Positions 1-64,000 of a stretch of DNA of 64,000 nt are shown here, in pieces. The notes beneath the pieces are model-generated. The model made no database searches. It had not been told where the DNA came from and worked only from the letters and a program-made list of their open reading frames with translations. Source of the DNA: Flavobacteriales bacterium (GTDB taxonomy: Bacteria > Bacteroidota > Bacteroidia > Flavobacteriales > JANQLC01). The DNA lies in assembly GCA_028280815.1 (NCBI GenBank), contig JANQLC010000022.1, positions 1 to 64,000 of the forward strand, written 5' to 3'. The position numbers and the translations under genes were made by a program. Position 1 is the first letter of the stretch. Each line of letters begins with the position of its first letter.

Positions 1-159
1 GCAATTCCCTGCGAAATACCCTTATGGGAGTTGGATTCATGGGAACTGCTGCAGCCACATTAGCGCCGGCCTGCATAGAGGCTCGTAGCTTCCATTTCAC
101 CGATTCTCCAGTGGTGGCTCCTATCTATGATGTGAAGTGCACGGCTTCACAGCAGAAAC

Positions 160-351
160 TCAGTCTTCCGCTTGTCTTAGACTTTGGATGTATTTGGCTT
201 TTAATATTTGTTGGCGCCTCTTTACAGAAGGCTTTGTAAATTCCTGCTGCTGACGCAATTTGCGCAACATCCTCGTCCGGTCGAACTTTCGTTTAAAGCG
301 CTTCAGTGCTCTATCGATGGATTCGCCTTCCTTCACCGGTATGATCAACAT
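160..351 (-). CDS. rpsU: 30S ribosomal protein bS21
   Basis: Small-subunit ribosomal protein bS21 (63 residues), which sits near the anti-Shine-Dalgarno end of 16S rRNA. The sequence begins MLIIPVKEGES and continues with a strongly basic stretch (ALKRFKRKFDRT), as expected for the family, and it is full length. The ORF track opens at an upstream GTG. I place the start at the ATG giving MLIIPV because family members start there; an ATG two codons earlier (357) is also possible and lies closer to a GGAAGGAAG stretch. A -7 promoter element lies at 386-393. What follows to the left of 160 runs off the window, and I could not assign it. Confidence 0.93.
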   Translation of the reverse strand: MLIIPVKEGESIDRALKRFKRKFDRTRMLRKLRQQQEFTKPSVKRRQQILKAKYIQSLRQAED

Positions 352-385
352 ATGCATTTTACTTCCTTCCACTTAAAATGTGGTG

Positions 386-393
386 CAAAGCTA
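386..393 (-). promoter_or_regulatory. Putative -7 element (TAGCTTTG) of rpsU
   Basis: Reads TAGCTTTG on the minus strand, matching the Bacteroidota consensus TAnnTTTG, about 30 nt upstream of the rpsU start. No convincing -33 element is visible. Confidence 0.45.
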
Positions 394-442
394 TAGTTTT
401 TTGCCAATTTGAGGTTTTATTCTTAGACGCAAGACTTTATTC

Positions 443-1597
443 TTAAACGCAAGGCTTTATTCTCAAAATATTTCGTCCGATAACCACTTTTTGAATCTCA
501 CTGGTGCCCTCTCCGATGGTGCACAGCTTGGCATCTCGATAGAATTTTTCTACTGGAAAATCTTTGGTGTAGCCATATCCGCCGTGAATCTGTACCGCTT
601 CGTTGGCGATTTTCACACAGGCCTCTGAAGCGTATAGCTTACACATGGCACTCAACGTGGTGATCTTTCGATTTTTATTCTTTTCGTATGCCGCTTTGTG
701 CAATAGGCATTCCGAGGCTTGTATTTCGGTTGCCATTTCTGCCAATTTAAATGAAATACCCTGAAATTCGCCTATGGCTTTGCCAAATTGATGGCGCTCC
801 CTGGCATATTTTAGCGATGCTTCATAGGCTCCCTTTGCAATGCCCAGTGATAGCGCGCCGATTGAAATGCGCCCTCCATCCAGGATTTCCAAGGCCTGGG
901 TGAAGCCTTCACCCGCTGCGCCCAACATATTTTCATGCGGCACGCGGCAGTTGTCAAAGATGAGTTCTGCGGTTTCAGAAGCCCGCATGCCCAATTTGTC
1001 TTCCTTTTTACCCGAGCGAAACCCCGGTGTGCCCTTTTCAACCACAAAGGCCGATGTAGCATGTGAATCAGCCTTTTTACCCGTGCGGACAACCACTACG
1101 GCTAAATTTCCGCTAATTCCGTGTGTGATAAAATTTTTGGTGCCGTTGATCACCCATTGATCGCCTTCCCGAACGGCTGTGGCGCGCATCCCACCCGCAT
1201 CGGACCCGGTATTGTGCTCGGTTAAAGCCCAGGCGCCGATCCATTGTCCCGTCGCGAGCTTGGGAAGCCACCGCTCCTTTTGCGCCTCGCTTCCAAAGCT
1301 CAAAATGTGATTCGTGCACAGTGAATTGTGCGCGGCTACGGACAAGCCGATAGAAGAATCTACTTTGGCGATCTCTTCGACGATGGCGATGTATTCATGA
1401 TAACCCAAACCCGATCCTCCATAGGCTTCAGGCACCAGAATGCCCATGAAACCCATCTCGCCAAGGGCGCTGAATAGGGGTAACGGGAAAAGCTGTTCTT
1501 CATCCCATTTCTTGACGTTGGGCTCGATGTGCTGACGGGCGAAATCACGTGCGGATTGCGCAACCATAACACAGGTATCGGAATAGTCAAAGTCCAT
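443..1597 (-). CDS. Acyl-CoA dehydrogenase
   Basis: FAD-dependent acyl-CoA dehydrogenase (384 residues) of the short/branched-chain type, catalysing alpha,beta-dehydrogenation of acyl-CoA in fatty-acid or amino-acid degradation and passing electrons to electron-transfer flavoprotein. Family motifs are ALTEHNTGSDAGG in the middle domain and IHGGYGYTKDFPVEK plus IGEGTSEIQ near the C-terminus. The Glu in IGEGTSE (about residue 363) is the expected catalytic base for the short-chain class. Length is normal. It starts 9 nt after the stop of the helix-hairpin-helix gene, so the two probably share a transcript. Substrate chain length cannot be read from the sequence. Confidence 0.93.
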   Translation of the reverse strand: MDFDYSDTCVMVAQSARDFARQHIEPNVKKWDEEQLFPLPLFSALGEMGFMGILVPEAYGGSGLGYHEYIAIVEEIAKVDSSIGLSVAAHNSLCTNHILSFGSEAQKERWLPKLATGQWIGAWALTEHNTGSDAGGMRATAVREGDQWVINGTKNFITHGISGNLAVVVVRTGKKADSHATSAFVVEKGTPGFRSGKKEDKLGMRASETAELIFDNCRVPHENMLGAAGEGFTQALEILDGGRISIGALSLGIAKGAYEASLKYARERHQFGKAIGEFQGISFKLAEMATEIQASECLLHKAAYEKNKNRKITTLSAMCKLYASEACVKIANEAVQIHGGYGYTKDFPVEKFYRDAKLCTIGEGTSEIQKVVIGRNILRIKPCV

Positions 1598-1606
1598 TTA
1601 TACCAT

Positions 1607-2542
1607 TTACTCAGCTATCAAATTGGGCTTCAAATATAATCTAATTTTATCGAAGTCTTTTCCCCGGAAAGCCGGCAGCTTTCTCAACTGTTCCACATTT
1701 TGAAACCGCCCGCCACCACGCCGCAATTGAAAGATTTGCTCAACCATGTCATAATCGAAATACGGATGTCGAAGCAGGGTTTTGAAACCGACTCGGTTGA
1801 TATCCATTCGGCGAATTTTTGTTGGATCGATCCGCGCATACCGGCTTAGAAATGCAAGGGACGCGCTATCCATGTGATACACCTCATCGAGTTGCGAAAA
1901 CCGCATATAGCCGCCGAGCATCTCCCGATAGGTGATCAGAGCGGGAGCCACCCTGTGGAGCGGTGGCAGCGCTTTTAGATCGCTTAAGGACACCGTATTT
2001 AAATCAAAGGTTTTGTAAGCGGTGCCCTCGGACCGGGTCGCGCTATTCAGCTTTTGGGGTTTTTCACTCGTCTCAGCCGGTTTTGAAAATCGAATAAACG
2101 GTTCGATCTCAGCAAATTTTTTGGCCCTGATCACGTATGATCGCTGGATTTGAGCCTTGTTCTCAAAGCCGCCTAAGCTGCGTCTGTACTTTAGAATTGA
2201 CTGCGCCTGCCGCTTGGAAAAACCCAAGGCCATCCAGCCTTCTCCATCCAGGCGATTGGGATCGAAAAACCGCGGCAAAGCGGCTTTCCCAGCGATCCCT
2301 TTACCGCGTTTTGAAGCCGGATGCGAAACGCTAAGTGATTTTGAAGTGGAATCCTTCTGTTCGGCATCCAAAATTTTTGCCTTAAACGCATCCCACTCCC
2401 TTAGAGAAACCCTTTGATCTGGGGTGAAGATCGAGAAATCAAAGAAGAGGATCACCAGCTCTAGGACGATTATCAGGAACGCGGTCACTAAGATTCCCAA
2501 CCGGATTTGCTTGGGAAAGTCAAATGGAGCTTTAGAGTGCAT
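1607..2542 (-). CDS. Membrane-anchored helix-hairpin-helix protein
   Basis: A 311-residue protein with one N-terminal transmembrane segment (about residues 16-36, LGILVTAFLIIVLELVILFF), a polar linker, and at least three ComEA-like helix-hairpin-helix modules. Visible module cores are WMALGFSKRQAQSILKYR, LKALPPLHRVAPALITYR and FKTLLRHPYFDYDMVEQIF. HhH motifs bind DNA non-specifically. Bacteroidota commonly encode such anchored HhH proteins, possibly for DNA uptake, but the role is not established. It starts 27 nt downstream of the broken symporter gene and precedes the acyl-CoA dehydrogenase. Confidence 0.8.
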   Translation of the reverse strand: MHSKAPFDFPKQIRLGILVTAFLIIVLELVILFFDFSIFTPDQRVSLREWDAFKAKILDAEQKDSTSKSLSVSHPASKRGKGIAGKAALPRFFDPNRLDGEGWMALGFSKRQAQSILKYRRSLGGFENKAQIQRSYVIRAKKFAEIEPFIRFSKPAETSEKPQKLNSATRSEGTAYKTFDLNTVSLSDLKALPPLHRVAPALITYREMLGGYMRFSQLDEVYHMDSASLAFLSRYARIDPTKIRRMDINRVGFKTLLRHPYFDYDMVEQIFQLRRGGGRFQNVEQLRKLPAFRGKDFDKIRLYLKPNLIAE

Positions 2543-2569
2543 GGAGAAATCTATTTTTTTGACACCTGT

Positions 2570-4622
2570 TTATTCACCTTTGTGTAATATTTTATCACCC
2601 TTCAACTTACTCAGGTAAGCGTGTAAATCGCTGCGCACCTCACCCGAGGGTATGTAAAGGCCCAAGACATTGGGGAGCGCCATAAGCAGCACAAATAGAT
2701 CGACGAGATCGATTATGGAGTGCAGAGAAACCGATGCCCCCACTATGGCGAAAATGCCATACAACACGCAGAGTAAAATCTCTACTCGCCTATTGGCGCC
2801 AAAGAGATATAGGGAAGCCCGAATGGCATAATAACCCCAGCTTAGCGCAGTGGAAAGGCCGAGTAATAATATGATGGGGATGAACAGGTACTCCTCCATC
2901 ATCCCAATTTGGCTCTTAATGGCAGCTGAGGTGAGATCCACACCCCCTAAGTCCTGTACTTGATAGTGGTAGGTAAGGACTAAAATCAAAGCGGTCAAAG
3001 TGCAAACCACAACTGAGTCGATAAAAGGACCTATGGAAGCGACGAGGCCCACCGAAATGGGACGATTGGTTTTCGTCTCGCTATGCGCTATAGGAGCGGT
3101 GCCGACTCCGGCCTCATTGGAAAAAGCACCCCGCCGAATCCCCAGGATCAGAACCCCTAGCACCCCACCTTTCAAGGCGCCTGGGTTAAAAGCGCCACGG
3201 ATGATCAGCTCAAAGGCCCCTCCGACCTCTGCCGCATTGAGCGAGATCACGATTAAGCCCAACAAAACATGTCCAATGCACATAAAGGGAACTACTTTTT
3301 CCGTAACCCTCACCAACCGCTTTACGCGGCCGATGAGAATCACGCCCAGCGTAGCACCGAAGACTATCCCGATCTGAATGCCTCGCCCTTTGAGGCTTGG
3401 AAACACCCCCTGGAGGAAGACAGATGATTGGTTGCAAGAGAATAGGTTTGAAGAGCCAAAGGCAGCGATAAGCGTAAAAACGGCGAGAAGCTTACCCAAA
3501 CCCTTTAAATTACGGCGCCGCAAACCGCGGCTCAAATAGTTCATGGGGCCGCCGAGAATGTAGCCGCCTTTCCTGAGCGCACGGTATTTAACACTCAGAC
3601 TACAGAACACAAATTTGACTGCCATGCCGAAAAATCCGGACACCCAAATCCAAAACATAGCCCCTGGCCCCCAAGGAAATGGCCGCCGCCACGCCAGCGA
3701 CATTTCCTAGGCCGACGGTGCTCGAAAGCGCTGCGCTCAAAGCCTGAAAGTGGGTCACTTCTCTCCAGCGCATCGGGTTCATGAAACCTTTGATCAAATG
3801 CCAACTGAATGCTGTGCCCAAATTTCCGGATGGGTATAAAGCCCATTCTAATGCTGAGAAAGAGCGCGCCTGCAACCAACCAAAGTACGATGAACGGGGC
3901 GTTCTTTTTTCGCAGATCTCCATTGGGATATAACAAGGGTACCGGCCGTTCGTATTGGATGAAGCCTAGGTTTTGTACCCGGGCATTTGACCCATCTTGC
4001 GAATCGCGGATCGATTCACCGGGTTCGACCCGCTCTTTAACGATTCCTTCTGCAGGTGCATAAACGCCTATACCTCTTTGTTACCCCGGGCTACCAACGC
4101 GAGCAACGCCTCTCTTTCTACCGCTTGTCCATCGGGTACCTCCCACTCTTCAAAGGTGATTTTTGTACCTTCTCCAGGCCGACTCGGCACCTCAATCGCT
4201 CGCCTACCAGCATAAAATACCGGGTCGTAAAGCCCCAAAGCGGAAAAGGGATCAAAAAACAAAATTTTGTCCATCCACTCCTTAACGATCATTACGACCC
4301 CTTCAAAACGCTCGGAAATGGATAGGGGCTGGACCTCAAACGTCTCTTTAACCGTATCCCCAGCGGCGTTTGTAACCGCTACCGTATAGGGAATTCCTTC
4401 AGTCAATCCAGTCGCCTTATCGGCATCTAAGGGTATATCGCGATCGCTCCACTTGTATTGATAGGGTGGCAGGCCGCCCCTGACTTGTAGCTCGATCAAA
4501 CCATCGTTTATCCCTTTGGAGGGATTTTCGATCTCTGCATGAACTTCCAATCGACCCTGGGCAAACACAGCGGTAGGCAGATATAGGGTTAAAAGCGCGA
4601 CGTAAAATCTACTCATAATCAC
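2570..4622 (-). pseudogene. Alanine/sodium symporter (AGCS) with N-terminal SprB-like and lipoyl-like domains, frameshifted
   Basis: One gene of about 680 codons broken into three or four frames. Fragment 4068-4622 has a signal peptide (MSRFYVALLTLYLPTAVFAQ), a SprB-type repeat (GGLPPYQYKWSD, then TVAVTNAAGDTV) and the first half of a biotin/lipoyl-like fold (EGTKITFEEWEVPDGQAVE). The second half (GVYAPAEGIVKERVEPGES) continues in another frame past about 4068 into the first symporter helix ([21 protein letters not shown]). The frame changes again near 3797 ([20 protein letters not shown]) and near 3665, beside a GGGGG run, into the long remaining ORF 2570-3703. AGCS proteins import alanine or glycine with sodium. 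With three disruptions a working protein is unlikely unless some are sequencing errors. Confidence 0.8.
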
Positions 4623-5573
4623 AGGTTTAAATACTGAATTGTTTTTTAATTCACCAGTATTTGATTTTCAAATATAGCCTTTTTCCCGATTTGAACCCAT
4701 GAGATACGTTTGGAATGGGGGCCGGATTCGCAATTGATGAGCACAACCCAATCCAGCATCTCAGTCATTCCGAGATCGCAAGGTTTTGATGGATTTTCCC
4801 CATCGCTCTACCTCCGTACTGTGCGATAGCCTTTCCCTGGGGATTTACGGCCGCGGCATTTGGCGATGAACAGCCTGACGATGGATGTCCCTTGCCGCTT
4901 TGTGCCACAGCTTCTAACCGGCTTGTCATGCGCTTTTAACCGGGCAAAACCAATGGCGTCATACGTTGAATCAGGTGCTGTAAATCGCGTCTAAAACTGT
5001 ATTTTTTCTCAGCGTTCACAGTTGAAAAGGGTTTTAAGACCCTATCCTTTGTGCGCTTCGCATGTGATGGATGTGTTACCAAACCCTGTGCTCAGGCTTT
5101 AAAATCTTCGTTAAAAGGGCTCTGTCTTTGTAATTTCAAGTGTGTGATGGAACGAATAAATCGATTTAAAAAGAAACCCGAAAAGCATTGGCTCGATTCA
5201 TCTGAGCTGAGCGGGCTAAGTGTGGACTTGCTATTATCCATAATGGTTTTAACCCCAGGCTTAAACGCGGTGAAAGGAAAAATGGGTCTTTTATTATGTA
5301 TAGCCGTATCAGCGATGACAGTTGTCGGGTATTTTTCGCTTGGAAAAGCTGTTTTCGTCGTAGAAGACTTGCGGAATAATATCACTTAGAATGCGCTTTT
5401 GGATCGGCGTATTCAACCGTTAAAAATAAACGATCTGAAATGGGCACACAGCTGTTCAAAAAAGCGCTTTCCGCCCCCCATTAGGATAAGACCTTCCGGT
5501 AAACCCCGCATTCGCACACTAGGGTCTAAGCCTGATGCAGATGATTTTTCAGGCTTGCAAATGATTTCCGAAT
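4623..5573. other. Long intergenic region with two copies of the degenerate repeat
   Basis: About 950 nt without a convincing gene. Around 5021-5040 (GTTGAAAAGGG) and 5109-5150 (GTTAAAAGGGC, then CTGTCTTTG and GTGTGTGATGG) it carries two recognisable copies of the window's degenerate intergenic repeat, T-rich on the plus strand. The 112-codon ORF at 5051-5389 runs through these copies and is not counted as a gene. Confidence 0.5.
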
Positions 5574-6677
5574 TTAAGCCGATGTGTCCGGGGATGGGGG
5601 CACTCCAGCTGCCTGCAGTTTTTCAGCGTTTTCCGCTATTTTAAGGGCTTCGATCAAGCCTTTTATATCACCGTTCATAAAGGCGGTCAAATCGTATATG
5701 GATTTGTTGATCCGGTGGTCGGTCACCCGACCTTGGGGATAGTTGTAGGTTCTGATTTTCGCCGAGCGATCCCCGGTGGAAACCAGTGATCGCCGTTGCT
5801 GCGCTCGCGCGCTGTGCGCCCTTTCCAACTCGATTTGATATAGACGCGAGCGCAGTACCTGTAGGGCTTTGTCATAGTTTTTGTGCTGCGAACGCCCGGC
5901 CTGGCATTCCACCACGATACCCGTGGGTAGGTGCGTCAAGCGAATGGCCGATTCGGTTTTGTTCACGTGTTGTCCCCCTGCACCGGAAGATCGAAATGTA
6001 TCCTTGCGGATATCGCTTGGCTCGATGCTTACATCGACTCCTTCCGCTTCGGGTAAAACCGCTACGGTAACCGCCGAGGTGTGTACGCGTCCTTGCGATT
6101 CGGTCTCGGGCACGCGCTGCACGCGGTGTACCCCACTCTCGAACTTGAGCGTGCCGTATACGCCCTCCCCACGCACATCCACCACCAGCTCCTTAAAGCC
6201 GCTACCCCCACCTTCGGTCGAGTTGAGCACTTCAAACCGCCAGCCTTTTTCCGCGAAGAGCAGGCTGTACATACGAAACATATCCGCTGCAAAAAGGGCC
6301 GCTTCGTCACCACCCGTACCCGCGCGAATCTCTACGATGGCATTCTTATCATCCTCGGGGTCCGCGGGAATTAAGAGGCATTTGATCTCCGACTCCAACT
6401 CGGGCAAGCGCGCTTCAGCCGCTGCCTTCTCCGCCTGTGCCAAGGCCCGCATCTCTGAATCCGTACCGTTTTCAATGATTTGCTCTGCCTCTCGAATCAA
6501 ATCGAGCCCAGCCTGATAGCGCTGGTAAACCGCCACCACTTTGCTTAGTTCTTTGTATTCCTTACTGAGTTTGATATGCTTTTCCCGGTCCGATAAGACA
6601 TCGGGTCGGCTGAGCGCTGAGGCCAGAGCCTCGTATCGATCGCTTATACCCCGCAGTTTTTCAACTAAGCTCGACAT
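5574..6677 (-). CDS. prfA: Peptide chain release factor 1
   Basis: Class I release factor RF1 (367 residues), reading UAA and UAG and triggering peptidyl-tRNA hydrolysis on the ribosome. The GGQ motif is in SSGAGGQHVNKTESA. The codon-reading tripeptide is PET (RVPETESQGRVHTSA), fitting the RF1 PxT class and not the RF2 SPF class. The ORF track starts at 6782, but a promoter-like TATCTTTG lies at 6700-6707 and family homology begins at MSSLVEKLRG, so I use the ATG at 6677. A 14-residue C-terminal tail (GVPPSPDTSA) is unremarkable. It is transcribed away from the peptidase gene at 6997. Confidence 0.95.
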   Translation of the reverse strand: MSSLVEKLRGISDRYEALASALSRPDVLSDREKHIKLSKEYKELSKVVAVYQRYQAGLDLIREAEQIIENGTDSEMRALAQAEKAAAEARLPELESEIKCLLIPADPEDDKNAIVEIRAGTGGDEAALFAADMFRMYSLLFAEKGWRFEVLNSTEGGGSGFKELVVDVRGEGVYGTLKFESGVHRVQRVPETESQGRVHTSAVTVAVLPEAEGVDVSIEPSDIRKDTFRSSGAGGQHVNKTESAIRLTHLPTGIVVECQAGRSQHKNYDKALQVLRSRLYQIELERAHSARAQQRRSLVSTGDRSAKIRTYNYPQGRVTDHRINKSIYDLTAFMNGDIKGLIEALKIAENAEKLQAAGVPPSPDTSA

Positions 6678-6699
6678 GGGTTTAGGGGCTCTGAACCGA

Positions 6700-6707
6700 C
6701 AAAGATA
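6700..6707 (-). promoter_or_regulatory. Putative -7 element (TATCTTTG) of prfA
   Basis: TATCTTTG on the minus strand, 22 nt before the chosen prfA ATG. It supports the internal start over the longer ORF. Confidence 0.5.
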
Positions 6708-6970
6708 CGGCTTTGTCCCATCTCGTGGTGTGTAAGGCGCCCCCGAGGCTTGCAAGGTCATCCGGTTTGAAAATGCGAGCATAGTCCTTTTTAGAGCCTA
6801 CACTTTGAGCTTAAAAATGCTTATCTTACCGCATTCTAAGGTTGATTTTCCCCTGTAGGGAACCCTCTTGGTTTTCAAAGCACGTATGAAAAATTCGCAG
6901 TTATAAAAATGACTTTAAAACCCTTCCATTCCAAAATCTCTACATCGCTGCGCTTTCAATCGGATTTCAA

Positions 6971-6978
6971 TATATTTG
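6971..6978 (+). promoter_or_regulatory. Putative -7 element (TATATTTG) of the C1 peptidase gene
   Basis: TATATTTGC lies 18 nt before the ATG at 6997 and matches TAnnTTTG. It rules against the longer ORF start at 6976. Confidence 0.5.
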
Positions 6979-6996
6979 CATCTCAAAATCAGTTCG

Positions 6997-8187
6997 ATGA
7001 AAAAGGTAAAAACATTCCTGATACTCTTATGTGCTGGTATGGCAGCGACCTATGCACAAGACGACCGAGTACAAAATCCAAACACCGCTGCCAAAGGGGG
7101 ATTTCAATTTACCACGGTGTTGAATGCGGAGGCCATGCCGGTCAAAAGCCAAGGTAGGTCGGGTACCTGTTGGAGTTATTCGGGTACTTCTTTTTTAGAA
7201 TCGGAAATGATCAAAGCCGGCAAAAAACCTGTGGATTTATCGGAGATGTTTGTCGTTCGAAACGAATACATCGAAAAGGCCAAAATGTATGTGCGCATGC
7301 ATGGTGCATTGGACTATGGACAAGGGGGGGAGCTCCACGATGTGATCAACTTGTACCGAAAGTACGGTGCGGCGCCTTATTCGGTTTACACCGGCTTGCA
7401 CTACGGTACAAAGACCAATCAGTTCGCCGAGTTCGCTGCGATATTAAAGGGCTTCTTACAAGCGGTGGTCGAAGATAAAAACGCCAGGCTTTCAACGGCA
7501 TGGCTCCCCGCTTTCACAAAAGTGGTGGACAGCTACCTCGGAAAATTTCCCAAGACCTTCACCTATAAGGGCAAAACCTATACACCCAAATCCTTTGCCA
7601 GAGAAGTAGTCGGCTTAAACCCCGATGACTACATCGAGTTTACCTCTTGGGAAAGCGAGCCCAAATGGAAACCCGTCTTGCTAGCTGTACCCGATAATTG
7701 GTCGTACGACAAGGCGTGGAATGTGCCTTTTGAAGACATGACCCGAATCGTCGACCAAGCCTTGCACAAGGGTTATACCGTGGGCTGGGCAACCGATGTC
7801 TCAGAGCTGGGTTTTTCCAGGAAAAAGGGTATTGCTTATGTACCGGACAAGGCAGCAGCCGACATGACGTTTAAAGAGAAGATAGCCCGGTTTAATGAGC
7901 CGAAGAAGGAGCGAGAGACAACGGCAGAAATGCGTCAACGGGCTTTTGACGACTACGAGACGACCGATGACCACGGCATGCAAATCGTCGGACTGGCCAG
8001 GGACCAAAACGGCAAGGCGTATTATAGGGTAAAAAATTCTTGGGGCCCCAAAAAGGGTCGTCAAGGGTATTGGTATGTGACCAAGGATTACTTCCGGTAT
8101 AAGACCACCGCTTTTTTGCTGAACAAAAAAGCCTTGTCCAAGGCTGTGCGCAAGCGCATCGAGAACTACAAGCCTTACGGTGTATAG
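6997..8187 (+). CDS. Secreted C1-family (bleomycin hydrolase-like) cysteine peptidase
   Basis: Papain-fold peptidase of the aminopeptidase C/bleomycin hydrolase branch (396 residues). The start at 6997 gives a signal peptide (MKKVKTFLILLCAGMAATYA) followed by DDRVQ, so the enzyme is probably exported. The active-site Cys is in SQGRSGTCWSYSGTSF with the oxyanion Gln just before it; the His is in DDHGMQIVG and the Asn in KNSWGPKKGRQGYWY. Cytosolic PepC enzymes lack a signal peptide, while secreted homologues are common in Bacteroidota. It is monocistronic, divergent from prfA, and followed by a long repeat-filled intergenic region. Confidence 0.88.
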   Translation: MKKVKTFLILLCAGMAATYAQDDRVQNPNTAAKGGFQFTTVLNAEAMPVKSQGRSGTCWSYSGTSFLESEMIKAGKKPVDLSEMFVVRNEYIEKAKMYVRMHGALDYGQGGELHDVINLYRKYGAAPYSVYTGLHYGTKTNQFAEFAAILKGFLQAVVEDKNARLSTAWLPAFTKVVDSYLGKFPKTFTYKGKTYTPKSFAREVVGLNPDDYIEFTSWESEPKWKPVLLAVPDNWSYDKAWNVPFEDMTRIVDQALHKGYTVGWATDVSELGFSRKKGIAYVPDKAAADMTFKEKIARFNEPKKERETTAEMRQRAFDDYETTDDHGMQIVGLARDQNGKAYYRVKNSWGPKKGRQGYWYVTKDYFRYKTTAFLLNKKALSKAVRKRIENYKPYGV

Positions 8188-9278
8188 CAAAGGGCTCGGC
8201 ACAGGCATTTCTCGATTTCGTATGTATCCCGCTCTCTTTCCTTTGATTCCACGTGCGGGGAGACCCTCTGTTTGACAGTCTAAAACGAGTTTTGTCTTTT
8301 TGTGTTTGTGCTTGTGTTGGGCTGCGCCGACCTTTGTCGGTTGGTGTTTGCCCTTTTAATCTGGTTTGAAATCCAGGCGCTCATTCTTTGCCCTGTGGTC
8401 AGCTATGCCGACTCTCATCACAGATATTACAGAATTTGCCTCCATGGGTGAATCCAAAAGCTGGTTTCGTCGTTTCTGTTCGCGCTTGTCAGGATAAAAA
8501 GGTCTATTCTCATCCTTATCCTACATGAGGCATTTTAACTCGCCACATCATTTTTTAGCATTCGTCTCTATGAGAAGGGTTTAAAAAGCGAGGCTTTTTT
8601 CCGTGTGGGGACTAAGCGTGGACTTATCTCTTTGTGTTTGCTACTCTTGTATGGGCCAAAGGCGCTTTTTTGTCTTTATCCCCCATGGGGCATCTGAGCC
8701 TCCAGCTCTATTTTTTCCCTTTTGCATCGGTCTAGGGAGGAGACTCGTTTTTGGTTTCCATTTGGCAGTTTGAGAAGTGCGTATCATCCTTTTGTATTCG
8801 TCTGTGCGTGGGGGCTTAAGAAAGCGGTCCCATTTTTTGGCCTCTGGTTGACGGCTTAAAAGGCGTACCTCATTCCCTATATTCCTATGCTGTGCTCCAG
8901 CTGCAAAAGCGGCATGAGATCGTTGCGATCAAATCAATACAGCGCTGCCCTCGGAGCCTTTGAGAAAGGGCTATATTTTTTTGTTTTTACCCCTGTGATA
9001 GGGCTTCTGTACATCCTGTATCTCTGTTATCGGCTTTGCCGTTGGGAAAATAAATTATGCGGCATGAAGCGATAAACCCGGCCCTGAGTTATCTGCAACC
9101 AAAAGCGAAACAACCCAAGTAGAATCACAATGAATGAAACCCGCAAACAAATGAACTCACAACCCAAGGCGACCAAAACTGCTCAGTTAGCTACAGACTA
9201 GACCACACCCAAGGTCCAAGGTTACGGCATTTGAGAGAAACGTATGACTTATCTGCTTTGCACACATACGTCTTGCTT
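8188..9278 (+). repeat. Intergenic island of degenerate ~45-nt repeats (T-rich on plus strand)
   Basis: No gene in about 1.1 kb. From about 8280 to 8990 the plus strand is a head-to-tail series of related units of about 40-46 nt: a T-run, a pyrimidine block, a GTGGGG-like block, then TTAAAAAGCG or TTGAGAAAGGG. Clear copies start near 8578 (GGTTTAAAAAGCGAGGC), 8660, 8710, 8766, 8816 (TTAAGAAAGCGG), 8853 (GGCTTAAAAGGCG) and 8958 (CTTTGAGAAAGGGC). Frames are interrupted by stops, so I do not treat the ORF at 8887 as coding. 9076-9278 holds no repeat that I see. Confidence 0.6.
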
Positions 9279-11859
9279 CTATCTGCTGGAGCCAACGTAA
9301 CTGGCCCTCCGGCCAGGGTGCCAATACTCTTGACAACTTATCTCTTTACCATTTTCCATCGTGACGGTACAACTTAATCTTTTAATATTAAACATGCCGC
9401 CCATTTTATAGTAAAACTGATCCATGTCTTTTCGTTTTATTTGACCTTGATAAAGCTTTAAAAATTTAAGATTTTTGGACTTTGTTCTGTCTTCAACAAA
9501 TTCAAATTCAATTTGCGAAGGTGACTTACATCTCAAATCCAAATATCCAAGTGTTTCAACTCTGCCGAAATGAATTTTTTTAATAGAATTCACATTGCTA
9601 TCGTGAAAATCTAATCCCCTTATTTTAGTACCTGACATGGCGAATAAATCTAAATCACCGTCATTAGGTAATTTTAACTTCACCAATGAATTGCAATTAT
9701 AAACTTGTATGTTTTTCAAACCTTTATTTGATCATAGTGGCAGCTCAGTGAGGCTATTGTCATTCTTGATAAGCAAGTTTTCTAATTTTTGGTTACGACT
9801 TAAATTTATTTCACCAAAAACACCGTTATATATTAAAAAACTTCTCAACCCACTAAATAATTCAATCCCCTGAAAAGATTTTATATCTTTCAAAAGGTTT
9901 AGATCAGGAGTTTTGCCTACTTGATCAGAATTGCTAATATTTACAATACCTCTGACATAATCAAGATTGATGTCATCCCCAACAAATGACCCAGGAAGTT
10001 TCTCTCTCAAGTAATACGCAAATCCCTTAGAAAAAGTAGTTGCACATTTACCACCGCTACAATAGCCAACGCCTTCTTTGTCGAATTTATAATCGGAACA
10101 GATCAGATTATCTTTACCAGAGGCTCTATTGTAATCATTGTCAAACACCTGTACTTTAGTATCGGGCGAATTTTTCTTTACTTATTTGATCTCTGTATAG
10201 TCTTTTAAAAATTCTCGTATCTTTAGGGTTTTCAATTCCCCGCTTTGTTTATTTCTATTACAGTCCATGTCTGCCTTGCATTCACTCCAGAAGATATCAA
10301 ACAGACGTCTTTTTTCGGCTGTATCCTCGAATGCGTTCCGAAATCCAGTTGCATCTAAATAAGCCATATCATTGCGATAATACTCTAAGTGTGTCATATA
10401 TGTGTTTTTACTCAAGTCTAAGCTATGTATTTGGTTGTCATGACATATCAATGTATTCAAAATGCTTTCTTCTGAGAGATTCAGTTTACTTATTTTATTA
10501 TCGGAGCGCCTCAATTCCAACAATTTATGGTTATTTCTTAGGTTCAAACTTCCCAATTCGTTTTGGGAACAGTTTAATTCTTTCAGTACGGTGAAATACT
10601 CAATCCCTTTTAAAGACTTTATACTCTTTCCTTCCACATCAATCGATTTGGTCTTTCTCACTTCTAAGGCATAGAAATTCATTTTTCCATCCTCTCGAAA
10701 AACATTTTTACCCTTGAAAAGCCGTTTTAAATAAGTCGTGAAATGGGAATCTTCAAATTCCACATAGAAGCCTTCAGCAGATTCGTGGGCACTACGTTCA
10801 GCTTTTATAGCAGCGTTTCCTATTTCTTCAGCAATAGTTTCGACACTTCTATCAGAAGAGGATTTGGCCTGTCTGGCAGCCTTTATAGCTAACTGGGCTT
10901 CAAAGATGGCAAAATAGGCGGCGGCTGTAGCTTTGGAATCAGCATTGCTGGCTGTTGCTTCCAAATCCTCATCTTCCCCGCTACCTTCATTGGTAAGTGT
11001 AGAGGGCTTTTTTCCAAATACTTTGGCTTTGGCTTCTTCGAGCGCTTTTTTCGCAACGGCTTCATAGGCTTGCGCAACTGTTAGCCAGGATTCGGCCGCA
11101 ATCAGGTACCATTTACTATTGCGATCGCTTAGCACAGGCAGCTTGGCGAGCAATGTTTGGAAATAAGGTCGACTAGTCCCTTTTAGAAGAGAAGACCCTT
11201 CTTCAGCCTATGCCGCCGCATACTTGATGGGAGATGGTATTTGGGAAGCCAGTTCTATAGATTTTGTGGCATTTTCAACAGTTTTAGTAGCTTTTTTGGC
11301 GGATGCTACAGATTTGGAGAGCGATGTTTTGGGATTCTTGGCTTGCTCAGCGAGTTTCTCGACTTGTGCCTCAGCTTTTTCGGCTTTTTTAATCAAGTCT
11401 TAGAAGGACCGTGTAGTAAATTTAAAAGCGAGACCTGCAACCGGGTGCTCGGGTTGTGCGATTGTGCTCTCAACGATCAGCTTATACGCCCTATCGGGCT
11501 CCAAAGGCTCAGCCAAACTGCCCTTGACGCCCAGTGGGTCGCTGGAGTTTATAGGCTGCTCTTCACCCAAAAAGTGTGGCGCTTTACCGCTGACCTCATC
11601 CTCTAAAATCGCCTCTTCAAGGTCTATACGCTCATCGGGCGGCCATCTCGGTAAAGCGCAATGAGAGTACGGGTTGTAAACCGATACCGGTATGGGTAGC
11701 ATTATCACCAGCAATAAACTGCTCACCATCCATTTGTACGTCAAGCGCCTTCAGCGCAATTTTGGACGTGATGACTTGATTTTCATCTTTGGCACAAGAT
11801 GACAAAAGGCATGCAAACAGCAGGCAATAGCTCAGTAATTCCTCTTTGCGTATTTTCAC
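9279..11859 (-). pseudogene. Leucine-rich-repeat lipoprotein gene, four in-frame stops and one frameshift
   Basis: Remnant of one gene of about 860 codons. It begins with a lipoprotein signal (LLFACLLSSC, lipobox Cys). It shifts frame near 11640 and then stays in one frame to the end, interrupted only by TAA at 11400, TAG at 11208, TAA at 10182 and TGA at 9732. After the signal come an Ala/Lys-rich helical stretch (KKAEKAEAQVEKLAEQAKN) and a second helical region, then leucine-rich repeats of the Bacteroidota type (LKELNCSQNELGSLNLR, ILNTLICHDNQIHSLDLS) that continue across the last two stops. The LRR half is AT-richer than its surroundings. Such surface lipoproteins often mediate protein binding; the target is unknown. 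The ORF-track pieces are fragments of this one gene. Confidence 0.8.
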
Positions 11860-12252
11860 AACGAGATCAGTCTTATCAATCCCTTTGCACGCGCCACATC
11901 AATACTTTGAGCCATTCCAAATCTTAGAATATCTGGGAGTAAGTGGTGACAATTGACTGGCTTTTTCTCTTTCTCCTACGCACTCATACAAGGGGAAAAT
12001 TCTTATATCATTCATGTGAAATACGGGCGTAAGGTACTAAATTGTTCTATAAAGGCTCTGAAAAAATATCAGCTCGGTTTACAAAGCCCGGCAATGCACA
12101 ACCCTTTGCCAATCTGTGTGCTAAAGAAGAGGCGTTTTTTACTGCTGTTCTCCTATGGCAAAGGTGAAGCCTTATCCATTTGCCCTTATCTCCATTTGGC
12201 ATGGGCGCGATCCAGCCGCCTCTCGCCGAGTACACGTATAGGCAAACTGAGG
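11860..12252. other. Intergenic region with a trace of the degenerate repeat
   Basis: No supported gene. Around 12120-12220 the plus strand reads CTAAAGAAGAGGCGTTTTTT and then pyrimidine-rich blocks with CTATGGC and TTGGCATGGG, resembling two units of the intergenic repeat family. The ORF at 11953 runs through it and overlaps the 3' end of the regulator gene antisense. Confidence 0.4.
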
Positions 12253-13437
12253 TTATTTACCCACGTACGACGTGACGTCTGCGGCTGATATTTCATCGTC
12301 CCCCAAAATCAACAAGCGTTCCACGACATTGCGCAACTCGCGAATGTTACCCGTCCAGGGGTATGCTTCTAAGAGCTGTAGGGCTTTGGGGGAAAAGCGC
12401 TTCTTTTCGATGCCCTGTCGTTCGCTGATTTTCCGTAAAAAGTGTTCGATCAAAGGGGGTATATCTTCCCTGCGGTCCTTGAGTGGGGGTACTTCAATCG
12501 GGATTACGGCCAAGCGGTGGTACAAATCCGCCCGGAAGCAGCCCTTTTGGATTTCTGCTCTGAGGTCTTTGTTGGTGGCTGCGAGGATGCACACATCCAC
12601 GGGTATGGGTTTTTCTCCGCCTACGCGGGTGATGCACCCCTGTTGCAAGGCGCGCAAAACTTTGGCTTGCGCAGCGAGGCTCATATCGCCTACCTCATCT
12701 AAGAACAAGCTGCCCTGGTTCGCTTCTTCAAACCGGCCCTTCTTTTGTTTAAAGGCGCCGGTAAAGCTTCCCCTTTCATGGCCAAATAATTCACTTTCAA
12801 TCAACTCAGAAGGAATGGCAGCGCAATTGACCGCTATCATAGGGGCTTGGTTTCGTCGGCTCTTCTGATGGATCCAATGTGCGACGAGCTCTTTTCCGGT
12901 TCCGTTTTCCCCGGTGATCAAGACGCGCGCATCGGCGGTGGCTACCCTTTCAATAATCGCTTTAATGCTTGCCAGCGCCTGGGACTTGCCCACCATTTCA
13001 TAGCTCTCAGAGACCTTTTTGCGGGGCCTTTTGTTTTCCCGATGCAAGGTCTGGTTGGCATCCAACAGATTTTTTCGATCGACAGCATGGCGTATCGAAG
13101 TGAGCAAACGATTTAAGTCCGGCGGCTTGGCAATAAAGTCGAACGCCCCCTTTTTCAAGGACTGGACAGCGGTTTCGATATCGCCATGCCCCGAGATCAT
13201 GATAAAAGTGCTGTCGGGTTTGAGCGCAATCGCTCGTTCCAACACTTCCATGCCATCTATATTCGGCATCTTAATGTCGCAGAGGACGACATCAAAATCG
13301 GATTCCCTTATCTTTTCAATGCCCGTTACGCCATCGGGAGCCTCCGAAACGACATACGAATCATCTTCGTTTAACAATATGCTTCTCAAAACATTTCGGA
13401 TGCTCTGCTCGTCTTCGACGATGAGAATTTTTGCCAC
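12253..13437 (-). CDS. Sigma-54-dependent response regulator lacking a C-terminal HTH
   Basis: NtrC-family regulator (394 residues). An N-terminal receiver domain has the acidic pocket VEDE and phospho-acceptor Asp54 (VVLCDIKMP). A sigma-54 AAA+ domain follows, with Walker A GENGTGKE (about 176-183), a GSFTGA loop (223-228, usual form GAFTGA) that contacts sigma-54, Walker B GSLFLDEVGD, and an arginine-finger region. The protein stops at VTSYVGK right after the AAA+ lid, so the usual Fis-type DNA-binding helix-turn-helix is absent. It may act from solution or through a partner. It lies 3 nt downstream of the ABC permease gene, a linkage I recognise from other Bacteroidota. No histidine kinase is nearby. 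Confidence 0.88.
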   Translation of the reverse strand: MAKILIVEDEQSIRNVLRSILLNEDDSYVVSEAPDGVTGIEKIRESDFDVVLCDIKMPNIDGMEVLERAIALKPDSTFIMISGHGDIETAVQSLKKGAFDFIAKPPDLNRLLTSIRHAVDRKNLLDANQTLHRENKRPRKKVSESYEMVGKSQALASIKAIIERVATADARVLITGENGTGKELVAHWIHQKSRRNQAPMIAVNCAAIPSELIESELFGHERGSFTGAFKQKKGRFEEANQGSLFLDEVGDMSLAAQAKVLRALQQGCITRVGGEKPIPVDVCILAATNKDLRAEIQKGCFRADLYHRLAVIPIEVPPLKDRREDIPPLIEHFLRKISERQGIEKKRFSPKALQLLEAYPWTGNIRELRNVVERLLILGDDEISAADVTSYVGK

Positions 13438-13440
13438 GGC

Positions 13441-14703
13441 TCAGTATTTCAACCATCTGTACAACTCCTTCCAGCTGGGTTTTTTACCGTACATCAAAAT
13501 GCCGACCCGGTAAATACGCGCGGCGACCCATACCATAAAGAAAAAGAAACCCACCGACAAGGCCATCGACAGAATTAGTTGCCAAGGGGGCACGCCAAAG
13601 GGGACTCGCGCCATCATAGCTATGGGTGACGTCAGCGGAATCAAAGACAGCCAAAAGCCCATCGCGCTGTCTGGGTTTTGGGCGATGGAAATACTGGCAT
13701 ATATGGCAATCAGTATCGGAATGGAGACCACCAATAAGAACTGTTGGGTATCCGTCTGGTTATCGACCGCAGCGCCGATGGCCGCAAATATCGAATTATA
13801 GGTCAAGATTCCAAAGGCGAAGTAAAAGACAAAGGCAAAGAACCACAGGGATACATTCGTTTCACCGAGGGTTGTCCAAGCGTTCTGAACCATCCCTGCG
13901 CTTTGTGTGGGAAGCGCAGCGCCAAAGAGGAGGGCAGCCCCACCGATGAGCAAAATCCAAATGCTGAACTGAGTGAGTCCGACGAGGACCGAGGCGAAGA
14001 TTTTACCCAACATCAGCTGTACGGGTTTCACAGCAGAGATGACGACCTCTACAACGCGGCTTAGCTTCTCCTCCAACACGCTGCGCATGACGCGTACACC
14101 GTATACGAACACGAAAAAGTACATCAAAAATGTAAAGGCGTTTGAAATGGGCGCAGCTAAGGCTGAAATGCGCCGGGTATCCTGGTTTTGAAAGTTTTTC
14201 AACTCGATTTTCACCTCGGTACGGGCTGCCTCAATCCGGCCCTGAGTCACGCCCGAGCGCTGCAATTTGTAGTTTGTAAAAAAATTATTGAAATCGTTTT
14301 CCAGGCGATGGGTCACCGAGGTGCTCACGGGTTTCATCGAAAACAGCGCGATGTGATCCTGGGTGTAGTCGGCATCGAAGGGCTCTGTAGCGGGGATATA
14401 GAGCAATCCCATGTATCGATCTCCGGTTTGAATGCGCGCCTTGGCAGCTTCCAAGCCGTCGGTGGGCAAAAAGATCAGCCGTTGGGAGCCCGCACTTTGG
14501 ATCGCCCCTTGAAACATACCGCTCTGGTCGTAAACGGCTAGCGGCTTGGCGTCTGCCCCATCGTGTTGAGACATGAAAGAGACAAAAACCGCCATGCCGA
14601 TCAAGAACAGCGGGATGGCTAGGGTCGTGATCAGAAAAGTCCGCTTGCGCACACGAGCTGCGTAATCTCTCGCCAAAACCAATCCTATTTTATTCATGGG
14701 CAT
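13441..14703 (-). CDS. ABC-2 type transporter permease (NatB-like)
   Basis: Membrane subunit of an ABC-2 exporter (420 residues). One transmembrane helix near residues 20-45 (FLITTLAIPLFLIGMAVFVS) is followed by a large extracytoplasmic domain to about residue 180 and then at least five helices in the C-terminal half, the layout of NatB-like permeases. The motif EEKLSRVVEVVISAVKPVQL at the cytoplasmic re-entry is typical. Its start overlaps the end of the ATPase gene by 14 nt, so the two are translationally coupled. The substrate cannot be inferred; the family includes sodium, drug and peptide exporters. Confidence 0.85.
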   Translation of the reverse strand: MPMNKIGLVLARDYAARVRKRTFLITTLAIPLFLIGMAVFVSFMSQHDGADAKPLAVYDQSGMFQGAIQSAGSQRLIFLPTDGLEAAKARIQTGDRYMGLLYIPATEPFDADYTQDHIALFSMKPVSTSVTHRLENDFNNFFTNYKLQRSGVTQGRIEAARTEVKIELKNFQNQDTRRISALAAPISNAFTFLMYFFVFVYGVRVMRSVLEEKLSRVVEVVISAVKPVQLMLGKIFASVLVGLTQFSIWILLIGGAALLFGAALPTQSAGMVQNAWTTLGETNVSLWFFAFVFYFAFGILTYNSIFAAIGAAVDNQTDTQQFLLVVSIPILIAIYASISIAQNPDSAMGFWLSLIPLTSPIAMMARVPFGVPPWQLILSMALSVGFFFFMVWVAARIYRVGILMYGKKPSWKELYRWLKY

Positions 14704-15622
14704 CTCGTTTTACAGCTTCGATAAAAACTTCATCCATAGTCGGCAGCAACTCTTCAAATGAGCGCACGGTCCCGATTTGCATCAGGGCTTGTAGCAACTC
14801 ATTTGGGCTTTGTTTCGGTTTTAATGCAACCTCTACGCGGTAGGCACCGCTGTATTTTGGCGCGTCCTTTCTCTCTTGATAGTCAAAGTGGGTCAGCGCC
14901 TGTAGTGCCATCCCTTCAAAAGGCACCAGATGTACATCGTAAACGTGCTTCTTGAACTGATTTTTGACCGTTTGCACAGCGCCATCTAAAATTTTTCTCG
15001 ATTGATTGATCAGCACGACGTGGTCGCAGATCGCCTCCACCGATTCCATGCGGTGCGTGGAGCAGATCACCGTCGCACCCCGGTCGCGGAGTTCCAAGAT
15101 CTCATCTTTAATTCGGTTGGCATTAATGGGATCGAAGCCGCTAAAAGGCTCGTCGAGAATCAACAGCGCTGGACTGTGCAAAACGGCGATGGCGAACTGT
15201 AGCTTTTGGGCCATCCCCTTGGATAATTCTTGCACCTTTTTATGCCACCAGCCTTGGATTCCAAGCCGTTGAAACCAATGTGAAACCCGCGCTCTCGCCT
15301 CTGCTGCACTTAGACCTTTTAGCCGCGCAAAAAAGAGGGCTTGCTCACCCACCTTCATATCGCGATACAGACCGCGTTCCTCGGGTAAGTAGCCTACATT
15401 TTGAATGTGATGGGGTCTCAGTCTCTCGCCGTTGATCAGCACCGAACCGGCGTCCGGTGCAGTGATCTGGTTTACGATGCGAATCAGCGAAGTCTTACCC
15501 GCACCATTGGGCCCGAGCAAACCGAATATCTGGGCCTTTTCAACCGCCAAGCTCACATCGCTTAAGGCGGTGTACGCGCCGTAATACTTGCTCACGTGCT
15601 CTATACTCAGAACCTTACTCAT
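14690..15622 (-). CDS. ABC transporter ATP-binding protein (NatA-like)
   Basis: ATPase partner of the adjacent permease (310 residues from the chosen start MSKVLSIEHVSKYYG). Walker A is GPNGAGKT (about 37-44), the signature is LSKGMAQK, which is usual for the DrrA/NatA subgroup, Walker B is ALLILDEPFSGFDP, and the switch His is in STHRMESVEAI. The C-terminal domain of about 90 residues is typical of this subgroup. The ORF track adds eight upstream residues (MACQMRNA) that I exclude because homology begins at MSKVL. It lies downstream of dnaJ in the chaperone block. Confidence 0.9.
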   Translation of the reverse strand: MSKVLSIEHVSKYYGAYTALSDVSLAVEKAQIFGLLGPNGAGKTSLIRIVNQITAPDAGSVLINGERLRPHHIQNVGYLPEERGLYRDMKVGEQALFFARLKGLSAAEARARVSHWFQRLGIQGWWHKKVQELSKGMAQKLQFAIAVLHSPALLILDEPFSGFDPINANRIKDEILELRDRGATVICSTHRMESVEAICDHVVLINQSRKILDGAVQTVKNQFKKHVYDVHLVPFEGMALQALTHFDYQERKDAPKYSGAYRVEVALKPKQSPNELLQALMQIGTVRSFEELLPTMDEVFIEAVKRDAHE

Positions 15623-15680
15623 CGCGTTGCGCATTTGGCAAGCCACCCCTTGCGAGCAGCTTCCGGTGAAAGGTTGGGCT

Positions 15681-16805
15681 TTATTCGAACATTTCTTTTA
15701 CGCGATCAAAAAACGATCGATCGGTAGGGCGTGCCTTAAAGTTGTCATCATGGCGCATGCGCTCAAAGAATTCTCGTTGAGCCTGAGTCAATTTCTGGGG
15801 TGTAAAGACGTTTACGTGTACCAATATATCGCCCCTTCCATAACCGTTTAAATCGGGAATACCCTTGGCGCGCAACCGCAATATCTTTCCGGATTGGGTG
15901 CCCGGGGCCAACTTAATCCTCGCTTTACCGGTCACGGTAGGGATTTCCAGTGAAGTCCCCAAAACCGCATCTGAAAAGGAAATGTACAAATCGTAGTGCA
16001 AGTTATTGCCCTCGCGCTTCAACTGCGGATCTGCTTCCTCTTCGATTAAGACGATCAAGTCTCCTGAAACACCTCCGTTTGGTGCGCCGTTTCCCTTTCC
16101 GCTCACCTTGAGCTGCATGCCGTCGCTCACACCGGGCGGAATTTCAATGGAGACGGTTTCCTCCTCGCGGATCATACCGTTTTTATCCGCTCCAGGGGGT
16201 ACCCCATCCACCACCTCTCCCGAGCCCCCACAGTTGTGGCAGGTACTGGTCGTCTGCATTTGTCCCAATAGGCTACGGGTTATACGGGTGAGCTGGCCGC
16301 TCCCGTGGCAAACCGGACAGGTCTTATAGGTTGTGCTCGGAGCCTGTTTGAGGCGGGATACCTTTACTTTTTTCGTCACACCCCGTACGATATCCGCCAC
16401 GCTCAATTTTAATTTGATTCGCAGATTGGTACCGCGCTGCACACGGCTGCGCCCACCGCCGAAGCCCCTGCTAAAACCGGTGAATCCCCCGCCGCCAAAG
16501 GCCTCGCCAAATATATCGCCAAACCGGCTGAAGATGTCTTCCATATTCATGCCGCCCCCGCTCCCAAAGCCGCTGGAGCCGCTCAGGCCCGCGTGGCCGA
16601 ATCGGTCGTATCGCTTGCGCTTTTCGTCGTTGCTCAAGACCTCGTAGGCTTCTGCCGCTTCCTTAAAGCGCTCTTCCGCCGCCCGGTCACCCGGATTTTT
16701 GTCGGGGTGGTATTTCAGGGCTAACCTTCGATAGGCCTTTTTTATCTCCGTTGCCGAAGCGCCTTTGTTGAGCCCCAAAACCTGGTAGTAATCTCGCTTT
16801 GCCAT
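15681..16805 (-). CDS. dnaJ: Chaperone DnaJ with only one zinc centre
   Basis: Hsp40 co-chaperone (374 residues) that delivers clients to DnaK and stimulates its ATPase. The J domain has HPD at 33-35, followed by a Gly/Phe-rich linker and the two C-terminal substrate-binding domains with a dimerisation tail. The cysteine-rich domain normally has four CxxCxGxG motifs forming two zinc centres. Here only the second and third are present (CPVCHGSG about 163, CHNCGGSG about 189), which form zinc centre II. The first is replaced by RLKQAPSTT and the fourth by [11 protein letters not shown], so centre I is absent. Centre II is the one reported as needed for work with DnaK in E. coli. It lies 7 nt after grpE. 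Confidence 0.95.
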
Positions 16806-16812
16806 GCTTTTG

Positions 16813-17379
16813 TTATTCCCCTACCACTACCTTGGCGAAACGGATCACCTTGTCGTTTAAGAAATAACCCGTTTGGACTACCTCGACGACCTTGTCCTTT
16901 AATTTTTTGTCGGGAGCCGGAATTTGTGTGACAGCCTCGTGGAGATCCGTATCAAAGCGATCGCCGTTTCTAACCGTCATCGGCTGTAGCCCTTTGGTCT
17001 TTAGTATTTGCTTTAACTTGTCGTAGATGAGTTCCACGCCTTTTAACAGCTTGTCGTCGCCTGACCGTGCGATCTCTTCGTTCGCGAGTTGAAAATCATC
17101 CAAGACAGGCAACAGGGCTGCGATGACCTCTTGCCCCACGGTCTTGTATAGATCGCTGCGTTCCTTATGAATGCGCTTCTTATAATTTTCAAATTCCGCA
17201 AAGAGGCGTAAAAACTTATCCTGCTCTTCGCGGACTTGCTCTTCCAATTGCGCCAATCGCTCTAGGTTTTCAGCTATCTTTTCAACCGGTTCTTTACCCT
17301 TCGACGCGGGTGCGGGCTCGCCCTGGGACGCTTCACTCGATGTGCTTTTGTCTCTTGCCATCTCAGCTGTATTTTTCAT
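16813..17379 (-). CDS. grpE: Nucleotide exchange factor GrpE
   Basis: Exchange factor for DnaK (188 residues from the chosen [15 protein letters not shown]). A disordered acidic/Pro-rich N-terminus leads into a long coiled coil ([20 protein letters not shown]) and the family core [15 protein letters not shown]. The C-terminal beta domain has [14 protein letters not shown] and [21 protein letters not shown], typical of GrpE. The ORF track starts six codons upstream. It forms an operon with dnaJ. The 155 nt upstream show no CIRCE-like inverted repeat that I could find. Confidence 0.94.
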
Positions 17380-17534
17380 CGGATTAAACCCTTGCAAAAG
17401 CTTTGCCAGTGGATAAAACGGTCAGATTGTCATTTGTCGCCTATTGCATTGACAGTTCTAAAGGGGCCTATAGCCGGCTGGGATACATACCAAAATCCCT
17501 CTGTCGGCAATCCGATCTCTTTCACCCTGCGATT

Positions 17535-18842
17535 TCAATCCAAGCGAACGATGTGAGCACCGATTTTTCTCAACTTGTCGTCGATGCGTTCATAACCGCG
17601 ATCGATTTGTTCTATGTTGTGAATCGTACTCGTACCGCTGGCCGAGAGCGCGGCGATCAGCAGGGAAATACCCGCCCGAATATCGGGTGAATGCAGTGTC
17701 GTAGGCCTGAGTTCGGGTTTGTGGTCCAACCCGATCACCGAAGCGCGATGGGGGTCACACAGGACGATTTGGGCGCCCATATCGATCAATTTGTCGACGA
17801 AAAACAGCCGGCTTTCAAACATCTTTTCATGGATGAGCACACTGCCTTTGGCCTGGGTAGCCACCACCAATAACACAGAGAGCAAATCGGGTGTAAATCC
17901 GGGCCAGGGGGCATCGGAAATCGTCATGATGGAGCTGTCGATAAAGCCTTGAACCTCGTAGTGCGGCTGTGGTGGAATGCACATATCGGCACCTGCCCGC
18001 TCGACTCGGATCCCCAATTTACCGAAAACCGACGGTATGGGGCCGAGATTTTCCCAGCTGACATCCCTGATCGCGAGCGCTGAGCCAGTCATGGCTGCCA
18101 AGCCGATCCAACTGCCGATTTCTATCATATCGGGCAGGATTCGATGCGTGCAACCACTCAGCTTCTCTACGCCTCGAACAAACAACCGGTTGGAGCCTAT
18201 GCCACTGATCTCAGCCCCCATAGCGCACAGCATTTTGGAGAGCTGTTGGATATAGGGCTCACAAGCGGCGTTGTAGAGGATGGTTTTTCCCTCGGCCAAG
18301 ACGGCGGCCATCAAGAGGTTGGCCGTGCCGGTGACCGATGCTTCCTCCAAAAGGATGTGGTTACCCTTCAGTTTCTGACAGCTTATGCGGTAAAAACGGC
18401 TTCGGCTGTCGTAGTGAAATGCCCCACCGAGCTGCACCAAAGCCTTGAAGTGCGTATCGAGGCGACGGCGTCCGATCGGGTCGCCACCGGGGCGGGGAAT
18501 ACAACCCAGACCAAAGCGGGCCAGCAGGGGGCCTACGATCATAACCGACCCGCGTATGGATGCACTTAGGCTTACAAAAGACTTGGATTTGAGATAGTCC
18601 AAATCGACTGAATCGGCTTGAAAGCTGTAATCTCCGCTTCCGTTCCTTTGAACGCCGACGCCCAAATTCTCGAGAATCTCGACGAGTCTGTCCACATCTA
18701 TAACATCGGGAACATTGGTGATGCGCACCGGCTCATCGGTGAGCAGAACGGCGCACAGCACTTGTAAGGCTTCGTTTTTCGCCCCCTGCGGGATCACTTC
18801 CCCTTTTAAGACGCGTCCACCTTCAACTCGAAAGCTTCCCAT
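17535..18842 (-). CDS. murA: UDP-N-acetylglucosamine 1-carboxyvinyltransferase (Asp-type MurA)
   Basis: First committed enzyme of peptidoglycan synthesis (435 residues), moving enolpyruvate from PEP to UDP-GlcNAc in the cytosol. EPSP-synthase fold; the N-terminal NEALQVLCAVLL is the expected substrate-binding helix. The position of the fosfomycin-reactive Cys (Cys115 in E. coli) is Asp121 here, in PGGDPIGRRRLDTHF. Asp at this site is known to keep activity and give intrinsic fosfomycin resistance in other bacteria. Length is normal. It lies 19 nt downstream of the DUF4290 gene, a linkage seen in Bacteroidota. Confidence 0.95.
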   Translation of the reverse strand: MGSFRVEGGRVLKGEVIPQGAKNEALQVLCAVLLTDEPVRITNVPDVIDVDRLVEILENLGVGVQRNGSGDYSFQADSVDLDYLKSKSFVSLSASIRGSVMIVGPLLARFGLGCIPRPGGDPIGRRRLDTHFKALVQLGGAFHYDSRSRFYRISCQKLKGNHILLEEASVTGTANLLMAAVLAEGKTILYNAACEPYIQQLSKMLCAMGAEISGIGSNRLFVRGVEKLSGCTHRILPDMIEIGSWIGLAAMTGSALAIRDVSWENLGPIPSVFGKLGIRVERAGADMCIPPQPHYEVQGFIDSSIMTISDAPWPGFTPDLLSVLLVVATQAKGSVLIHEKMFESRLFFVDKLIDMGAQIVLCDPHRASVIGLDHKPELRPTTLHSPDIRAGISLLIAALSASGTSTIHNIEQIDRGYERIDDKLRKIGAHIVRLD

Positions 18843-18861
18843 GGGCTGCGGATTCCTGCGC

Positions 18862-19458
18862 TTAATACTTCCTTCGCTTGTTGTTGTAATTCTTTCGCTT
18901 CTTCCTCACAAGTGAATGGCTGTGCATCAGGTTTTCATCGGAGTCGGTCAAATCGATCCGACCGCCGGACAGCTGTTTCAAGTGTTCAAAGATCACCCCA
19001 TCGGCTACGGTATCCCTATTCCAGACCAGAAAGCATTTTTTCATGTGGTTGGCGATGGTCATGACCAATGCATCCCGCTTGGGTCCTTCCTTCCAAGTGA
19101 CCGCTTGGTCGATCATCAATTGAATGTTGTGACCGTAGAAGCGATACGCGCTATTTTTTTTTGGGTAGGCCAGACGCTTGGGACGCTCCAGCATGTCTTC
19201 CTGCGTCAATCTCGGATAAGGCGAATCGACGTCCAGATTGAAGTTCGCCATAATGAAGAGCTGATCCCACAGTTTGTGTTTAAAATTGGGGACATCGCGC
19301 AGCTGTGTGTTCAAATTTGCCATGACCTCGATGACGTAATGGGCTTCTGCACTTCTCTTTTTCCGATCTCCAATCGCGGTCAAATAGCGTACCATTTGTT
19401 GGATGTGGCGCCCGTATTCAGGAATGATGAGCGGCTCACGCTGTGAATTGTATTGCAT
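18862..19458 (-). CDS. DUF4290 family protein
   Basis: A 198-residue protein matching the Bacteroidota DUF4290 family as I remember it (opening YNSQREPLIIPEYGRHIQQM, later PYPRLTQEDMLERPKRL). It has no signal peptide or membrane segment and is mostly helical, with a very basic tail (VRKKRKNYNNKRRKY) that could bind nucleic acid. Its position between uvrD and murA is conserved in the phylum. Function is unknown. Confidence 0.85.
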   Translation of the reverse strand: MQYNSQREPLIIPEYGRHIQQMVRYLTAIGDRKKRSAEAHYVIEVMANLNTQLRDVPNFKHKLWDQLFIMANFNLDVDSPYPRLTQEDMLERPKRLAYPKKNSAYRFYGHNIQLMIDQAVTWKEGPKRDALVMTIANHMKKCFLVWNRDTVADGVIFEHLKQLSGGRIDLTDSDENLMHSHSLVRKKRKNYNNKRRKY

Positions 19459-19479
19459 GTGTTTACCAAAGATAAAAAA

Positions 19480-21813
19480 TTATGTCAGCTTTCTCAGTCG
19501 TGCAAATTTCAAAAGGAGCTTTTTCTCACCGACATTGTCAAACCGGATCGCGGCTCGGGTATCCGCACCTTTGCCCTCGAGGCTTTTTACCACGCCTATT
19601 CCAAAGCGCTTGTGTTGCACCTTATCCCCCAACTGCAACGGCGGTATTTCCACCCTTCCCTCCGACTGTCGATCGGAGAGTGGGGCGAGGCTTTTTCCAT
19701 TGACAAAAGTAGGCTTTTCAAACGAAATCGCATCCCCTTGCGCGCCTGTTGTATGGCGAGGTCTGGCGGGGTGATCAAAAGCCGAACCGCTCGGCTGGTC
19801 CTGACCCGTTGCCTCGGCGAGTGGTTTGAGGGAAGTGGCTGCGAGGTACTTTTCATCGATTTCAAATAAAAAACGGCTGGGCTCGTTATCCACGGGTCGC
19901 CCCCAGCGAAAACGGGATAGGGCATAGCTCATAAACACCCTTTTCTCGGCACGCGTAAGCGCCACGTAAAAAAGTCTCCGCTCCTCCTCCAACGCGGGTC
20001 GAGCATGCGTGCTGAGCAGAGCGGGAAACAAATTTTCTTCCAGGCCCGCGATGAACACGTATGGGAATTCCAACCCTTTGGACAGGTGTATCGTCATCAA
20101 AGACACCGCATCCCCGTCGCCCTTTCCATCCTTATCCCAGTCCGTGGCAAGTGCGATATTTTCCAAAAATCCGACCAGCGTGGGGTCCCCATCGACCAAC
20201 TCCTGCTGCTCATTCACAAAGCCTTTGACGCCGTTGAGCAATTCCTGTATGTTTTCGTAGCGGCTCACCCCTTCGGGGGTCTTGTCCGACGCGAGCGCTG
20301 ACAGCAAACCGGCGCGCTCAGCTATCGCTTTGGCCACATCAAAGGCGTGGCGGTCAGCTATTTGGGTTTGCAGGCTTTTGATCATGGCGTAAAAATCGAC
20401 GAGTTTGCGCTGTATGCCGGCCTGAATCGGTAAATCGTAATGTCTCAGATTCGCTAAGATGGCGTAGATGCCCACCCCATTTTGTCTCGCAGCTACGGTG
20501 AGCTTATCCACCGTAGTCTGACCGATGCCCCGTCTCGGAAAATTGATGATCCGGGCAAAGGCTTCTTCATCGGCGGGGTTTACCAAAAAACGCAGGTAGC
20601 TCACCAAGTCCTTGACCTCTTTGCGCTTATAAAATGAGAGTCCACCATAGACGCGGTAGGGTATATTCCGCTTTCGCAAGGCATCTTCCAAGGCACGAGA
20701 TTGGGCGTTGGTGCGATACAGAATGGCAAAATCGGAATTTTCGAGTCGGTTGTACGCCTTTTCTTCAAAGAGGGTACGCGCGATATACGCAGCTTCTTCC
20801 GCATCGGAATAGGCGCGGTACAACTGGATGGGCTTACCCATTTGGTTGTGCGTCCAGATGTTTTTTTCGAGCTGTTCCCTGTTCTTTTTAATCACGCTGT
20901 TGGCCGCGCCGACGATACACTTCGTAGAGCGGTAATTCTGCTCTAGGCGTAAGATTTTCGCATCGGGGTAGTCCTTTTGAAAGTTCAATATATTGCGGAT
21001 GTTCGCACCGCGAAACGAATAGATGCTCTGGGCATCATCCCCGACCACGCATAGGTTTTCGTATCGGGCGGCCAAGGCCTTTACGATTACATACTGGGCG
21101 TGATTGGTATCCTGGTATTCATCGACCATCAGGTATCGAAACCGATCCTGGTATGCAGCCAAGACCGCGGGAAACCGAGTGAGCAACGCATGGGTCTGCA
21201 GCAGCAGATCGTCAAAATCCATGGCGCCAGCTCGAAAGCAACGCTCCGCATATTCGGTGTAAATCTCAGCCGTTTTGGGGCGCTTCGAGGCCTGGTCATA
21301 GGCCTGCCACTCCGGGTTGCGCCGGTAGGCTTTTGCCGTGATCAGGTTGTTTTTAAACTGGGAGATGCGCGCCAAAATCAGCTTGGGCTTATACACATCC
21401 TTATCCAGCTTTTTCTCCTTGATGAGCTGGGTGAGTACGCTGACCGAATCCTGGGTATCGTAAATGGTGAAATGAGAGGGGTAGCCCAAATGATGCCCCT
21501 CGGCGCGCAAAATGCGTGCAAACACCGAGTGAAAAGTGCCCATCCACAGGTTTTTGGCTTCGCTCACACCCACCATTTGGGCGATGCGTTCCCGCATTTC
21601 GCGGGCGGCTTTATTGGTAAAGGTCAGCGCCAGAATGCGAAAGGCGTCTATCCCCCCCTTCATCAGCTGTGCGATGCGATAGGTCAAAACTCGCGTCTTA
21701 CCCGCACCGGCACCGGCGATGACTATCACCGGCCCCTCGGTAGCCGCCACCGCTTTGCGTTGGGACTCGTTAAGCGCTTTGAAGTAGTCGATAACCGCTG
21801 AATTTGGAACCAA
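19480..21813 (-). CDS. uvrD: UvrD/PcrA-type DNA helicase
   Basis: Superfamily 1A 3'-5' DNA helicase (777 residues as listed) for excision repair and removal of proteins from DNA. Q-motif LNESQRKAV, Walker A GAGAGKT (34-40), motif II VDEYQDTN, motif III VGDDAQSIYSFRGA, motif IV LEQNYRST, motifs V/VI LMTIHLSKGLEFPYV and ALTRAEKR. The C-terminal PcrA tail (LGDKVQHKRFGIGVV, then AAIRFDNVGEKKLLLKFARL) is present. The only usable start before the Q-motif is TTG at 21813, which sits inside a promoter-like TACATTTG (21811-21818). Either that match is fortuitous or the start is non-canonical. It heads the uvrD - DUF4290 - murA gene run. Confidence 0.94.
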   Translation of the reverse strand: MVPNSAVIDYFKALNESQRKAVAATEGPVIVIAGAGAGKTRVLTYRIAQLMKGGIDAFRILALTFTNKAAREMRERIAQMVGVSEAKNLWMGTFHSVFARILRAEGHHLGYPSHFTIYDTQDSVSVLTQLIKEKKLDKDVYKPKLILARISQFKNNLITAKAYRRNPEWQAYDQASKRPKTAEIYTEYAERCFRAGAMDFDDLLLQTHALLTRFPAVLAAYQDRFRYLMVDEYQDTNHAQYVIVKALAARYENLCVVGDDAQSIYSFRGANIRNILNFQKDYPDAKILRLEQNYRSTKCIVGAANSVIKKNREQLEKNIWTHNQMGKPIQLYRAYSDAEEAAYIARTLFEEKAYNRLENSDFAILYRTNAQSRALEDALRKRNIPYRVYGGLSFYKRKEVKDLVSYLRFLVNPADEEAFARIINFPRRGIGQTTVDKLTVAARQNGVGIYAILANLRHYDLPIQAGIQRKLVDFYAMIKSLQTQIADRHAFDVAKAIAERAGLLSALASDKTPEGVSRYENIQELLNGVKGFVNEQQELVDGDPTLVGFLENIALATDWDKDGKGDGDAVSLMTIHLSKGLEFPYVFIAGLEENLFPALLSTHARPALEEERRLFYVALTRAEKRVFMSYALSRFRWGRPVDNEPSRFLFEIDEKYLAATSLKPLAEATGQDQPSGSAFDHPARPRHTTGAQGDAISFEKPTFVNGKSLAPLSDRQSEGRVEIPPLQLGDKVQHKRFGIGVVKSLEGKGADTRAAIRFDNVGEKKLLLKFARLRKLT

Positions 21814-21915
21814 ATGTAAGGAATAATTTCAGCTCGGGTAAGAGATATATCGACGCTGAGAAGCCTGTCCGATTTAAAGCCGTATCTTTACCGAAAACCT
21901 TAACCCTAGCTTAAA

Positions 21916-23858
21916 GTGAAGCGTAAAAACAGGATCATGTCCTTCGCCTTCTGAGCTTATCGCTTGCCTGTAGCGAGCGAGGAGATCAATCTCAGACCTT
22001 AGATATCGGTGCTTTACAACTGTCGAGTCGCCTGATAAAGCCCGGCGCAGACATTCGGATCAACTATTTGCCGAGCCATGGCAACCTGGGGGGTGACAAA
22101 GACATTCAAGGCGTTCTCTACCACTTAATCGGGTAATCGGGCGCGACATATACGCGCAGTCCATAGCCATGCAGGCGCGAGACGGCAGGCTGGAAGCCCG
22201 CATTCACATCCCCGATTCAGCCCAAGCCTTGGTGTTCAGCTTTAGGCCCCGATACAAAGTGGACAACAACGGGGATAAGGGTTACGTTATACCCCTATGC
22301 GCTGCGGACAACACAGCTTTACCCGGTGCCCGAGCAGCCATGGGGTACTTTTATCTCCGAGGCAGGTCTCAGGCTGACATAAAGATAAAGCACGATGTGT
22401 CCGATGCGCTCGCCCTGATCGAGTCGGATATCACAGCGCATCCCAAACTGAAGAAGGCCTATTGGCGGCTGTATGTCGATGCATCCTATCGAAACGAGCC
22501 CGAAGCGGGGAGAGACTTAGTCAGAGCCGAGATCGCTCAACTCGAATCCCAACGGGATTTGGACGGGTCGCAATTATCGTCCTTGCAACATTTTCATTCG
22601 CTTCTATGGGACTGAGAAAAGGTGCGTTCCATCCATCGCATTCTCGTTGCGAAATTTCTCCATTGAGCATACCGAAGACTTGACAAAGGCCACAGCGCTT
22701 TACGCCCGATACAAGTCTGCATTTGACAAGGGTACGGAAGCGCTTTCCGCTGATCGAGACAAAGCCATCTCTTCCTTAGTTAGGAGACATGTTAGAGCCG
22801 GTAACTTAGAAGAAGCCTTGCGGATCGCTTCAGACCTGAATGGCAAACCGATCACAATGTCAATGTTGTACGAGAATATTGCCTGTGTGTTAGCCGAAAA
22901 AGGGGAATCGCTGGATCGAGTCCAAGAATTCTTTAAAAAATCCCTCGAACGGCTCGAAGAATCCAAGGCGCAATTAAGAGGGGAACCCACTTATCTAACA
23001 ACGGCAGAATGGAAAGCGGAACGGGACCGTAAGTATGCCGAGTATGTAGTAGACGTATATGCTTGGATTCTATTCGAACGCGGAGAGATCCGAGAAGCGA
23101 TTGCCCATCAATCGCAAATAGCCGGTGTCGAATCCGATCCCGACATCAACCAGCGTTACATCCATTATTTGTCGACGGATAAACGATACGACCAAGTCCT
23201 GACCCATGCACGTGAATACATGGAGTCCGGTGCAGCCATCCGAGAAGCTATGAAGCCCTACTTAAAACAGACGTACCGAAATACGCACCACTCGCTTGGG
23301 GGCTATGATGCCTTTCTGACAGCGGTGCGGGCAGCCCAGCAGAAGCATAGGGTGGGCGTGCTCAAAGGTCAGATGACCGACAAACCAGCGCCCGATTTCA
23401 GTTTAAAAGACCTAGAAGGGAACGAAGTTCCACTGCACTCGTTCAGGGGAAAAATAGTGGTCTTGGACTTTTGGGCTACCTGGTGTGGCCCCTGCATAGC
23501 TTCTTTTTCAGCCATGCAAAAGGCGGTTGACCAATGCAGAGATGACGACGGGGTGAAATTCCTCTTTGTAAATACCTGGGAAGATGGAGAGGATGCTGAA
23601 ACCCGCAAAAAACAGGTGTTGAACTTTGTCGCACAGCATCCATACGGCTTTCACATCGTAATGGATGAAAAAAATCCTCGAAAGAAAGGCAGGCGGTTTC
23701 AGGTGGCAGATGCTTATGGCATAGATGGCATTCCTGCTAGGTTTGTCATCGGCCCGGCGGGTAAAATCAGATTTACCGAGTCTGGCTATGGAGGAAGCGA
23801 GTCGGCCTTGCTTGAAGAAATAGAGGCGATGGTTGGACTCGTCCGAGGCAGGGCTTAA
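21916..23858 (+). pseudogene. TlpA-like thioredoxin-fold lipoprotein gene, frameshifted
   Basis: Remnant of an envelope thiol-disulfide protein gene. A GTG at 21916 opens VKRKNRI; a frame change near 21935 leads to a lipoprotein-like signal (LLSLSLACSERGDQ); the frame changes again near 22130, into the ORF 22169-22615 (VDNNGDKGYVIPLC), and a third time near 22610, into the 403-codon ORF 22647-23858. The last part ends in an AhpC/TSA-thioredoxin domain with the active site WATWCGPC and the cis-Pro region GIDGIPARFVIG. Intact relatives in Bacteroidota have a signal peptide, an N-terminal beta domain, a helical middle and this C-terminal domain. The C-terminal ORF could still be translated but would lack export signals. 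Confidence 0.7.
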
Positions 23859-23945
23859 TCGCTTGGACAAAAACCTCTTTCCGCCCCAACCCCTGTTGCG
23901 AATGTAATTATCGAATTGGAAATACTTGTAGCTTAAGGGAAAGCG

Positions 23946-26075
23946 CTACTGTAGCGGCGGCACGGCACCATAGACGAGTCGTTGTCGTCTCGTGTCATAA
24001 TAGCTGTATTGTCCCCCTGCGATCAGTCGGATCAAATCGTCATTTACCCGCTCGATGCGGTCGAAGACAAAGGGAACGAGGGTTTTGCCCCGCGCATCCA
24101 ACACACCGTGGTAAGCGCCCTGTCGGCCGATGAATAAACCGTGGGAAGCCCGTTCCAAATGCTCGTATTGCAGAGGTGCTAAGAGGTGTCCCCCTTCAGC
24201 GATCAAACCGAATTTACCGTTTTTGGCCACCACAGCGAGTTGTTTGTCAAAGGGTTTGGCCACATCGTAGATGTATGGAATGGCTTGGGTGGAATTCCTG
24301 CGCACATAGCCCCATTTGCCGTTTCGCTTGCAGGCCACCGGAAAGTTTTTCAAGCTGCCAATCGAATCGTATAGGCAGCTGAAAATGCGCTTGCCCCTTT
24401 TGTCGATCAAGCCGAATTTACCCCTGTACCGCACCTGGGCATAGCCGTTTTCAAAAGCGGCTCGTCGGGTGTAGCCGGGGTAAATCGAAAAGCGGGGCGC
24501 GATACACACCTCAGCGTTTAAATCGGCGTAACCAAAGCGCCCACCATTTTCTATGATGATGCGGCCATCTCCTTCACCGCCGATAAAGTCGTATTGACCT
24601 TTGCTACAGGCCGCACCGCTGGCATCCAGGACGGTGTACCCCGCCGGCGTTTTGGCGATGTAATTTCCGTTGGAAAGCCTTTGTAAATCGAGGAATTCAG
24701 GTTTGATAACCCAATTCCCCGCCGTATCGATAACCCCCTTCTCATCGCCCACCCCAACGATGGCTGAGCCCTTAAAAAAAGGCTCGGCTGCTGTAAAGTT
24801 CTTCCCAAAGCCGTCCTTTCCCCGGCGGTTGAGGTAGGTAAAAATACCGTCTTTCTCCACGGAGATAAACCCTTCGTTTGCCCATTCGATAGCATCATAT
24901 GAGACGGGGACTATCAAATTGCCCCTGTGATCCACCACGCCGAATCGCTGCCCTTTCTCCACGATGGCCAAGCCCGTGTGAAAGTCGCTTCCCTCATCAT
25001 AGATGAGCGGCACGACGGTCCTGCCCTCGAAGTCGATATATCCCACATGAGTGGAGTCGGCTACCAGTGCCAAGCCTTCGCTAAAATCGTTCACAAAATC
25101 GTACTGAGGCGGTGTCACGATCCGACCATTCGCATTTACAAAACCTAATTTTCCGTCCCTGAGAAACGGGTAAGGCTGATTTTGAGTCAGATGCCGATAA
25201 CGGTTGGCAACGGCTTTGGATGCCTCAGGGTATTTCTTTAGAAATGCAGCATAGTCTCTTCCCGGCAGATTGATGTACTGGATCTCTTCCCAGGCGCGAT
25301 TTACCGCTGGGCTATCGGGGTAATGCCGAATGAAATAGCGGTTCTGTCGCTCCGACCCCGTGGTGACGCATAAGTCGTAGATCGCATCCCAGGCCTGTGA
25401 CACATGGGGGTTATTCGGAAAGGCCTTCACGAAATCCAAATACCCCTGTAGTGTGCCGTTTCCCACCTTGGATTGAAACACCCGATCCCGGTAGCGCTTT
25501 CTCGCTTCATCAGCTTGTGCTGCGCGTGGGTAAGCCCGGTAGAATGCCCGGTAGGCCTGATAGGAATCGGCCTGTTCCGCTATGGCAAAGGCCAAGCTGT
25601 CCCGAAGGCGCTTTGCATCGGGGATGCAATGTGATTTCGGGTAGGTTTGCAAGTAGTCCACTATGGCTTTCAAATCGTTTTTTTGCTTCGCTGCCGCATA
25701 GAAAGCCTCGTACAAATGATTTTCCTGCGCTGTGATCGTCACTAAGTTCACCCTGTATTCGGCTAAGGCTTCCTTTCGCTCATCCGAAAGCTTGGCGTAG
25801 CCCGCCTGTGCCAGCTCGATGAGTCGATAACTCTTCTTCAGATTGTAAAAAGGGTTGTCACGCCGACCGCAAATCAAGCTCAAACCATAGGAAGCGGCCA
25901 CCGGATTCCGTTCCAAAGACTTCTCGAAGAGTACCTTTGCCTTGAAGTAATCGTATCGCTGCAAGGCTTCAAAGGCGCGCTCGAGCCGGTTAAAGATACC
26001 GAATGAGCAGAACGAGAGCGAGACGAAAACCAAGCAGGTCCCACACTTTGAAAACTGTATTGACTTCGTGTTCAT
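23946..26075 (-). CDS. Secreted WG-repeat protein with TPR-like N-terminal region
   Basis: A 709-residue protein. A hydrophobic N-terminus (CLVFVSLSFCSFGIF) looks like a signal peptide or anchor. Residues about 30-300 are helical and repetitive, with recurring units such as AYRAFYRAYPRAAQADEARKR and YLDFVKAFPNNPHVSQAWD, resembling tetratricopeptide-type repeats. From about 305 to the end it is a run of WG (KWG) repeats: GKLGFVNANGRIVTPPQYD, HVGYIDFEGRTVVPLIYD, KFGLIDKRGKRIFSCLYD. WG repeats form beta structures of uncertain role at the cell surface or periplasm. It is divergent from crcB and the start at 26075 is the only good one. Confidence 0.82.
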   Translation of the reverse strand: MNTKSIQFSKCGTCLVFVSLSFCSFGIFNRLERAFEALQRYDYFKAKVLFEKSLERNPVAASYGLSLICGRRDNPFYNLKKSYRLIELAQAGYAKLSDERKEALAEYRVNLVTITAQENHLYEAFYAAAKQKNDLKAIVDYLQTYPKSHCIPDAKRLRDSLAFAIAEQADSYQAYRAFYRAYPRAAQADEARKRYRDRVFQSKVGNGTLQGYLDFVKAFPNNPHVSQAWDAIYDLCVTTGSERQNRYFIRHYPDSPAVNRAWEEIQYINLPGRDYAAFLKKYPEASKAVANRYRHLTQNQPYPFLRDGKLGFVNANGRIVTPPQYDFVNDFSEGLALVADSTHVGYIDFEGRTVVPLIYDEGSDFHTGLAIVEKGQRFGVVDHRGNLIVPVSYDAIEWANEGFISVEKDGIFTYLNRRGKDGFGKNFTAAEPFFKGSAIVGVGDEKGVIDTAGNWVIKPEFLDLQRLSNGNYIAKTPAGYTVLDASGAACSKGQYDFIGGEGDGRIIIENGGRFGYADLNAEVCIAPRFSIYPGYTRRAAFENGYAQVRYRGKFGLIDKRGKRIFSCLYDSIGSLKNFPVACKRNGKWGYVRRNSTQAIPYIYDVAKPFDKQLAVVAKNGKFGLIAEGGHLLAPLQYEHLERASHGLFIGRQGAYHGVLDARGKTLVPFVFDRIERVNDDLIRLIAGGQYSYYDTRRQRLVYGAVPPLQ

Positions 26076-26148
26076 CGCCTATTTTGGGCTTAAAGTTAGG
26101 CGTTTTAATCCCAGCACAGTACTCTCAGTAAAAATGGCATTCACCCCT

Positions 26149-26156
26149 TATCTTTG
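26149..26156 (+). promoter_or_regulatory. Putative -7 element (TATCTTTG) of crcB
   Basis: TATCTTTGC, 13 nt before the crcB ATG. It matches TAnnTTTG and supports the start at 26170 over the ORF-track start at 26068. Confidence 0.5.
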
Positions 26157-26169
26157 CAAAACGCATACC

Positions 26170-26544
26170 ATGAAGCAGGCGGGATTGATTTTTCTGGGCG
26201 GTGGCATGGGCAGCGTGTTGCGCTACGCCGTTGCCCTGTGGTTAAATGGTCGCATCACCGCGTTTCCAGCGGCCACGCTCAGCGTCAATATACTCGGTGC
26301 ACTCCTCATGGGCTTGCTCCTGGGACATGCCACACAGCACCCTGAGTTTTACCGATCCAATGCGTATTTCGTATGGGCAACGGGCTTTTGTGGTGGCTTT
26401 ACCACTTTTTCCGCCTTCGTCATCGATCAGATCGATCTGTTGGGAAAGCGACCCATATCGCATTGGTTCACCTACGTAATCTTGAGTGTGGTCGTCGGCC
26501 TGCTGATGGGTTACTGGGGCTATAGGGGTACGGGTCAGCTTTAA
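26170..26544 (+). CDS. crcB: Fluoride channel CrcB/Fluc
   Basis: Small dual-topology fluoride exporter (124 residues, four transmembrane helices) that forms a dimeric channel protecting against cytoplasmic fluoride. It begins MKQAGLIFLGGGMGSVLRY with the early conserved Arg, then has the Asn in LSVNILGALLMG and the diagnostic GFCGGFTTFSAF segment whose TTFS break binds the central sodium ion. Length is normal. I see no fluoride riboswitch in the 94 nt upstream. A possible hairpin terminator follows. Confidence 0.93.
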   Translation: MKQAGLIFLGGGMGSVLRYAVALWLNGRITAFPAATLSVNILGALLMGLLLGHATQHPEFYRSNAYFVWATGFCGGFTTFSAFVIDQIDLLGKRPISHWFTYVILSVVVGLLMGYWGYRGTGQL

Positions 26545-26547
26545 ACC

Positions 26548-26580
26548 GGGTTGGGATCGAGAAACCCATATTTATTTTTT
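26548..26580 (+). terminator. Possible terminator after crcB
   Basis: GGGTT, a 10-nt loop, AACCC, then a T-rich tract (ATATTTATTTTTT), directly after the crcB stop. The stem is only 5 bp. Confidence 0.35.
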
Positions 26581-26919
26581 CTCCTTCTCGGTGTCGACTT
26601 GCCAGATGGGATTTGCCTTCGTATCTCGGTAGCGGTTTGGAAAAGGGTCTTTTTTCGGTGTGGTATAGGCAGCGGGCAGGGTCTATTTTCTTCTTCTGTC
26701 GGTCGATCGTGAAAGTCGAAACCGTTTTTTGGCTCGCCCTGGGCAGCCTGAAAAGCGGTTCTTTTTCTTTGTACTACTTAAAAGGTTCAAGGCCTCGTTC
26801 CCACACTTTTCCCACTATAGATCACCCCATGCAGCAAGTCGTCTCGTCAAGATAAAAATCTTTGACCTATGTGCTCAGTAGTTCTATATGGTTTGTACAG
26901 GACGTTCAGGGCTATTGTG
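26581..26919 (+). repeat. Intergenic island of degenerate repeats (T-rich on plus strand)
   Basis: No gene. Between about 26630 and 26800 there are four units of the intergenic repeat family: GGTTTGGAAAAGGGTC followed by TTTTTTCGGTGTGG; TATTTTCTTCTTCTGTCGG; TTTTTTGGCTCGCCCTGGG followed by GCCTGAAAAGCGG; TTTTTCTTTGTAC followed by CTTAAAAGG. The ORF at 26613 runs through them and reads as LK/EKGxFF-type repeats, but I do not call it coding. Confidence 0.6.
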
Positions 26920-27621
26920 TCAAATTATTCGGCTGCTGTTTTTATACAAACCAGGGATATTTCTCTCCTCTATTCTAAATCCCGTTCCGTGATTTCTCAC
27001 CGTCCCCATTGGTTTGAGGTGCATTCTAACATCAATGGCTATCAAGCCCCTTTCAAAAGCATCCAAAAAACGATTGGGCTCTGGTTTGTCCAATAGATAC
27101 GCTTCGTTGAAGTGAAATTCCTCCCTTTTAGACTTTTCGCTGATCCGCGCATCCGCAAAGACCACCATTAGTCTTTCGAGCTTTGTCAAAAACTTTCCAA
27201 CTATTGTAAAGATACTCCAAGTGCCTAGAACTACATCGTTACGACAAAGGTGTACTTTATGGGCACTTCTATCCATTTTTACTCGCAAATTTTGCGAATT
27301 GGCATGGCGATGAAAAACGGTAGTATAGAGCGATTGCCCTCCCTTGTCATCGACATATCCATAAGCCCTGATAATTTCCCCTTGCGGAACCTGCCACACC
27401 GAACGGTTAAAAGTAAACAGCGTAACCATAGAGCCCGATTGCTTGCGACTGGCTTTCAACTCAACCCTTCCACCCAAGTCGGGAACAGCGAGGTTTGTCT
27501 CATCGAGTTGTAATTCCCGCTCCAATGTATGTCCTATCCCAGTAGGTCCATTTCTGTACGTCCCTACAAACCCACGATGCTGTAGGTCCTGCAACTTGCT
27601 CTGTATTTCTCTTAGCGTCAT
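26920..27621 (-). CDS. MvaI/BcnI-family type II restriction endonuclease
   Basis: A 233-residue protein resembling the MvaI/BcnI restriction endonuclease family, whose characterised members cut at CCWGG or CCSGG. The N-terminus has GFVGTYRNGPTGIGHTLER, and the PD-(D/E)xK active site is VPDLGGRVELKASRK (Asp48, Glu54, Lys56), followed by SGSMVTLFTFNR. Length fits. It begins with ATG immediately after the TAG of the methyltransferase gene (TAGATG), so it is translated from the same transcript, and methyltransferase-first order is sensible for self-protection. The exact target sequence is an inference. The pair is AT-richer than its neighbours, suggesting transfer. Confidence 0.83.
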   Translation of the reverse strand: MTLREIQSKLQDLQHRGFVGTYRNGPTGIGHTLERELQLDETNLAVPDLGGRVELKASRKQSGSMVTLFTFNRSVWQVPQGEIIRAYGYVDDKGGQSLYTTVFHRHANSQNLRVKMDRSAHKVHLCRNDVVLGTWSIFTIVGKFLTKLERLMVVFADARISEKSKREEFHFNEAYLLDKPEPNRFLDAFERGLIAIDVRMHLKPMGTVRNHGTGFRIEERNIPGLYKNSSRII

Positions 27622-28866
27622 CTATTGCTTTTGCATGACCACGATGTATTCCCGTTTCATCGTAGCGGATTTCTCACCCCTTACATTAGTAGGCGAGTTT
27701 CTATCGGGCATCCGCTTATTGGGAATATTTCTAACGGTGGTTTCCGCGTGATTAAACCCGTTGGCTTTAAAAAAATCCGCGGTTATCTCATCCATGGGAA
27801 TTTGAATTCCCTTTACAGTTCTATTACCAATCACATAGCAAGCATATTTTTTCTTTTTTAGTTTAGTAGATATATGATTTATCGATTTTTGATAATCGGC
27901 GAAAAAAGACAGTACTTCGCGCGCTCGGTTCTCATCTCGGTCAGCTATTTTTTCTATGGTTTCGGAAAGTATTTTTGAACCTTTAATTTCAATATCCACC
28001 TGCTTTTTCCCACCCATTAGTTTGTCGTCAACCTGAGATTCAACTCCCATCCACTGATTGGATAATCGAGAATATTGACCATAAGCAACCGTCGTTCTCG
28101 AATCTCCGTATGGTGGAGAAGTCAAAACGACATCGATACTCTCATTGACCAAGCAGTTGTCGGGAATTGGGCTAACGGTATTGAAGTGCTTTATCTCAGC
28201 CGTAGCGCCATTCGATTTCACCGCAGCAAAATCCAGTAACCCACGCCTGTTCCGGCTCAGCTTTGAAAAAATTATATCGAAGCTATCCGGGTTAAATTTT
28301 TCTCTTTTCTCCGGTGGCATTCTAACCAACTTAAACTCGCCTTTTTTGGTTAGAGAAGATTCTCTAACCGTCTCCGAGAAGGCGGTTAAGAAAAAGTTTT
28401 TTATTCCTTCATCGGTTATTTCACCTATAAATGATTTGATGAGGGCTAGTTTGGTTTGAGTTGATCTATGAAACCAAAAATCGATATTTTTAAACTGTGG
28501 CAATAACACAGCATATTTTCGTTTCTCTGCGTCAAAACGAAATTGAGATGAAGTAAAATCGCTAAAATCTCTCAGATAAATATCGAGTAATTGCAAATCT
28601 AAACGGGTGGTTTTGGTTTGAGCGATTAACCTAGCCAGTGGATTTAAGTCCGTTCCGATGGCATGGATATCTTTTATATTCGCTTCTACAAGTGAAGTTC
28701 CTGTACCGCAATAGGGGTCAAACAATATTCTGGATTTTTTAGCATATTTTGTCAGCAGCCTCTCGGCAACTTGGGGTATCATCATAGCGGGGTAGCTGTG
28801 AAAGCAGTGGGTAGTCCGTTTGGTATTTGCGCTCCTAAAATCCCAAGAAGTGTCTAAGTGCTTCAT
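27622..28866 (-). CDS. DNA (N4-cytosine/N6-adenine) methyltransferase of the restriction pair
   Basis: Amino-methyltransferase that should protect host DNA from the adjacent endonuclease (414 residues from the chosen start MKHLDTSWDFR). Motif I (SAM binding) is LFDPYCGTGTSLVEA and the catalytic motif IV is TSPPYGDSR, about 190 residues later. TSPPY is common in N4-cytosine enzymes, which fits MvaI/BcnI-type systems. The region between the motifs probably holds target recognition. The ORF track starts at 28947, on top of a promoter-like TAATTTTG (28945-28952), so I prefer the ATG at 28866; ATGs at 28941 and 28908 are possible. Confidence 0.85.
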   Translation of the reverse strand: MKHLDTSWDFRSANTKRTTHCFHSYPAMMIPQVAERLLTKYAKKSRILFDPYCGTGTSLVEANIKDIHAIGTDLNPLARLIAQTKTTRLDLQLLDIYLRDFSDFTSSQFRFDAEKRKYAVLLPQFKNIDFWFHRSTQTKLALIKSFIGEITDEGIKNFFLTAFSETVRESSLTKKGEFKLVRMPPEKREKFNPDSFDIIFSKLSRNRRGLLDFAAVKSNGATAEIKHFNTVSPIPDNCLVNESIDVVLTSPPYGDSRTTVAYGQYSRLSNQWMGVESQVDDKLMGGKKQVDIEIKGSKILSETIEKIADRDENRAREVLSFFADYQKSINHISTKLKKKKYACYVIGNRTVKGIQIPMDEITADFFKANGFNHAETTVRNIPNKRMPDRNSPTNVRGEKSATMKREYIVVMQKQ

Positions 28867-28944
28867 TTTCAAAGCATACAAATACTGCACCGCTATGCGA
28901 AGATACATGTTTATCGGATATCGCTGTACATGCGACAACATGAG

Positions 28945-28952
28945 CAAAATTA
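28945..28952 (-). promoter_or_regulatory. Putative -7 element (TAATTTTG) of the restriction-modification operon
   Basis: TAATTTTGC on the minus strand, just past the oxyR stop and 79 nt before the preferred methyltransferase ATG. Confidence 0.4.
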
Positions 28953-28953
28953 C

Positions 28954-29931
28954 TCAGCTGTGATCACCACCTGATCTTCGCCCTGTAGATGACAAGGGTT
29001 TTTCCAGGGGGCTGATCACTTGGGCGTCTTCCAAGAAGATCAGTGTTTTGATGACGTGATCAATCGTCTCAGCCAAGGCTTCAATCGCATGCAGTTTGAG
29101 CTCAGCCTCGCTGTACAGCACGCTTACTTCACGCGAGGGGACAGGTGCGGCAAAGTCTTTCAGATGTGGCTTCTCCGCACCGCTCAGCTCAGAGGCCGTT
29201 AAATAGGGTAAGAGGGTCATGCCAAAGCCTTGGTTAGAGAGGCGAATCATGGTTTCAAAGCTGCCGCTGTCGATATGGGTTCTCTGGTTTGCTGTGGGCG
29301 GGGAATCGCATAGGTTAACCACATTGTTTCTAAAGCAGTGCCCACTCTTTAGCAACAGTATGTCTCTAATGTTTAAATCCTTCACGCTAAGCCGTTTTTT
29401 ACCCGCTAGCCGATGGTTTTCCGGAACGTAACCCACAAAGGGCTCGACGTAGAGGGGCCTTTCGATAAGACCGGGCTGATTCAGCGGTGTAGCGGCGATG
29501 CCGGCATCGATTTGCCCGTCGTTTAGGCTTTGGATCAAAGCCTCGGTTTGCATTTCTCTGATGTGCAAATTGACTTGGGTGTATTTTTTTAGAAAAGGCT
29601 TCAAGAACAGCGGAAGCAAGGCGGGTGCTATGGTAGGGATAATCCCCAGCGTAAAATCACCGCCGATACGGCCTTTTTCCCGCTCGACTAAATCCCGTAT
29701 GCGAGCGGATTCATTCAGGATGATACGAGCCTGCGTTAGGATTTGAGTTCCGATTTTCGTAGGGACGATGGGGTTCTTACTCCGATCGAATAGGCGTATG
29801 CCCAATTCATCCTCGAGCTTTTGTACCTGCATGCTCAGGGTGGGCTGTGTGACAAAGACTTTTTTAGCGGCCAAGGTGAAATTACCGTATTTTGCCACAG
29901 TCAAAGCATAGTGTAGTTGTATTAAGGTCAT
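28954..29931 (-). CDS. oxyR: LysR-family peroxide sensor OxyR
   Basis: LysR-type regulator (325 residues from ATG 29931, MTLIQLHYALTVAKYGNF). The N-terminal winged helix-turn-helix is AAKKVFVTQPTLSMQVQKLE. In the effector domain SGHCFRNNVVNLC places two cysteines nine residues apart at positions 199 and 208, the same numbering as the redox pair of E. coli OxyR, so I call it a peroxide sensor. The ORF-track start at 30006 is rejected because a promoter-like TATGTTTG lies at 29966-29973. The window's peroxiredoxin is 23 kb away; whether it is a target is unknown. Confidence 0.92.
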   Translation of the reverse strand: MTLIQLHYALTVAKYGNFTLAAKKVFVTQPTLSMQVQKLEDELGIRLFDRSKNPIVPTKIGTQILTQARIILNESARIRDLVEREKGRIGGDFTLGIIPTIAPALLPLFLKPFLKKYTQVNLHIREMQTEALIQSLNDGQIDAGIAATPLNQPGLIERPLYVEPFVGYVPENHRLAGKKRLSVKDLNIRDILLLKSGHCFRNNVVNLCDSPPTANQRTHIDSGSFETMIRLSNQGFGMTLLPYLTASELSGAEKPHLKDFAAPVPSREVSVLYSEAELKLHAIEALAETIDHVIKTLIFLEDAQVISPLEKPLSSTGRRSGGDHS

Positions 29932-29965
29932 CCGTGAGGCCGTATTCGGACGGGCTGGCTTTGTG

Positions 29966-29973
29966 CAAACATA
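29966..29973 (-). promoter_or_regulatory. Putative -7 element (TATGTTTG) of oxyR
   Basis: TATGTTTGC on the minus strand, 34 nt before the oxyR ATG; matches TAnnTTTG. Confidence 0.45.
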
Positions 29974-30294
29974 GGTAAAAAAGGCGATTTGCGCCCTGTA
30001 TGGCAACCCCAGCTATATCCTGAGGTGGCCCAAGGCAGCGGTAATACATTTCACAGGGCATAAGGTAAAAAATAGGCTGTGCGAGGGGTTGGCGTTCAAA
30101 GTTTAAAAATCGATGCGATTTCCGACATTTGCAACTCGAAACGCACGGCTGCGGTTTTTGTGAATGCCAAGTGCACCAGCGATAAAATTACGCGACGATC
30201 GATTTCTAATACGGTGCACGGCCAAAGGCGATCCGAGCGCTCATGCGGGCCAATCCAGCGCTCTCGTGGGGGGTAGCACCGAAGATCATCGGAG
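29974..30294. other. Intergenic region, nothing recognised
   Basis: About 320 nt between divergent oxyR and plsC. I see no gene, RNA or repeat. The ORF at 30079-30276 has no recognisable features. Confidence 0.5.
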
Positions 30295-31086
30295 ATGAGA
30301 AAGCGGTATAAGCGATATGGGTTTAATGCAGATATCTTCGGTAACCTACTGTGGATTAAACGCTTGGTGATCTTTGTGTTCGGCTCCTTTACCTACAACC
30401 GGTATAATGGCTTTAACCAGTTGAAAATAAGTGGAACGGAGCATCTGATCGACTTGCCAGATACCCATGTATTGATCGTTTCCAACCACCAGACCTACTT
30501 TGCCGACGTCTTTGCGATGTATCACGTGTTTTGCAGTGTGAAAAACGGTTTCATCAATACCATCAAAAACCCGATTTATCTTTTGAATCCAAAGCTGAAC
30601 CTGTATTACGTAGCGGCTGAGGAAACCATGAATAAGGGTTTGTTGCCCAAGATGTTTAAGTACACCGGTGCGATCACCGTCAAGCGCTCCTGGCGCAGTG
30701 CCGGCAGAGAAGTACAACGCATCATCGACCGGAAGGATCCAGAAAACATCGAAAAAGCGCTGGGCGATGGTTGGGTGATCACTTTTCCACAAGGAACGAC
30801 CCAGGCTTTTATGCCGGGGCGGATGGGTACAGCCCATATCATCAAGCGCAACAAACCCATTGTGGTGCCCGTGGTCATCGACGGGTTTAGAAGGGCCTAT
30901 GGCAAGACTGGAATCGTGCTGAAGAAGAAGGGTGTGGTCCAAACTATGCGCTTTAAAAAGCCACTGGATATAGACTGGGAGAACGAAAGCATACGCGACA
31001 TTTTAGACAAGGTGATGGATGCCATAGAACAGTCTCCCCATTTCTTAAAGGTGAAGCCAAATGAAGGCGGAAAAAGTCAGGTGTAA
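30295..31086 (+). CDS. plsC: 1-acyl-sn-glycerol-3-phosphate acyltransferase
   Basis: Membrane-associated acyltransferase (263 residues) adding the second acyl chain in phosphatidic acid synthesis. The catalytic HxxxxD is in VSNHQTYFADVF (His65, Asp71). The substrate-binding motif reads TFPQGTT in place of the usual FPEGTR, followed by GTAHIIKRNKPIVVPVVIDGF; I recall this PQGTT form from other Bacteroidota. One hydrophobic segment near residues 18-32. It stands alone between oxyR (divergent) and map (convergent). Confidence 0.87.
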   Translation: MRKRYKRYGFNADIFGNLLWIKRLVIFVFGSFTYNRYNGFNQLKISGTEHLIDLPDTHVLIVSNHQTYFADVFAMYHVFCSVKNGFINTIKNPIYLLNPKLNLYYVAAEETMNKGLLPKMFKYTGAITVKRSWRSAGREVQRIIDRKDPENIEKALGDGWVITFPQGTTQAFMPGRMGTAHIIKRNKPIVVPVVIDGFRRAYGKTGIVLKKKGVVQTMRFKKPLDIDWENESIRDILDKVMDAIEQSPHFLKVKPNEGGKSQV

Positions 31087-31254
31087 CAGTTAATAGCTGT
31101 GGGGTTCTCCACCCGGTGGACACGCCTGTAAAGGTGCTGACAACGCTTTGTACACGCCTTCCCAAACGGGCCTTCTACAGTGATGTGCACCGCAAATAGG
31201 AGGGTTGGAATCCGTTTCAACCCTTTTTGATCTCCGGGGGAACTCGCCAAATCG

Positions 31255-32082
31255 CTAGGTCGCAGTTGAGCTAGGCATTTCCGAATCGAAGGGCGCGCTG
31301 CCATCGCTTTTGATCCCCAGTGCATGGCGTACATAGGTAAAGCTGGACAAAATTTCGGGTTTTCCATTTACGATGGCCACATCGTGCTCAAAGTGGGCCG
31401 ACGCTTTTCCATCCGAGGTTTTGATCGTCCAGCCGTCCTCGGACCGCTCTACTTTTTCTGTACCCGAGTTAACCATGGGCTCTATGGCGGCTACCAGGCC
31501 TTCCCGGAGTTTTTTCCCACGGCCGCATTTTCCATAATTAGGCAGTTGTGGGTCTTCGTGCATTTTTCTGCCTAGGCCGTGTCCTACCAATTCGCGTACC
31601 ACACTGTAGCCATGGTCTTCTGCGTGCTTTTGAATGGCATGACCCACATCTCCTGTGCGGTTGCCGGCTCGAAAAGCTGCAATGCCTTTGTACAGACATT
31701 CTCGCGTTACCTGTAACAAGTGCCTTAGGGCCGGGGCCACTTCGCCCACTTCAAACGTATAGGCCTGGTCACCGCAAAAGCCGTCTTTGCGCACACCGCA
31801 ATCCACCGATAGGATATCGCCTTCGGCCAAGGGCTCAGCGTTGGGGATGCCGTGTACCACGCCTCCGTTGGGCGAGGTGCAAAGCGTGTTGGGAAAGCCG
31901 TATAGACCCAAAAATCCCGGCTCGGCGCCGTGGTCGTGGATAAAGGCTTCAGCCAGTTTATCGAGATGGCTCGTGGTCACCCCAGGCTTGATCTCCGAAG
32001 CGAGCATGCCCAGGGTTTTGGAAACGATAAGGGCGCTCTCTCGAATGCGTTCTATCTCGGCTGCTGTCTTGTAGTAAATCAT
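31255..32082 (-). CDS. map: Type I methionine aminopeptidase
   Basis: Removes the initiator Met from nascent proteins (275 residues). Pita-bread fold with metal ligands in LSVDCGVRKDGFCGDQAYTF (two Asp), the His in RELVGHGLGRKMHE, the Glu in AAIEPMVNSGTE and the Glu in AHFEHDVAIVNGKPE. The C-terminus is about 20 residues longer than usual (DGSAPFDSEMPSSTAT) and low in complexity. The ATG overlaps the TGA of a small upstream ORF (ATGA), pointing to translational coupling. Confidence 0.95.
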   Translation of the reverse strand: MIYYKTAAEIERIRESALIVSKTLGMLASEIKPGVTTSHLDKLAEAFIHDHGAEPGFLGLYGFPNTLCTSPNGGVVHGIPNAEPLAEGDILSVDCGVRKDGFCGDQAYTFEVGEVAPALRHLLQVTRECLYKGIAAFRAGNRTGDVGHAIQKHAEDHGYSVVRELVGHGLGRKMHEDPQLPNYGKCGRGKKLREGLVAAIEPMVNSGTEKVERSEDGWTIKTSDGKASAHFEHDVAIVNGKPEILSSFTYVRHALGIKSDGSAPFDSEMPSSTAT

Positions 32083-32207
32083 AGAGGTCGCTTAGCATAA
32101 ACCACCCAAGCGCCTTTTTCATCCCCGTAGAGAAGCCTCGGTAAGGACTCGACAAGCCTAGCGCCAGCCTGGGAAATCGCCTGGTTTTCTACCGTCGGTA
32201 AAGACAT
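32079..32207 (-). CDS. Small ORF coupled to map, possible gene remnant
   Basis: A 42-codon ORF below the ORF-track cutoff: MSLPTVENQAISQAGARLVE, then SLPRLLYGDEKGAWVVYAKR. Its TGA overlaps the map ATG. An in-frame ATG at 32234 would add nine residues. The end, with a strand-like WVVYAKRP, reminds me of the last strands of class I SAM-dependent methyltransferases, so it may be the 3' remnant of a larger gene that once preceded map. It could also be a real small protein. I cannot confirm either. Confidence 0.35.
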   Translation of the reverse strand: MSLPTVENQAISQAGARLVESLPRLLYGDEKGAWVVYAKRPL

Positions 32208-32402
32208 GCGCATTCCAGCTCTTTTCCACCTCATTCAGCATGTGGGCTCTACAGCTGAATTTACCCCATACCGTGCGAACCCATTTCCCCTGCAAAAGTT
32301 GGAATCAGCTCGCTCCCTCCTTCCTCAAAAGCAAAGCACACCCTGGTCAATGTTCGGATATACCCCTTTTACACAAAGGTTCATCAACCCACTGCAACGC
32401 CC

Positions 32403-33935
32403 TCATGTAGGGGTTATGAGGTTTTTACCCGTCATCTCTCGCGGTATGGGTATGCCCATCAAGTGCAGCAGGCTCGGTGCTACGTCGCTCAGACTGCCAT
32501 CCTCAATCTTTAGATCGCTGTCAGCTGTGATGAGAAAGCAGGGCACCAGCGCGGTGGTATGCGCCGTGTTGGGCGTGCCGTCCGCGTTAACCATGCGCTC
32601 AGCATTTCCGTGATCGGCGAGGATGATTGTCGCATAGCGGTTTCTCACGGCGGCTTCCACCACGGCTTCAGCGCAGCTGTCAACGGTTTCACAGGCTTTT
32701 ACAGCCGCTTGAAAGTCACCGGTATGTCCGACCATATCGGGATTGGCAAAATTCAAACAGATGAAATCGACCGGCTGTTCGTCCATTTCTGCAATGGCTC
32801 TATCCCTCACCTCATAAGCGCTCATTTCGGGTTGCAAGTCGTAGGTGGCCACCTTGGGTGAGTGCACCAAAATCCGCTTTTCCCCTCGAAACGCTTCCTC
32901 GCGGCCACCGCTAAAAAAGAAGGTCACATGGGGGTATTTTTCGGTCTCAGCTATGCGAAGCTGGGTTTTGTTCAGCGCTGCGAGCACTTCACCGAGGGTA
33001 TGGCTAAGGTTTTCGTCTTCAAACAAGACCCCGACCCCCACAAAGGTGTCGTCATAGCGAGTCAGGGTGTTGTAATCCAGGTCCAGTTTGTTCATATCAT
33101 GCTCGGGAAAATCCAGCTGGGTAAGGGCTTCGGTAATCTGTCTCGCGCGGTCGGTCCGAAAGTTGTAGCAAATCACCACATCGCCCGTTTCGATCACGGC
33201 TTTGGGCTCGCCGGATTCGTCGGTTATCGCCACAGGCTTGATAAATTCGTCCGTAATCCCTTCCGCATAGGATGCTCGCACGGCAGCCTCGGCATCGGGA
33301 CACCGCTTTCCGCTGCCTCGGGTCAGTAAGTCGTAGGCGAGTTTGACGCGTGCCCAGCGGTGATCGCGATCCATCGCATAATAACGACCGATCACAGAGG
33401 CCAGTGTACCCACGTGTTGTTTCGTGTAGCTTTGAATATCCTTTACAAAGGAGAGCCCACTCTTGGGATCGGTATCGCGTCCGTCGGTAAAAGCGTGTAC
33501 AAAGACCTTTGTCAAGCCGCAATCTGCTGCTACGCGCAACAGCGCTTTTAAGTGGTCGATATGGGAATGCACACCCCCATCTGACAGCAAGCCGATGAAA
33601 TGTACGCTTTTGTCCTTTTTCCTAGCCTTTCTCAAGACTTGTTTGAGGATGGGGTTGTCTTTCAATGAGCCGTTTTCAATCGCGTTGTTGATTCGAACCA
33701 GATTTTGATGGACTCGGCGCCCAGCGCCTAGGTTCATATGCCCCACCTCTGAATTGCCCATCTGCCCCTCAGGCAGGCCTACCGCTAGGCCGCTCGCCTT
33801 CAATTTTGAATGGGGATAATTGTGGAAGCAGCTGTCTATAAATGGGGTGCGCGCCTGTGCCGGTGCGGAAACCCGCGGGCTGTCGGTAACGCCCCAGCCA
33901 TCTAAAATCAGTAATAAGACTCGCCTTTTGGTCAT
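32403..33935 (-). CDS. gpmI: 2,3-bisphosphoglycerate-independent phosphoglycerate mutase
   Basis: Glycolytic enzyme (510 residues) interconverting 3- and 2-phosphoglycerate with two Mn2+ ions. The N-terminal metal-binding LLILDGWG and the phospho-acceptor Ser62 in EGQMGNSEVGHMNLGAGR match the family. Further metal ligands are visible in NPDMVGHTGDF and LADHGNAERM. Length is normal. It is transcribed from a promoter-like element at 33968-33975. Confidence 0.96.
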   Translation of the reverse strand: MTKRRVLLLILDGWGVTDSPRVSAPAQARTPFIDSCFHNYPHSKLKASGLAVGLPEGQMGNSEVGHMNLGAGRRVHQNLVRINNAIENGSLKDNPILKQVLRKARKKDKSVHFIGLLSDGGVHSHIDHLKALLRVAADCGLTKVFVHAFTDGRDTDPKSGLSFVKDIQSYTKQHVGTLASVIGRYYAMDRDHRWARVKLAYDLLTRGSGKRCPDAEAAVRASYAEGITDEFIKPVAITDESGEPKAVIETGDVVICYNFRTDRARQITEALTQLDFPEHDMNKLDLDYNTLTRYDDTFVGVGVLFEDENLSHTLGEVLAALNKTQLRIAETEKYPHVTFFFSGGREEAFRGEKRILVHSPKVATYDLQPEMSAYEVRDRAIAEMDEQPVDFICLNFANPDMVGHTGDFQAAVKACETVDSCAEAVVEAAVRNRYATIILADHGNAERMVNADGTPNTAHTTALVPCFLITADSDLKIEDGSLSDVAPSLLHLMGIPIPREMTGKNLITPT

Positions 33936-33967
33936 CGTGACTATTTCTTCTCAAGGGATCGAAGTGG

Positions 33968-33975
33968 CAAATTTA
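33968..33975 (-). promoter_or_regulatory. Putative -7 element (TAAATTTG) of gpmI
   Basis: TAAATTTGC on the minus strand, 32 nt before the gpmI ATG; matches TAnnTTTG. Confidence 0.45.
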
Positions 33976-34377
33976 CGATTCTCGGGCTTTACGCCCCGAT
34001 GTTTTGCGGCTTAAAAAGCTTTGCTTGGTGCTTTTACCGGGTTTCATACATCGCTTTATCCGTCATAGGTTGCGTGCCATTCAGATTCTGCCGTCCGGTT
34101 TTCCAAGTGGTTTTTACGGTGTCTCAGCTCGTAGATGCTCGTTTGGATTTGATTCGCCGCTCCTCTACTGCGGTCGGCATTTTTATAAGTCGAACCCCAT
34201 TCTAATTTTTGAAGAAACTGCGCTTTTGTCCGCATTTGAGATACCGCGCATTTTGAAAGGCGTAAGACCAACCTATGGAAGTGAGGGGATACAGAGATCA
34301 GCCCGGCTTCCCAGGGAATTTTACCCCTTACGCCAGCTCTCACAGGCAACTCATTCCCTTAGAAAAAACAAATACCC
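33976..34377. other. Intergenic region with a weak repeat trace
   Basis: About 400 nt with no supported gene. Near 34005-34045 the plus strand reads GCGGCTTAAAAAGCTTTGC and then CTTTTACCGGG, resembling a single unit of the intergenic repeat family. Confidence 0.35.
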
Positions 34378-34385
34378 TACATTTG
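34378..34385 (+). promoter_or_regulatory. Putative -7 element (TACATTTG) upstream of the 34.4 kb gene
   Basis: TACATTTGC ends only 4 nt before the ATG at 34390. Either the transcript is leaderless or the ATG at 34414 is used. Confidence 0.4.
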
Positions 34386-34389
34386 CTAT

Positions 34390-34923
34390 ATGGATGACGT
34401 GCTTTCAAACCCCATGGAATTTTTAACGGGGATAGCCGTAGGCTTTTTACTGGGTTTCACCCTGTATTGGGTTACGCGTAGCAAAAAGGGTGAAGCCCAG
34501 CCGGTCACCCTGGCGAATAACCCCGAAAAAGAACGGTGGTTTACCCTGCAATTGCAGGCCTACGAGCGGGTGATCTTATTCTTAGAGCGCATCACACCCC
34601 AACACCTCGTAAACCGCGAAAAGCCCCGAGCCAAAGGCGTGAAAGCCTACTACCTCCAACTGGTTCAGTCCATACAAAGCGAATACGAACACAACCTGAC
34701 CCAACAATTGTACCTACCCGAGAAATCCTGGGAGCGCGTGGAAATCGTCAAAAATCAAATCGCAAACACCCTTTCCCAAACCCAGCAAAAAAACGAAGAT
34801 ATACAACGCTTTCGGGAAGCGATCATCACCGATAGTCTGGCGCAAAACCCGCCGGTAAAAGCCTTGATCAAGGACTTGAAGCTCGAGCTCAAAAAAAGCG
34901 TATTGCCCCACCTACGGGACTGA
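34390..34923 (+). CDS. Membrane-anchored protein of a conserved Bacteroidota family
   Basis: A 177-residue protein with one N-terminal transmembrane helix (FLTGIAVGFLLGFTLYWV) and a helical cytoplasmic part containing LQAYERVILFLERITPQHLV, a motif I recognise from uncharacterised Bacteroidota proteins (a DUF7935-like family, from memory). The remainder has a predicted helical bundle and a Lys-rich end (KDLKLELKKSV). No catalytic motif is visible. The start could be ATG 34390 or ATG 34414 given the promoter position. Function unknown. Confidence 0.7.
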   Translation: MDDVLSNPMEFLTGIAVGFLLGFTLYWVTRSKKGEAQPVTLANNPEKERWFTLQLQAYERVILFLERITPQHLVNREKPRAKGVKAYYLQLVQSIQSEYEHNLTQQLYLPEKSWERVEIVKNQIANTLSQTQQKNEDIQRFREAIITDSLAQNPPVKALIKDLKLELKKSVLPHLRD

Positions 34924-35929
34924 GGCACCTGAACCAAGGCATCGGTACAAACACCAAAAAAATAAGCCCTCACTTCCACGTGACAAAAGGACGGGATCAA
35001 AGGTATAGAGTTGGGGGCATCAGATTGTCCCACGGTGTAAAAACGAGGAAACAAATACTGCTCTTTAAACCCTTACAGCGGGGTAAACACAAAAGAGCTG
35101 TTTTTAAACCCATGCAAAGAGGGTTTTTACAGCTCATCGCTTAGTAAAAGTCAGCGAGACTGGCCACAGGACAAAAAAATAAGGCTCGGCTTTCAAATCG
35201 ACACACGGGAAAAAAACAAAAATACCCCTTTTCAGATCGCCAAATAAAGACGAAGAGATGGAGTTGGATTTTTTTAACCGCCCTGCGCGGAGAAATGGGA
35301 AAAATAAGTCTGGGCGCATCGACGCCGCATGCGAAACAAAGACGAGAAAAGCCCTTTTTTAAGGGCAATATGAAAGGGCAAGCGCCAAAAAACACCCTTC
35401 ACCTCTCAAAATCATCATAAGAGGTCAAGAGCAAAGGATAAGCCCCTTTTCAAATCGATTCGATACGCCTGTGGCCATCACCCGGGATACCGCAAAAGTA
35501 TTCCGACTGAGACGAATACACGACAGAGCTGCTACAGCCTCAGACAAAGCCAAAGGGATGCGTCTCCCTTTCCGAATCACCGAGCAAGAGCGAGAGATAA
35601 AAAAATGAGCGCAAACCCTCAAATCGACCCAAATGAACGAGAAAAACAGCCGACCGAAAACAAAGGCGTGTTTCACCTCTTTAAAGCCTGCTTTTAATCG
35701 ACCACCTGGACAAATGCCAAAAAAATGACGTCCCTTCTCGAGCCGAGACAAGCGGGAAAAAACAAGCTCTTTCCAGTCCACCCACAGGGCAGAAACAAAA
35801 ATAAATTCCCATTTCACAACTGCGTACGGCATTCCAAAACGAGCGCATGTTCCCGGTTTTCCAAATCGATTCACCGATCCCACAGCTATCCCACGCAGGG
35901 ATGCGCGCCGAAAAGCAGCTCGCTTTTCA
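34924..35929 (-). repeat. Intergenic island of degenerate ~45-nt repeats (T-rich on minus strand)
   Basis: About 1 kb without a gene, occupied by at least ten units of the intergenic repeat. On the minus strand the units read like CGATTTGAAAAGGGGCTTAT (near 35440), CGATCTGAAAAGGGGTATTT (near 35240), CGATTTGAAAGCCGAGCC then TTATTTTTTTGTCCTGTGG (near 35180), CTCGAGAAGGGACG then TTTTTTTGGCATTTG (near 35730), and TGAAATGGGAATTTATTTTT then CTGCCCTGTGGG (near 35810). ORFs here encode LK/EKGxFF-type repeats but are broken by stops in every frame. This is the densest copy of the element in the window. Confidence 0.65.
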
Positions 35930-35937
35930 TATCTTTG
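35930..35937 (+). promoter_or_regulatory. Putative -7 element (TATCTTTG) of recG
   Basis: TATCTTTGTG ends 6 nt before the recG ATG, so the mRNA would be almost leaderless. It supports the start at 35944. Confidence 0.45.
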
Positions 35938-35943
35938 TGTGAC

Positions 35944-38049
35944 ATGGCGTCGGATATTTTAAGCACCCCCATCGAATACCTAAAAGGCGTAGGCCCCAAG
36001 CGCGCTGAGCTCTTACAGCAGGAACTCGACATTTACACCTTTAGCGATTTGCTCTACTTCTTTCCCTATAAGTATCGCGATCGATCTCGAATTTACGCCG
36101 TTGCCGAGTTGTCGGATGCCCAAACGGAGGTACAGCTGTCGGTCCGATTTTCGGGCTGGGAAGAGATCGGCCAACGCAGCAAGAGGCGTTTGGTTGTTCG
36201 CGCTTTTGACCGCAGTGGGGCTGTAACCCTGGTCTGGTTTAAAGGCATCCGGTGGGTCGAGTCCCAACTCCAGCTGAACACCCCTTATATCGTCTTTGGC
36301 AAGCCCTCGGCATTCCAGGGAAAAATCAACCTCATACACCCCGAAATACAGCCCCTGGCCACCTATGAAAAAGAGAAATTCGGCAGCTTTCAGCCGCTTT
36401 ACAGCAGCACGGAAAAGCTGGTCGAGGCACAGCTGACCAACCGCGTCTTCAACGCGATGGTAAAAAATCTGATCCCAAGCGTCCAACCCTGCATTCGCGA
36501 GAGTCTATCCCCCGATTTGCGGAGAGAATTCTCGCTGTTGGACAAGGGGGAAGCCTTGCGGGAAATCCACTTTCCCACCGCTTTGGCGACGTTGGAGCGG
36601 GCCCGATTTCGCCTCAAATTTGAAGAGCTCTTCTACATCCAGCTCAGCCTGCTCTACAACCAGAACTACACCCACCAAAAATCTGTGGGATTCCGCTTTC
36701 CCGAGATCGGAGAGCGCTTCCATAGGTTTTACAAAGACCGGTTGAGTTTTGAACTGACCCATGCACAAAAACACGTGTTAAAGGAGATCCGTCGCGATGT
36801 CAACACCGGTCATCAGATGAACCGGCTCTTACAAGGCGATGTGGGCAGCGGAAAGACCGTCGTGGCATTTATGAGTATTCTAATGGCTTTGGACAACGGT
36901 TTTCAAGCTGCGCTGATGGCACCGACAGAAATTTTGGCCCAACAGCATTTTCAATCCCTGAAAACCCATGCCCAGGGGCTCGACATCTCGGTTGGATTGC
37001 TCACCAGCGCCACCCAAAAAAAGCGGAGAGACGAAATCCTGAGCGCTTTACAAAGCGGGGAGTTAAAACTGATCACCGGTACGCATGCCCTGATTCAGGA
37101 AGCCGTACAATTTAAAAATTTAGGCCTGGCCATCGTCGATGAGCAGCACAAATTTGGCGTAGGGCAACGCGCTGAGCTCTGGAAAAAAAACAATCCCACC
37201 CCCCATATATTGGTCATGACGGCCACACCCATACCCCGCACCTTAGCCATGAGCCTATACGGCGATTTGGACGTCTCGGTTATCGACGAGCTGCCACCGG
37301 GGCGAAAGCCGATAGAAACCCACCACCAACGCGATGGCAACCGCTTGAAGGTATTCGCTTTCCTCAAAAGACAAATCGACCTCGGACGTCAGGTTTACGT
37401 CGTCTATCCGCTCATCGAAGAATCCAAAAATTTCGATTTGAAAGACCTGATGGACGGTTGTGAAAGCCTGAGCCGTTATTTCCCCCCACCGACCTATCAG
37501 TTGAGCATCGTACACGGACAGATGAAAGCACAGGACAAGGCATACGAAATGCAGCGCTTTGTCAAAGGTGAAACCCAGATCATGGTGGCGACGACGGTGA
37601 TTGAAGTCGGCGTAGACGTACCCAACGCCTCGGTTATGGTCATTGAAAGCGCCGAGCGCTTTGGACTTTCACAGCTGCACCAACTCCGCGGACGCGTTGG
37701 GCGGGGTAGCGACAAATCGCACTGCATACTGATGACCCGCGATGACTTGGGCGCGGATTCCCGGGCGCGCATACAAACCCTGTTGCGGACGCAAAACGGT
37801 TTTGAGATCGCCGAGGCCGACTTAAAATTCCGGGGGCCCGGGGATTTGATGGGCAAACAACAGAGCGGCGTATTGCAAACCAAAATTGCCAATATCGCAC
37901 GAGATGGGGATATCATGTACCGAGCACGGGTGGCGGCACGGCGCATACTGCGCGAAGACGGGGGATTAGACGCAGCCAAAAACCGCGTGATCAAGCGCGT
38001 TTTTCAGCAGTTGCAAAGAGAAAATGTAAAGTGGAACCAAATCAGTTGA
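35944..38049 (+). CDS. recG: ATP-dependent DNA helicase RecG
   Basis: Branch-migration helicase (701 residues) that remodels stalled forks and D-loops. The N-terminal wedge region starts MASDILSTPIEYLKGVGPKR, with the HhH-like GVGPKRAELL. Walker A is LLQGDVGSGKTVVAF, motif II is VDEQHKFGVGQR (DEQH, a variant of DEEH), motif III MTATPIPRTLAMSLYGDLD, and motif VI QLHQLRGRVGRG. The C-terminal TRG region (ADLKFRGPGDLMGKQQSG) is present. The ORF track extends 73 codons upstream through the repeat island; the promoter position and homology favour 35944. Confidence 0.96.
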   Translation: MASDILSTPIEYLKGVGPKRAELLQQELDIYTFSDLLYFFPYKYRDRSRIYAVAELSDAQTEVQLSVRFSGWEEIGQRSKRRLVVRAFDRSGAVTLVWFKGIRWVESQLQLNTPYIVFGKPSAFQGKINLIHPEIQPLATYEKEKFGSFQPLYSSTEKLVEAQLTNRVFNAMVKNLIPSVQPCIRESLSPDLRREFSLLDKGEALREIHFPTALATLERARFRLKFEELFYIQLSLLYNQNYTHQKSVGFRFPEIGERFHRFYKDRLSFELTHAQKHVLKEIRRDVNTGHQMNRLLQGDVGSGKTVVAFMSILMALDNGFQAALMAPTEILAQQHFQSLKTHAQGLDISVGLLTSATQKKRRDEILSALQSGELKLITGTHALIQEAVQFKNLGLAIVDEQHKFGVGQRAELWKKNNPTPHILVMTATPIPRTLAMSLYGDLDVSVIDELPPGRKPIETHHQRDGNRLKVFAFLKRQIDLGRQVYVVYPLIEESKNFDLKDLMDGCESLSRYFPPPTYQLSIVHGQMKAQDKAYEMQRFVKGETQIMVATTVIEVGVDVPNASVMVIESAERFGLSQLHQLRGRVGRGSDKSHCILMTRDDLGADSRARIQTLLRTQNGFEIAEADLKFRGPGDLMGKQQSGVLQTKIANIARDGDIMYRARVAARRILREDGGLDAAKNRVIKRVFQQLQRENVKWNQIS

Positions 38050-38094
38050 TCCTCTCTCTACAAAGGGCGGGTTTTCGCTATGCACACCAGTTCG

Positions 38095-38102
38095 TAGCTT
38101 TG
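38095..38102 (+). promoter_or_regulatory. Putative -7 element (TAGCTTTG) of pheT
   Basis: TAGCTTTG, 25 nt before the GTG start of pheT; matches TAnnTTTG. Confidence 0.45.
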
Positions 38103-38127
38103 TCTCCATCGGTTCAAACAAAAGCCC

Positions 38128-40548
38128 GTGAAAATATCCTACAATTGGCTCAAAAGCTTTATCGACATCGACCACGGCTCAGCGGAGACCACCGACACAT
38201 TGACGGATCTGGGTCTTGAAGTAGTCGCTGTGACGCCCTTTGAATCCATACCGGGCGGCTTGGAAGGGCTCGTGGTGGGCCAGGTCAAATCGGTTGAGCC
38301 ACATCCGAACGCCGATCGGCTCAAGTGCACCCGAGTGGATGTGGGGGGGGGTACCGAATTGCAAATCATATGTGGTGCGCCCAATGTGGCAGCGGGGCAA
38401 AGCGTCGCCGTAGCTCCCCCAGGCAGCCGCTTATGCGATAGGGCGGGAAAACGCTTTGCGATCGAGACGCGCGAACTGCGCGGCCTGCGCTCCGAAGGCA
38501 TGATCTGTGCAGGAGCTGAAATCGGGCTCAGTGCCGACTCAGACGGCATTTTGGTCTTGGCTGAAGCGTATCCGGCCGGTACGCCCCTCTCCGATGTATT
38601 CGAGCTGGAAATGGATACCCGCATCGAAATCGAGTTGACCCCCAACCGCGCCGATGCCATGTCCCACTGGGGTGTCGCGCGCGACCTAAACGCCCGTCTC
38701 CTACTCCAGGGCGAAAAGACTAAGCTGCGCCGGCCCAGTGTGAGCGCTTACCGACGAGATCGGGACGAGCGCCCCATAGGAATAAGGGTAACCGCTGCGG
38801 CCCAAGCGCCGCGCTACGCGGGTGTCGTACTGTCCGGCTTGCAGATAAAGCCCGCGCCCAAATGGCTGGAAAACCGGTTAAAAGCCATTGGCTTAAAGCC
38901 GGTCAACAATGTGGTGGACGTGACCAATTACGTCTTACACGGGCTGGGGCAGCCCCTACACGCTTACGATTACCATGCGATCAGAGGCGGTAAAATACGT
39001 GTGACAACCGCAGTCGAAGATGCCGAACTGCTGACCTTAGACGGAATCACCCGAAAGCTATACCCCGAAGACTTGGTGATTTGCGATGCTGAAAAACCGA
39101 TGGGCATCGCAGGTGTAATGGGTGGCTGGCACAGCCGCGTGACAGCTGAAACGACTAAAATCTTTATGGAGAGCGCCTACTTCAACCCGGTTTCCATACG
39201 AAAGACGGCCCGGCGGCACGGTTTGCACACCGATTCTTCGTTCCGATTCGAGCGCGGTATCGACCCGAACAACACCCTTTACGCCTTGCAATACGCTGCG
39301 CTCTTGCTAAAGGAAATGGCCGGTGCCCAAATTGGGCCCCTTTGCGACCACTACCCCGAGGCAATCCCCAACCACAGGGTCGTCGTAAACCCAAGCCGGA
39401 TCAACCGACTGCTCGGCGAAGCAATCCCGAGCAAAGCCGTCAAACAGATCCTGCGCGCACTGGAAATTGAAGTGACGACCGAATCGGAAGACCGGTTGGA
39501 ATTGGAGATTCCGGCTTACCGCATAGATGTGACGCGAGAGGCAGATATAGCGGAAGAGGTCTTACGGATACATGGATACAACCACATCTCGACCCCCAGC
39601 ACATACCACATTGCGCCATCTCATGAGCGAGATAGCACCAGCGCGCTTCAGGAGCGCATGGCCGAACAGCTCGCCGCCCTCGGATTTCAGGAAATGATGG
39701 GCGTGTCGCTCAACCGTTCGGATTACAGCACCTATTCCACAACGCTTTCCCAGTCGGGAGCGATCGCCATCTCAAATCCGCTGAGCCGAGACTTGGACAG
39801 CCTGCGCCAAACCTTGATCTTCGGTGCGCTCGAAGCGGTCTCCCAAAACCTAAAACACCAAAACCACCACTTGAAGCTATTTGAATTGGGAAGGGTTTAC
39901 AACCGATTCGAAGGGGCATGGGTTGAAGAACGGAGAATCGGTTTAACCCTTTGCGGCCAAAGAATGCCGGAATCCTGGTATGTAAAAACCGGCCCTGCGG
40001 ATTTCTTTTATTTAAAAGGTTACCTCAAAGCCTTACTCGAGAAGTCGGGGATTACAGCTTTGACATACCGGGCTCTGGAATCCGACATTTTTTCTGAAGG
40101 CTTGCAGCTGTACGCAGGGGAAGAGGCGATTGGAAACATGGGCCGCATCTGTCCGAGCTTGTGCAAAGAGTTTGATTTAGGAGTAGCGGTATGGGCCGCT
40201 GAATTGAGCTTGGAAGCAATCTCAGCCCAGCGCAGGAGCGTATTGCGTTTTCAAGCCCTGCCCAAATACCCGGCGGTTCGCAGGGATTTGGCACTGCTGC
40301 TGCCGGAAGAAGCGAAATTTTCAGCCGTGAAAGCAATCGCTTTTGAAACCGACCGAAAACGCTTGAAAACGGTAGAGCTCTTCGATGTGTATCGCGACAA
40401 AAACCTACCGGCGGGCACAAAATCCTATGCGGTGCGCTTCAGCTTTCAGGATGCGCAGGCCACGCTAACCGACGAGCGGGTCGATGCCATCATGGTCGAG
40501 CTGGTCAAGCGCTATGTGTCAAAGCTCCACGCCAGGCTGCGGTCATAA
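38128..40548 (+). CDS. pheT: Phenylalanine--tRNA ligase beta subunit
   Basis: Beta chain (806 residues) of the alpha2-beta2 enzyme charging tRNA-Phe. It starts with GTG (VKISYNWLKSFIDIDHG). An EMAP/OB-type tRNA-binding domain (GLVVGQVKSVEPHPNADRLK) is followed by the B3/B4 editing region (VVDVTNYVLHGLGQPLHAYD), the B5 domain (VVVNPSRINRLLG), the catalytic-like core, and the C-terminal ferredoxin-like anticodon-binding domain (ALPKYPAVRRDLALLL). Full length. The TAA stop shares its last base with the first unit of the downstream tandem repeat. Confidence 0.97.
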   Translation: MKISYNWLKSFIDIDHGSAETTDTLTDLGLEVVAVTPFESIPGGLEGLVVGQVKSVEPHPNADRLKCTRVDVGGGTELQIICGAPNVAAGQSVAVAPPGSRLCDRAGKRFAIETRELRGLRSEGMICAGAEIGLSADSDGILVLAEAYPAGTPLSDVFELEMDTRIEIELTPNRADAMSHWGVARDLNARLLLQGEKTKLRRPSVSAYRRDRDERPIGIRVTAAAQAPRYAGVVLSGLQIKPAPKWLENRLKAIGLKPVNNVVDVTNYVLHGLGQPLHAYDYHAIRGGKIRVTTAVEDAELLTLDGITRKLYPEDLVICDAEKPMGIAGVMGGWHSRVTAETTKIFMESAYFNPVSIRKTARRHGLHTDSSFRFERGIDPNNTLYALQYAALLLKEMAGAQIGPLCDHYPEAIPNHRVVVNPSRINRLLGEAIPSKAVKQILRALEIEVTTESEDRLELEIPAYRIDVTREADIAEEVLRIHGYNHISTPSTYHIAPSHERDSTSALQERMAEQLAALGFQEMMGVSLNRSDYSTYSTTLSQSGAIAISNPLSRDLDSLRQTLIFGALEAVSQNLKHQNHHLKLFELGRVYNRFEGAWVEERRIGLTLCGQRMPESWYVKTGPADFFYLKGYLKALLEKSGITALTYRALESDIFSEGLQLYAGEEAIGNMGRICPSLCKEFDLGVAVWAAELSLEAISAQRRSVLRFQALPKYPAVRRDLALLLPEEAKFSAVKAIAFETDRKRLKTVELFDVYRDKNLPAGTKSYAVRFSFQDAQATLTDERVDAIMVELVKRYVSKLHARLRS

Positions 40549-41127
40549 TGACTTCAGCATTTTTAATCCACGTAAAAGTCAAAGTCAAAAAACAAACCAA
40601 ACAAATGACGAGCACCCAAAAAACATTCCTTTTCAACCCTTCAAATGACTTCAGCATTTTTAATCCACGTAAAAGTCAAAGTCAAAAAACAAATCAAACA
40701 AATGACGAGCATCTAAAAGTACCCCCCTTTTCAAACCTTTAGTTGAGAACAAAGAGCAAGGTCAATTCTACGAATTTACCGCAACGGACGGAATGACAAT
40801 ACTCAGAGACCCATGCACAGCCGACAACCTCGCTAAGAATCGAATGACGAGCACCCAAAAAACGCTCCTTTTCAACCCTTCAATTGAGAACAAAGAGCAA
40901 GGTCAATTCTGCGAGTTTATCGCAACGGACGGAATGACAATACTCAGAGACCCATGCACAGCCGACAACCTTGCTAAGAATCGAATGACGAGCACCCAAA
41001 AAACGCTCCTTTTCAACCCTTCAATTGAGAACAAAGAGGCAAGGTCAATTCTGCGAGTTTATTGCAACGGACGGAATGACAATACTCAGAGATCCATGCA
41101 CAGCCGACAGCCTTGTTAAAAACCAGC
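40548..41127 (+). repeat. Nested direct tandem repeats (57-nt and ~141-nt units)
   Basis: Layout read directly: unit X (57 nt, ATGACTTCAGCATTTTTAAT...) at 40548 and 40645; unit Y (about 40 nt, ATGACGAGCACCCAAAAAAC...) at 40605, 40702, 40844 and 40985; unit Z (about 101 nt, beginning TTGAGAACAAAGAGCAAGG) after the last three Y copies. X+Y repeats with a 97-nt period, Y+Z with 142 and 141 nt. Copies are nearly identical, so expansion is recent. Because 141 is 47 codons, one frame stays open as a repeated peptide (ORF 40793-41119), but a one-base change in the last copy breaks it. Part of Y resembles the degenerate intergenic repeat. Confidence 0.9.
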
Positions 41128-41456
41128 GGAGCCGACTACAGGGCAAAATCAAAGGACGAGGCCCTTTTCAGATACGTCCGATTGGATAGTCCCTGGGATT
41201 GCTCCCCTGTAAGGGTTACACAGCACGGAAACAGAAAACGACATCTCCTCTCAGGCTGTCCCACAGGGATAGACGCAAAAGAAGAAACCGCACTTCCAAT
41301 CTCTTTCCGTATCGAGAGCTGTAGCGCTTTATTTGATACCAGACCGAAGAGGTGTGAATAGGGAAGACAAATCCAGCTAAACCACTTGTGGCAAGTGTGT
41401 AGGGATCAAAACCCTGAGAGGCGCAATGCGGGATAGAAGGATCAAGCGGTTCACAA
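41128..41456 (-). repeat. Degenerate repeat units downstream of the tandem tract
   Basis: No gene. On the minus strand, units of the intergenic family are visible: ATCTGAAAAGGGCCTCGTCC then TTTGATTTTGCCCTGTAG (41130-41180), and TTTTGCGTCTATCCCTGTGG then ACAGCCTGAGAGGAG (about 41245-41290). Confidence 0.5.
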
Positions 41457-41493
41457 GCCTTTTTACCAAAACGAGTCGCTGTATCAAAAAGGC
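41457..41493 (-). terminator. Inverted repeat at the dnaB 3' end
   Basis: GCCTTTTT and AAAAAGGC pair over 8 bp across a 21-nt loop that includes the dnaB stop. No clear T-run follows, so termination is a guess. Confidence 0.25.
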
Positions 41494-42989
41494 AAGGCGT
41501 CTAGGTCATCACCCCCTGGGGGGACTTCATAATTAGAGGGCAGTTCCATTTGGTTGAGCTTGGAGTCGAGCAAGACCGCCTCCCCATCTGACTCCAAATC
41601 CTCAAAGAGCGCCATTTCAGGGATGAACTTTAAGCGCACATTGGCCGTTTTACCGTTGCGGTGTTTGGCGATGATCAACTCAGCTTGATTTTGAGCCGGC
41701 GAGCCCACATCGTCATCCCATTCCAAAATATGGTAGTACTCGGGCCGATAGATAAAGCCCACGATATCGGCATCCTGTTCAATGGCCCCCGACTCTCGCA
41801 AATCGGATAATTGGGGGCGTTTGGTTCCGCCTCGGGTCTCCACTGCACGGGAGAGCTGCGACAAGGCGATGACCGGCACGTTCAGCTCTTTGGCAATGGA
41901 TTTCAAGTTCCGAGATATGCTGGCGATCTCCTGCTCCCGATTGCCCCCTTTGGTCGTAGTTCTCGTAGTCATCAGCTGTAGGTAATCGACGATGATCAGC
42001 TGTACGTCCTGCTGCGAAACCAAACGCCGACACTTGGCACGCAGGTCAAAAATCGAGAGTGCAGGGGTGTCGTCTATAAAGATGGGCGCGTTTTGCAAAT
42101 GCTTGATCTCGCCGTGCAACCGCTTCCATTCGGAATCGGTTAGATCACCCCTTCGCAACTTTTCAGCAGATAAGCCGGTTTCACTGGAAATCAGTCGCGT
42201 AATCAGTTGAACCGAAGACATTTCGAGGGAGAAAATCGCAACGGGAACACCATATCGAATGGCGATGTTCTTCGCCATGGTGAGCATAAAAGCGGTTTTA
42301 CCCATGCCCGGACGCGCTGCTAGAATGACCAAATCGGAAGGCTGCCAGCCACTGGTGACCCGATCCACAGCGGCAAAGCCCGAGGAAATTCCGCTGAGCC
42401 CTTCCCGCTTGCTCATCTTCTCAATTTTTTCGATGGCTTGACGGATCAGTGAGTCAGCGGACTCAAAGTGCCGCTTCAGGTTTCCGCTGGTGATCTCAAA
42501 CAGCTTGTTCTCAGCCTCGTCTAAGAGCTGGAAAATATCGGTCTCATCCCGGTACGCATTTTCTATGATTTCACTGGAAACCGCTATCAGCTTGCGGAGA
42601 ATATATTTTTGAAGGACGATCCGGCTGTGGTATTCGATGTGTGCGCTAGAAGAGACGCGATTGGTGAGCTGCACCAAGTAATACGATCCGCCGATGGCGT
42701 CCAAGAGATTCTTCTTCTTCAATTCATTGGTCACCGTGAGCAAGTCGACAGGCTCGTTGGCTTGAAACAAACCCAAAATAGCCGCAAATATATCCCGGTG
42801 TGAATCCCTGTAAAAAACCTCAGGTGTGAGGATGTCGATAACCTCATCCAAGGCGCGCTTGTCGATCAATAAGGCGCCGAGCACCACCTCTTCCAAATCG
42901 ACTGCCTGTGGCGGTAACTTGGCTTGTTGCAAATCGACCAGCCGGCCGGTATCCCCGGTGAACCCAGGAGCACTACTCTTCGCTTCCAC
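41484..42989 (-). CDS. dnaB: Replicative DNA helicase DnaB
   Basis: Hexameric 5'-3' replication helicase (501 residues). N-terminal domain LPPQAVDLEEVVLGALLIDK; RecA-like domain with Walker A AARPGMGKTAFML, Walker B VQLIIVDYLQLM, and motifs ALSQLSRAVETRGGTKRPQL and LRESGAIEQDADIVGFIYRP. The ORF track starts at 43025, but a promoter-like TATATTTG at 42995-43002 lies inside that extension, so I use the GTG at 42989 (VEAKSSAPGF); the transcript would be nearly leaderless. A start further inside (near LVDLQQAKLPPQ) is also possible. No intein is present. Confidence 0.95.
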   Translation of the reverse strand: MEAKSSAPGFTGDTGRLVDLQQAKLPPQAVDLEEVVLGALLIDKRALDEVIDILTPEVFYRDSHRDIFAAILGLFQANEPVDLLTVTNELKKKNLLDAIGGSYYLVQLTNRVSSSAHIEYHSRIVLQKYILRKLIAVSSEIIENAYRDETDIFQLLDEAENKLFEITSGNLKRHFESADSLIRQAIEKIEKMSKREGLSGISSGFAAVDRVTSGWQPSDLVILAARPGMGKTAFMLTMAKNIAIRYGVPVAIFSLEMSSVQLITRLISSETGLSAEKLRRGDLTDSEWKRLHGEIKHLQNAPIFIDDTPALSIFDLRAKCRRLVSQQDVQLIIVDYLQLMTTRTTTKGGNREQEIASISRNLKSIAKELNVPVIALSQLSRAVETRGGTKRPQLSDLRESGAIEQDADIVGFIYRPEYYHILEWDDDVGSPAQNQAELIIAKHRNGKTANVRLKFIPEMALFEDLESDGEAVLLDSKLNQMELPSNYEVPPGGDDLDALPF

Positions 42990-42994
42990 GGGAG

Positions 42995-43002
42995 CAAATA
43001 TA
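42995..43002 (-). promoter_or_regulatory. Putative -7 element (TATATTTG) of dnaB
   Basis: TATATTTGCTCCC on the minus strand; it ends 5 nt before the GTG I use as the dnaB start. Confidence 0.45.
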
Positions 43003-43102
43003 AGGATTGACCCAATTTTTTTCAACCGGGATGCGGGCAGCCGGCCGATTGATTTCCAGCGTGGAGAACAAGTCGAAAGAGTCCGAGTTTTTCGGCCTTG
43101 CC

Positions 43103-44059
43103 CTAGTGCTCTCTGTATGCAGCCATTTTGTAAAACTTGGCCCGCCTGAGCGCGATCCGCCGCTCGGGCTTCAGCTTTGACAATTCACCTACCGCCTGCA
43201 ACAGGGTGGTTTTCACAGCTCGGAAAACCGCCTCTTTATCTCGATGTGCGCCGCCTTGCGGCTCTTGGACAATTCCATCGATCAAATGGTGGTTTAGCAT
43301 GTCTTTGGGGGTGAGTTTAAGGGCCTCAGCAGCCGCCTCTTTAAAATCCCAGCTGTGCCACAAAATAGCGCTACAAGATTCAGGTGAAATAACGGAATAC
43401 CAGGTGTTTTCAAGCATATATACCGCATCCGCAACGCCGATACCCAAGGCCCCACCCGAAGCGCCTTCACCGATTACGACAGCCACTACAGGAACCTGTA
43501 AAGAACTCATCTCCATTATGTTTCGCGCTATTGCCTCCCCCTGACCGCGCTCTTCTGCTTCGAGTCCTGGATAAGCCCCTGGCGTATCGATCAGCGTTGC
43601 GATGGGAATGCCGAATTTTTCCGCGAGGTGAAAGAGCCGCAAGGCCTTGCGATACCCCTCGGGGTTGGGCATTCCAAAATTTCTGTATTGGCGCATTTTC
43701 GTATTCGATCCCTTCTGTTGTCCGACAAATAGAATCGACTGCTTCCCCACCCTGCCAATCCCACCCACTATGGCCTTGTCGTCTCCGGAGACTCGGTCTC
43801 CGTGCAATTCGATGAAATGGCCTTCGGTCAGGCTTTGAATGTAGTCCAGGGTATGGGGCCGGGCAACGTGGCGGGATAATTGTACGCGTTGCCAGGGGGA
43901 TAGGCTGCCGTATATCTTATCCTTTGTCTTTTGCAATTTGGCTTCGATCTGCTCACAGGTGTGTTTTACATCCACATCGCTCTGCTTGCCGATGCGTCTG
44001 CACTTGACCAACTGCTCCTCCAAGTCTTGGATGGGTTGCTCGAAATCTAAATAATCCAT
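43103..44059 (-). CDS. accA: Acetyl-CoA carboxylase carboxyltransferase subunit alpha
   Basis: Alpha chain (318 residues) of the carboxyltransferase that makes malonyl-CoA for fatty-acid synthesis. It begins [20 protein letters not shown], with the N-terminal helical region typical of AccA, then the crotonase-fold core ([58 protein letters not shown]). Full length. It works with AccD, which carries the zinc finger and is not in this window. A promoter-like TAAATTTG lies 16 nt upstream. Confidence 0.96.
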
Positions 44060-44075
44060 AGCGCTTAGGTTTCTG

Positions 44076-44083
44076 CAAATTTA
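44076..44083 (-). promoter_or_regulatory. Putative -7 element (TAAATTTG) of accA
   Basis: TAAATTTGC on the minus strand, 16 nt before the accA ATG. Confidence 0.45.
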
Positions 44084-44198
44084 TGCATTGGTGCCTGTCT
44101 TTTGATGAAACGCGGTCTTGAGCCCTGGCTTTTTGCAGCGATTGGACAGCGGAGAAGTACCGTGGCGAGTCCAATTTTGTTGCGATCCGAGTAGGCGA

Positions 44199-45290
44199 TC
44201 ACCGCTTGGCATCTAAGTATAGGTATATCGCAATGAGACCAAAGCTAAAATTGGGTATCCAAGAAGATACAAATGGACTGACGGCACCGCCCACCACAAA
44301 TGCATCCGAGACCTGCATGAGGTAGATATATACAAAGGCCAAAGACAAGCCTACTGCTATGTTAACGCCTATACCCCCTCTTCTTTTTCGAGCGCATAGC
44401 GCAACGGCGATAAGGGTCAATACATAAGAAGACATGGGCATAGCCGTTCGGCGATTCATCTCGAGTTGGTGCATATAAAGGCGGTCGGAGCTCCGGGCTC
44501 GCTCCCTGGCGATAAACCGCTTGAGCTGCGGATAGGTCAAGGTCTCGGCTTCATAGGATTTGATCAATATGTCGGAGGGCAAAAAGTGAAAGATCGTATC
44601 CATGACCCGCCCTGATCGCAACAGATCGCTATCGGGCTTCACGATTCGAAGCCTGTAATTTCTCAATCTGTAGGGCTTGCGTGTATCTGTCTTTCTATAT
44701 GCAATAGAACTACTGGAAATCTTTACCTCAATCTTGTCACCGTCCAACCGCTCATAGATAAAATCGTATCCAATATTTCGTTTACGGTTGTATCTGCCAA
44801 AAAAGACATACTCATTCTCGCTGATTTTTCTAGCGATGTCATGGGTTTCAATCAGCTTATTTTTAAGGCTTTGAGAGTTGAGATAGGCGTACTCAAAGCG
44901 ATTGCGAAACCGATTGGATAGGGGCAACACAAAGTGGTTTAAACAAAGTGCTACGAGGGCCAGGATGGAGGCGCTTATCAGGTAGGGCAGCAAAAAGCGA
45001 TCAAATCGAATGCCACTTGATAGTATGGCTATAACCTCGTTGTTATCCGTCATCTTAGAAGTGAAAAAAATCACCGAGATAAATACGACCATCGGCATGA
45101 ATAAACTCCCGTAGAAAAGTGAAAAATGTATATAATAAGTCGCTATCTCCCCAAATCCCAAGTCGTTTTCCAGAAATTTACCGAGCTTTTCCGACAGGTT
45201 GATGACGATTGTGATCAGCAGCAGCATCAAGAGCACGAATAAGAATGTGCTCAGAAATTTCCGGATGATATATCTATCGATAATTTTCAC
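44199..45290 (-). CDS. LptF/LptG family permease
   Basis: Inner-membrane permease (363 residues) of the lipopolysaccharide transporter. I place the start at GTG 45290 (VKIIDRYIIRKFLSTFLFVL), where family homology begins; the ORF track adds 41 upstream codons. Three N-terminal helices, a periplasmic beta-jellyroll of about 150 residues (about 130-270), and three C-terminal helices fit LptF/LptG. Together with LptB (51119) and the second homologue (57168) it could form the LptB2FG core. Which one is F and which is G cannot be told here. Confidence 0.87.
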   Translation of the reverse strand: MKIIDRYIIRKFLSTFLFVLLMLLLITIVINLSEKLGKFLENDLGFGEIATYYIHFSLFYGSLFMPMVVFISVIFFTSKMTDNNEVIAILSSGIRFDRFLLPYLISASILALVALCLNHFVLPLSNRFRNRFEYAYLNSQSLKNKLIETHDIARKISENEYVFFGRYNRKRNIGYDFIYERLDGDKIEVKISSSSIAYRKTDTRKPYRLRNYRLRIVKPDSDLLRSGRVMDTIFHFLPSDILIKSYEAETLTYPQLKRFIARERARSSDRLYMHQLEMNRRTAMPMSSYVLTLIAVALCARKRRGGIGVNIAVGLSLAFVYIYLMQVSDAFVVGGAVSPFVSSWIPNFSFGLIAIYLYLDAKR

Positions 45291-45419
45291 AAGCGTCGCC
45301 GGCTTTTTTTTATCCCCCCACAAATGGCTGCGCCACCCCCTATCGATCAAAACTGTAAAGATACGGCTTGTAAAAAAATCTATCGTAGCTTTAGACCTGG
45401 AACCAAATCGCAACTACTC

Positions 45420-45773
45420 ATGACGTTTTACTTGATTCTCATCGGGGTAACAGCGGGCATCGTAGGCGGTATGGCCGGCTTGGGGGGCGGCTTAATCATC
45501 GTGCCCATGCTCCTTTGGGCTGGCTTTTCACAATACGAGGCACAGGGTACCAGCACCGCAACCCTGTTGTTTCCCATCGGCATTATGGCAGCTTATAATT
45601 ATTACAAGGCGGGACAGGTCAACTGGCATTACGCCTTGATCATAGCCCTCACCTTCGTGGTGGGCAGCTTCTTGGGCTCTAAAATGGCTTTGCATACCGA
45701 CCCGAAGGTACTGCAGAAGCTATTTGGCGCTATCCTGCTTTTGGTCGCTGTGAAACTGCTCTCTGGCAGCTGA
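45420..45773 (+). CDS. Half-size TSUP (TauE/SafE) family transporter
   Basis: A 117-residue membrane protein with the TSUP repeat signature GIVGGMAGLGGGLIIVPMLL and the following QGTSTATLLFPIG, then GSFLGSKMALHTDP. Four helices are likely. Full-length TSUP transporters have two such halves (about 250 residues); this is one half, probably acting as a dimer, as known for short members. The start at ATG 45420 (MTFYLILIGVTAG) excludes 32 upstream residues in the ORF track. Substrates of the family are sulfite, sulfonates and related anions; the one here is unknown. Confidence 0.82.
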   Translation: MTFYLILIGVTAGIVGGMAGLGGGLIIVPMLLWAGFSQYEAQGTSTATLLFPIGIMAAYNYYKAGQVNWHYALIIALTFVVGSFLGSKMALHTDPKVLQKLFGAILLLVAVKLLSGS

Positions 45774-45983
45774 GCGTGGTCCACCCCGAAAAATTGTAAT
45801 CGCGACTGACGGGGCTGCGGTGTACTCTAATCGAATGAATAAAAGCCCATCGACTCAAATGGAAAGCTGGGGAAAGTCAGCTGAGGGCTAATAGCAACAG
45901 GTCATACAGGCAAATTACCTAAGTGACCGGATAAAAAAGGCTGATACCTCACACCTGAGGGACGCATCCACGAAAGAGGAGAT

Positions 45984-46829
45984 ATGAAAAAAGAGGAAAA
46001 ACCTTTAGGTAAAAAGCTAAATCACATAAAATATTGGATTTGGTTTGTTGTCTCTTGTGCCTTTTTATCGGGATTTAGTATCCGAGCTGAATCTCAAACC
46101 CATGAGTTAAAACCTTCGGCAGTTAAAAATCCAACAACCCGGAGTCAAAGTGCAGCAGCTAAAAAAAGAGGAGCTAAAAGCAGACCTAAGCTAATCGGTA
46201 GAATTGCAGCTGAAGGCACAAGTAAGTCACCTGATAAAGACATACCAGCTGAAGACACAAGTAGGTCATCTGGCAAAAGTGCATCAGCACAACACAATTC
46301 ACTTGGACTTGTCGTTGTAAAACCTACTGAAGTAAAAAAGTGGGGAGACTACAGTCAAACAATAAAATGGAAATTGGGAAAAAAGACCAAAAAGCGAGGC
46401 TATATATTACAGGTTATCGAGTTTGATTATGAAATACGCTGGGTTGAAAACGATTCGCTTTTGACAGAAAAAGAGGTATTTGAAAAGGAAAAGGAATGGC
46501 ACACTTATACCGAACTGTGGAAAATTTCTGCCAATAAGGATCAACCAGCTCCTACTCTTAATACAGACTTGTTCCAATTCATAAGTATTGAAGAAACTTA
46601 TGGATTTATGAAGGAGACAGGGAAGGCTTACTTCTTTGAAACCGACTCAACAGAAACCGATATGGGATTTGGTAAACATCAATATTCTCCAGCAAGTAGA
46701 TACATATTTTCAAAAATAGGTGTTTACAACCCTGCAACCACAGACAAAACCAATACCATAAAACGTGTGATATATGTAAAATGGGATAAAGCGGGTAAAA
46801 CGACAATCATTGAAGATTCCCTAGGCTAA
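45984..46829 (+). CDS. AT-rich secreted protein of unknown function
   Basis: A 281-residue protein with an N-terminal signal (YWIWFVVSCAFLSGFSIRAESQ), a low-complexity Lys/Ser/Ala linker (residues about 40-110) holding a short imperfect repeat (AAEGTSKSPDKDI, PAEDTSRSSGKSA), and a C-terminal domain with no motif I know (about 115-281). It is preceded by an unusually strong ribosome-binding site for this phylum (AAAGAGGAGAT just before ATG). Base composition is clearly more AT-rich than flanking genes, suggesting acquisition. It lies alone between the TSUP gene and recQ. Confidence 0.6.
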   Translation: MKKEEKPLGKKLNHIKYWIWFVVSCAFLSGFSIRAESQTHELKPSAVKNPTTRSQSAAAKKRGAKSRPKLIGRIAAEGTSKSPDKDIPAEDTSRSSGKSASAQHNSLGLVVVKPTEVKKWGDYSQTIKWKLGKKTKKRGYILQVIEFDYEIRWVENDSLLTEKEVFEKEKEWHTYTELWKISANKDQPAPTLNTDLFQFISIEETYGFMKETGKAYFFETDSTETDMGFGKHQYSPASRYIFSKIGVYNPATTDKTNTIKRVIYVKWDKAGKTTIIEDSLG

Positions 46830-46903
46830 GCCCACCGGTAAATTGTAGTCGTATTATAACGGCTGCGATTTGACAATTCCATTTCTACGTGTTGTACGCC
46901 CTT

Positions 46904-49111
46904 TCAATTCGCCACCTCGCTCATAAATTTGATGCGCATCAACTGGAGTTCCCCACCGTCGTAATCCCCATCAAAAGCCTCGTACGCATCGCTGATCTCA
47001 TCCGTTTCGGCGCCCATGAAATAATCGTATATCTCCGCCTGTTGTTCTGAGTCTAATACCTCATCGATGTGGTAGCCGATATCCAGTTTGGTTCCCGAAC
47101 GAACGATGCTCTCCATCTCGGCTACCAGCTCTTCCATGGTCAAACCCTTGGCATTGGCGATGTCTTCCAAAGGCAGTTTTCGATCCACACTTCGAACCAC
47201 GTAGAGCTTTAAGGCTGATTTGGAGCCCACGCTTTTGACGACTATATCACGCGGGCGATAAATATCGTTTTCGGCTACATATTTTGCGATGTAGGAGACA
47301 AAGGGCTGGCCGAACTTCTTCGCCTTCCCTTCCCCTATGCCACTGATGCGAATCAGTTCCGTCAGGTTGACCGGATATTGCCATGTCATCTCTATCAGAG
47401 AAGCATCTGAAAGGACGGCAAAAGGTGGTACATTGTGCTTTCGCGCTGTTTCCCGCCTCAAGGCCTTGAGATTTTTCGACAACGCCTCATCGACCGTGGA
47501 CTCTCCATCTCGTTGCGCGGATAACCGCTGTTCGCTTTTCGCCAGGTTATCGTAGTCGTGATCTTCAGCCATTTTTACGGTATGCGGCTCTTTGATAAAG
47601 GCCTTGCCGGATTCGGTCAGCTTTAAAACCCCATAGGTTTCGATTTCTTTGCGTATGAGCTTTTGTATCAGCGCACAGCGCACCACTGCCATCCAAAACC
47701 GCTCACCGAAGGCAGATCCACTGCCAAATGCCGCTGTGTCTATGGTTTTGCGCGATTTGATAAGCGCGTTTTCCCGGCCGACCAATACCTTGACCAAATC
47801 CCGTGCTCTATAGACCTCTCTCGTCGTCTCAATGGCTTGCAACAGCTGCCTGATCTCCGCACTTACCTCGAACAACTTTTTTGGGTTTTGCACATTGTCA
47901 TCGAGTTGCGCACCGGGTCCATCCTTATCATCAAAATCTTCTCCGAAGTAATTCAATAAGAATTTTCGTCGAGAGATAGCCGTTTCAGCATAAGCCACCA
48001 CCTCCTGCAACAGCAGGCTTCCGATCTCTTGCTCAGCGACGGGCTTACCGATCATGAGCTTTTCTAACTTTTCGATATCTCTGTAGTCGTAAAAGGCCAG
48101 ACAGTGGCCCTGTCCACCGTCCCGACCGGCGCGGCCGGTCTCTTGGTAGTAGCTCTCCAAGCTCTTGGGCATATCATGATGAATGACAAAGCGCACATCG
48201 GGTTTATCGATTCCCATACCAAAAGCGATCGTAGCCACGATCACATCGGCCGATTCCATCAGAAAGGCATCTTGTATGGCAGCACGGGCCTTGGTGGCGA
48301 TACCCGCGTGATAGGCCAAGGCTTTGATGCCATTTACCTGTAGGCTTTGCGCCACCTGTTCCACCGATTTTCGGCTCAGGCAATAGACGATGCCCGACTT
48401 TCCAGCGCGCGCTTTGATGAAGCGTATGATCTCTCGCTTGGCGTGATCCGAACTAATTTTGGGACGAACTTCGTAGAATAGATTCGGCCTGTTGAAGGAC
48501 TCCTTAAAAACCGCTGCATCGATCATGCCCAAATTCTTCTGAATGTCTTCCTGCACTTTGGGTGTTGCCGTAGCGGTCAATGCGATGATCGGCCGCTTGT
48601 CGATCCGCGAAAATATAGCGCGTAAATTGCGGTAATCCGGACGGAAATCGTGTCCCCACTCCGAAATGCAGTGGGCTTCATCAATGGCGAAAAAAGAGAT
48701 CGATACACCGCGTAAAAAATTGGTGTACTCCTCTTTGGTCAAGGATTCCGGTGCGACGTAGAGCAATTTTGTCCGACCTCTTGACACGTCGCTCTTGACC
48801 TTTTTCACCTGGGCGCGACTCAGAGAAGAGTTCAATACATGCGCGACGGAATCGGATTCAGAAATCCCCCGAATGGCGTCGACTTGGTTTTTCATCAAGG
48901 CGATCAAGGGCGATACGACGATGGACGTGCCCCTGCTCAACAGAGCGGATAGTTGATAACAGAGTGATTTCCCCCCACCTGTCGGCATGATGACGAAGGT
49001 GTCCACGCCGGCTAGCACGGATTGAATTATTTTTTTCTGATCCCCCTTAAAGCGATCAAAACCAAAATACCGCTTTAGCGCCTGATCGATTTCATCGCTT
49101 GCTTCACCCAT
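46904..49111 (-). CDS. recQ: RecQ family helicase lacking its zinc-finger cysteines
   Basis: Superfamily 2 3'-5' helicase (735 residues from ATG 49111, MGEASDEIDQAL). Walker A PTGGGKSLCYQ, DEAH box FFAIDEAHCISEWGHDFRPDY, aromatic-rich loop intact, motif VI YYQETGRAGRDG. The RecQ-C region follows: SRRKFLLNYFGED, then an acidic stretch ending NVQNPKK. In ordinary RecQ the Ser and three later positions are zinc-binding Cys (pattern C, then CxxCxxC before the PKK); here they are Ser380, Ala401, Asp404 and Val407. RQC winged helix, an HRDC domain (ISGIGEGKAKKFGQPFVSYI) and a C-terminal extension common in Bacteroidota RecQ follow. Confidence 0.94.
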   Translation of the reverse strand: MGEASDEIDQALKRYFGFDRFKGDQKKIIQSVLAGVDTFVIMPTGGGKSLCYQLSALLSRGTSIVVSPLIALMKNQVDAIRGISESDSVAHVLNSSLSRAQVKKVKSDVSRGRTKLLYVAPESLTKEEYTNFLRGVSISFFAIDEAHCISEWGHDFRPDYRNLRAIFSRIDKRPIIALTATATPKVQEDIQKNLGMIDAAVFKESFNRPNLFYEVRPKISSDHAKREIIRFIKARAGKSGIVYCLSRKSVEQVAQSLQVNGIKALAYHAGIATKARAAIQDAFLMESADVIVATIAFGMGIDKPDVRFVIHHDMPKSLESYYQETGRAGRDGGQGHCLAFYDYRDIEKLEKLMIGKPVAEQEIGSLLLQEVVAYAETAISRRKFLLNYFGEDFDDKDGPGAQLDDNVQNPKKLFEVSAEIRQLLQAIETTREVYRARDLVKVLVGRENALIKSRKTIDTAAFGSGSAFGERFWMAVVRCALIQKLIRKEIETYGVLKLTESGKAFIKEPHTVKMAEDHDYDNLAKSEQRLSAQRDGESTVDEALSKNLKALRRETARKHNVPPFAVLSDASLIEMTWQYPVNLTELIRISGIGEGKAKKFGQPFVSYIAKYVAENDIYRPRDIVVKSVGSKSALKLYVVRSVDRKLPLEDIANAKGLTMEELVAEMESIVRSGTKLDIGYHIDEVLDSEQQAEIYDYFMGAETDEISDAYEAFDGDYDGGELQLMRIKFMSEVAN

Positions 49112-49131
49112 TGGTCTGTGCGCATTTTTAG

Positions 49132-49139
49132 TACATTTG
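49132..49139 (+). promoter_or_regulatory. Putative -7 element (TACATTTG) of kdsD inside a palindrome
   Basis: TACATTTG lies within GTACATTTGTAC (49131-49142), 61 nt before the kdsD TTG start, between the divergent recQ and kdsD genes. Confidence 0.35.
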
Positions 49140-49200
49140 TACCGCCACGAAAGATAAGAATTTTTAAGCATAAAGCCCGTAAAAGAGGAATTTTTTAAAC

Positions 49201-50163
49201 TTGAACCGAGACGACATCATCCAAGCCGCCCAACATGTCATCCATTCCGAATCAAAAGCGGTCGAGCAGCTAATCAGGTACCTCAGCAAAGACTTTGCCA
49301 AAGTGGTACAGCTCATCGCAAATTCTAAGGGGCGGGTCATTATCAGCGGGATCGGGAAAAGCGCCCTCATCGCACAAAAAATTGTGGCGACGTTAAACTC
49401 GACCGGAACCCCTTCGGCTTTCATGCATGCCACAGAAGCCATCCACGGTGATTTGGGTATCATCCAGCCCGGCGACATCGTCGTCTTGCTATCCAAGAGC
49501 GGCAATACCACAGAAGTAAAAGCCTTGTTGCCATTGGTAAAAAACATGAAAAATGAAACCGTCGCCCTAACCGGTAACCGCCATTCATACCTAGCCCAAA
49601 ATGTCGATTACGTGTTGGACACGACCGTTGAAAGGGAAGCCTGTCCAAACAACTTGGCACCCACGAGCAGTACCACTGCCCAATTGGTGATGGGCGATGC
49701 GCTGGCCATATGCCTGATGAAAGCACGCCGATTTACCGATGGTGATTTTGCGAGATACCACCCAGGGGGGGCGCTGGGGAAGCGACTCTACCTGCGCGTA
49801 GCAGATGTGATAGACCCCAGCCAAAGGCCTGCCGTAAGCCCGGAATCCGATCTCAGAGCGGTCATCCTCTCCATTTCCAAAAGCCGTTTTGGCCTGACTG
49901 CCGTTTTGGAAGGAGATGAAATCGCCGGCATCATCACGGACGGAGACCTGCGTCGAATGCTCTCAAAAGACTTGGATTTAAAAAACCTAAGCGCCCGAGA
50001 AATCATGACTGCTGAGCCCAAAGTCATCCCGCATGACGCTTTGGCTCATCGGGCGATGGAACGATTGGAAAAATTTGAAATCGGGCAATTGCTCGTCACC
50101 CGGGATTCAAAGTATTGCGGTGTGATCGACATTCACGACTTACTACGGGAAGGCATTGTGTAA
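49201..50163 (+). CDS. kdsD: D-arabinose 5-phosphate isomerase (KpsF/GutQ family)
   Basis: Makes arabinose-5-phosphate for Kdo synthesis in lipopolysaccharide (320 residues). An N-terminal SIS domain (ISGIGKSALIAQKIVATLNS, LLSKSGNTTEVKAL, and the active-site HxTEAIHGDLG region) is followed by two CBS domains (about 200-320). The start is TTG with no nearby ATG in frame. The TAA stop overlaps the ATG of tatC (TAATG), so they are coupled. The order kdsD - tatC - lptB is conserved in Bacteroidota. Confidence 0.94.
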   Translation: MNRDDIIQAAQHVIHSESKAVEQLIRYLSKDFAKVVQLIANSKGRVIISGIGKSALIAQKIVATLNSTGTPSAFMHATEAIHGDLGIIQPGDIVVLLSKSGNTTEVKALLPLVKNMKNETVALTGNRHSYLAQNVDYVLDTTVEREACPNNLAPTSSTTAQLVMGDALAICLMKARRFTDGDFARYHPGGALGKRLYLRVADVIDPSQRPAVSPESDLRAVILSISKSRFGLTAVLEGDEIAGIITDGDLRRMLSKDLDLKNLSAREIMTAEPKVIPHDALAHRAMERLEKFEIGQLLVTRDSKYCGVIDIHDLLREGIV

Positions 50164-50987
50164 TGGAGAAAGCGCAAAAAGAAATGTCCTTTCTCGGGCA
50201 TTTGGAAGAATTGCGATGGCACATCATCCGCTCCCTACTGTTTATACTGGTGGCTGCCACCGCAGCGTTTTTTATGAAAGACCTGCTGTTCAACACCCTT
50301 TTATTCGGGCCCAAACACCCGGACTTCATCACCTATCGCGCCCTGTGTAAGCTCTCTAAGTGGATGGGGCTGGGCGCGGATAACTGCATTGATAAGTTGC
50401 CATTTGGCATTCAAAGCCGGACGCTGGCCGGTCAGTTTTCAAGCCATATTTGGGCATCGGCAATCGCGGGTATCATCCTGGGATTTCCATACCTGACTTA
50501 TGAGCTCTGGCGATTTATCAAACCGGGGCTAACCCAAAGAGAAGTGCGATACAGCATATGGGGCATGCGCGCCAGCACTTTCCTCTTTCTCAGCGGGGTG
50601 CTCTTCGGCTACTTTTTAATCGCGCCCCTGAGCATTCATTTCTTAGCCAATTATCGGGTCAGCCGTGAAATCACCAATGAAATCGACCTGCGTTCCTACG
50701 TCTCCACGGTGTCAACCGCTGTCTTGGCTTCGGGACTGGTCTTTCAGCTCCCCACAGTCGTCCTGATCCTGACCAAGCTAGGGTTGATCACGCCCATCTT
50801 TTTAAAAAAATACCGACGCCATTCCTTCATCGCGATCATGACTGTAGCTGCTATCATCACACCACCGGATATTTCCAGCTTGGTGTTGGTCACTTTGCCC
50901 ATCTCTCTTTTATATGAGCTGAGTATCTTTATCTCGGCAATCGTTTCCAAAAAAAATGCCGGTGGTCAGCGTGCAAACCCAAACTAA
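50163..50987 (+). CDS. tatC: Sec-independent protein translocase TatC
   Basis: Core subunit (274 residues) of the twin-arginine translocase, binding RR signal peptides. It begins MEKAQKEMSFLGHLEELRWHIIRS, with the conserved LGHLEELR. Six helices are visible, including GIILGFPYLTYELWRFIKPGL with the conserved FPxxxYExWRF region and a large first periplasmic loop (KHPDFITYRALCKL) typical of Bacteroidota TatC. The ORF-track start at 50115 lies inside kdsD and is rejected in favour of the overlapping ATG. Confidence 0.95.
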   Translation: MEKAQKEMSFLGHLEELRWHIIRSLLFILVAATAAFFMKDLLFNTLLFGPKHPDFITYRALCKLSKWMGLGADNCIDKLPFGIQSRTLAGQFSSHIWASAIAGIILGFPYLTYELWRFIKPGLTQREVRYSIWGMRASTFLFLSGVLFGYFLIAPLSIHFLANYRVSREITNEIDLRSYVSTVSTAVLASGLVFQLPTVVLILTKLGLITPIFLKKYRRHSFIAIMTVAAIITPPDISSLVLVTLPISLLYELSIFISAIVSKKNAGGQRANPN

Positions 50988-51118
50988 ACGGCAGCAAAAT
51001 GATGTATCAAACAGTTGACACACAGAGACGAGCCCATTGGATTGAGCTGCGAAAATGAGTTGAGTCGATCCGTGATCCGAGCAGATGCCCGTGTGCGCAG
51101 CTTGAAAATCGATAAAAT

Positions 51119-51886
51119 ATGGAGCTGAGAGCAGAGAATTTAGTGAAGAGTTACCGCGGCAAAAAAGTGGTCAACCGGGTTTCTCTGACTTTAAATCAAG
51201 GTGAAATAGTCGGCCTTTTGGGGCCCAACGGCGCTGGAAAAACCACCACATTTTATATGGTGGTAGGCTTGATCAAACCCACTTCAGGCGATGTGTTCCT
51301 AGCGGATCAAAACATTACCAGGCTCCCGATGTACAAGCGAGCTGAGCGAGGCATTGGTTACTTGACCCAGGAGGCTTCGGTATTTCGAAAGTTGAGCATA
51401 GCCGACAACATACTCGCCGTGTTGCAGTTCACCAAACAGTCCAAAAGCGCGCAGCGCCTGAGGATGGAAACGCTCATCGAAGAGTTTTCGCTCGCACAGG
51501 TGCGAAAAAATCGGGGCGACTTGCTCTCCGGTGGGGAAAGGCGTCGAACTGAAATCGCTCGTGCACTCGCTGTGGATCCCAAGTTTATCCTGCTCGACGA
51601 ACCCTTTGCAGGCGTCGATCCCATTGCTGTAGAAGACATTCAAAAAATTGTCAGCTCGTTGAAGGAGAAAAACATCGGCATACTGATCACCGACCACAAC
51701 GTACGGGAAACCCTGGCCATTACCGACCGCACCTACCTGATGTTTGAAGGAAAGATACTGAGGCAGGGCAAGCCAAGAGAATTGGCTGAAGATGAAATAG
51801 TCAGACGCGTGTACCTGGGACAAAATTTCGTGCTAAAGGAAAAAAGTGAAATCCATCCAGCGTCCAAACCACCTCAAATCGATTAG
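51119..51886 (+). CDS. lptB: Lipopolysaccharide export ATPase LptB
   Basis: ABC ATPase (255 residues) powering LPS extraction from the inner membrane by LptF/G. Walker A GPNGAGKT (35-42), Q-loop with the LptB-specific [16 protein letters not shown], signature [16 protein letters not shown], Walker [16 protein letters not shown], and switch His in [10 protein letters not shown], all typical of LptB. The C-terminus ([11 protein letters not shown]) is a short extension. It lies 131 nt after tatC in the usual gene order. Confidence 0.95.
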
Positions 51887-51934
51887 CAGATATCGGCTGT
51901 CCGAGTCATTTTTATGCGCAAACACCTCAACTGC

Positions 51935-52573
51935 ATGAATATTTTGGTCTTAGACAATTGCGATTCCTTTACCTACAATTTGGTTCACGCCATCAAAGCA
52001 CAAGGACCCCACTCGGTAGCGGTTTACCGCAATGACGAAATTTCATTAGAGGAGATCGAGAAATACGATAAGGTCGTGCTCTCCCCGGGGCCTGGGATAC
52101 CCGATGAGGCCTGCATTTTAAAGCCCTTGGTCAAGGCATGCGCCCGTTCCAAAAGCATTTTGGGCATCTGTTTGGGGCAACAAGCCATTGCGGAGGTATT
52201 TGGCGGCCGATTGGCGCGTGCACAGCGGGTGCTTCACGGCCGGGCTACCCCCACCCGCATTGTCGATAGGACAGAACCCCTGTTTCAAGGCCTGCCCGAA
52301 ACGATCGAAACCGCTCGCTACCACTCCTGGGTGGTAGTCAGGGACGCGCTTCCTGAAGTCTTGCAAATCACGGCGGAAAGCCAAGCAGGTGAAATCATGG
52401 CCCTGCGCCACGAGAAATACGATGTGAGGGGCCTGCAATTCCACCCTGAATCCATCCTGACTCCTAAAGGATCCCAAATCATCAAAAATTGGTTGCAGAC
52501 TCCGCCCGTTGAGCGCTGCGCATTTGAAAGCGCTGTACAAAATAAATCTCTAACGCCTCAATCACATCGGTAA
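51935..52573 (+). CDS. Anthranilate/aminodeoxychorismate synthase glutaminase subunit
   Basis: Class I glutamine amidotransferase (212 residues from MNILVLDNCDSFTYN) of the TrpG/PabA type, releasing ammonia for conversion of chorismate. The catalytic triad is Cys79 (ILGICLGQQAI) with His170 and Glu172 (LQFHPESILTP). The 22-residue C-terminal extension (ESAVQNKSLTPQSHR) is non-homologous and short. The synthase subunit is not adjacent, so whether it serves tryptophan or folate cannot be decided here. The ORF-track start seven codons upstream is unlikely. Confidence 0.93.
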   Translation: MNILVLDNCDSFTYNLVHAIKAQGPHSVAVYRNDEISLEEIEKYDKVVLSPGPGIPDEACILKPLVKACARSKSILGICLGQQAIAEVFGGRLARAQRVLHGRATPTRIVDRTEPLFQGLPETIETARYHSWVVVRDALPEVLQITAESQAGEIMALRHEKYDVRGLQFHPESILTPKGSQIIKNWLQTPPVERCAFESAVQNKSLTPQSHR

Positions 52574-52633
52574 AATCTATTGGGCCATTTCAAAATACAA
52601 TTGACAAACCCAGGTCATTTCGTCATGCGGATT

Positions 52634-52641
52634 TACATTTG
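52634..52641 (+). promoter_or_regulatory. Putative -7 element (TACATTTG) of the peroxiredoxin gene
   Basis: TACATTTGG, 32 nt before the ATG at 52674; matches TAnnTTTG. Confidence 0.45.
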
Positions 52642-52673
52642 GACTCTCATAGCAAACCCTCAAAATAAGAGAC

Positions 52674-53303
52674 ATGTCTGTACTAGTGGGAAAAAAAGCG
52701 CCCGACTTTAGGGCGTCAGCCGTGGTAAACGGGAGCGACATCACAGAAGGCTTTACGCTGAGCCAATTCAGGGGTCAGTACGTGGTCTTGTTTTTCTATC
52801 CCAAGGATTTCACCTTTGTATGTCCGACAGAGCTCCACGCCTTTCAAGAAAAGTCAGAAGCATTTGAGCAGCGAAATGCAGCCGTGATCGCGGTTTCTAC
52901 CGACACTGAGCAATCGCATTGGGGGTGGCTGCAAATGGATCGGGATCGAGGTGGGATCAAAGGGGTGACCTACCCCATAGTAGCCGATACGAACAAGACG
53001 ATATCCTTCAATTACGGCGTATTGGCCGGCGATTGGGACTTTACAGCAGAAGATCAGTTAGAGGCCAACGGGGAGCTCATCGCGTACAGGGGGCTGTTTT
53101 TAATCGATAAAAGCGGCATCGTACGCCACCAGTTGGTCAATGACTTGCCGCTCGGCAGAAGCGTGGACGAGACCCTGCGAATCGTAGATGCACTGCAATT
53201 CTTTGAAAGGGAAGGCGAGGTTTGTCCAGCCAACTGGCGCCCGGGTAAAAAAGGCATGAAAGGGGATCACAAAAGCGTAGCGGCCTATCTCGCTCAAAAC
53301 TGA
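52674..53303 (+). CDS. Typical 2-Cys peroxiredoxin (AhpC/Prx1 type)
   Basis: Thiol peroxidase (209 residues) reducing hydrogen peroxide and alkyl hydroperoxides. The peroxidatic Cys50 is in KDFTFVCPTELHAFQEK; the resolving Cys184 is in EGEVCPANWRPGKKGMK. The protein has no C-terminal YF motif, so it is expected to be the robust (hyperoxidation-resistant) form. No adjacent reductase (AhpF) is present. Followed by a good intrinsic terminator. Confidence 0.95.
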   Translation: MSVLVGKKAPDFRASAVVNGSDITEGFTLSQFRGQYVVLFFYPKDFTFVCPTELHAFQEKSEAFEQRNAAVIAVSTDTEQSHWGWLQMDRDRGGIKGVTYPIVADTNKTISFNYGVLAGDWDFTAEDQLEANGELIAYRGLFLIDKSGIVRHQLVNDLPLGRSVDETLRIVDALQFFEREGEVCPANWRPGKKGMKGDHKSVAAYLAQN

Positions 53304-53330
53304 GGCACCGGGTGTGCTTTGGATCGGAGA

Positions 53331-53354
53331 CCGCAATTTTGCTGCGGCTTTTTT
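53331..53354 (+). terminator. Intrinsic terminator after the peroxiredoxin gene
   Basis: CCGCA, a 7-nt loop, TGCGG, then CTTTTTTC, 28 nt past the stop. A clear rho-independent hairpin. Confidence 0.65.
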
Positions 53355-54183
53355 CATACATACCCCCTATACATAAGTCCGATCGCCCATTTGAGCCTGA
53401 TATGGGAATTTCGGCTCCTATTCTTATTCGTATGATAATCAGTGCGTTTATAAACACAGCCCATGCAACGGTAAGCCAAAACATAAGGGTTTCCCATCTA
53501 ACGCATGGAATGTTGCATCCATATTGACTTGATACCATTTACCTGCAGCCGACCACCGCGTGGCTCTTTCCACCTCATCCGCAGTTTTGCGTTCAATTTG
53601 TTAGGTTCCATTTTAAATTTATCGTTTCATACTTTGCTTTTTTTATCATTGCGGCCTACTCAAGCGCCAAGTAACTGGAGCAACACATTAGAGAGTCGAC
53701 TGCCAAATATTTGTGTGCGTTTGAAAGTTGGAGTTGTTTGCCGCTTTTGCGCAGCAGTTGAGAGAAGCGTGTTTTGCGCTGCTGCATGGATCGGGTTGGC
53801 TGGGTTGATGTGTCGTTGTGTTATTGAGCGAGTTGTCTTGCACCGTTGCATAGGTGAATTGCTGGGTTGATTGCGCTGGTGGGCTACTTTGCACTGGTTA
53901 GCTCGTTTTTTGGTTTTGTCCTTTTGTGTGCGTTTGAAGGCCTAGGCCCTGTTTTCTCGCTGCTGTTTGGCCGTTAAAAAAGGCTTGTTTTGCTGTGCGA
54001 CTCATCCTTCTATTAATCTGTGTGGGATTCCGGTCGGGCGCCCGATGAGGCAGCGTTAATTTGGGCCTGCTTTAGGTATAAACCCGATGAGACAAGGGCG
54101 GAGAGAAATTGCTAACAATAGCACAATCCGGGTCTCGGTCTAAAGGATTTTCACGGTGAATTTTTTCCGAGCCCTATAGTTTG
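53355..54183 (+). repeat. Long intergenic region with degenerate repeats (T-rich on plus strand)
   Basis: About 830 nt without a supported gene. Repeat-family units are visible near 53717 (GCGTTTGAAAGTTGGAG), 53930 (GCGTTTGAAGGCC then CCCTGTTTTCTCGC) and 53972 (CCGTTAAAAAAGGCTTG then TTTTGCTGTGCGACTC). The stretch 53740-53900 is G/T-rich with short repeats such as CTGGGTTGAT. The ORF at 53505 runs through this and is rejected. Confidence 0.5.
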
Positions 54184-54191
54184 TAATTTTG
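54184..54191 (+). promoter_or_regulatory. Putative -7 element (TAATTTTG) of ftsK
   Basis: TAATTTTGTG, 18 nt before the ATG at 54210. It excludes the ORF-track start at 54189, which lies inside it. Confidence 0.5.
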
Positions 54192-54209
54192 TGTCGACCA
54201 TTTTTTGCG

Positions 54210-56510
54210 ATGGCAGAGAAAAAAAAACCGGCAAAAAGCGATGCGCAGCGCTCCTGGCAAACCGCAATGGGGCTCTTATTCATCGGCGCTTCCATCTTTT
54301 TGCTGCTCGCCGTGACCTCTTATCTCTTCAATTGGCGGGCCGACCAAAGCGAGTTGGACAGCTGGCTGAACCGAGGGGTACGCGCCCGGAATATATTGGG
54401 CAGGCTGGGCGCTCGTGCTTCGCACCTCCTCGTCTATGAGAGCTTTGGAGTGGCTTCCTACTTCATCGTATGGTTTGTATTCGCAGCGGGGTTCCGCTTG
54501 GCTTTTCGCATCGCGTTGGTCCGCTTCAGCAAGCTGATCGGCAACACCCTATTCTTTTTGCTATGGCTTCCCACAGCCTTGAGCTTCGCCCTGTTTTCGC
54601 ACCCCACCCTGGGGGGCATGCTGGGCTACCAGATCAATGCCTACCTGGCCGGTTTTATCGGAAAGCTGGGAATCGCCCTGGCGGTAATCTTTTCAGGGCT
54701 GCTTTACCTGGTGCGGTATTACGGACTAACACCCGAAAAGCTGAGCGGTTACTTTAAGAAAAAAAAACTCGAAAAAATCCGATCGCCTCTGCGCGCAGAG
54801 GCACAAACAGCGGAAAGTGACGTTTTCATCGAAAGGACACCTGAATCCGGGGGAAACCCAGGTGGAAGCGATTCCAAACCAAGAGGTGATCCCATCCCGG
54901 GAGACAGCGCACAGGGGGTCGATATGGAGATATCGATACAACCCCGAGAGAAAGTGGTAGCAGAGTCGGCAGCGAAGCAGCGGTTGGTAGAAAAATATGG
55001 CGAATTCGATCCGCGTTTGTCGCTTCACCACTATCGTTTTCCCACCTTGGGTTTACTAAAGGAATACCCGAGCGGCGACATAACGGTGGATCAAAACGAA
55101 TTGGAGCGCAACAAAGACAAGATCGTGGAGACCCTCAGCCACTACAAGATTGGAATCTCCAAAATCAAAGCGACCATAGGACCTACGGTAACGCTTTACG
55201 AAATCGTCCCCGAAGCGGGCATACGGATCTCCAAAATTAAGAATCTCGAGGATGACATCGCATTGAGTTTGGCGGCACTCGGCATTCGCATCATAGCTCC
55301 CATGCCCGGAAAGGGCACCATCGGCATCGAAGTACCCAACAGTCATCCGAGCATCGTATCCATGAAATCCGTACTGTCATCGGAAAAATTCCAACATACC
55401 CAAATGGAACTGCCCATCGCATTGGGAAAATCCATTTCAAATGAGACGGTGATAGTCGACCTAACGCGTATGCCTCACCTGTTGATGGCAGGCGCTACCG
55501 GGCAAGGGAAATCGGTGGGGATCAATGCGGTCCTAACCGCTTTGCTGTACAAAAAGCATCCGGCTGAGGTAAAATTTGTACTGGTCGACCCCAAAAAAGT
55601 AGAGCTGACGCTCTACAATAAGATCGAACGGCACTTCTTGGCTAAATTACCCGACTCCGAAGATGCCATCATCACGGATAACACCCGTGTGATCCATACG
55701 TTGCATTCGCTCTGCATCGAAATGGACGCGCGCTACGAATTGCTCAAAGACGCCATGGTGCGCAACATTAAAGAGTACAATGCCAAGTTTAAGGCGCGGC
55801 GGTTAAACCCTGAAAGCGGCCACCGCTTTTTGCCTTATATCGTCTTGGTGATCGACGAGTTTTCCGATCTGATCATGACAGCTGGAAGGGAATTGGAAAC
55901 GCCGCTTGCCCGACTGGCGCAACTGGCTCGTGCCATTGGGATTCACTTGATAATCGCCACCCAACGCCCTTCGGTAAATGTGATTACCGGCTTGATCAAG
56001 GCGAACTTTCCAGCTCGCATTGCCTTTCGAGTCACTTCAAAGGTGGACTCGAGAACCATCTTGGATTCGGGCGGCGCCGAACAACTCATCGGACACGGCG
56101 ACATGCTCCTCGCTACCGGAAGTGATATCAGACGTTTGCAAGGTGCTTTTATAGGCACCCGCGAAGTGGGAGAAATCACCGATTTTATCGGCGCCCAGCG
56201 CGCTTATGCCACTGCGATGCACCTGCCTGCGTACAGGGGGGAAGCAGATGGATATCTGCCATCGGAATCGGATTTGGATGGCGACAGAGATGCGCTGTTT
56301 GATTCGGCGGCTAAGATTATCGTTGAAAACCAACAGGGCTCAGCGTCCTTGTTGCAGCGAAAATTAAAGCTGGGTTACAACCGCGCTGGGCGCATCATCG
56401 ATCAACTCGAGGGCGCTGGCATCGTAGGCCCTTTTGAAGGCAGCAAAGCACGGCGAGTCTTAGTCCCCGACTTAAACACCTTGGAGACGGTTTTAAACGC
56501 ATTACAATAA
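54210..56510 (+). CDS. ftsK: DNA translocase FtsK/SpoIIIE
   Basis: Membrane-anchored dsDNA pump (766 residues) acting in chromosome segregation at the septum. The N-terminal part has four hydrophobic segments up to about residue 180, then a short linker (shorter than in E. coli). The alpha domain precedes a RecA-like motor with Walker A GATGQGKS (from residue 428) and Walker B YIVLVIDEFSDLIM; the ATQRPSVNVITG segment is diagnostic. The C-terminal gamma winged helix (LLQRKLKLGYNRAGRIIDQL) reads KOPS-like polarity sequences. It starts a plus-strand run with lolA, lptF/G and ribB. Confidence 0.96.
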   Translation: MAEKKKPAKSDAQRSWQTAMGLLFIGASIFLLLAVTSYLFNWRADQSELDSWLNRGVRARNILGRLGARASHLLVYESFGVASYFIVWFVFAAGFRLAFRIALVRFSKLIGNTLFFLLWLPTALSFALFSHPTLGGMLGYQINAYLAGFIGKLGIALAVIFSGLLYLVRYYGLTPEKLSGYFKKKKLEKIRSPLRAEAQTAESDVFIERTPESGGNPGGSDSKPRGDPIPGDSAQGVDMEISIQPREKVVAESAAKQRLVEKYGEFDPRLSLHHYRFPTLGLLKEYPSGDITVDQNELERNKDKIVETLSHYKIGISKIKATIGPTVTLYEIVPEAGIRISKIKNLEDDIALSLAALGIRIIAPMPGKGTIGIEVPNSHPSIVSMKSVLSSEKFQHTQMELPIALGKSISNETVIVDLTRMPHLLMAGATGQGKSVGINAVLTALLYKKHPAEVKFVLVDPKKVELTLYNKIERHFLAKLPDSEDAIITDNTRVIHTLHSLCIEMDARYELLKDAMVRNIKEYNAKFKARRLNPESGHRFLPYIVLVIDEFSDLIMTAGRELETPLARLAQLARAIGIHLIIATQRPSVNVITGLIKANFPARIAFRVTSKVDSRTILDSGGAEQLIGHGDMLLATGSDIRRLQGAFIGTREVGEITDFIGAQRAYATAMHLPAYRGEADGYLPSESDLDGDRDALFDSAAKIIVENQQGSASLLQRKLKLGYNRAGRIIDQLEGAGIVGPFEGSKARRVLVPDLNTLETVLNALQ

Positions 56511-56514
56511 AAAG

Positions 56515-57156
56515 ATGAAATGCATTCCCTTTGCTTTGATCCTATCCCTCGGCCCAGCCCACGCCGCTCGCGGACAAAAGAGAGCAGCCCAGGCGCGAGC
56601 CTTGCTGGACGCAGTCTACCAAAAGTATCAAAACCAAAAAGACGCCGATATAAGCTTTGATTACGATTTGTACAATGCGCGCACAAACCTCCACCGAAAA
56701 TCCAAAGGGCGGCTCTCAGTCAAAGGTGAGCGGTACCTCTTGCGCTTTATGGGGATAAAACAACTCTTTGACGGAAACCAACTCTACACCATACGCCCCG
56801 ATGACCGGGAGATCGACATCTCCAAAGGCGCCGGTGAAAACGCTTTCATACCCGATAAAATACTGAGCAGTTATCAAAAGGACTACAAATTGAGTTGGGA
56901 GACCACCCAAAGGCTGAAGGGTAGAAGCGTTCAATTCGTACGTTTAAAACCTGAGCACAAGAGCGACACCCGATATATATTAATCGGAGTAGATGCAAAG
57001 ACCAAACGCTTATACCAAGTGATCAACGTGGATAAAAGCGGTGTGACGACCACCTTGACCCTCACCGCTTACAAGGTCGATCAAGGCCTTTCCGAAGCCC
57101 GATTTACCTTTGACAAAAATGAATACCCTACCTATTTACGCAACTACTTAGAATAG
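56515..57156 (+). CDS. lolA: Outer-membrane lipoprotein carrier protein LolA-like
   Basis: Periplasmic carrier (213 residues) thought to ferry lipoproteins to the outer membrane. Signal peptide MKCIPFALILSLGPAHAARGQ, then a helix (ARALLDAVYQKYQNQKDADISFDY) and a beta-barrel-like run typical of LolA (GRLSVKGERYLLRFMGIKQ, LFDGNQLYTIRPDDREIDIS). It lies 4 nt after ftsK, a linkage I know from Bacteroidota. LolA sequences are weakly conserved, so the call rests on layout and neighbours as well as motifs. Confidence 0.8.
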   Translation: MKCIPFALILSLGPAHAARGQKRAAQARALLDAVYQKYQNQKDADISFDYDLYNARTNLHRKSKGRLSVKGERYLLRFMGIKQLFDGNQLYTIRPDDREIDISKGAGENAFIPDKILSSYQKDYKLSWETTQRLKGRSVQFVRLKPEHKSDTRYILIGVDAKTKRLYQVINVDKSGVTTTLTLTAYKVDQGLSEARFTFDKNEYPTYLRNYLE

Positions 57157-57167
57157 AAGCAAAAATT

Positions 57168-58604
57168 TTGAAGAAGCTCGACCAGTATATACTGAAACAA
57201 TTTATAGGCCCTTTTTTAGCCACCTTCTTCGTCGTGGTATTTCTATTGGATATGCTATCCCTATTCACCTATATCAAAGACTTTGCCGGCAAGGGCTTAG
57301 ACAGCCTGAGCATGCTCGAGCTCTTGGGCTACGTATCCCTATCCATGGTGCCCATGGCTACGCCTTTGGCCATTCTCCTATCCGCCATCATGGCATTTGG
57401 CAACCTCGGTGAAAAATATGAGCTGACCGCTTTAAAAGCCTCTGGCATTTCCCTGATACGCGTCTTCAGGTCTCTCATAGCCATCGTCTCCCTACTGAGT
57501 TTGGGCATGCACCTCTATATGGAAAACGCCTACCCCAAGATCAATTTTCACCTGTTGAACATGAAGGCCAATATGGTCCGAAAAAATGCAGCCGTACAGT
57601 TTCGGCCCGGCGTCTTTGACAACTCCATCCCCGGTTACTACATACGGGTCGCAAAAAAATCTGGGCCTGATAACAACATCCTCCACGATGTCTTCATCCA
57701 AAGGACGGGCGGTTTTCAAGAGGACCAGGAAACCATCGTCGCCAAGCGCGGGAAAATACTCGGTTCTCCAAGCCCGGATTACCTGATCATGGAGTTGACA
57801 GATGGGGAATTATACCGGGATGAAATCCAGGGCAAGACGATGGCGGAAAGGGAGAGACAACCGATGAGCGCTACCTCTTTTCACAAACTCACCCAATACA
57901 TCGACATCTCTTCCATCACCCGGGTTGACTTGGACAAAACCATTAGCAGTAGCCATCACAAAATGCTCAATTCCGAGAATCTGAGGACCTTCTCAGACAG
58001 CCTTTCCACTTTGAAGTCCAATAGGGTTGCACGCTATGCGAAAAATACGCTTCGCCATGCCGTACCGGTAAAAAACCCTTCCCAAATCGACTCCCCCACC
58101 CGAGACAGCCCCCAACCGGCGCATTCCTTTTCGAGTCTTTTGACTAACAATCCCACAGCTGACCAAGGCCTGATCGCCCAAGCCATAACCGATGTACAAG
58201 GCGATCTAAAGACGCAAAAACAGCAGCGCGAATGGCTGGAATGGCGCACCAAAGAAATCGGTCGTTTAAACATTGAGCTACAGCAAAAGTGGTCCTTTTC
58301 CTGTGCTTGTTTCATCCTCTTTTTCGTCGGTGCGCCCCTGGGCTCCATCATTCGAAAAGGCGGGTTTGGCCTACCTTTCCTATCTGCCGTCATCATATTT
58401 GTAACCTATTACATCCTGTACCTAACCGGTGAAAATATGACCACACGCGGGCGGTGGAATGCCTTTTGGGGCGCTTGGCTCAATTCCGTCGTACTCTTCC
58501 CGCTCGGTGTTTTCCTCACCTATAAGGCTGTGATCGACTCTTCGCTATTCGACTTGGACGCATACCGATTTGTGAAACGAAAAAAGCGCAAGCGCAGCAC
58601 CTGA
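57168..58604 (+). CDS. LptF/LptG family permease (long form)
   Basis: Second LPS-transport permease in the window (478 residues), starting at TTG (LKKLDQYILKQFIGPFLATF). Three N-terminal helices, the family loop LGEKYELTALKASGISLIRVF, a long periplasmic domain (about 130-375) with a low-complexity Ser/Pro stretch (SQIDSPTRDSPQPAHS), and three C-terminal helices (WSFSCACFILFFVGAPLGSI). The extra length over LptF/G from Proteobacteria is common in Bacteroidota. It lies 11 nt after lolA and 2 nt before ribB. Confidence 0.87.
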   Translation: MKKLDQYILKQFIGPFLATFFVVVFLLDMLSLFTYIKDFAGKGLDSLSMLELLGYVSLSMVPMATPLAILLSAIMAFGNLGEKYELTALKASGISLIRVFRSLIAIVSLLSLGMHLYMENAYPKINFHLLNMKANMVRKNAAVQFRPGVFDNSIPGYYIRVAKKSGPDNNILHDVFIQRTGGFQEDQETIVAKRGKILGSPSPDYLIMELTDGELYRDEIQGKTMAERERQPMSATSFHKLTQYIDISSITRVDLDKTISSSHHKMLNSENLRTFSDSLSTLKSNRVARYAKNTLRHAVPVKNPSQIDSPTRDSPQPAHSFSSLLTNNPTADQGLIAQAITDVQGDLKTQKQQREWLEWRTKEIGRLNIELQQKWSFSCACFILFFVGAPLGSIIRKGGFGLPFLSAVIIFVTYYILYLTGENMTTRGRWNAFWGAWLNSVVLFPLGVFLTYKAVIDSSLFDLDAYRFVKRKKRKRST

Positions 58605-58606
58605 AC

Positions 58607-59719
58607 ATGTTACATTCTATTCCAGAAGCTGTTGAAGACATCAAACGAGGCAAACTCGTCATCGTCGTGGACGATAAAAATCGTGAAAACGAAGGTGATT
58701 TCGCAGCGGCTGCTGAGAAGGTAACCCCCGAGATGATCAACTTTATGGTCACCAAGGGGCGCGGTTTGATCTGTACACCCCTGCTTGAAAAGCGCTGTCA
58801 GGAGTTGGGGCTGGAGCGCATGGTAAAAGACAACTCCGATCCGATGGGAACCGCTTTTACCGTCTCGGTAGACAAATGCGGAGACGGGGTGACCACTGGG
58901 ATTTCAGCATCCGATCGCGCCAAGACCGTACGCGCCTTAAGCGATCCCAAAACGCGGCCCCACCACCTGAATCGCCCCGGACACGTCTTTCCCCTAATCG
59001 CCAAAGAAGGCGGTGTGCTCAGGCGAACCGGACACACCGAAGCAGCCGTCGACCTAGCGCGCTTAGCGGGATTGACGCCGGCGGGCATACTGGTGGAAAT
59101 CATGAATGAAGACGGTAGCATGGCCCGACTTCCCCAACTGGAAACCATCTCCAAAACCCTGGGTATCAAAATCATTTCCATCGAAGACCTCGTGGCCTAT
59201 CGAATGCGATGCGATTCCCTTATCGGGCACAGGGAGTCGTTTCCCGTGCATACGCGTTTCGGCGACTTTCAATTTCACGCCTACGAACAAACCACCGATG
59301 GACAATACCACTATGTGCTGACCCGAGGTATGTGGCATGCAGATGACGAAGTTCTGGTGCGCGTCCACTCCTTGCGGGAAAAAAATGACCTGATCGCCTT
59401 TTTAACATCTGACACCCGTGCGCAATTGGAATCCGTATTCAACCTGATTCAAAGGGATGGAAAAGGGGCGGTAATCTTCGTCAATCCCCAGGAAACACAG
59501 CGTAGCACGCGCGATCGAATCGCGGGTTTTCAAAGCGCACAAAACCGAGAGAACTACGACAACCCAGCGGTGAAGATGGACCAAAAGGACTACGGAATCG
59601 GCGCGCAAATCATCCGTGAATTGGGCATTCGGAAACTCAAGCTGATCACCCGAAAACCATCGAAGCGAATTGGAATCGAAGGCTACGGCATTCAAATCAC
59701 CGCCCACGTCAATTGGTGA
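58607..59719 (+). CDS. ribB: 3,4-dihydroxy-2-butanone 4-phosphate synthase with degenerate GTP cyclohydrolase II domain
   Basis: Riboflavin-pathway enzyme (370 residues). The N-terminal DHBP synthase (about 1-203) is intact: DDKNRENEGDFAAAAEKVT, KGRGLICTPL, TGHTEAAVDLARLAG. The C-terminal half keeps the GTP cyclohydrolase II fold (RFGDFQFHAYEQ; KDYGIGAQIIRELGIRKL) but not its chemistry: the zinc-binding cysteines after VRVHS are replaced (LREKNDLIAFLTSDTRAQL) and the catalytic RQEGRGIGL-type loop reads NPQETQRST. From memory this inactive half is common in Bacteroidota, which have a separate RibA. It lies 2 nt after the permease gene. Confidence 0.92.
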   Translation: MLHSIPEAVEDIKRGKLVIVVDDKNRENEGDFAAAAEKVTPEMINFMVTKGRGLICTPLLEKRCQELGLERMVKDNSDPMGTAFTVSVDKCGDGVTTGISASDRAKTVRALSDPKTRPHHLNRPGHVFPLIAKEGGVLRRTGHTEAAVDLARLAGLTPAGILVEIMNEDGSMARLPQLETISKTLGIKIISIEDLVAYRMRCDSLIGHRESFPVHTRFGDFQFHAYEQTTDGQYHYVLTRGMWHADDEVLVRVHSLREKNDLIAFLTSDTRAQLESVFNLIQRDGKGAVIFVNPQETQRSTRDRIAGFQSAQNRENYDNPAVKMDQKDYGIGAQIIRELGIRKLKLITRKPSKRIGIEGYGIQITAHVNW

Positions 59720-59828
59720 GCCCACACCAGAGTCCAATGTTTAATGCAGCTGCAATGCGCTCAAAGATATAAACGCATCCCTGTTGACAAATTTTACGAT
59801 TTGAAATACACCGCTAGGCTAATATTTT

Positions 59829-59836
59829 TATTTTTG
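59829..59836 (+). promoter_or_regulatory. Putative -7 element (TATTTTTG) of parAB
   Basis: TATTTTTGC, 25 nt before the parA ATG; matches TAnnTTTG. Confidence 0.45.
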
Positions 59837-59861
59837 CAATCGCAACCATCGGCCGCCTGTA

Positions 59862-60653
59862 ATGGGAAAGATCGTAGCGGTAGCCAACCAAAAAGGGGGG
59901 GTAGGAAAAACCACTACCTCGGTTAATTTAGCCGCAGCGCTCGGCGTGCTCGAGCGGAAGACCTTGCTGATCGATGCCGACCCACAAGCCAATGCCACCT
60001 CATCGCTGGGGCTACGTGTCGGCGAAGTGGGATTGGGCACCTACGAATGTTTGGAGCATACGGCATCGGCTGTGGCTTGCATTCAAGCGGTCGACTCGCC
60101 CAACTTAGATATCATGCCCGCACAGCTGGATTTGGTCGCAGCGGAAATCGAGATCGTGGACAAGCCCAACCGGGAATCCATGCTCAAAGCAGCCTTGACG
60201 CCCATTCAAAATGCCTATGATTACCTGATCATCGATTGCGCTCCGAGCTTGGGGTTGATCACCCTCAATGCGCTTACCGTTGCCGATTCGGTAATCATTC
60301 CGATCCAATGCGAGTACTTTGCCCTCGAGGGACTGGGAAAACTGCTGAACACCATAAAGAGCGTACACCGGTTACACAACCCGAATTTGGATATCGAAGG
60401 CTTGTTGCTCACCATGTACGATCCGCGGCTGCGCCTCTCAAACCAGGTGGTGGAAGAGGTGAAAACCCACTTTGAAGCCATGGTTTTTCAAACGGTCATC
60501 TCCCGAAATGTACGCTTGGGTGAGGCACCTGGCTTCGGTGTTCCCATCATAAAATACGATTCCGAGAGCAAGGGCGCTATCCATTACCTGCACTTGGCAC
60601 ACGAATTCTTACAGCGCAACCAAGCGGAAATCAATCTGGAATCAAATGGGTAA
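59862..60653 (+). CDS. parA: Chromosome partitioning ATPase ParA/Soj
   Basis: Deviant Walker-type ATPase (263 residues) that moves ParB-parS complexes over the nucleoid. The deviant Walker A is NQKGGVGKTTTSVNLAAAL (about 10-28), followed by LLIDADPQANATSSL, and motif DYLIIDCAPSLGLITLNAL. Full length with no N-terminal HTH, so it is the chromosomal type. It overlaps parB by 8 nt. Confidence 0.96.
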   Translation: MGKIVAVANQKGGVGKTTTSVNLAAALGVLERKTLLIDADPQANATSSLGLRVGEVGLGTYECLEHTASAVACIQAVDSPNLDIMPAQLDLVAAEIEIVDKPNRESMLKAALTPIQNAYDYLIIDCAPSLGLITLNALTVADSVIIPIQCEYFALEGLGKLLNTIKSVHRLHNPNLDIEGLLLTMYDPRLRLSNQVVEEVKTHFEAMVFQTVISRNVRLGEAPGFGVPIIKYDSESKGAIHYLHLAHEFLQRNQAEINLESNG

Positions 60654-61512
60654 AAGAAGCGCATTGGGACGTGGACTGGCTGGACTCTTAAACGATCCAG
60701 ATGAGGGGCGAGATGCTTTGAAAGTCGCCTCGGGCCACATCTTTGAAATTCCACTGGATCAAATCGAAACCAATCCCTACCAACCGCGCACCCAGTTCAG
60801 GGAATCGGCGTTGAGAGAACTGGCACAGTCCATCGGGCAATTGGGCGTCGTTCAGCCCATCACCGTGCGCCAGCTCGGTACGAATACATTTCAATTGGTC
60901 TCAGGCGAGCGCCGTTTTCGCGCTGCGGGCTTGGCTGGCCTGAGGTGCATTACCGCTTATGTAAGGGTAGCAAACGACAGAGAAGTACTCGAGATGGCGC
61001 TGGTGGAAAACATTCAACGACGGGACTTAAACCCCATCGAAGTCGCCCTGTGCTATCGGCGGTTAGTCCAGGAGCTCGAACTCACCCAAGAAGCGATCAG
61101 CACGCGTGTGGGCAAAAAGCGCTCCACGGTTAGCAACTACCTCCGACTGCTCCGCTTAGACCCCATCATACAGTCGGGAATCCGCGACGAGATGATCGGC
61201 ATGGGACACGGCAGGGCTTTGGTAAACGTAAAGGATACAGCCGTACAGCTGAATATATATGAACGTATCATCAGAGAAGACCTAAACGTACGCCAGACCG
61301 AGCACCTGGTCCGTCGGTGGAACGAACCCCAAAAAAGGCTAAAAAAGACCAGAGAACTGCCCTATTACTTAAAAGAAGCCCGAGAAGACATAAGCGATTT
61401 CTTAGGTTCGCCTGTCGCCATCGAATGTGATGAGCGGGGAAAGGGCCAGATCGTCATCAACTTTGAATCCGAGCATGATTTCCAAACCTTATATCAAAAG
61501 CTGTGTTCCTAG
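60646..61512 (+). CDS. parB: Chromosome partitioning protein ParB/Spo0J
   Basis: CTP-dependent clamp protein (288 residues) that loads at parS sites. The ParB/Srx-like domain has NPYQPRTQF and VSGERRFRAA with the CTP-binding Arg motifs, and ALVENIQRRDLNPIEVALCY. A helix-turn-helix follows (TQEAISTRVGKKRSTVSNYL), then a short C-terminal dimerisation region. I found no exact parS palindrome in the window. Confidence 0.95.
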   Translation: MGKRSALGRGLAGLLNDPDEGRDALKVASGHIFEIPLDQIETNPYQPRTQFRESALRELAQSIGQLGVVQPITVRQLGTNTFQLVSGERRFRAAGLAGLRCITAYVRVANDREVLEMALVENIQRRDLNPIEVALCYRRLVQELELTQEAISTRVGKKRSTVSNYLRLLRLDPIIQSGIRDEMIGMGHGRALVNVKDTAVQLNIYERIIREDLNVRQTEHLVRRWNEPQKRLKKTRELPYYLKEAREDISDFLGSPVAIECDERGKGQIVINFESEHDFQTLYQKLCS

Positions 61513-61513
61513 T

Positions 61514-62053
61514 GTGAAAAAAATCGCATTCCACCTACTGTATCTCTTGGCAGTGATACACTTAGACCTCTGCGCACAGGTAAAAAGAGTGGACGCTGCC
61601 GCGGCGAGCAGACGCCGAATCCCTGCCAAAGCTGCCCTGTACTCGGCTGTATTGCCGGGCTTGGGACAGACCTACAACCGAAAATACTGGAAGATTCCCA
61701 TCGTTTACGCACTCATCGGCACCAGTGTCTATTTCATCAAAGATGGAAACGACAAATACCGGCGACTCCGAGACGCTTTCATCACCCGAATCAATGGCGG
61801 GGATGATGAATTCAAGGGCATTTTAACCCCTGAACAAATTGCGAGGGGGGCTGATCACTATGAGGAGGATAAGAATTTGGCTATCCTATTCACGGGGATT
61901 TTTTACGCGCTCAACATATTAGATGCGCTTGTGGGCGCCCACCTATCTGTGTTTGATGCGGACGAGAACTTGTTCCACCTGGCGCCGGTTCTATTCCATA
62001 CGCCCGATAAAGGCGTACGAGAAATGGGCATTGGTCTATGCCTTAGATTCTAA
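61514..62053 (+). CDS. DUF5683 family membrane protein
   Basis: A 179-residue protein, the usual partner downstream of parB in Bacteroidota. The start is GTG at 61514 (VKKIAFHLLYLLAVIHLDLC), giving a signal peptide; the ORF track's longer version lies inside parB. The family core PAKAALYSAVLPGLGQTYNRKYWKIPIVYALIG is clear, then a charged region (DDEFKGILTPEQIARGADHY) and a second hydrophobic stretch near the end. Function is unknown. Confidence 0.85.
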   Translation: MKKIAFHLLYLLAVIHLDLCAQVKRVDAAAASRRRIPAKAALYSAVLPGLGQTYNRKYWKIPIVYALIGTSVYFIKDGNDKYRRLRDAFITRINGGDDEFKGILTPEQIARGADHYEEDKNLAILFTGIFYALNILDALVGAHLSVFDADENLFHLAPVLFHTPDKGVREMGIGLCLRF

Positions 62054-62145
62054 CCCGATAGCGGTCGTCAAAAGCGTTTTGAGAGGCCAAGTGGCAGGGC
62101 CCCAAGCCTTCTACCTGATCGCTCGTAGCATTTGGGCATAGTCAT

Positions 62146-62153
62146 TACATTTG
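62146..62153 (+). promoter_or_regulatory. Putative -7 element (TACATTTG) upstream of lepB
   Basis: TACATTTGC, 87 nt before the lepB ATG. A GTG opening a 23-codon ORF lies only 4 nt downstream. Confidence 0.4.
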
Positions 62154-62240
62154 CTTCGTGAAGATAGGGCGACTGACAGATGCAACCCCCCCGTACAAGG
62201 GTAGCGGGACGGGCGAGAAAACCGATTAAATTCGATTATC

Positions 62241-63773
62241 ATGACCTATTTACAGTGGTTTTTCTTCTATCTGTTGTTAAACGCGATTCACTTTGTAGGC
62301 AGCTGGAAGCTCTATCAAAAAGCGGGGCGAAAAGCCTGGGAAGCCGCCATACCTATTTACAACCTATTCGTTTTGACACAGATTCTCGACCGGCCGCGCT
62401 GGTGGGTGATCTTGTTTTTTATCCCCGTGGTCAACAACGTGATGATCGTGGTCACTTGGATCGATTGGCTCTATGCCTTCAACCGGCGAAAATTCGTCGA
62501 TTGTCTCTCAGCTGTCATCACATTGGGCGGCTACTTGATCTATCTGAATTATTTTAAAGACGTCACCTATACAGGCCGCTCCGATGCCAACCGCGAAACC
62601 TGGGTCAGTATCATAGTCTTTGCCATTGTAGCGGTTACGATCATTCGCACCTATACCATCGAGGCATTTAGCATTCCGACCTCCTCGATGGAAAAGACTT
62701 TGATGGTCGGCGATTTTTTATTCGTCAACAAAATGATATACGGTGTGCGTTTTCCCATGACCCCCTTGAGTCTGCCAATCCTACACCGAAATGTGCCGCT
62801 CATCCATTGCAAAGCATTTTTGAACGAGCCCGCCCTCCCCTATCTTCGACTACCCGCATTTCGCCACATTGAGAATGGTGATATAGTCGTGTTCAACTAC
62901 CCCGGAAGTGGAAGACCCGGTGACTTTCCCGGAGCGCGGGACAACGTGGACAAAAAACAGTTCTGGGTAAAGCGCTGTGTAGGGGTAGCAGGGGATTCGT
63001 TGGCGGTGCGGGACGGAGTGGTCTTCATCGATGGAAAGCCCTTGCCATGGCCTGAAAACGCCCGCCCCCAAAGCAGTTATATCGCAACGACCACAAACGG
63101 GGTGATGAACCCCAAATTGCTCGCCGAGCGCTTTGACATCACCGATCGCCCCCACAGCGTCCGAGGCGACCGCCGTGCATTCGTGTTGCAACTCAATGCG
63201 GAGAGCTTAAAAGCGGTCAAGGGCTTTTCCAACGTGACCGCAGTGAGCGAACAACTGTACGAAAGGGGATTTGCAGAACCAAATATCTTTCCCTCCGACA
63301 AAGGCTGGAACCGAGATAATTATGGCCCGATTTACATCCCCAAAGCCGGTGACTTACTCACCCTTACCGAGGAAAACATAGCCCAATACAGGCGCTTGAT
63401 CCGCGTTTACGAACACCACAAGCTAAGGGAGAGAGATGGGTCGTTTTTCATCGATGGCAAGCCGACCCGTACCTACCGCGTGCAACAGGATTACTACTTC
63501 ATGATGGGGGATAACCGGCACAATTCCGAAGATTCGCGCTATTGGGGATACGTGCCCATGGAATACGTCGTCGGCAAGCCCTTATTTATATGGTTCAGTT
63601 GGAACGCGCATGCGCGAGGTGTGGCCAAGATTCGCTGGAACCGCTTGATGACGCTGGTCGGTGACAAGGCTGGACACAGGTCTTACGCCCTTTGGGCGAT
63701 CGCGGTCCTCATCGCAGCCTACCTGATCTATTCGACCTATAGGAGCCTTAGGAAAAGACAAACCCCTTCATAA
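62241..63773 (+). CDS. lepB: Signal peptidase I with N-terminal membrane domain
   Basis: Membrane serine peptidase (510 residues) that cleaves Sec signal peptides at the outer face of the inner membrane. An N-terminal domain with three or four helices (about 1-105) precedes the anchoring helix of the peptidase. Catalytic Ser149 is in IPTSSMEKTLMVGDFLFVNK and Lys244 in QFWVKRCVGVAGDS; box E is MMGDNRHNSEDSRYWGYVP. A C-terminal helix follows. Bacteroidota LepB proteins are often this large, with a long insert between boxes D and E. The usual gene order in the phylum has dapB before lepB; it is absent here. Confidence 0.95.
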   Translation: MTYLQWFFFYLLLNAIHFVGSWKLYQKAGRKAWEAAIPIYNLFVLTQILDRPRWWVILFFIPVVNNVMIVVTWIDWLYAFNRRKFVDCLSAVITLGGYLIYLNYFKDVTYTGRSDANRETWVSIIVFAIVAVTIIRTYTIEAFSIPTSSMEKTLMVGDFLFVNKMIYGVRFPMTPLSLPILHRNVPLIHCKAFLNEPALPYLRLPAFRHIENGDIVVFNYPGSGRPGDFPGARDNVDKKQFWVKRCVGVAGDSLAVRDGVVFIDGKPLPWPENARPQSSYIATTTNGVMNPKLLAERFDITDRPHSVRGDRRAFVLQLNAESLKAVKGFSNVTAVSEQLYERGFAEPNIFPSDKGWNRDNYGPIYIPKAGDLLTLTEENIAQYRRLIRVYEHHKLRERDGSFFIDGKPTRTYRVQQDYYFMMGDNRHNSEDSRYWGYVPMEYVVGKPLFIWFSWNAHARGVAKIRWNRLMTLVGDKAGHRSYALWAIAVLIAAYLIYSTYRSLRKRQTPS

Positions 63774-63776
63774 GTG

Positions 63777-64000
63777 ATGCCAAAAGCCCTGTTCGTCCCT
63801 TTTTACTTTCCGCCCATCGACTACTTTCGGGCCCTGGTCAAACACGCCGTCGTCTTGGAGTGGGCGGATCGGTATCAGAGGCAGAGTTATCGGAACCGCT
63901 GCCACATCTATGGGGCCAATGGATTGCTGCTGCTCAGCGTGCCGGTTTCACACCGGGGAATCCGAAAAGCCAAAGACCGCCAAATCGCTTACGACTCGAA
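63777..64000 (+). CDS. WbqC-like family protein, cut by window end
   Basis: The first 74 codons of a gene 3 nt after lepB: MPKALFVPFYFPPIDYFRAL, then RQSYRNRCHIYGANGLLLLS and VPVSHRGIRKAKDRQI, which match the WbqC-like family as I know it from its position after lepB in Bacteroidota. WbqC homologues occur in O-antigen clusters, but the function is not established. A GTG one codon upstream is an alternative start. The 3' end is outside the window. Confidence 0.8.
   Translation, partial: MPKALFVPFYFPPIDYFRALVKHAVVLEWADRYQRQSYRNRCHIYGANGLLLLSVPVSHRGIRKAKDRQIAYDS

Follow-up and report, generated by a model that had tools for sequence, protein, structure and literature searches.

A diverged, strand-polar tandem repeat family in the intergenic DNA of a Flavobacteriales genome

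The intergenic DNA of this Flavobacteriales bacterium harbors a real and lineage-specific family of degenerate tandem repeats, whose 95 arrays of at least three units (773 units) span 70 kb, that is, 4.4% of the genome. As its best reading we propose a lineage-specific, satellite-like intergenic repeat under weak constraint, an interpretation that we consider about evenly balanced between right and wrong. The assembly amounts to 1.59 Mb in 42 contigs, with a GC content of 49.8% and a completeness of 92%, and the window, by which we mean the whole stretch of 64,000 nucleotides analyzed here, corresponds to bases 1–64000 of a 68 kb contig.

The repeat family at the locus and across the genome

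The main array of the window (34924–35943, minus strand) lies between a DUF7935 gene (34390–34923, plus strand) and recG (about 35944–38049, plus strand), both identified with Pfam, and extends up to the RecG start near 35944; the overlap with an open reading frame listed from 35725 is due solely to a start codon lying upstream. The preliminary description of this DNA had claimed ten or more minus-strand units at 34.9–35.9 kb and had named beforehand, as the decisive comparison, a profile scan against shuffled sequence. With a position weight matrix (PWM) built from 611 units, all of them outside the window's contig, we found 13 minus-strand units (core starts at 35820, 35778, 35744, 35625, 35578, 35456, 35412, 35366, 35279, 35238, 35199, 35110, and 35071) and none on the plus strand, when 200 dinucleotide shuffles of the locus gave a mean of 0.69 units and a maximum of 4, which bears out the claim.

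Across the intergenic DNA of the whole genome, the PWM detected 885 units versus 43 in the reversed control, and the examination of position, strand, and spacing that had been envisaged reveals the preference for convergent gaps and the one-strand polarity detailed below. A core-seeded nhmmer profile likewise returned 683 genomic matches of at least 8 bits, 651 of them intergenic, versus 13 in the reversed genome, and the key word of the preliminary description, GATTTGAAAAGGGGCTT, occurs 14 times with at most two mismatches in the genome and never when it is reversed. Units taken at random are identical at only about 46% of positions, so that the family escapes ordinary repeat finders; exact consensus strings joining several blocks have zero to four occurrences in the genome, which makes exact-pattern scans of public collections pointless. 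A circular profile HMM with free jumps converged but proved too permissive (63 kb decoded in the reversed control vs. 111 kb), and its use was therefore restricted to column composition and covariation. The view that the repeat never lies inside an intact gene holds for arrays, and has to be qualified for isolated matches: those of at least 12 bits are found in 48 predicted genes, nearly all of them single, that is, at chance level, and two matches in one gene are seen only in a single low-scoring ORF.

The preliminary description had also counted five or more other stretches in the window, in both orientations. Both orientations are indeed present; as for the number, four further arrays are clear in the PWM scan and the rest that were possibly counted are single weak matches. 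On the plus strand, these comprise a second array of eight units at 8263–9010 (units at 8277–8957) and two short arrays of three units each, at 26620–26790 (26634, 26705, and 26745, the one at 26705 being weak) and at 53705–54015 (53718, 53931, and 53972). On the minus strand, six units (41257, 41174, 41019, 40878, 40737, and 40639) form the array at 40600–41275, within which Tandem Repeats Finder delineates 3.0 copies, at 93% match, of a 141-nt unit-bearing block (40701–41119; self-match offset of 142). This triplication is a recent duplication within the array. Elsewhere in the window, the stretches 11160–12250 and 9279–10148 show poor coding quality and broken ORFs and may be pseudogenes.

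Unit plan, placement, and turnover of the arrays

The units follow the plan GRTTTGAAAAGnGGGnTTRTTTTTTTG[nnTTTG]TCCCTGTGGGTC, in which the bracketed 6-nt block is optional: a purine core after TTT (TTTGAAAAG) is followed by a G-rich patch, a T-run ending in G, the optional block, and an CCCTGTGGG-like block. The short form, of about 40 nt, has the consensus GGTTTGAAAAGnGGGnTTTTTTTTTTGTCCCTGTGTGTC, and the long form, of about 46 nt, carries the additional nnTTTG between the T-run and TCC. A unit of 40–45 nt had been proposed, of which the repeat stands but the single length does not, as the spacing is bimodal, with modes near 40 and 46 nt (SDs of 2.6 and 1.6) that are preferred over one mode by a BIC difference of 72. 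The two spacing classes have 218 members each and succeed each other in random order along the arrays. Spacings are evenly spread modulo 3 (220/229/225), codon periodicity is absent, and no gene carries an array, which leaves the earlier reading of the unit as a peptide repeat unsupported. Polarity is nearly complete, with 716 of 722 units lying on the majority strand of their own gap in the 76 gaps with at least four units. The preliminary description had also looked to folding, which yielded no consensus structure: in the core unit there are neither consensus pairs nor covariation, the fold z is near 0, and the energies equal those of shuffles. At the starts and ends of the arrays, a search for a shared motif gave only weak 7-mer enrichment, and no promoter-like motif is enriched upstream of them.

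The stretches between recognized units contain further recurring modules, which share the strand of the units. One is a hairpin, GTCAGC-NNN-GCTGAC followed by TTTT, found in 43 copies on the repeat strand of the arrays versus 6 on the opposite strand, whose layout, with the hairpin directly before a T-run, is that of an intrinsic terminator. In the window, it takes the form of GCCAGTCTCGCTGAC then TTTT in place of the TTTGAAAAG core in the main array (35150–35164, minus strand), of GTCAGCTATGCCGAC in the second array (8398–8412, plus strand), and of GTCGGCTCCGCTGGT in the array at 40600–41275 (41122–41136, minus strand). Since the pairing and covariation of its copies, which were picked by a stem-containing pattern, do not exceed those of shuffles of their own columns, the module may be conserved only by descent. 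Further recurring blocks of the same strand are GTTGCAAAATCCCAATC...GATCAAATCGGG and CATCTGAGnCTCCAnCTCTATTTTT, and a third module type of the second array, CCAGCTGCAAAA...GATCAAATC (8880–8969, plus strand), recurs in other arrays of the genome.

To place the arrays relative to genes, we called genes across the whole genome with a simple hexamer-based ORF caller, which gave a coding share of 74%, approximate as the caller is crude, and 646 gaps of at least 50 nt totaling 416 kb. With this caller, about one quarter of the 1.59 Mb genome appears intergenic, with many gaps above 1 kb, which is unusual for a small bacterial genome. Unit density reaches 3.7 per kb in convergent gaps, 2.0 in codirectional gaps, and 0.95 in divergent gaps; arrays in codirectional gaps are oriented with the genes in 15 cases and against them in 21. 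Array polarity is linked neither to GC skew at third codon positions (53/94, P = 0.26) nor to the local gene strand (52 against 43), and a replication-strand account of polarity was rejected on this lack of bias. Five contigs above 15 kb, one of them of 61 kb, are without any array.

The family had been described as old and repeatedly expanded. Its age is upheld, and so is the sharing of blocks within and between arrays, but expansion unit by unit is not: over 42 columns, neighboring units have an identity of 0.459, versus 0.455 between arrays, and are thus no closer than strangers, which, together with the random order of spacings, means that simple unit-by-unit tandem duplication is not visible. 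At a larger scale, 21.6% of array DNA has a counterpart in another array, with at least 70% identity over a minimum of 80 nt. These matches, of which 205 lie wholly within the array span, number 209 in the same polarity and 0 in the opposite one, and the pieces common to different arrays measure 80–455 nt; within arrays, self-matches occur at offsets of about 95–166 nt, the blocks reaching up to a few units. From these alignments we infer that blocks were probably copied from one array to another through homologous recombination or gene conversion, and likewise the direction of that copying in time.

Signs of selection were assessed on recent copies (75–97% identical), each position being scored leave-one-out against a trinucleotide-matched expectation. 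Together with a transition/transversion split, this test replaces an earlier one that had indicated stronger core conservation and was biased by unit selection. Changes occur at background rate in the T-run (148 observed, 131 expected) and in the CCCTGTG block (173 observed, 181 expected), above background in the G-rich patch (214 observed, 164 expected), and are mildly reduced in the TT.AAA core (81 observed, 107 expected), where transitions are at expectation (ratio 1.06) and transversions are depleted (0.67, and 0.58 at inner positions). The divergence between random units is what more than one substitution per site would produce outside the core. With 0.144 indel events per substitution in recent copies, a neutral spacing SD of about 5–6 nt is predicted, against the 2.6 and 1.6 observed, an estimate that assumes star-like descent and Jukes–Cantor distances, for which saturation matters, and that rests on an indel rate which alignment gaps may inflate. 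Tight spacing and depleted core transversions point to some selection on the plan; these sequence patterns suggest weak long-term selection on plan, spacing, and purine/pyrimidine core, and over the short times represented by recent copies single units appear close to neutral. Defective mismatch repair was rejected as an account of the transition-rich divergence on the basis of an intact MutS, the gene examined.

Relatives and known elements

In searches of 297 other genomes from the order and some 395 from the class, samples that overlap in part and bring the total to about 690 genomes, a dimer model that scores up to 61 bits in the genome itself attains at most 24.4 bits, which is chance level; this search scored only 11–14 first-look candidates per genome under strict filters, so that rare or more diverged versions could be missed. 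The scan of relatives that the preliminary description had in view thus gave chance-level scores only. The closest RecG among 85,462 genomes shares 57% identity, the nearest relatives being Flavobacteriales and other Bacteroidota, and with none of them above that value an orthologous gap for comparison is lacking. Phage and plasmid records hold no match to the repeat, and an origin from either was rejected on this ground. Over the window, Rfam gives no hit at the gathering threshold, the best match (E = 0.76, in the main array) scoring far below its cut-off, and a known structured RNA was accordingly rejected. Taken together, the negative results in Rfam, in phage and plasmid records, and in the sampled genomes agree with the earlier statement that no named element has this layout.

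Among bacterial elements, REP/BIME sequences come to mind, with hundreds of intergenic copies of 35–45 nt, often between convergent genes; REP units are palindromic, are associated with RAYT transposases, and occur in alternating orientation within BIMEs. The family likewise has hundreds of intergenic copies that favor convergent gaps, but its units are nonpalindromic and all on one strand. A REP/BIME identity was rejected as the unit has no palindrome, consensus pairs, or covariation and no RAYT is found, and so was mobilization by a RAYT, since the Y1 transposase domain PF01797 has no match in this 92% complete genome when control genomes are positive. MIRU-type and other bacterial minisatellites are, like the present arrays, intergenic direct tandem repeats, of about 50 nt, and MIRU copies are nearly identical, when the units here share about 46% of positions; this low identity led to their rejection, the 141-nt triplication at 40701–41119 being the exception. 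An intrinsic terminator was rejected for the core unit, which shows no pairing; the minor hairpin module alone has such a layout. The regular spacing of direct repeats recalls CRISPR, which was rejected given that the repeats are not identical and lack unique spacers. Intergenic TAACTGA direct repeats of Beggiatoaceae, Cyanobacteria, and some Bacteroidetes, made of exact 7-nt units and, in Beggiatoaceae, located mostly just upstream of start codons (PMC4679880), are comparable as lineage-restricted direct repeats over many bacterial intergenic regions. Such TAACTGA/STRR heptamers were rejected because the present units are degenerate, measure 40 or 46 nt, and avoid divergent promoter gaps, where their density is lowest.

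The genome does possess a genuine type I-E CRISPR array, separate from the repeat family, at C20:16113–18335 (L043), with 36 exact copies of the repeat GTCTTCCCCACGCATGTGGGGGTGTTTC and adjoining cas3, cse1, cse2-like, and cas5-type genes. Three of its 35 spacers match the genome itself exactly over 33 nt, at C2:22153–22185 (L013), C15:23282–23314 (L075), and C17:20192–20224 (L055); one of these sites falls within rpoB, another in a TerB-C gene that is next to a BrxC/D gene, and the third is intergenic. The apparent self-targeting of rpoB is unexpected.

Competing readings and other intergenic elements

Like eukaryotic satellite DNA, the arrays are tandem, head-to-tail, noncoding, and strand-polar, with block duplication and exchange between arrays. 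They differ in being scattered across some 95 gaps in a bacterial genome of small size, in having two equally frequent spacings, and in the lack of homogenization within arrays, where concerted evolution, as expected of a satellite, is not seen. Because of this last result, we file the family as satellite-like by behavior and not as a standard satellite. On the satellite-like reading, each array would be a one-way string of fixed-plan units with less common hairpin-bearing modules interspersed; arrays would change mainly by block copying, both internally and, with polarity retained, between arrays, by a route such as ectopic homologous recombination or gene conversion; and they would persist where insertion harms little, in long convergent gaps and not in promoter-bearing divergent ones. 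A strong host function would then seem to be absent. Weighing against this reading are adjacent units no more alike than strangers, unlike those of simple satellites, a spacing tighter than the neutral prediction, and the depletion of core transversions when transitions are not depleted. These same features could indicate arrays of functional sites, to which a protein (nucleoid organizer, insulator, or partition factor) would bind at many weak, redundant positions with two spacings, selection keeping core and spacing as the remainder drifts. This is a possibility to which we give roughly half the credence of the satellite-like reading: the units resemble independent draws from one profile and not recent duplicates, and divergent promoter-bearing gaps are avoided, but constraint on the core is weak among recent copies, helical phase is not maintained by spacings of 40 and 46 nt, the five large contigs are arrayless, and no candidate protein was identified. 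Somewhat less probable still would be a strand-polar functional lattice of weak sites spaced by 40 and 46 nt, selected on purine/pyrimidine pattern and spacing over exact sequence and propagated by being copied from array to array, which, if true, would represent a previously undescribed class of bacterial chromosome element.

Strand purity and the one-sided distribution of the hairpin module would also fit long noncoding RNAs, each array being an independent transcription unit whose U-rich repeats and hairpins bind an RNA-binding protein or end transcription. We regard this as improbable: covariation is absent from the core and does not surpass shuffles in the hairpin, fold energies equal those of shuffles, no upstream promoter-like motif is enriched, and Rfam is negative. 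A decayed gene family for proteins with repeats of 13–15 residues is yet more improbable and largely refuted, even if the units, averaging about 39 and 45 nt in length, would fit 13 and 15 codons and the T-rich strand has a few less stops than its shuffles (2921 against 3191), for spacings are uniform modulo 3, the longest open runs are about equal to those of shuffles (93 vs. 89 codons), no intact gene has an array on either strand, and no source gene was found. As for T-rich low-complexity intergenic DNA mistaken by chance for a repeat, the T-run and G-rich patch are indeed of low complexity, and the genome has other islands that are GT-rich, but the excess over the reversed genome, the cross-validated count at the locus (13 vs. 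0.7), the sharp spacing modes, and the high strand purity refute it and leave it scarcely any credence. Returning to the satellite-like reading, bacteria are thought to purge noncoding repeats, and about 4% of a small genome is here a diverged tandem family that would turn over by block copying, which makes the family an occasion to ask how bacteria accommodate satellite-like DNA and whether selection can act on a plan when it does not act on the sequence.

Two other kinds of intergenic DNA accompany the arrays. A dispersed element of about 335 nt (L018:110–447 on C12, minus strand), with matches on C17, C37, C16, C15, C26, and other contigs, has copies or fragments 75–98% identical on many contigs, often at contig ends and for some in array-bearing gaps; with its inverted ends CCGAAAAACGAAATCAG / CTGATTTCGTTTTTG, it looks like a MITE. 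A second kind of intergenic island consists of long, GT-rich, degenerate low-complexity DNA, TTGGATTGGGTTG-like, in which the 12-mer TGGATTGGGTTG is found 34 times. These islands lie at L021:5345–7972 (C14), L065/L066 (C37:98845–102425), and L047:2150–4535 (C24), and those on C14 and C37 are on the same strand as the units of the repeat family.
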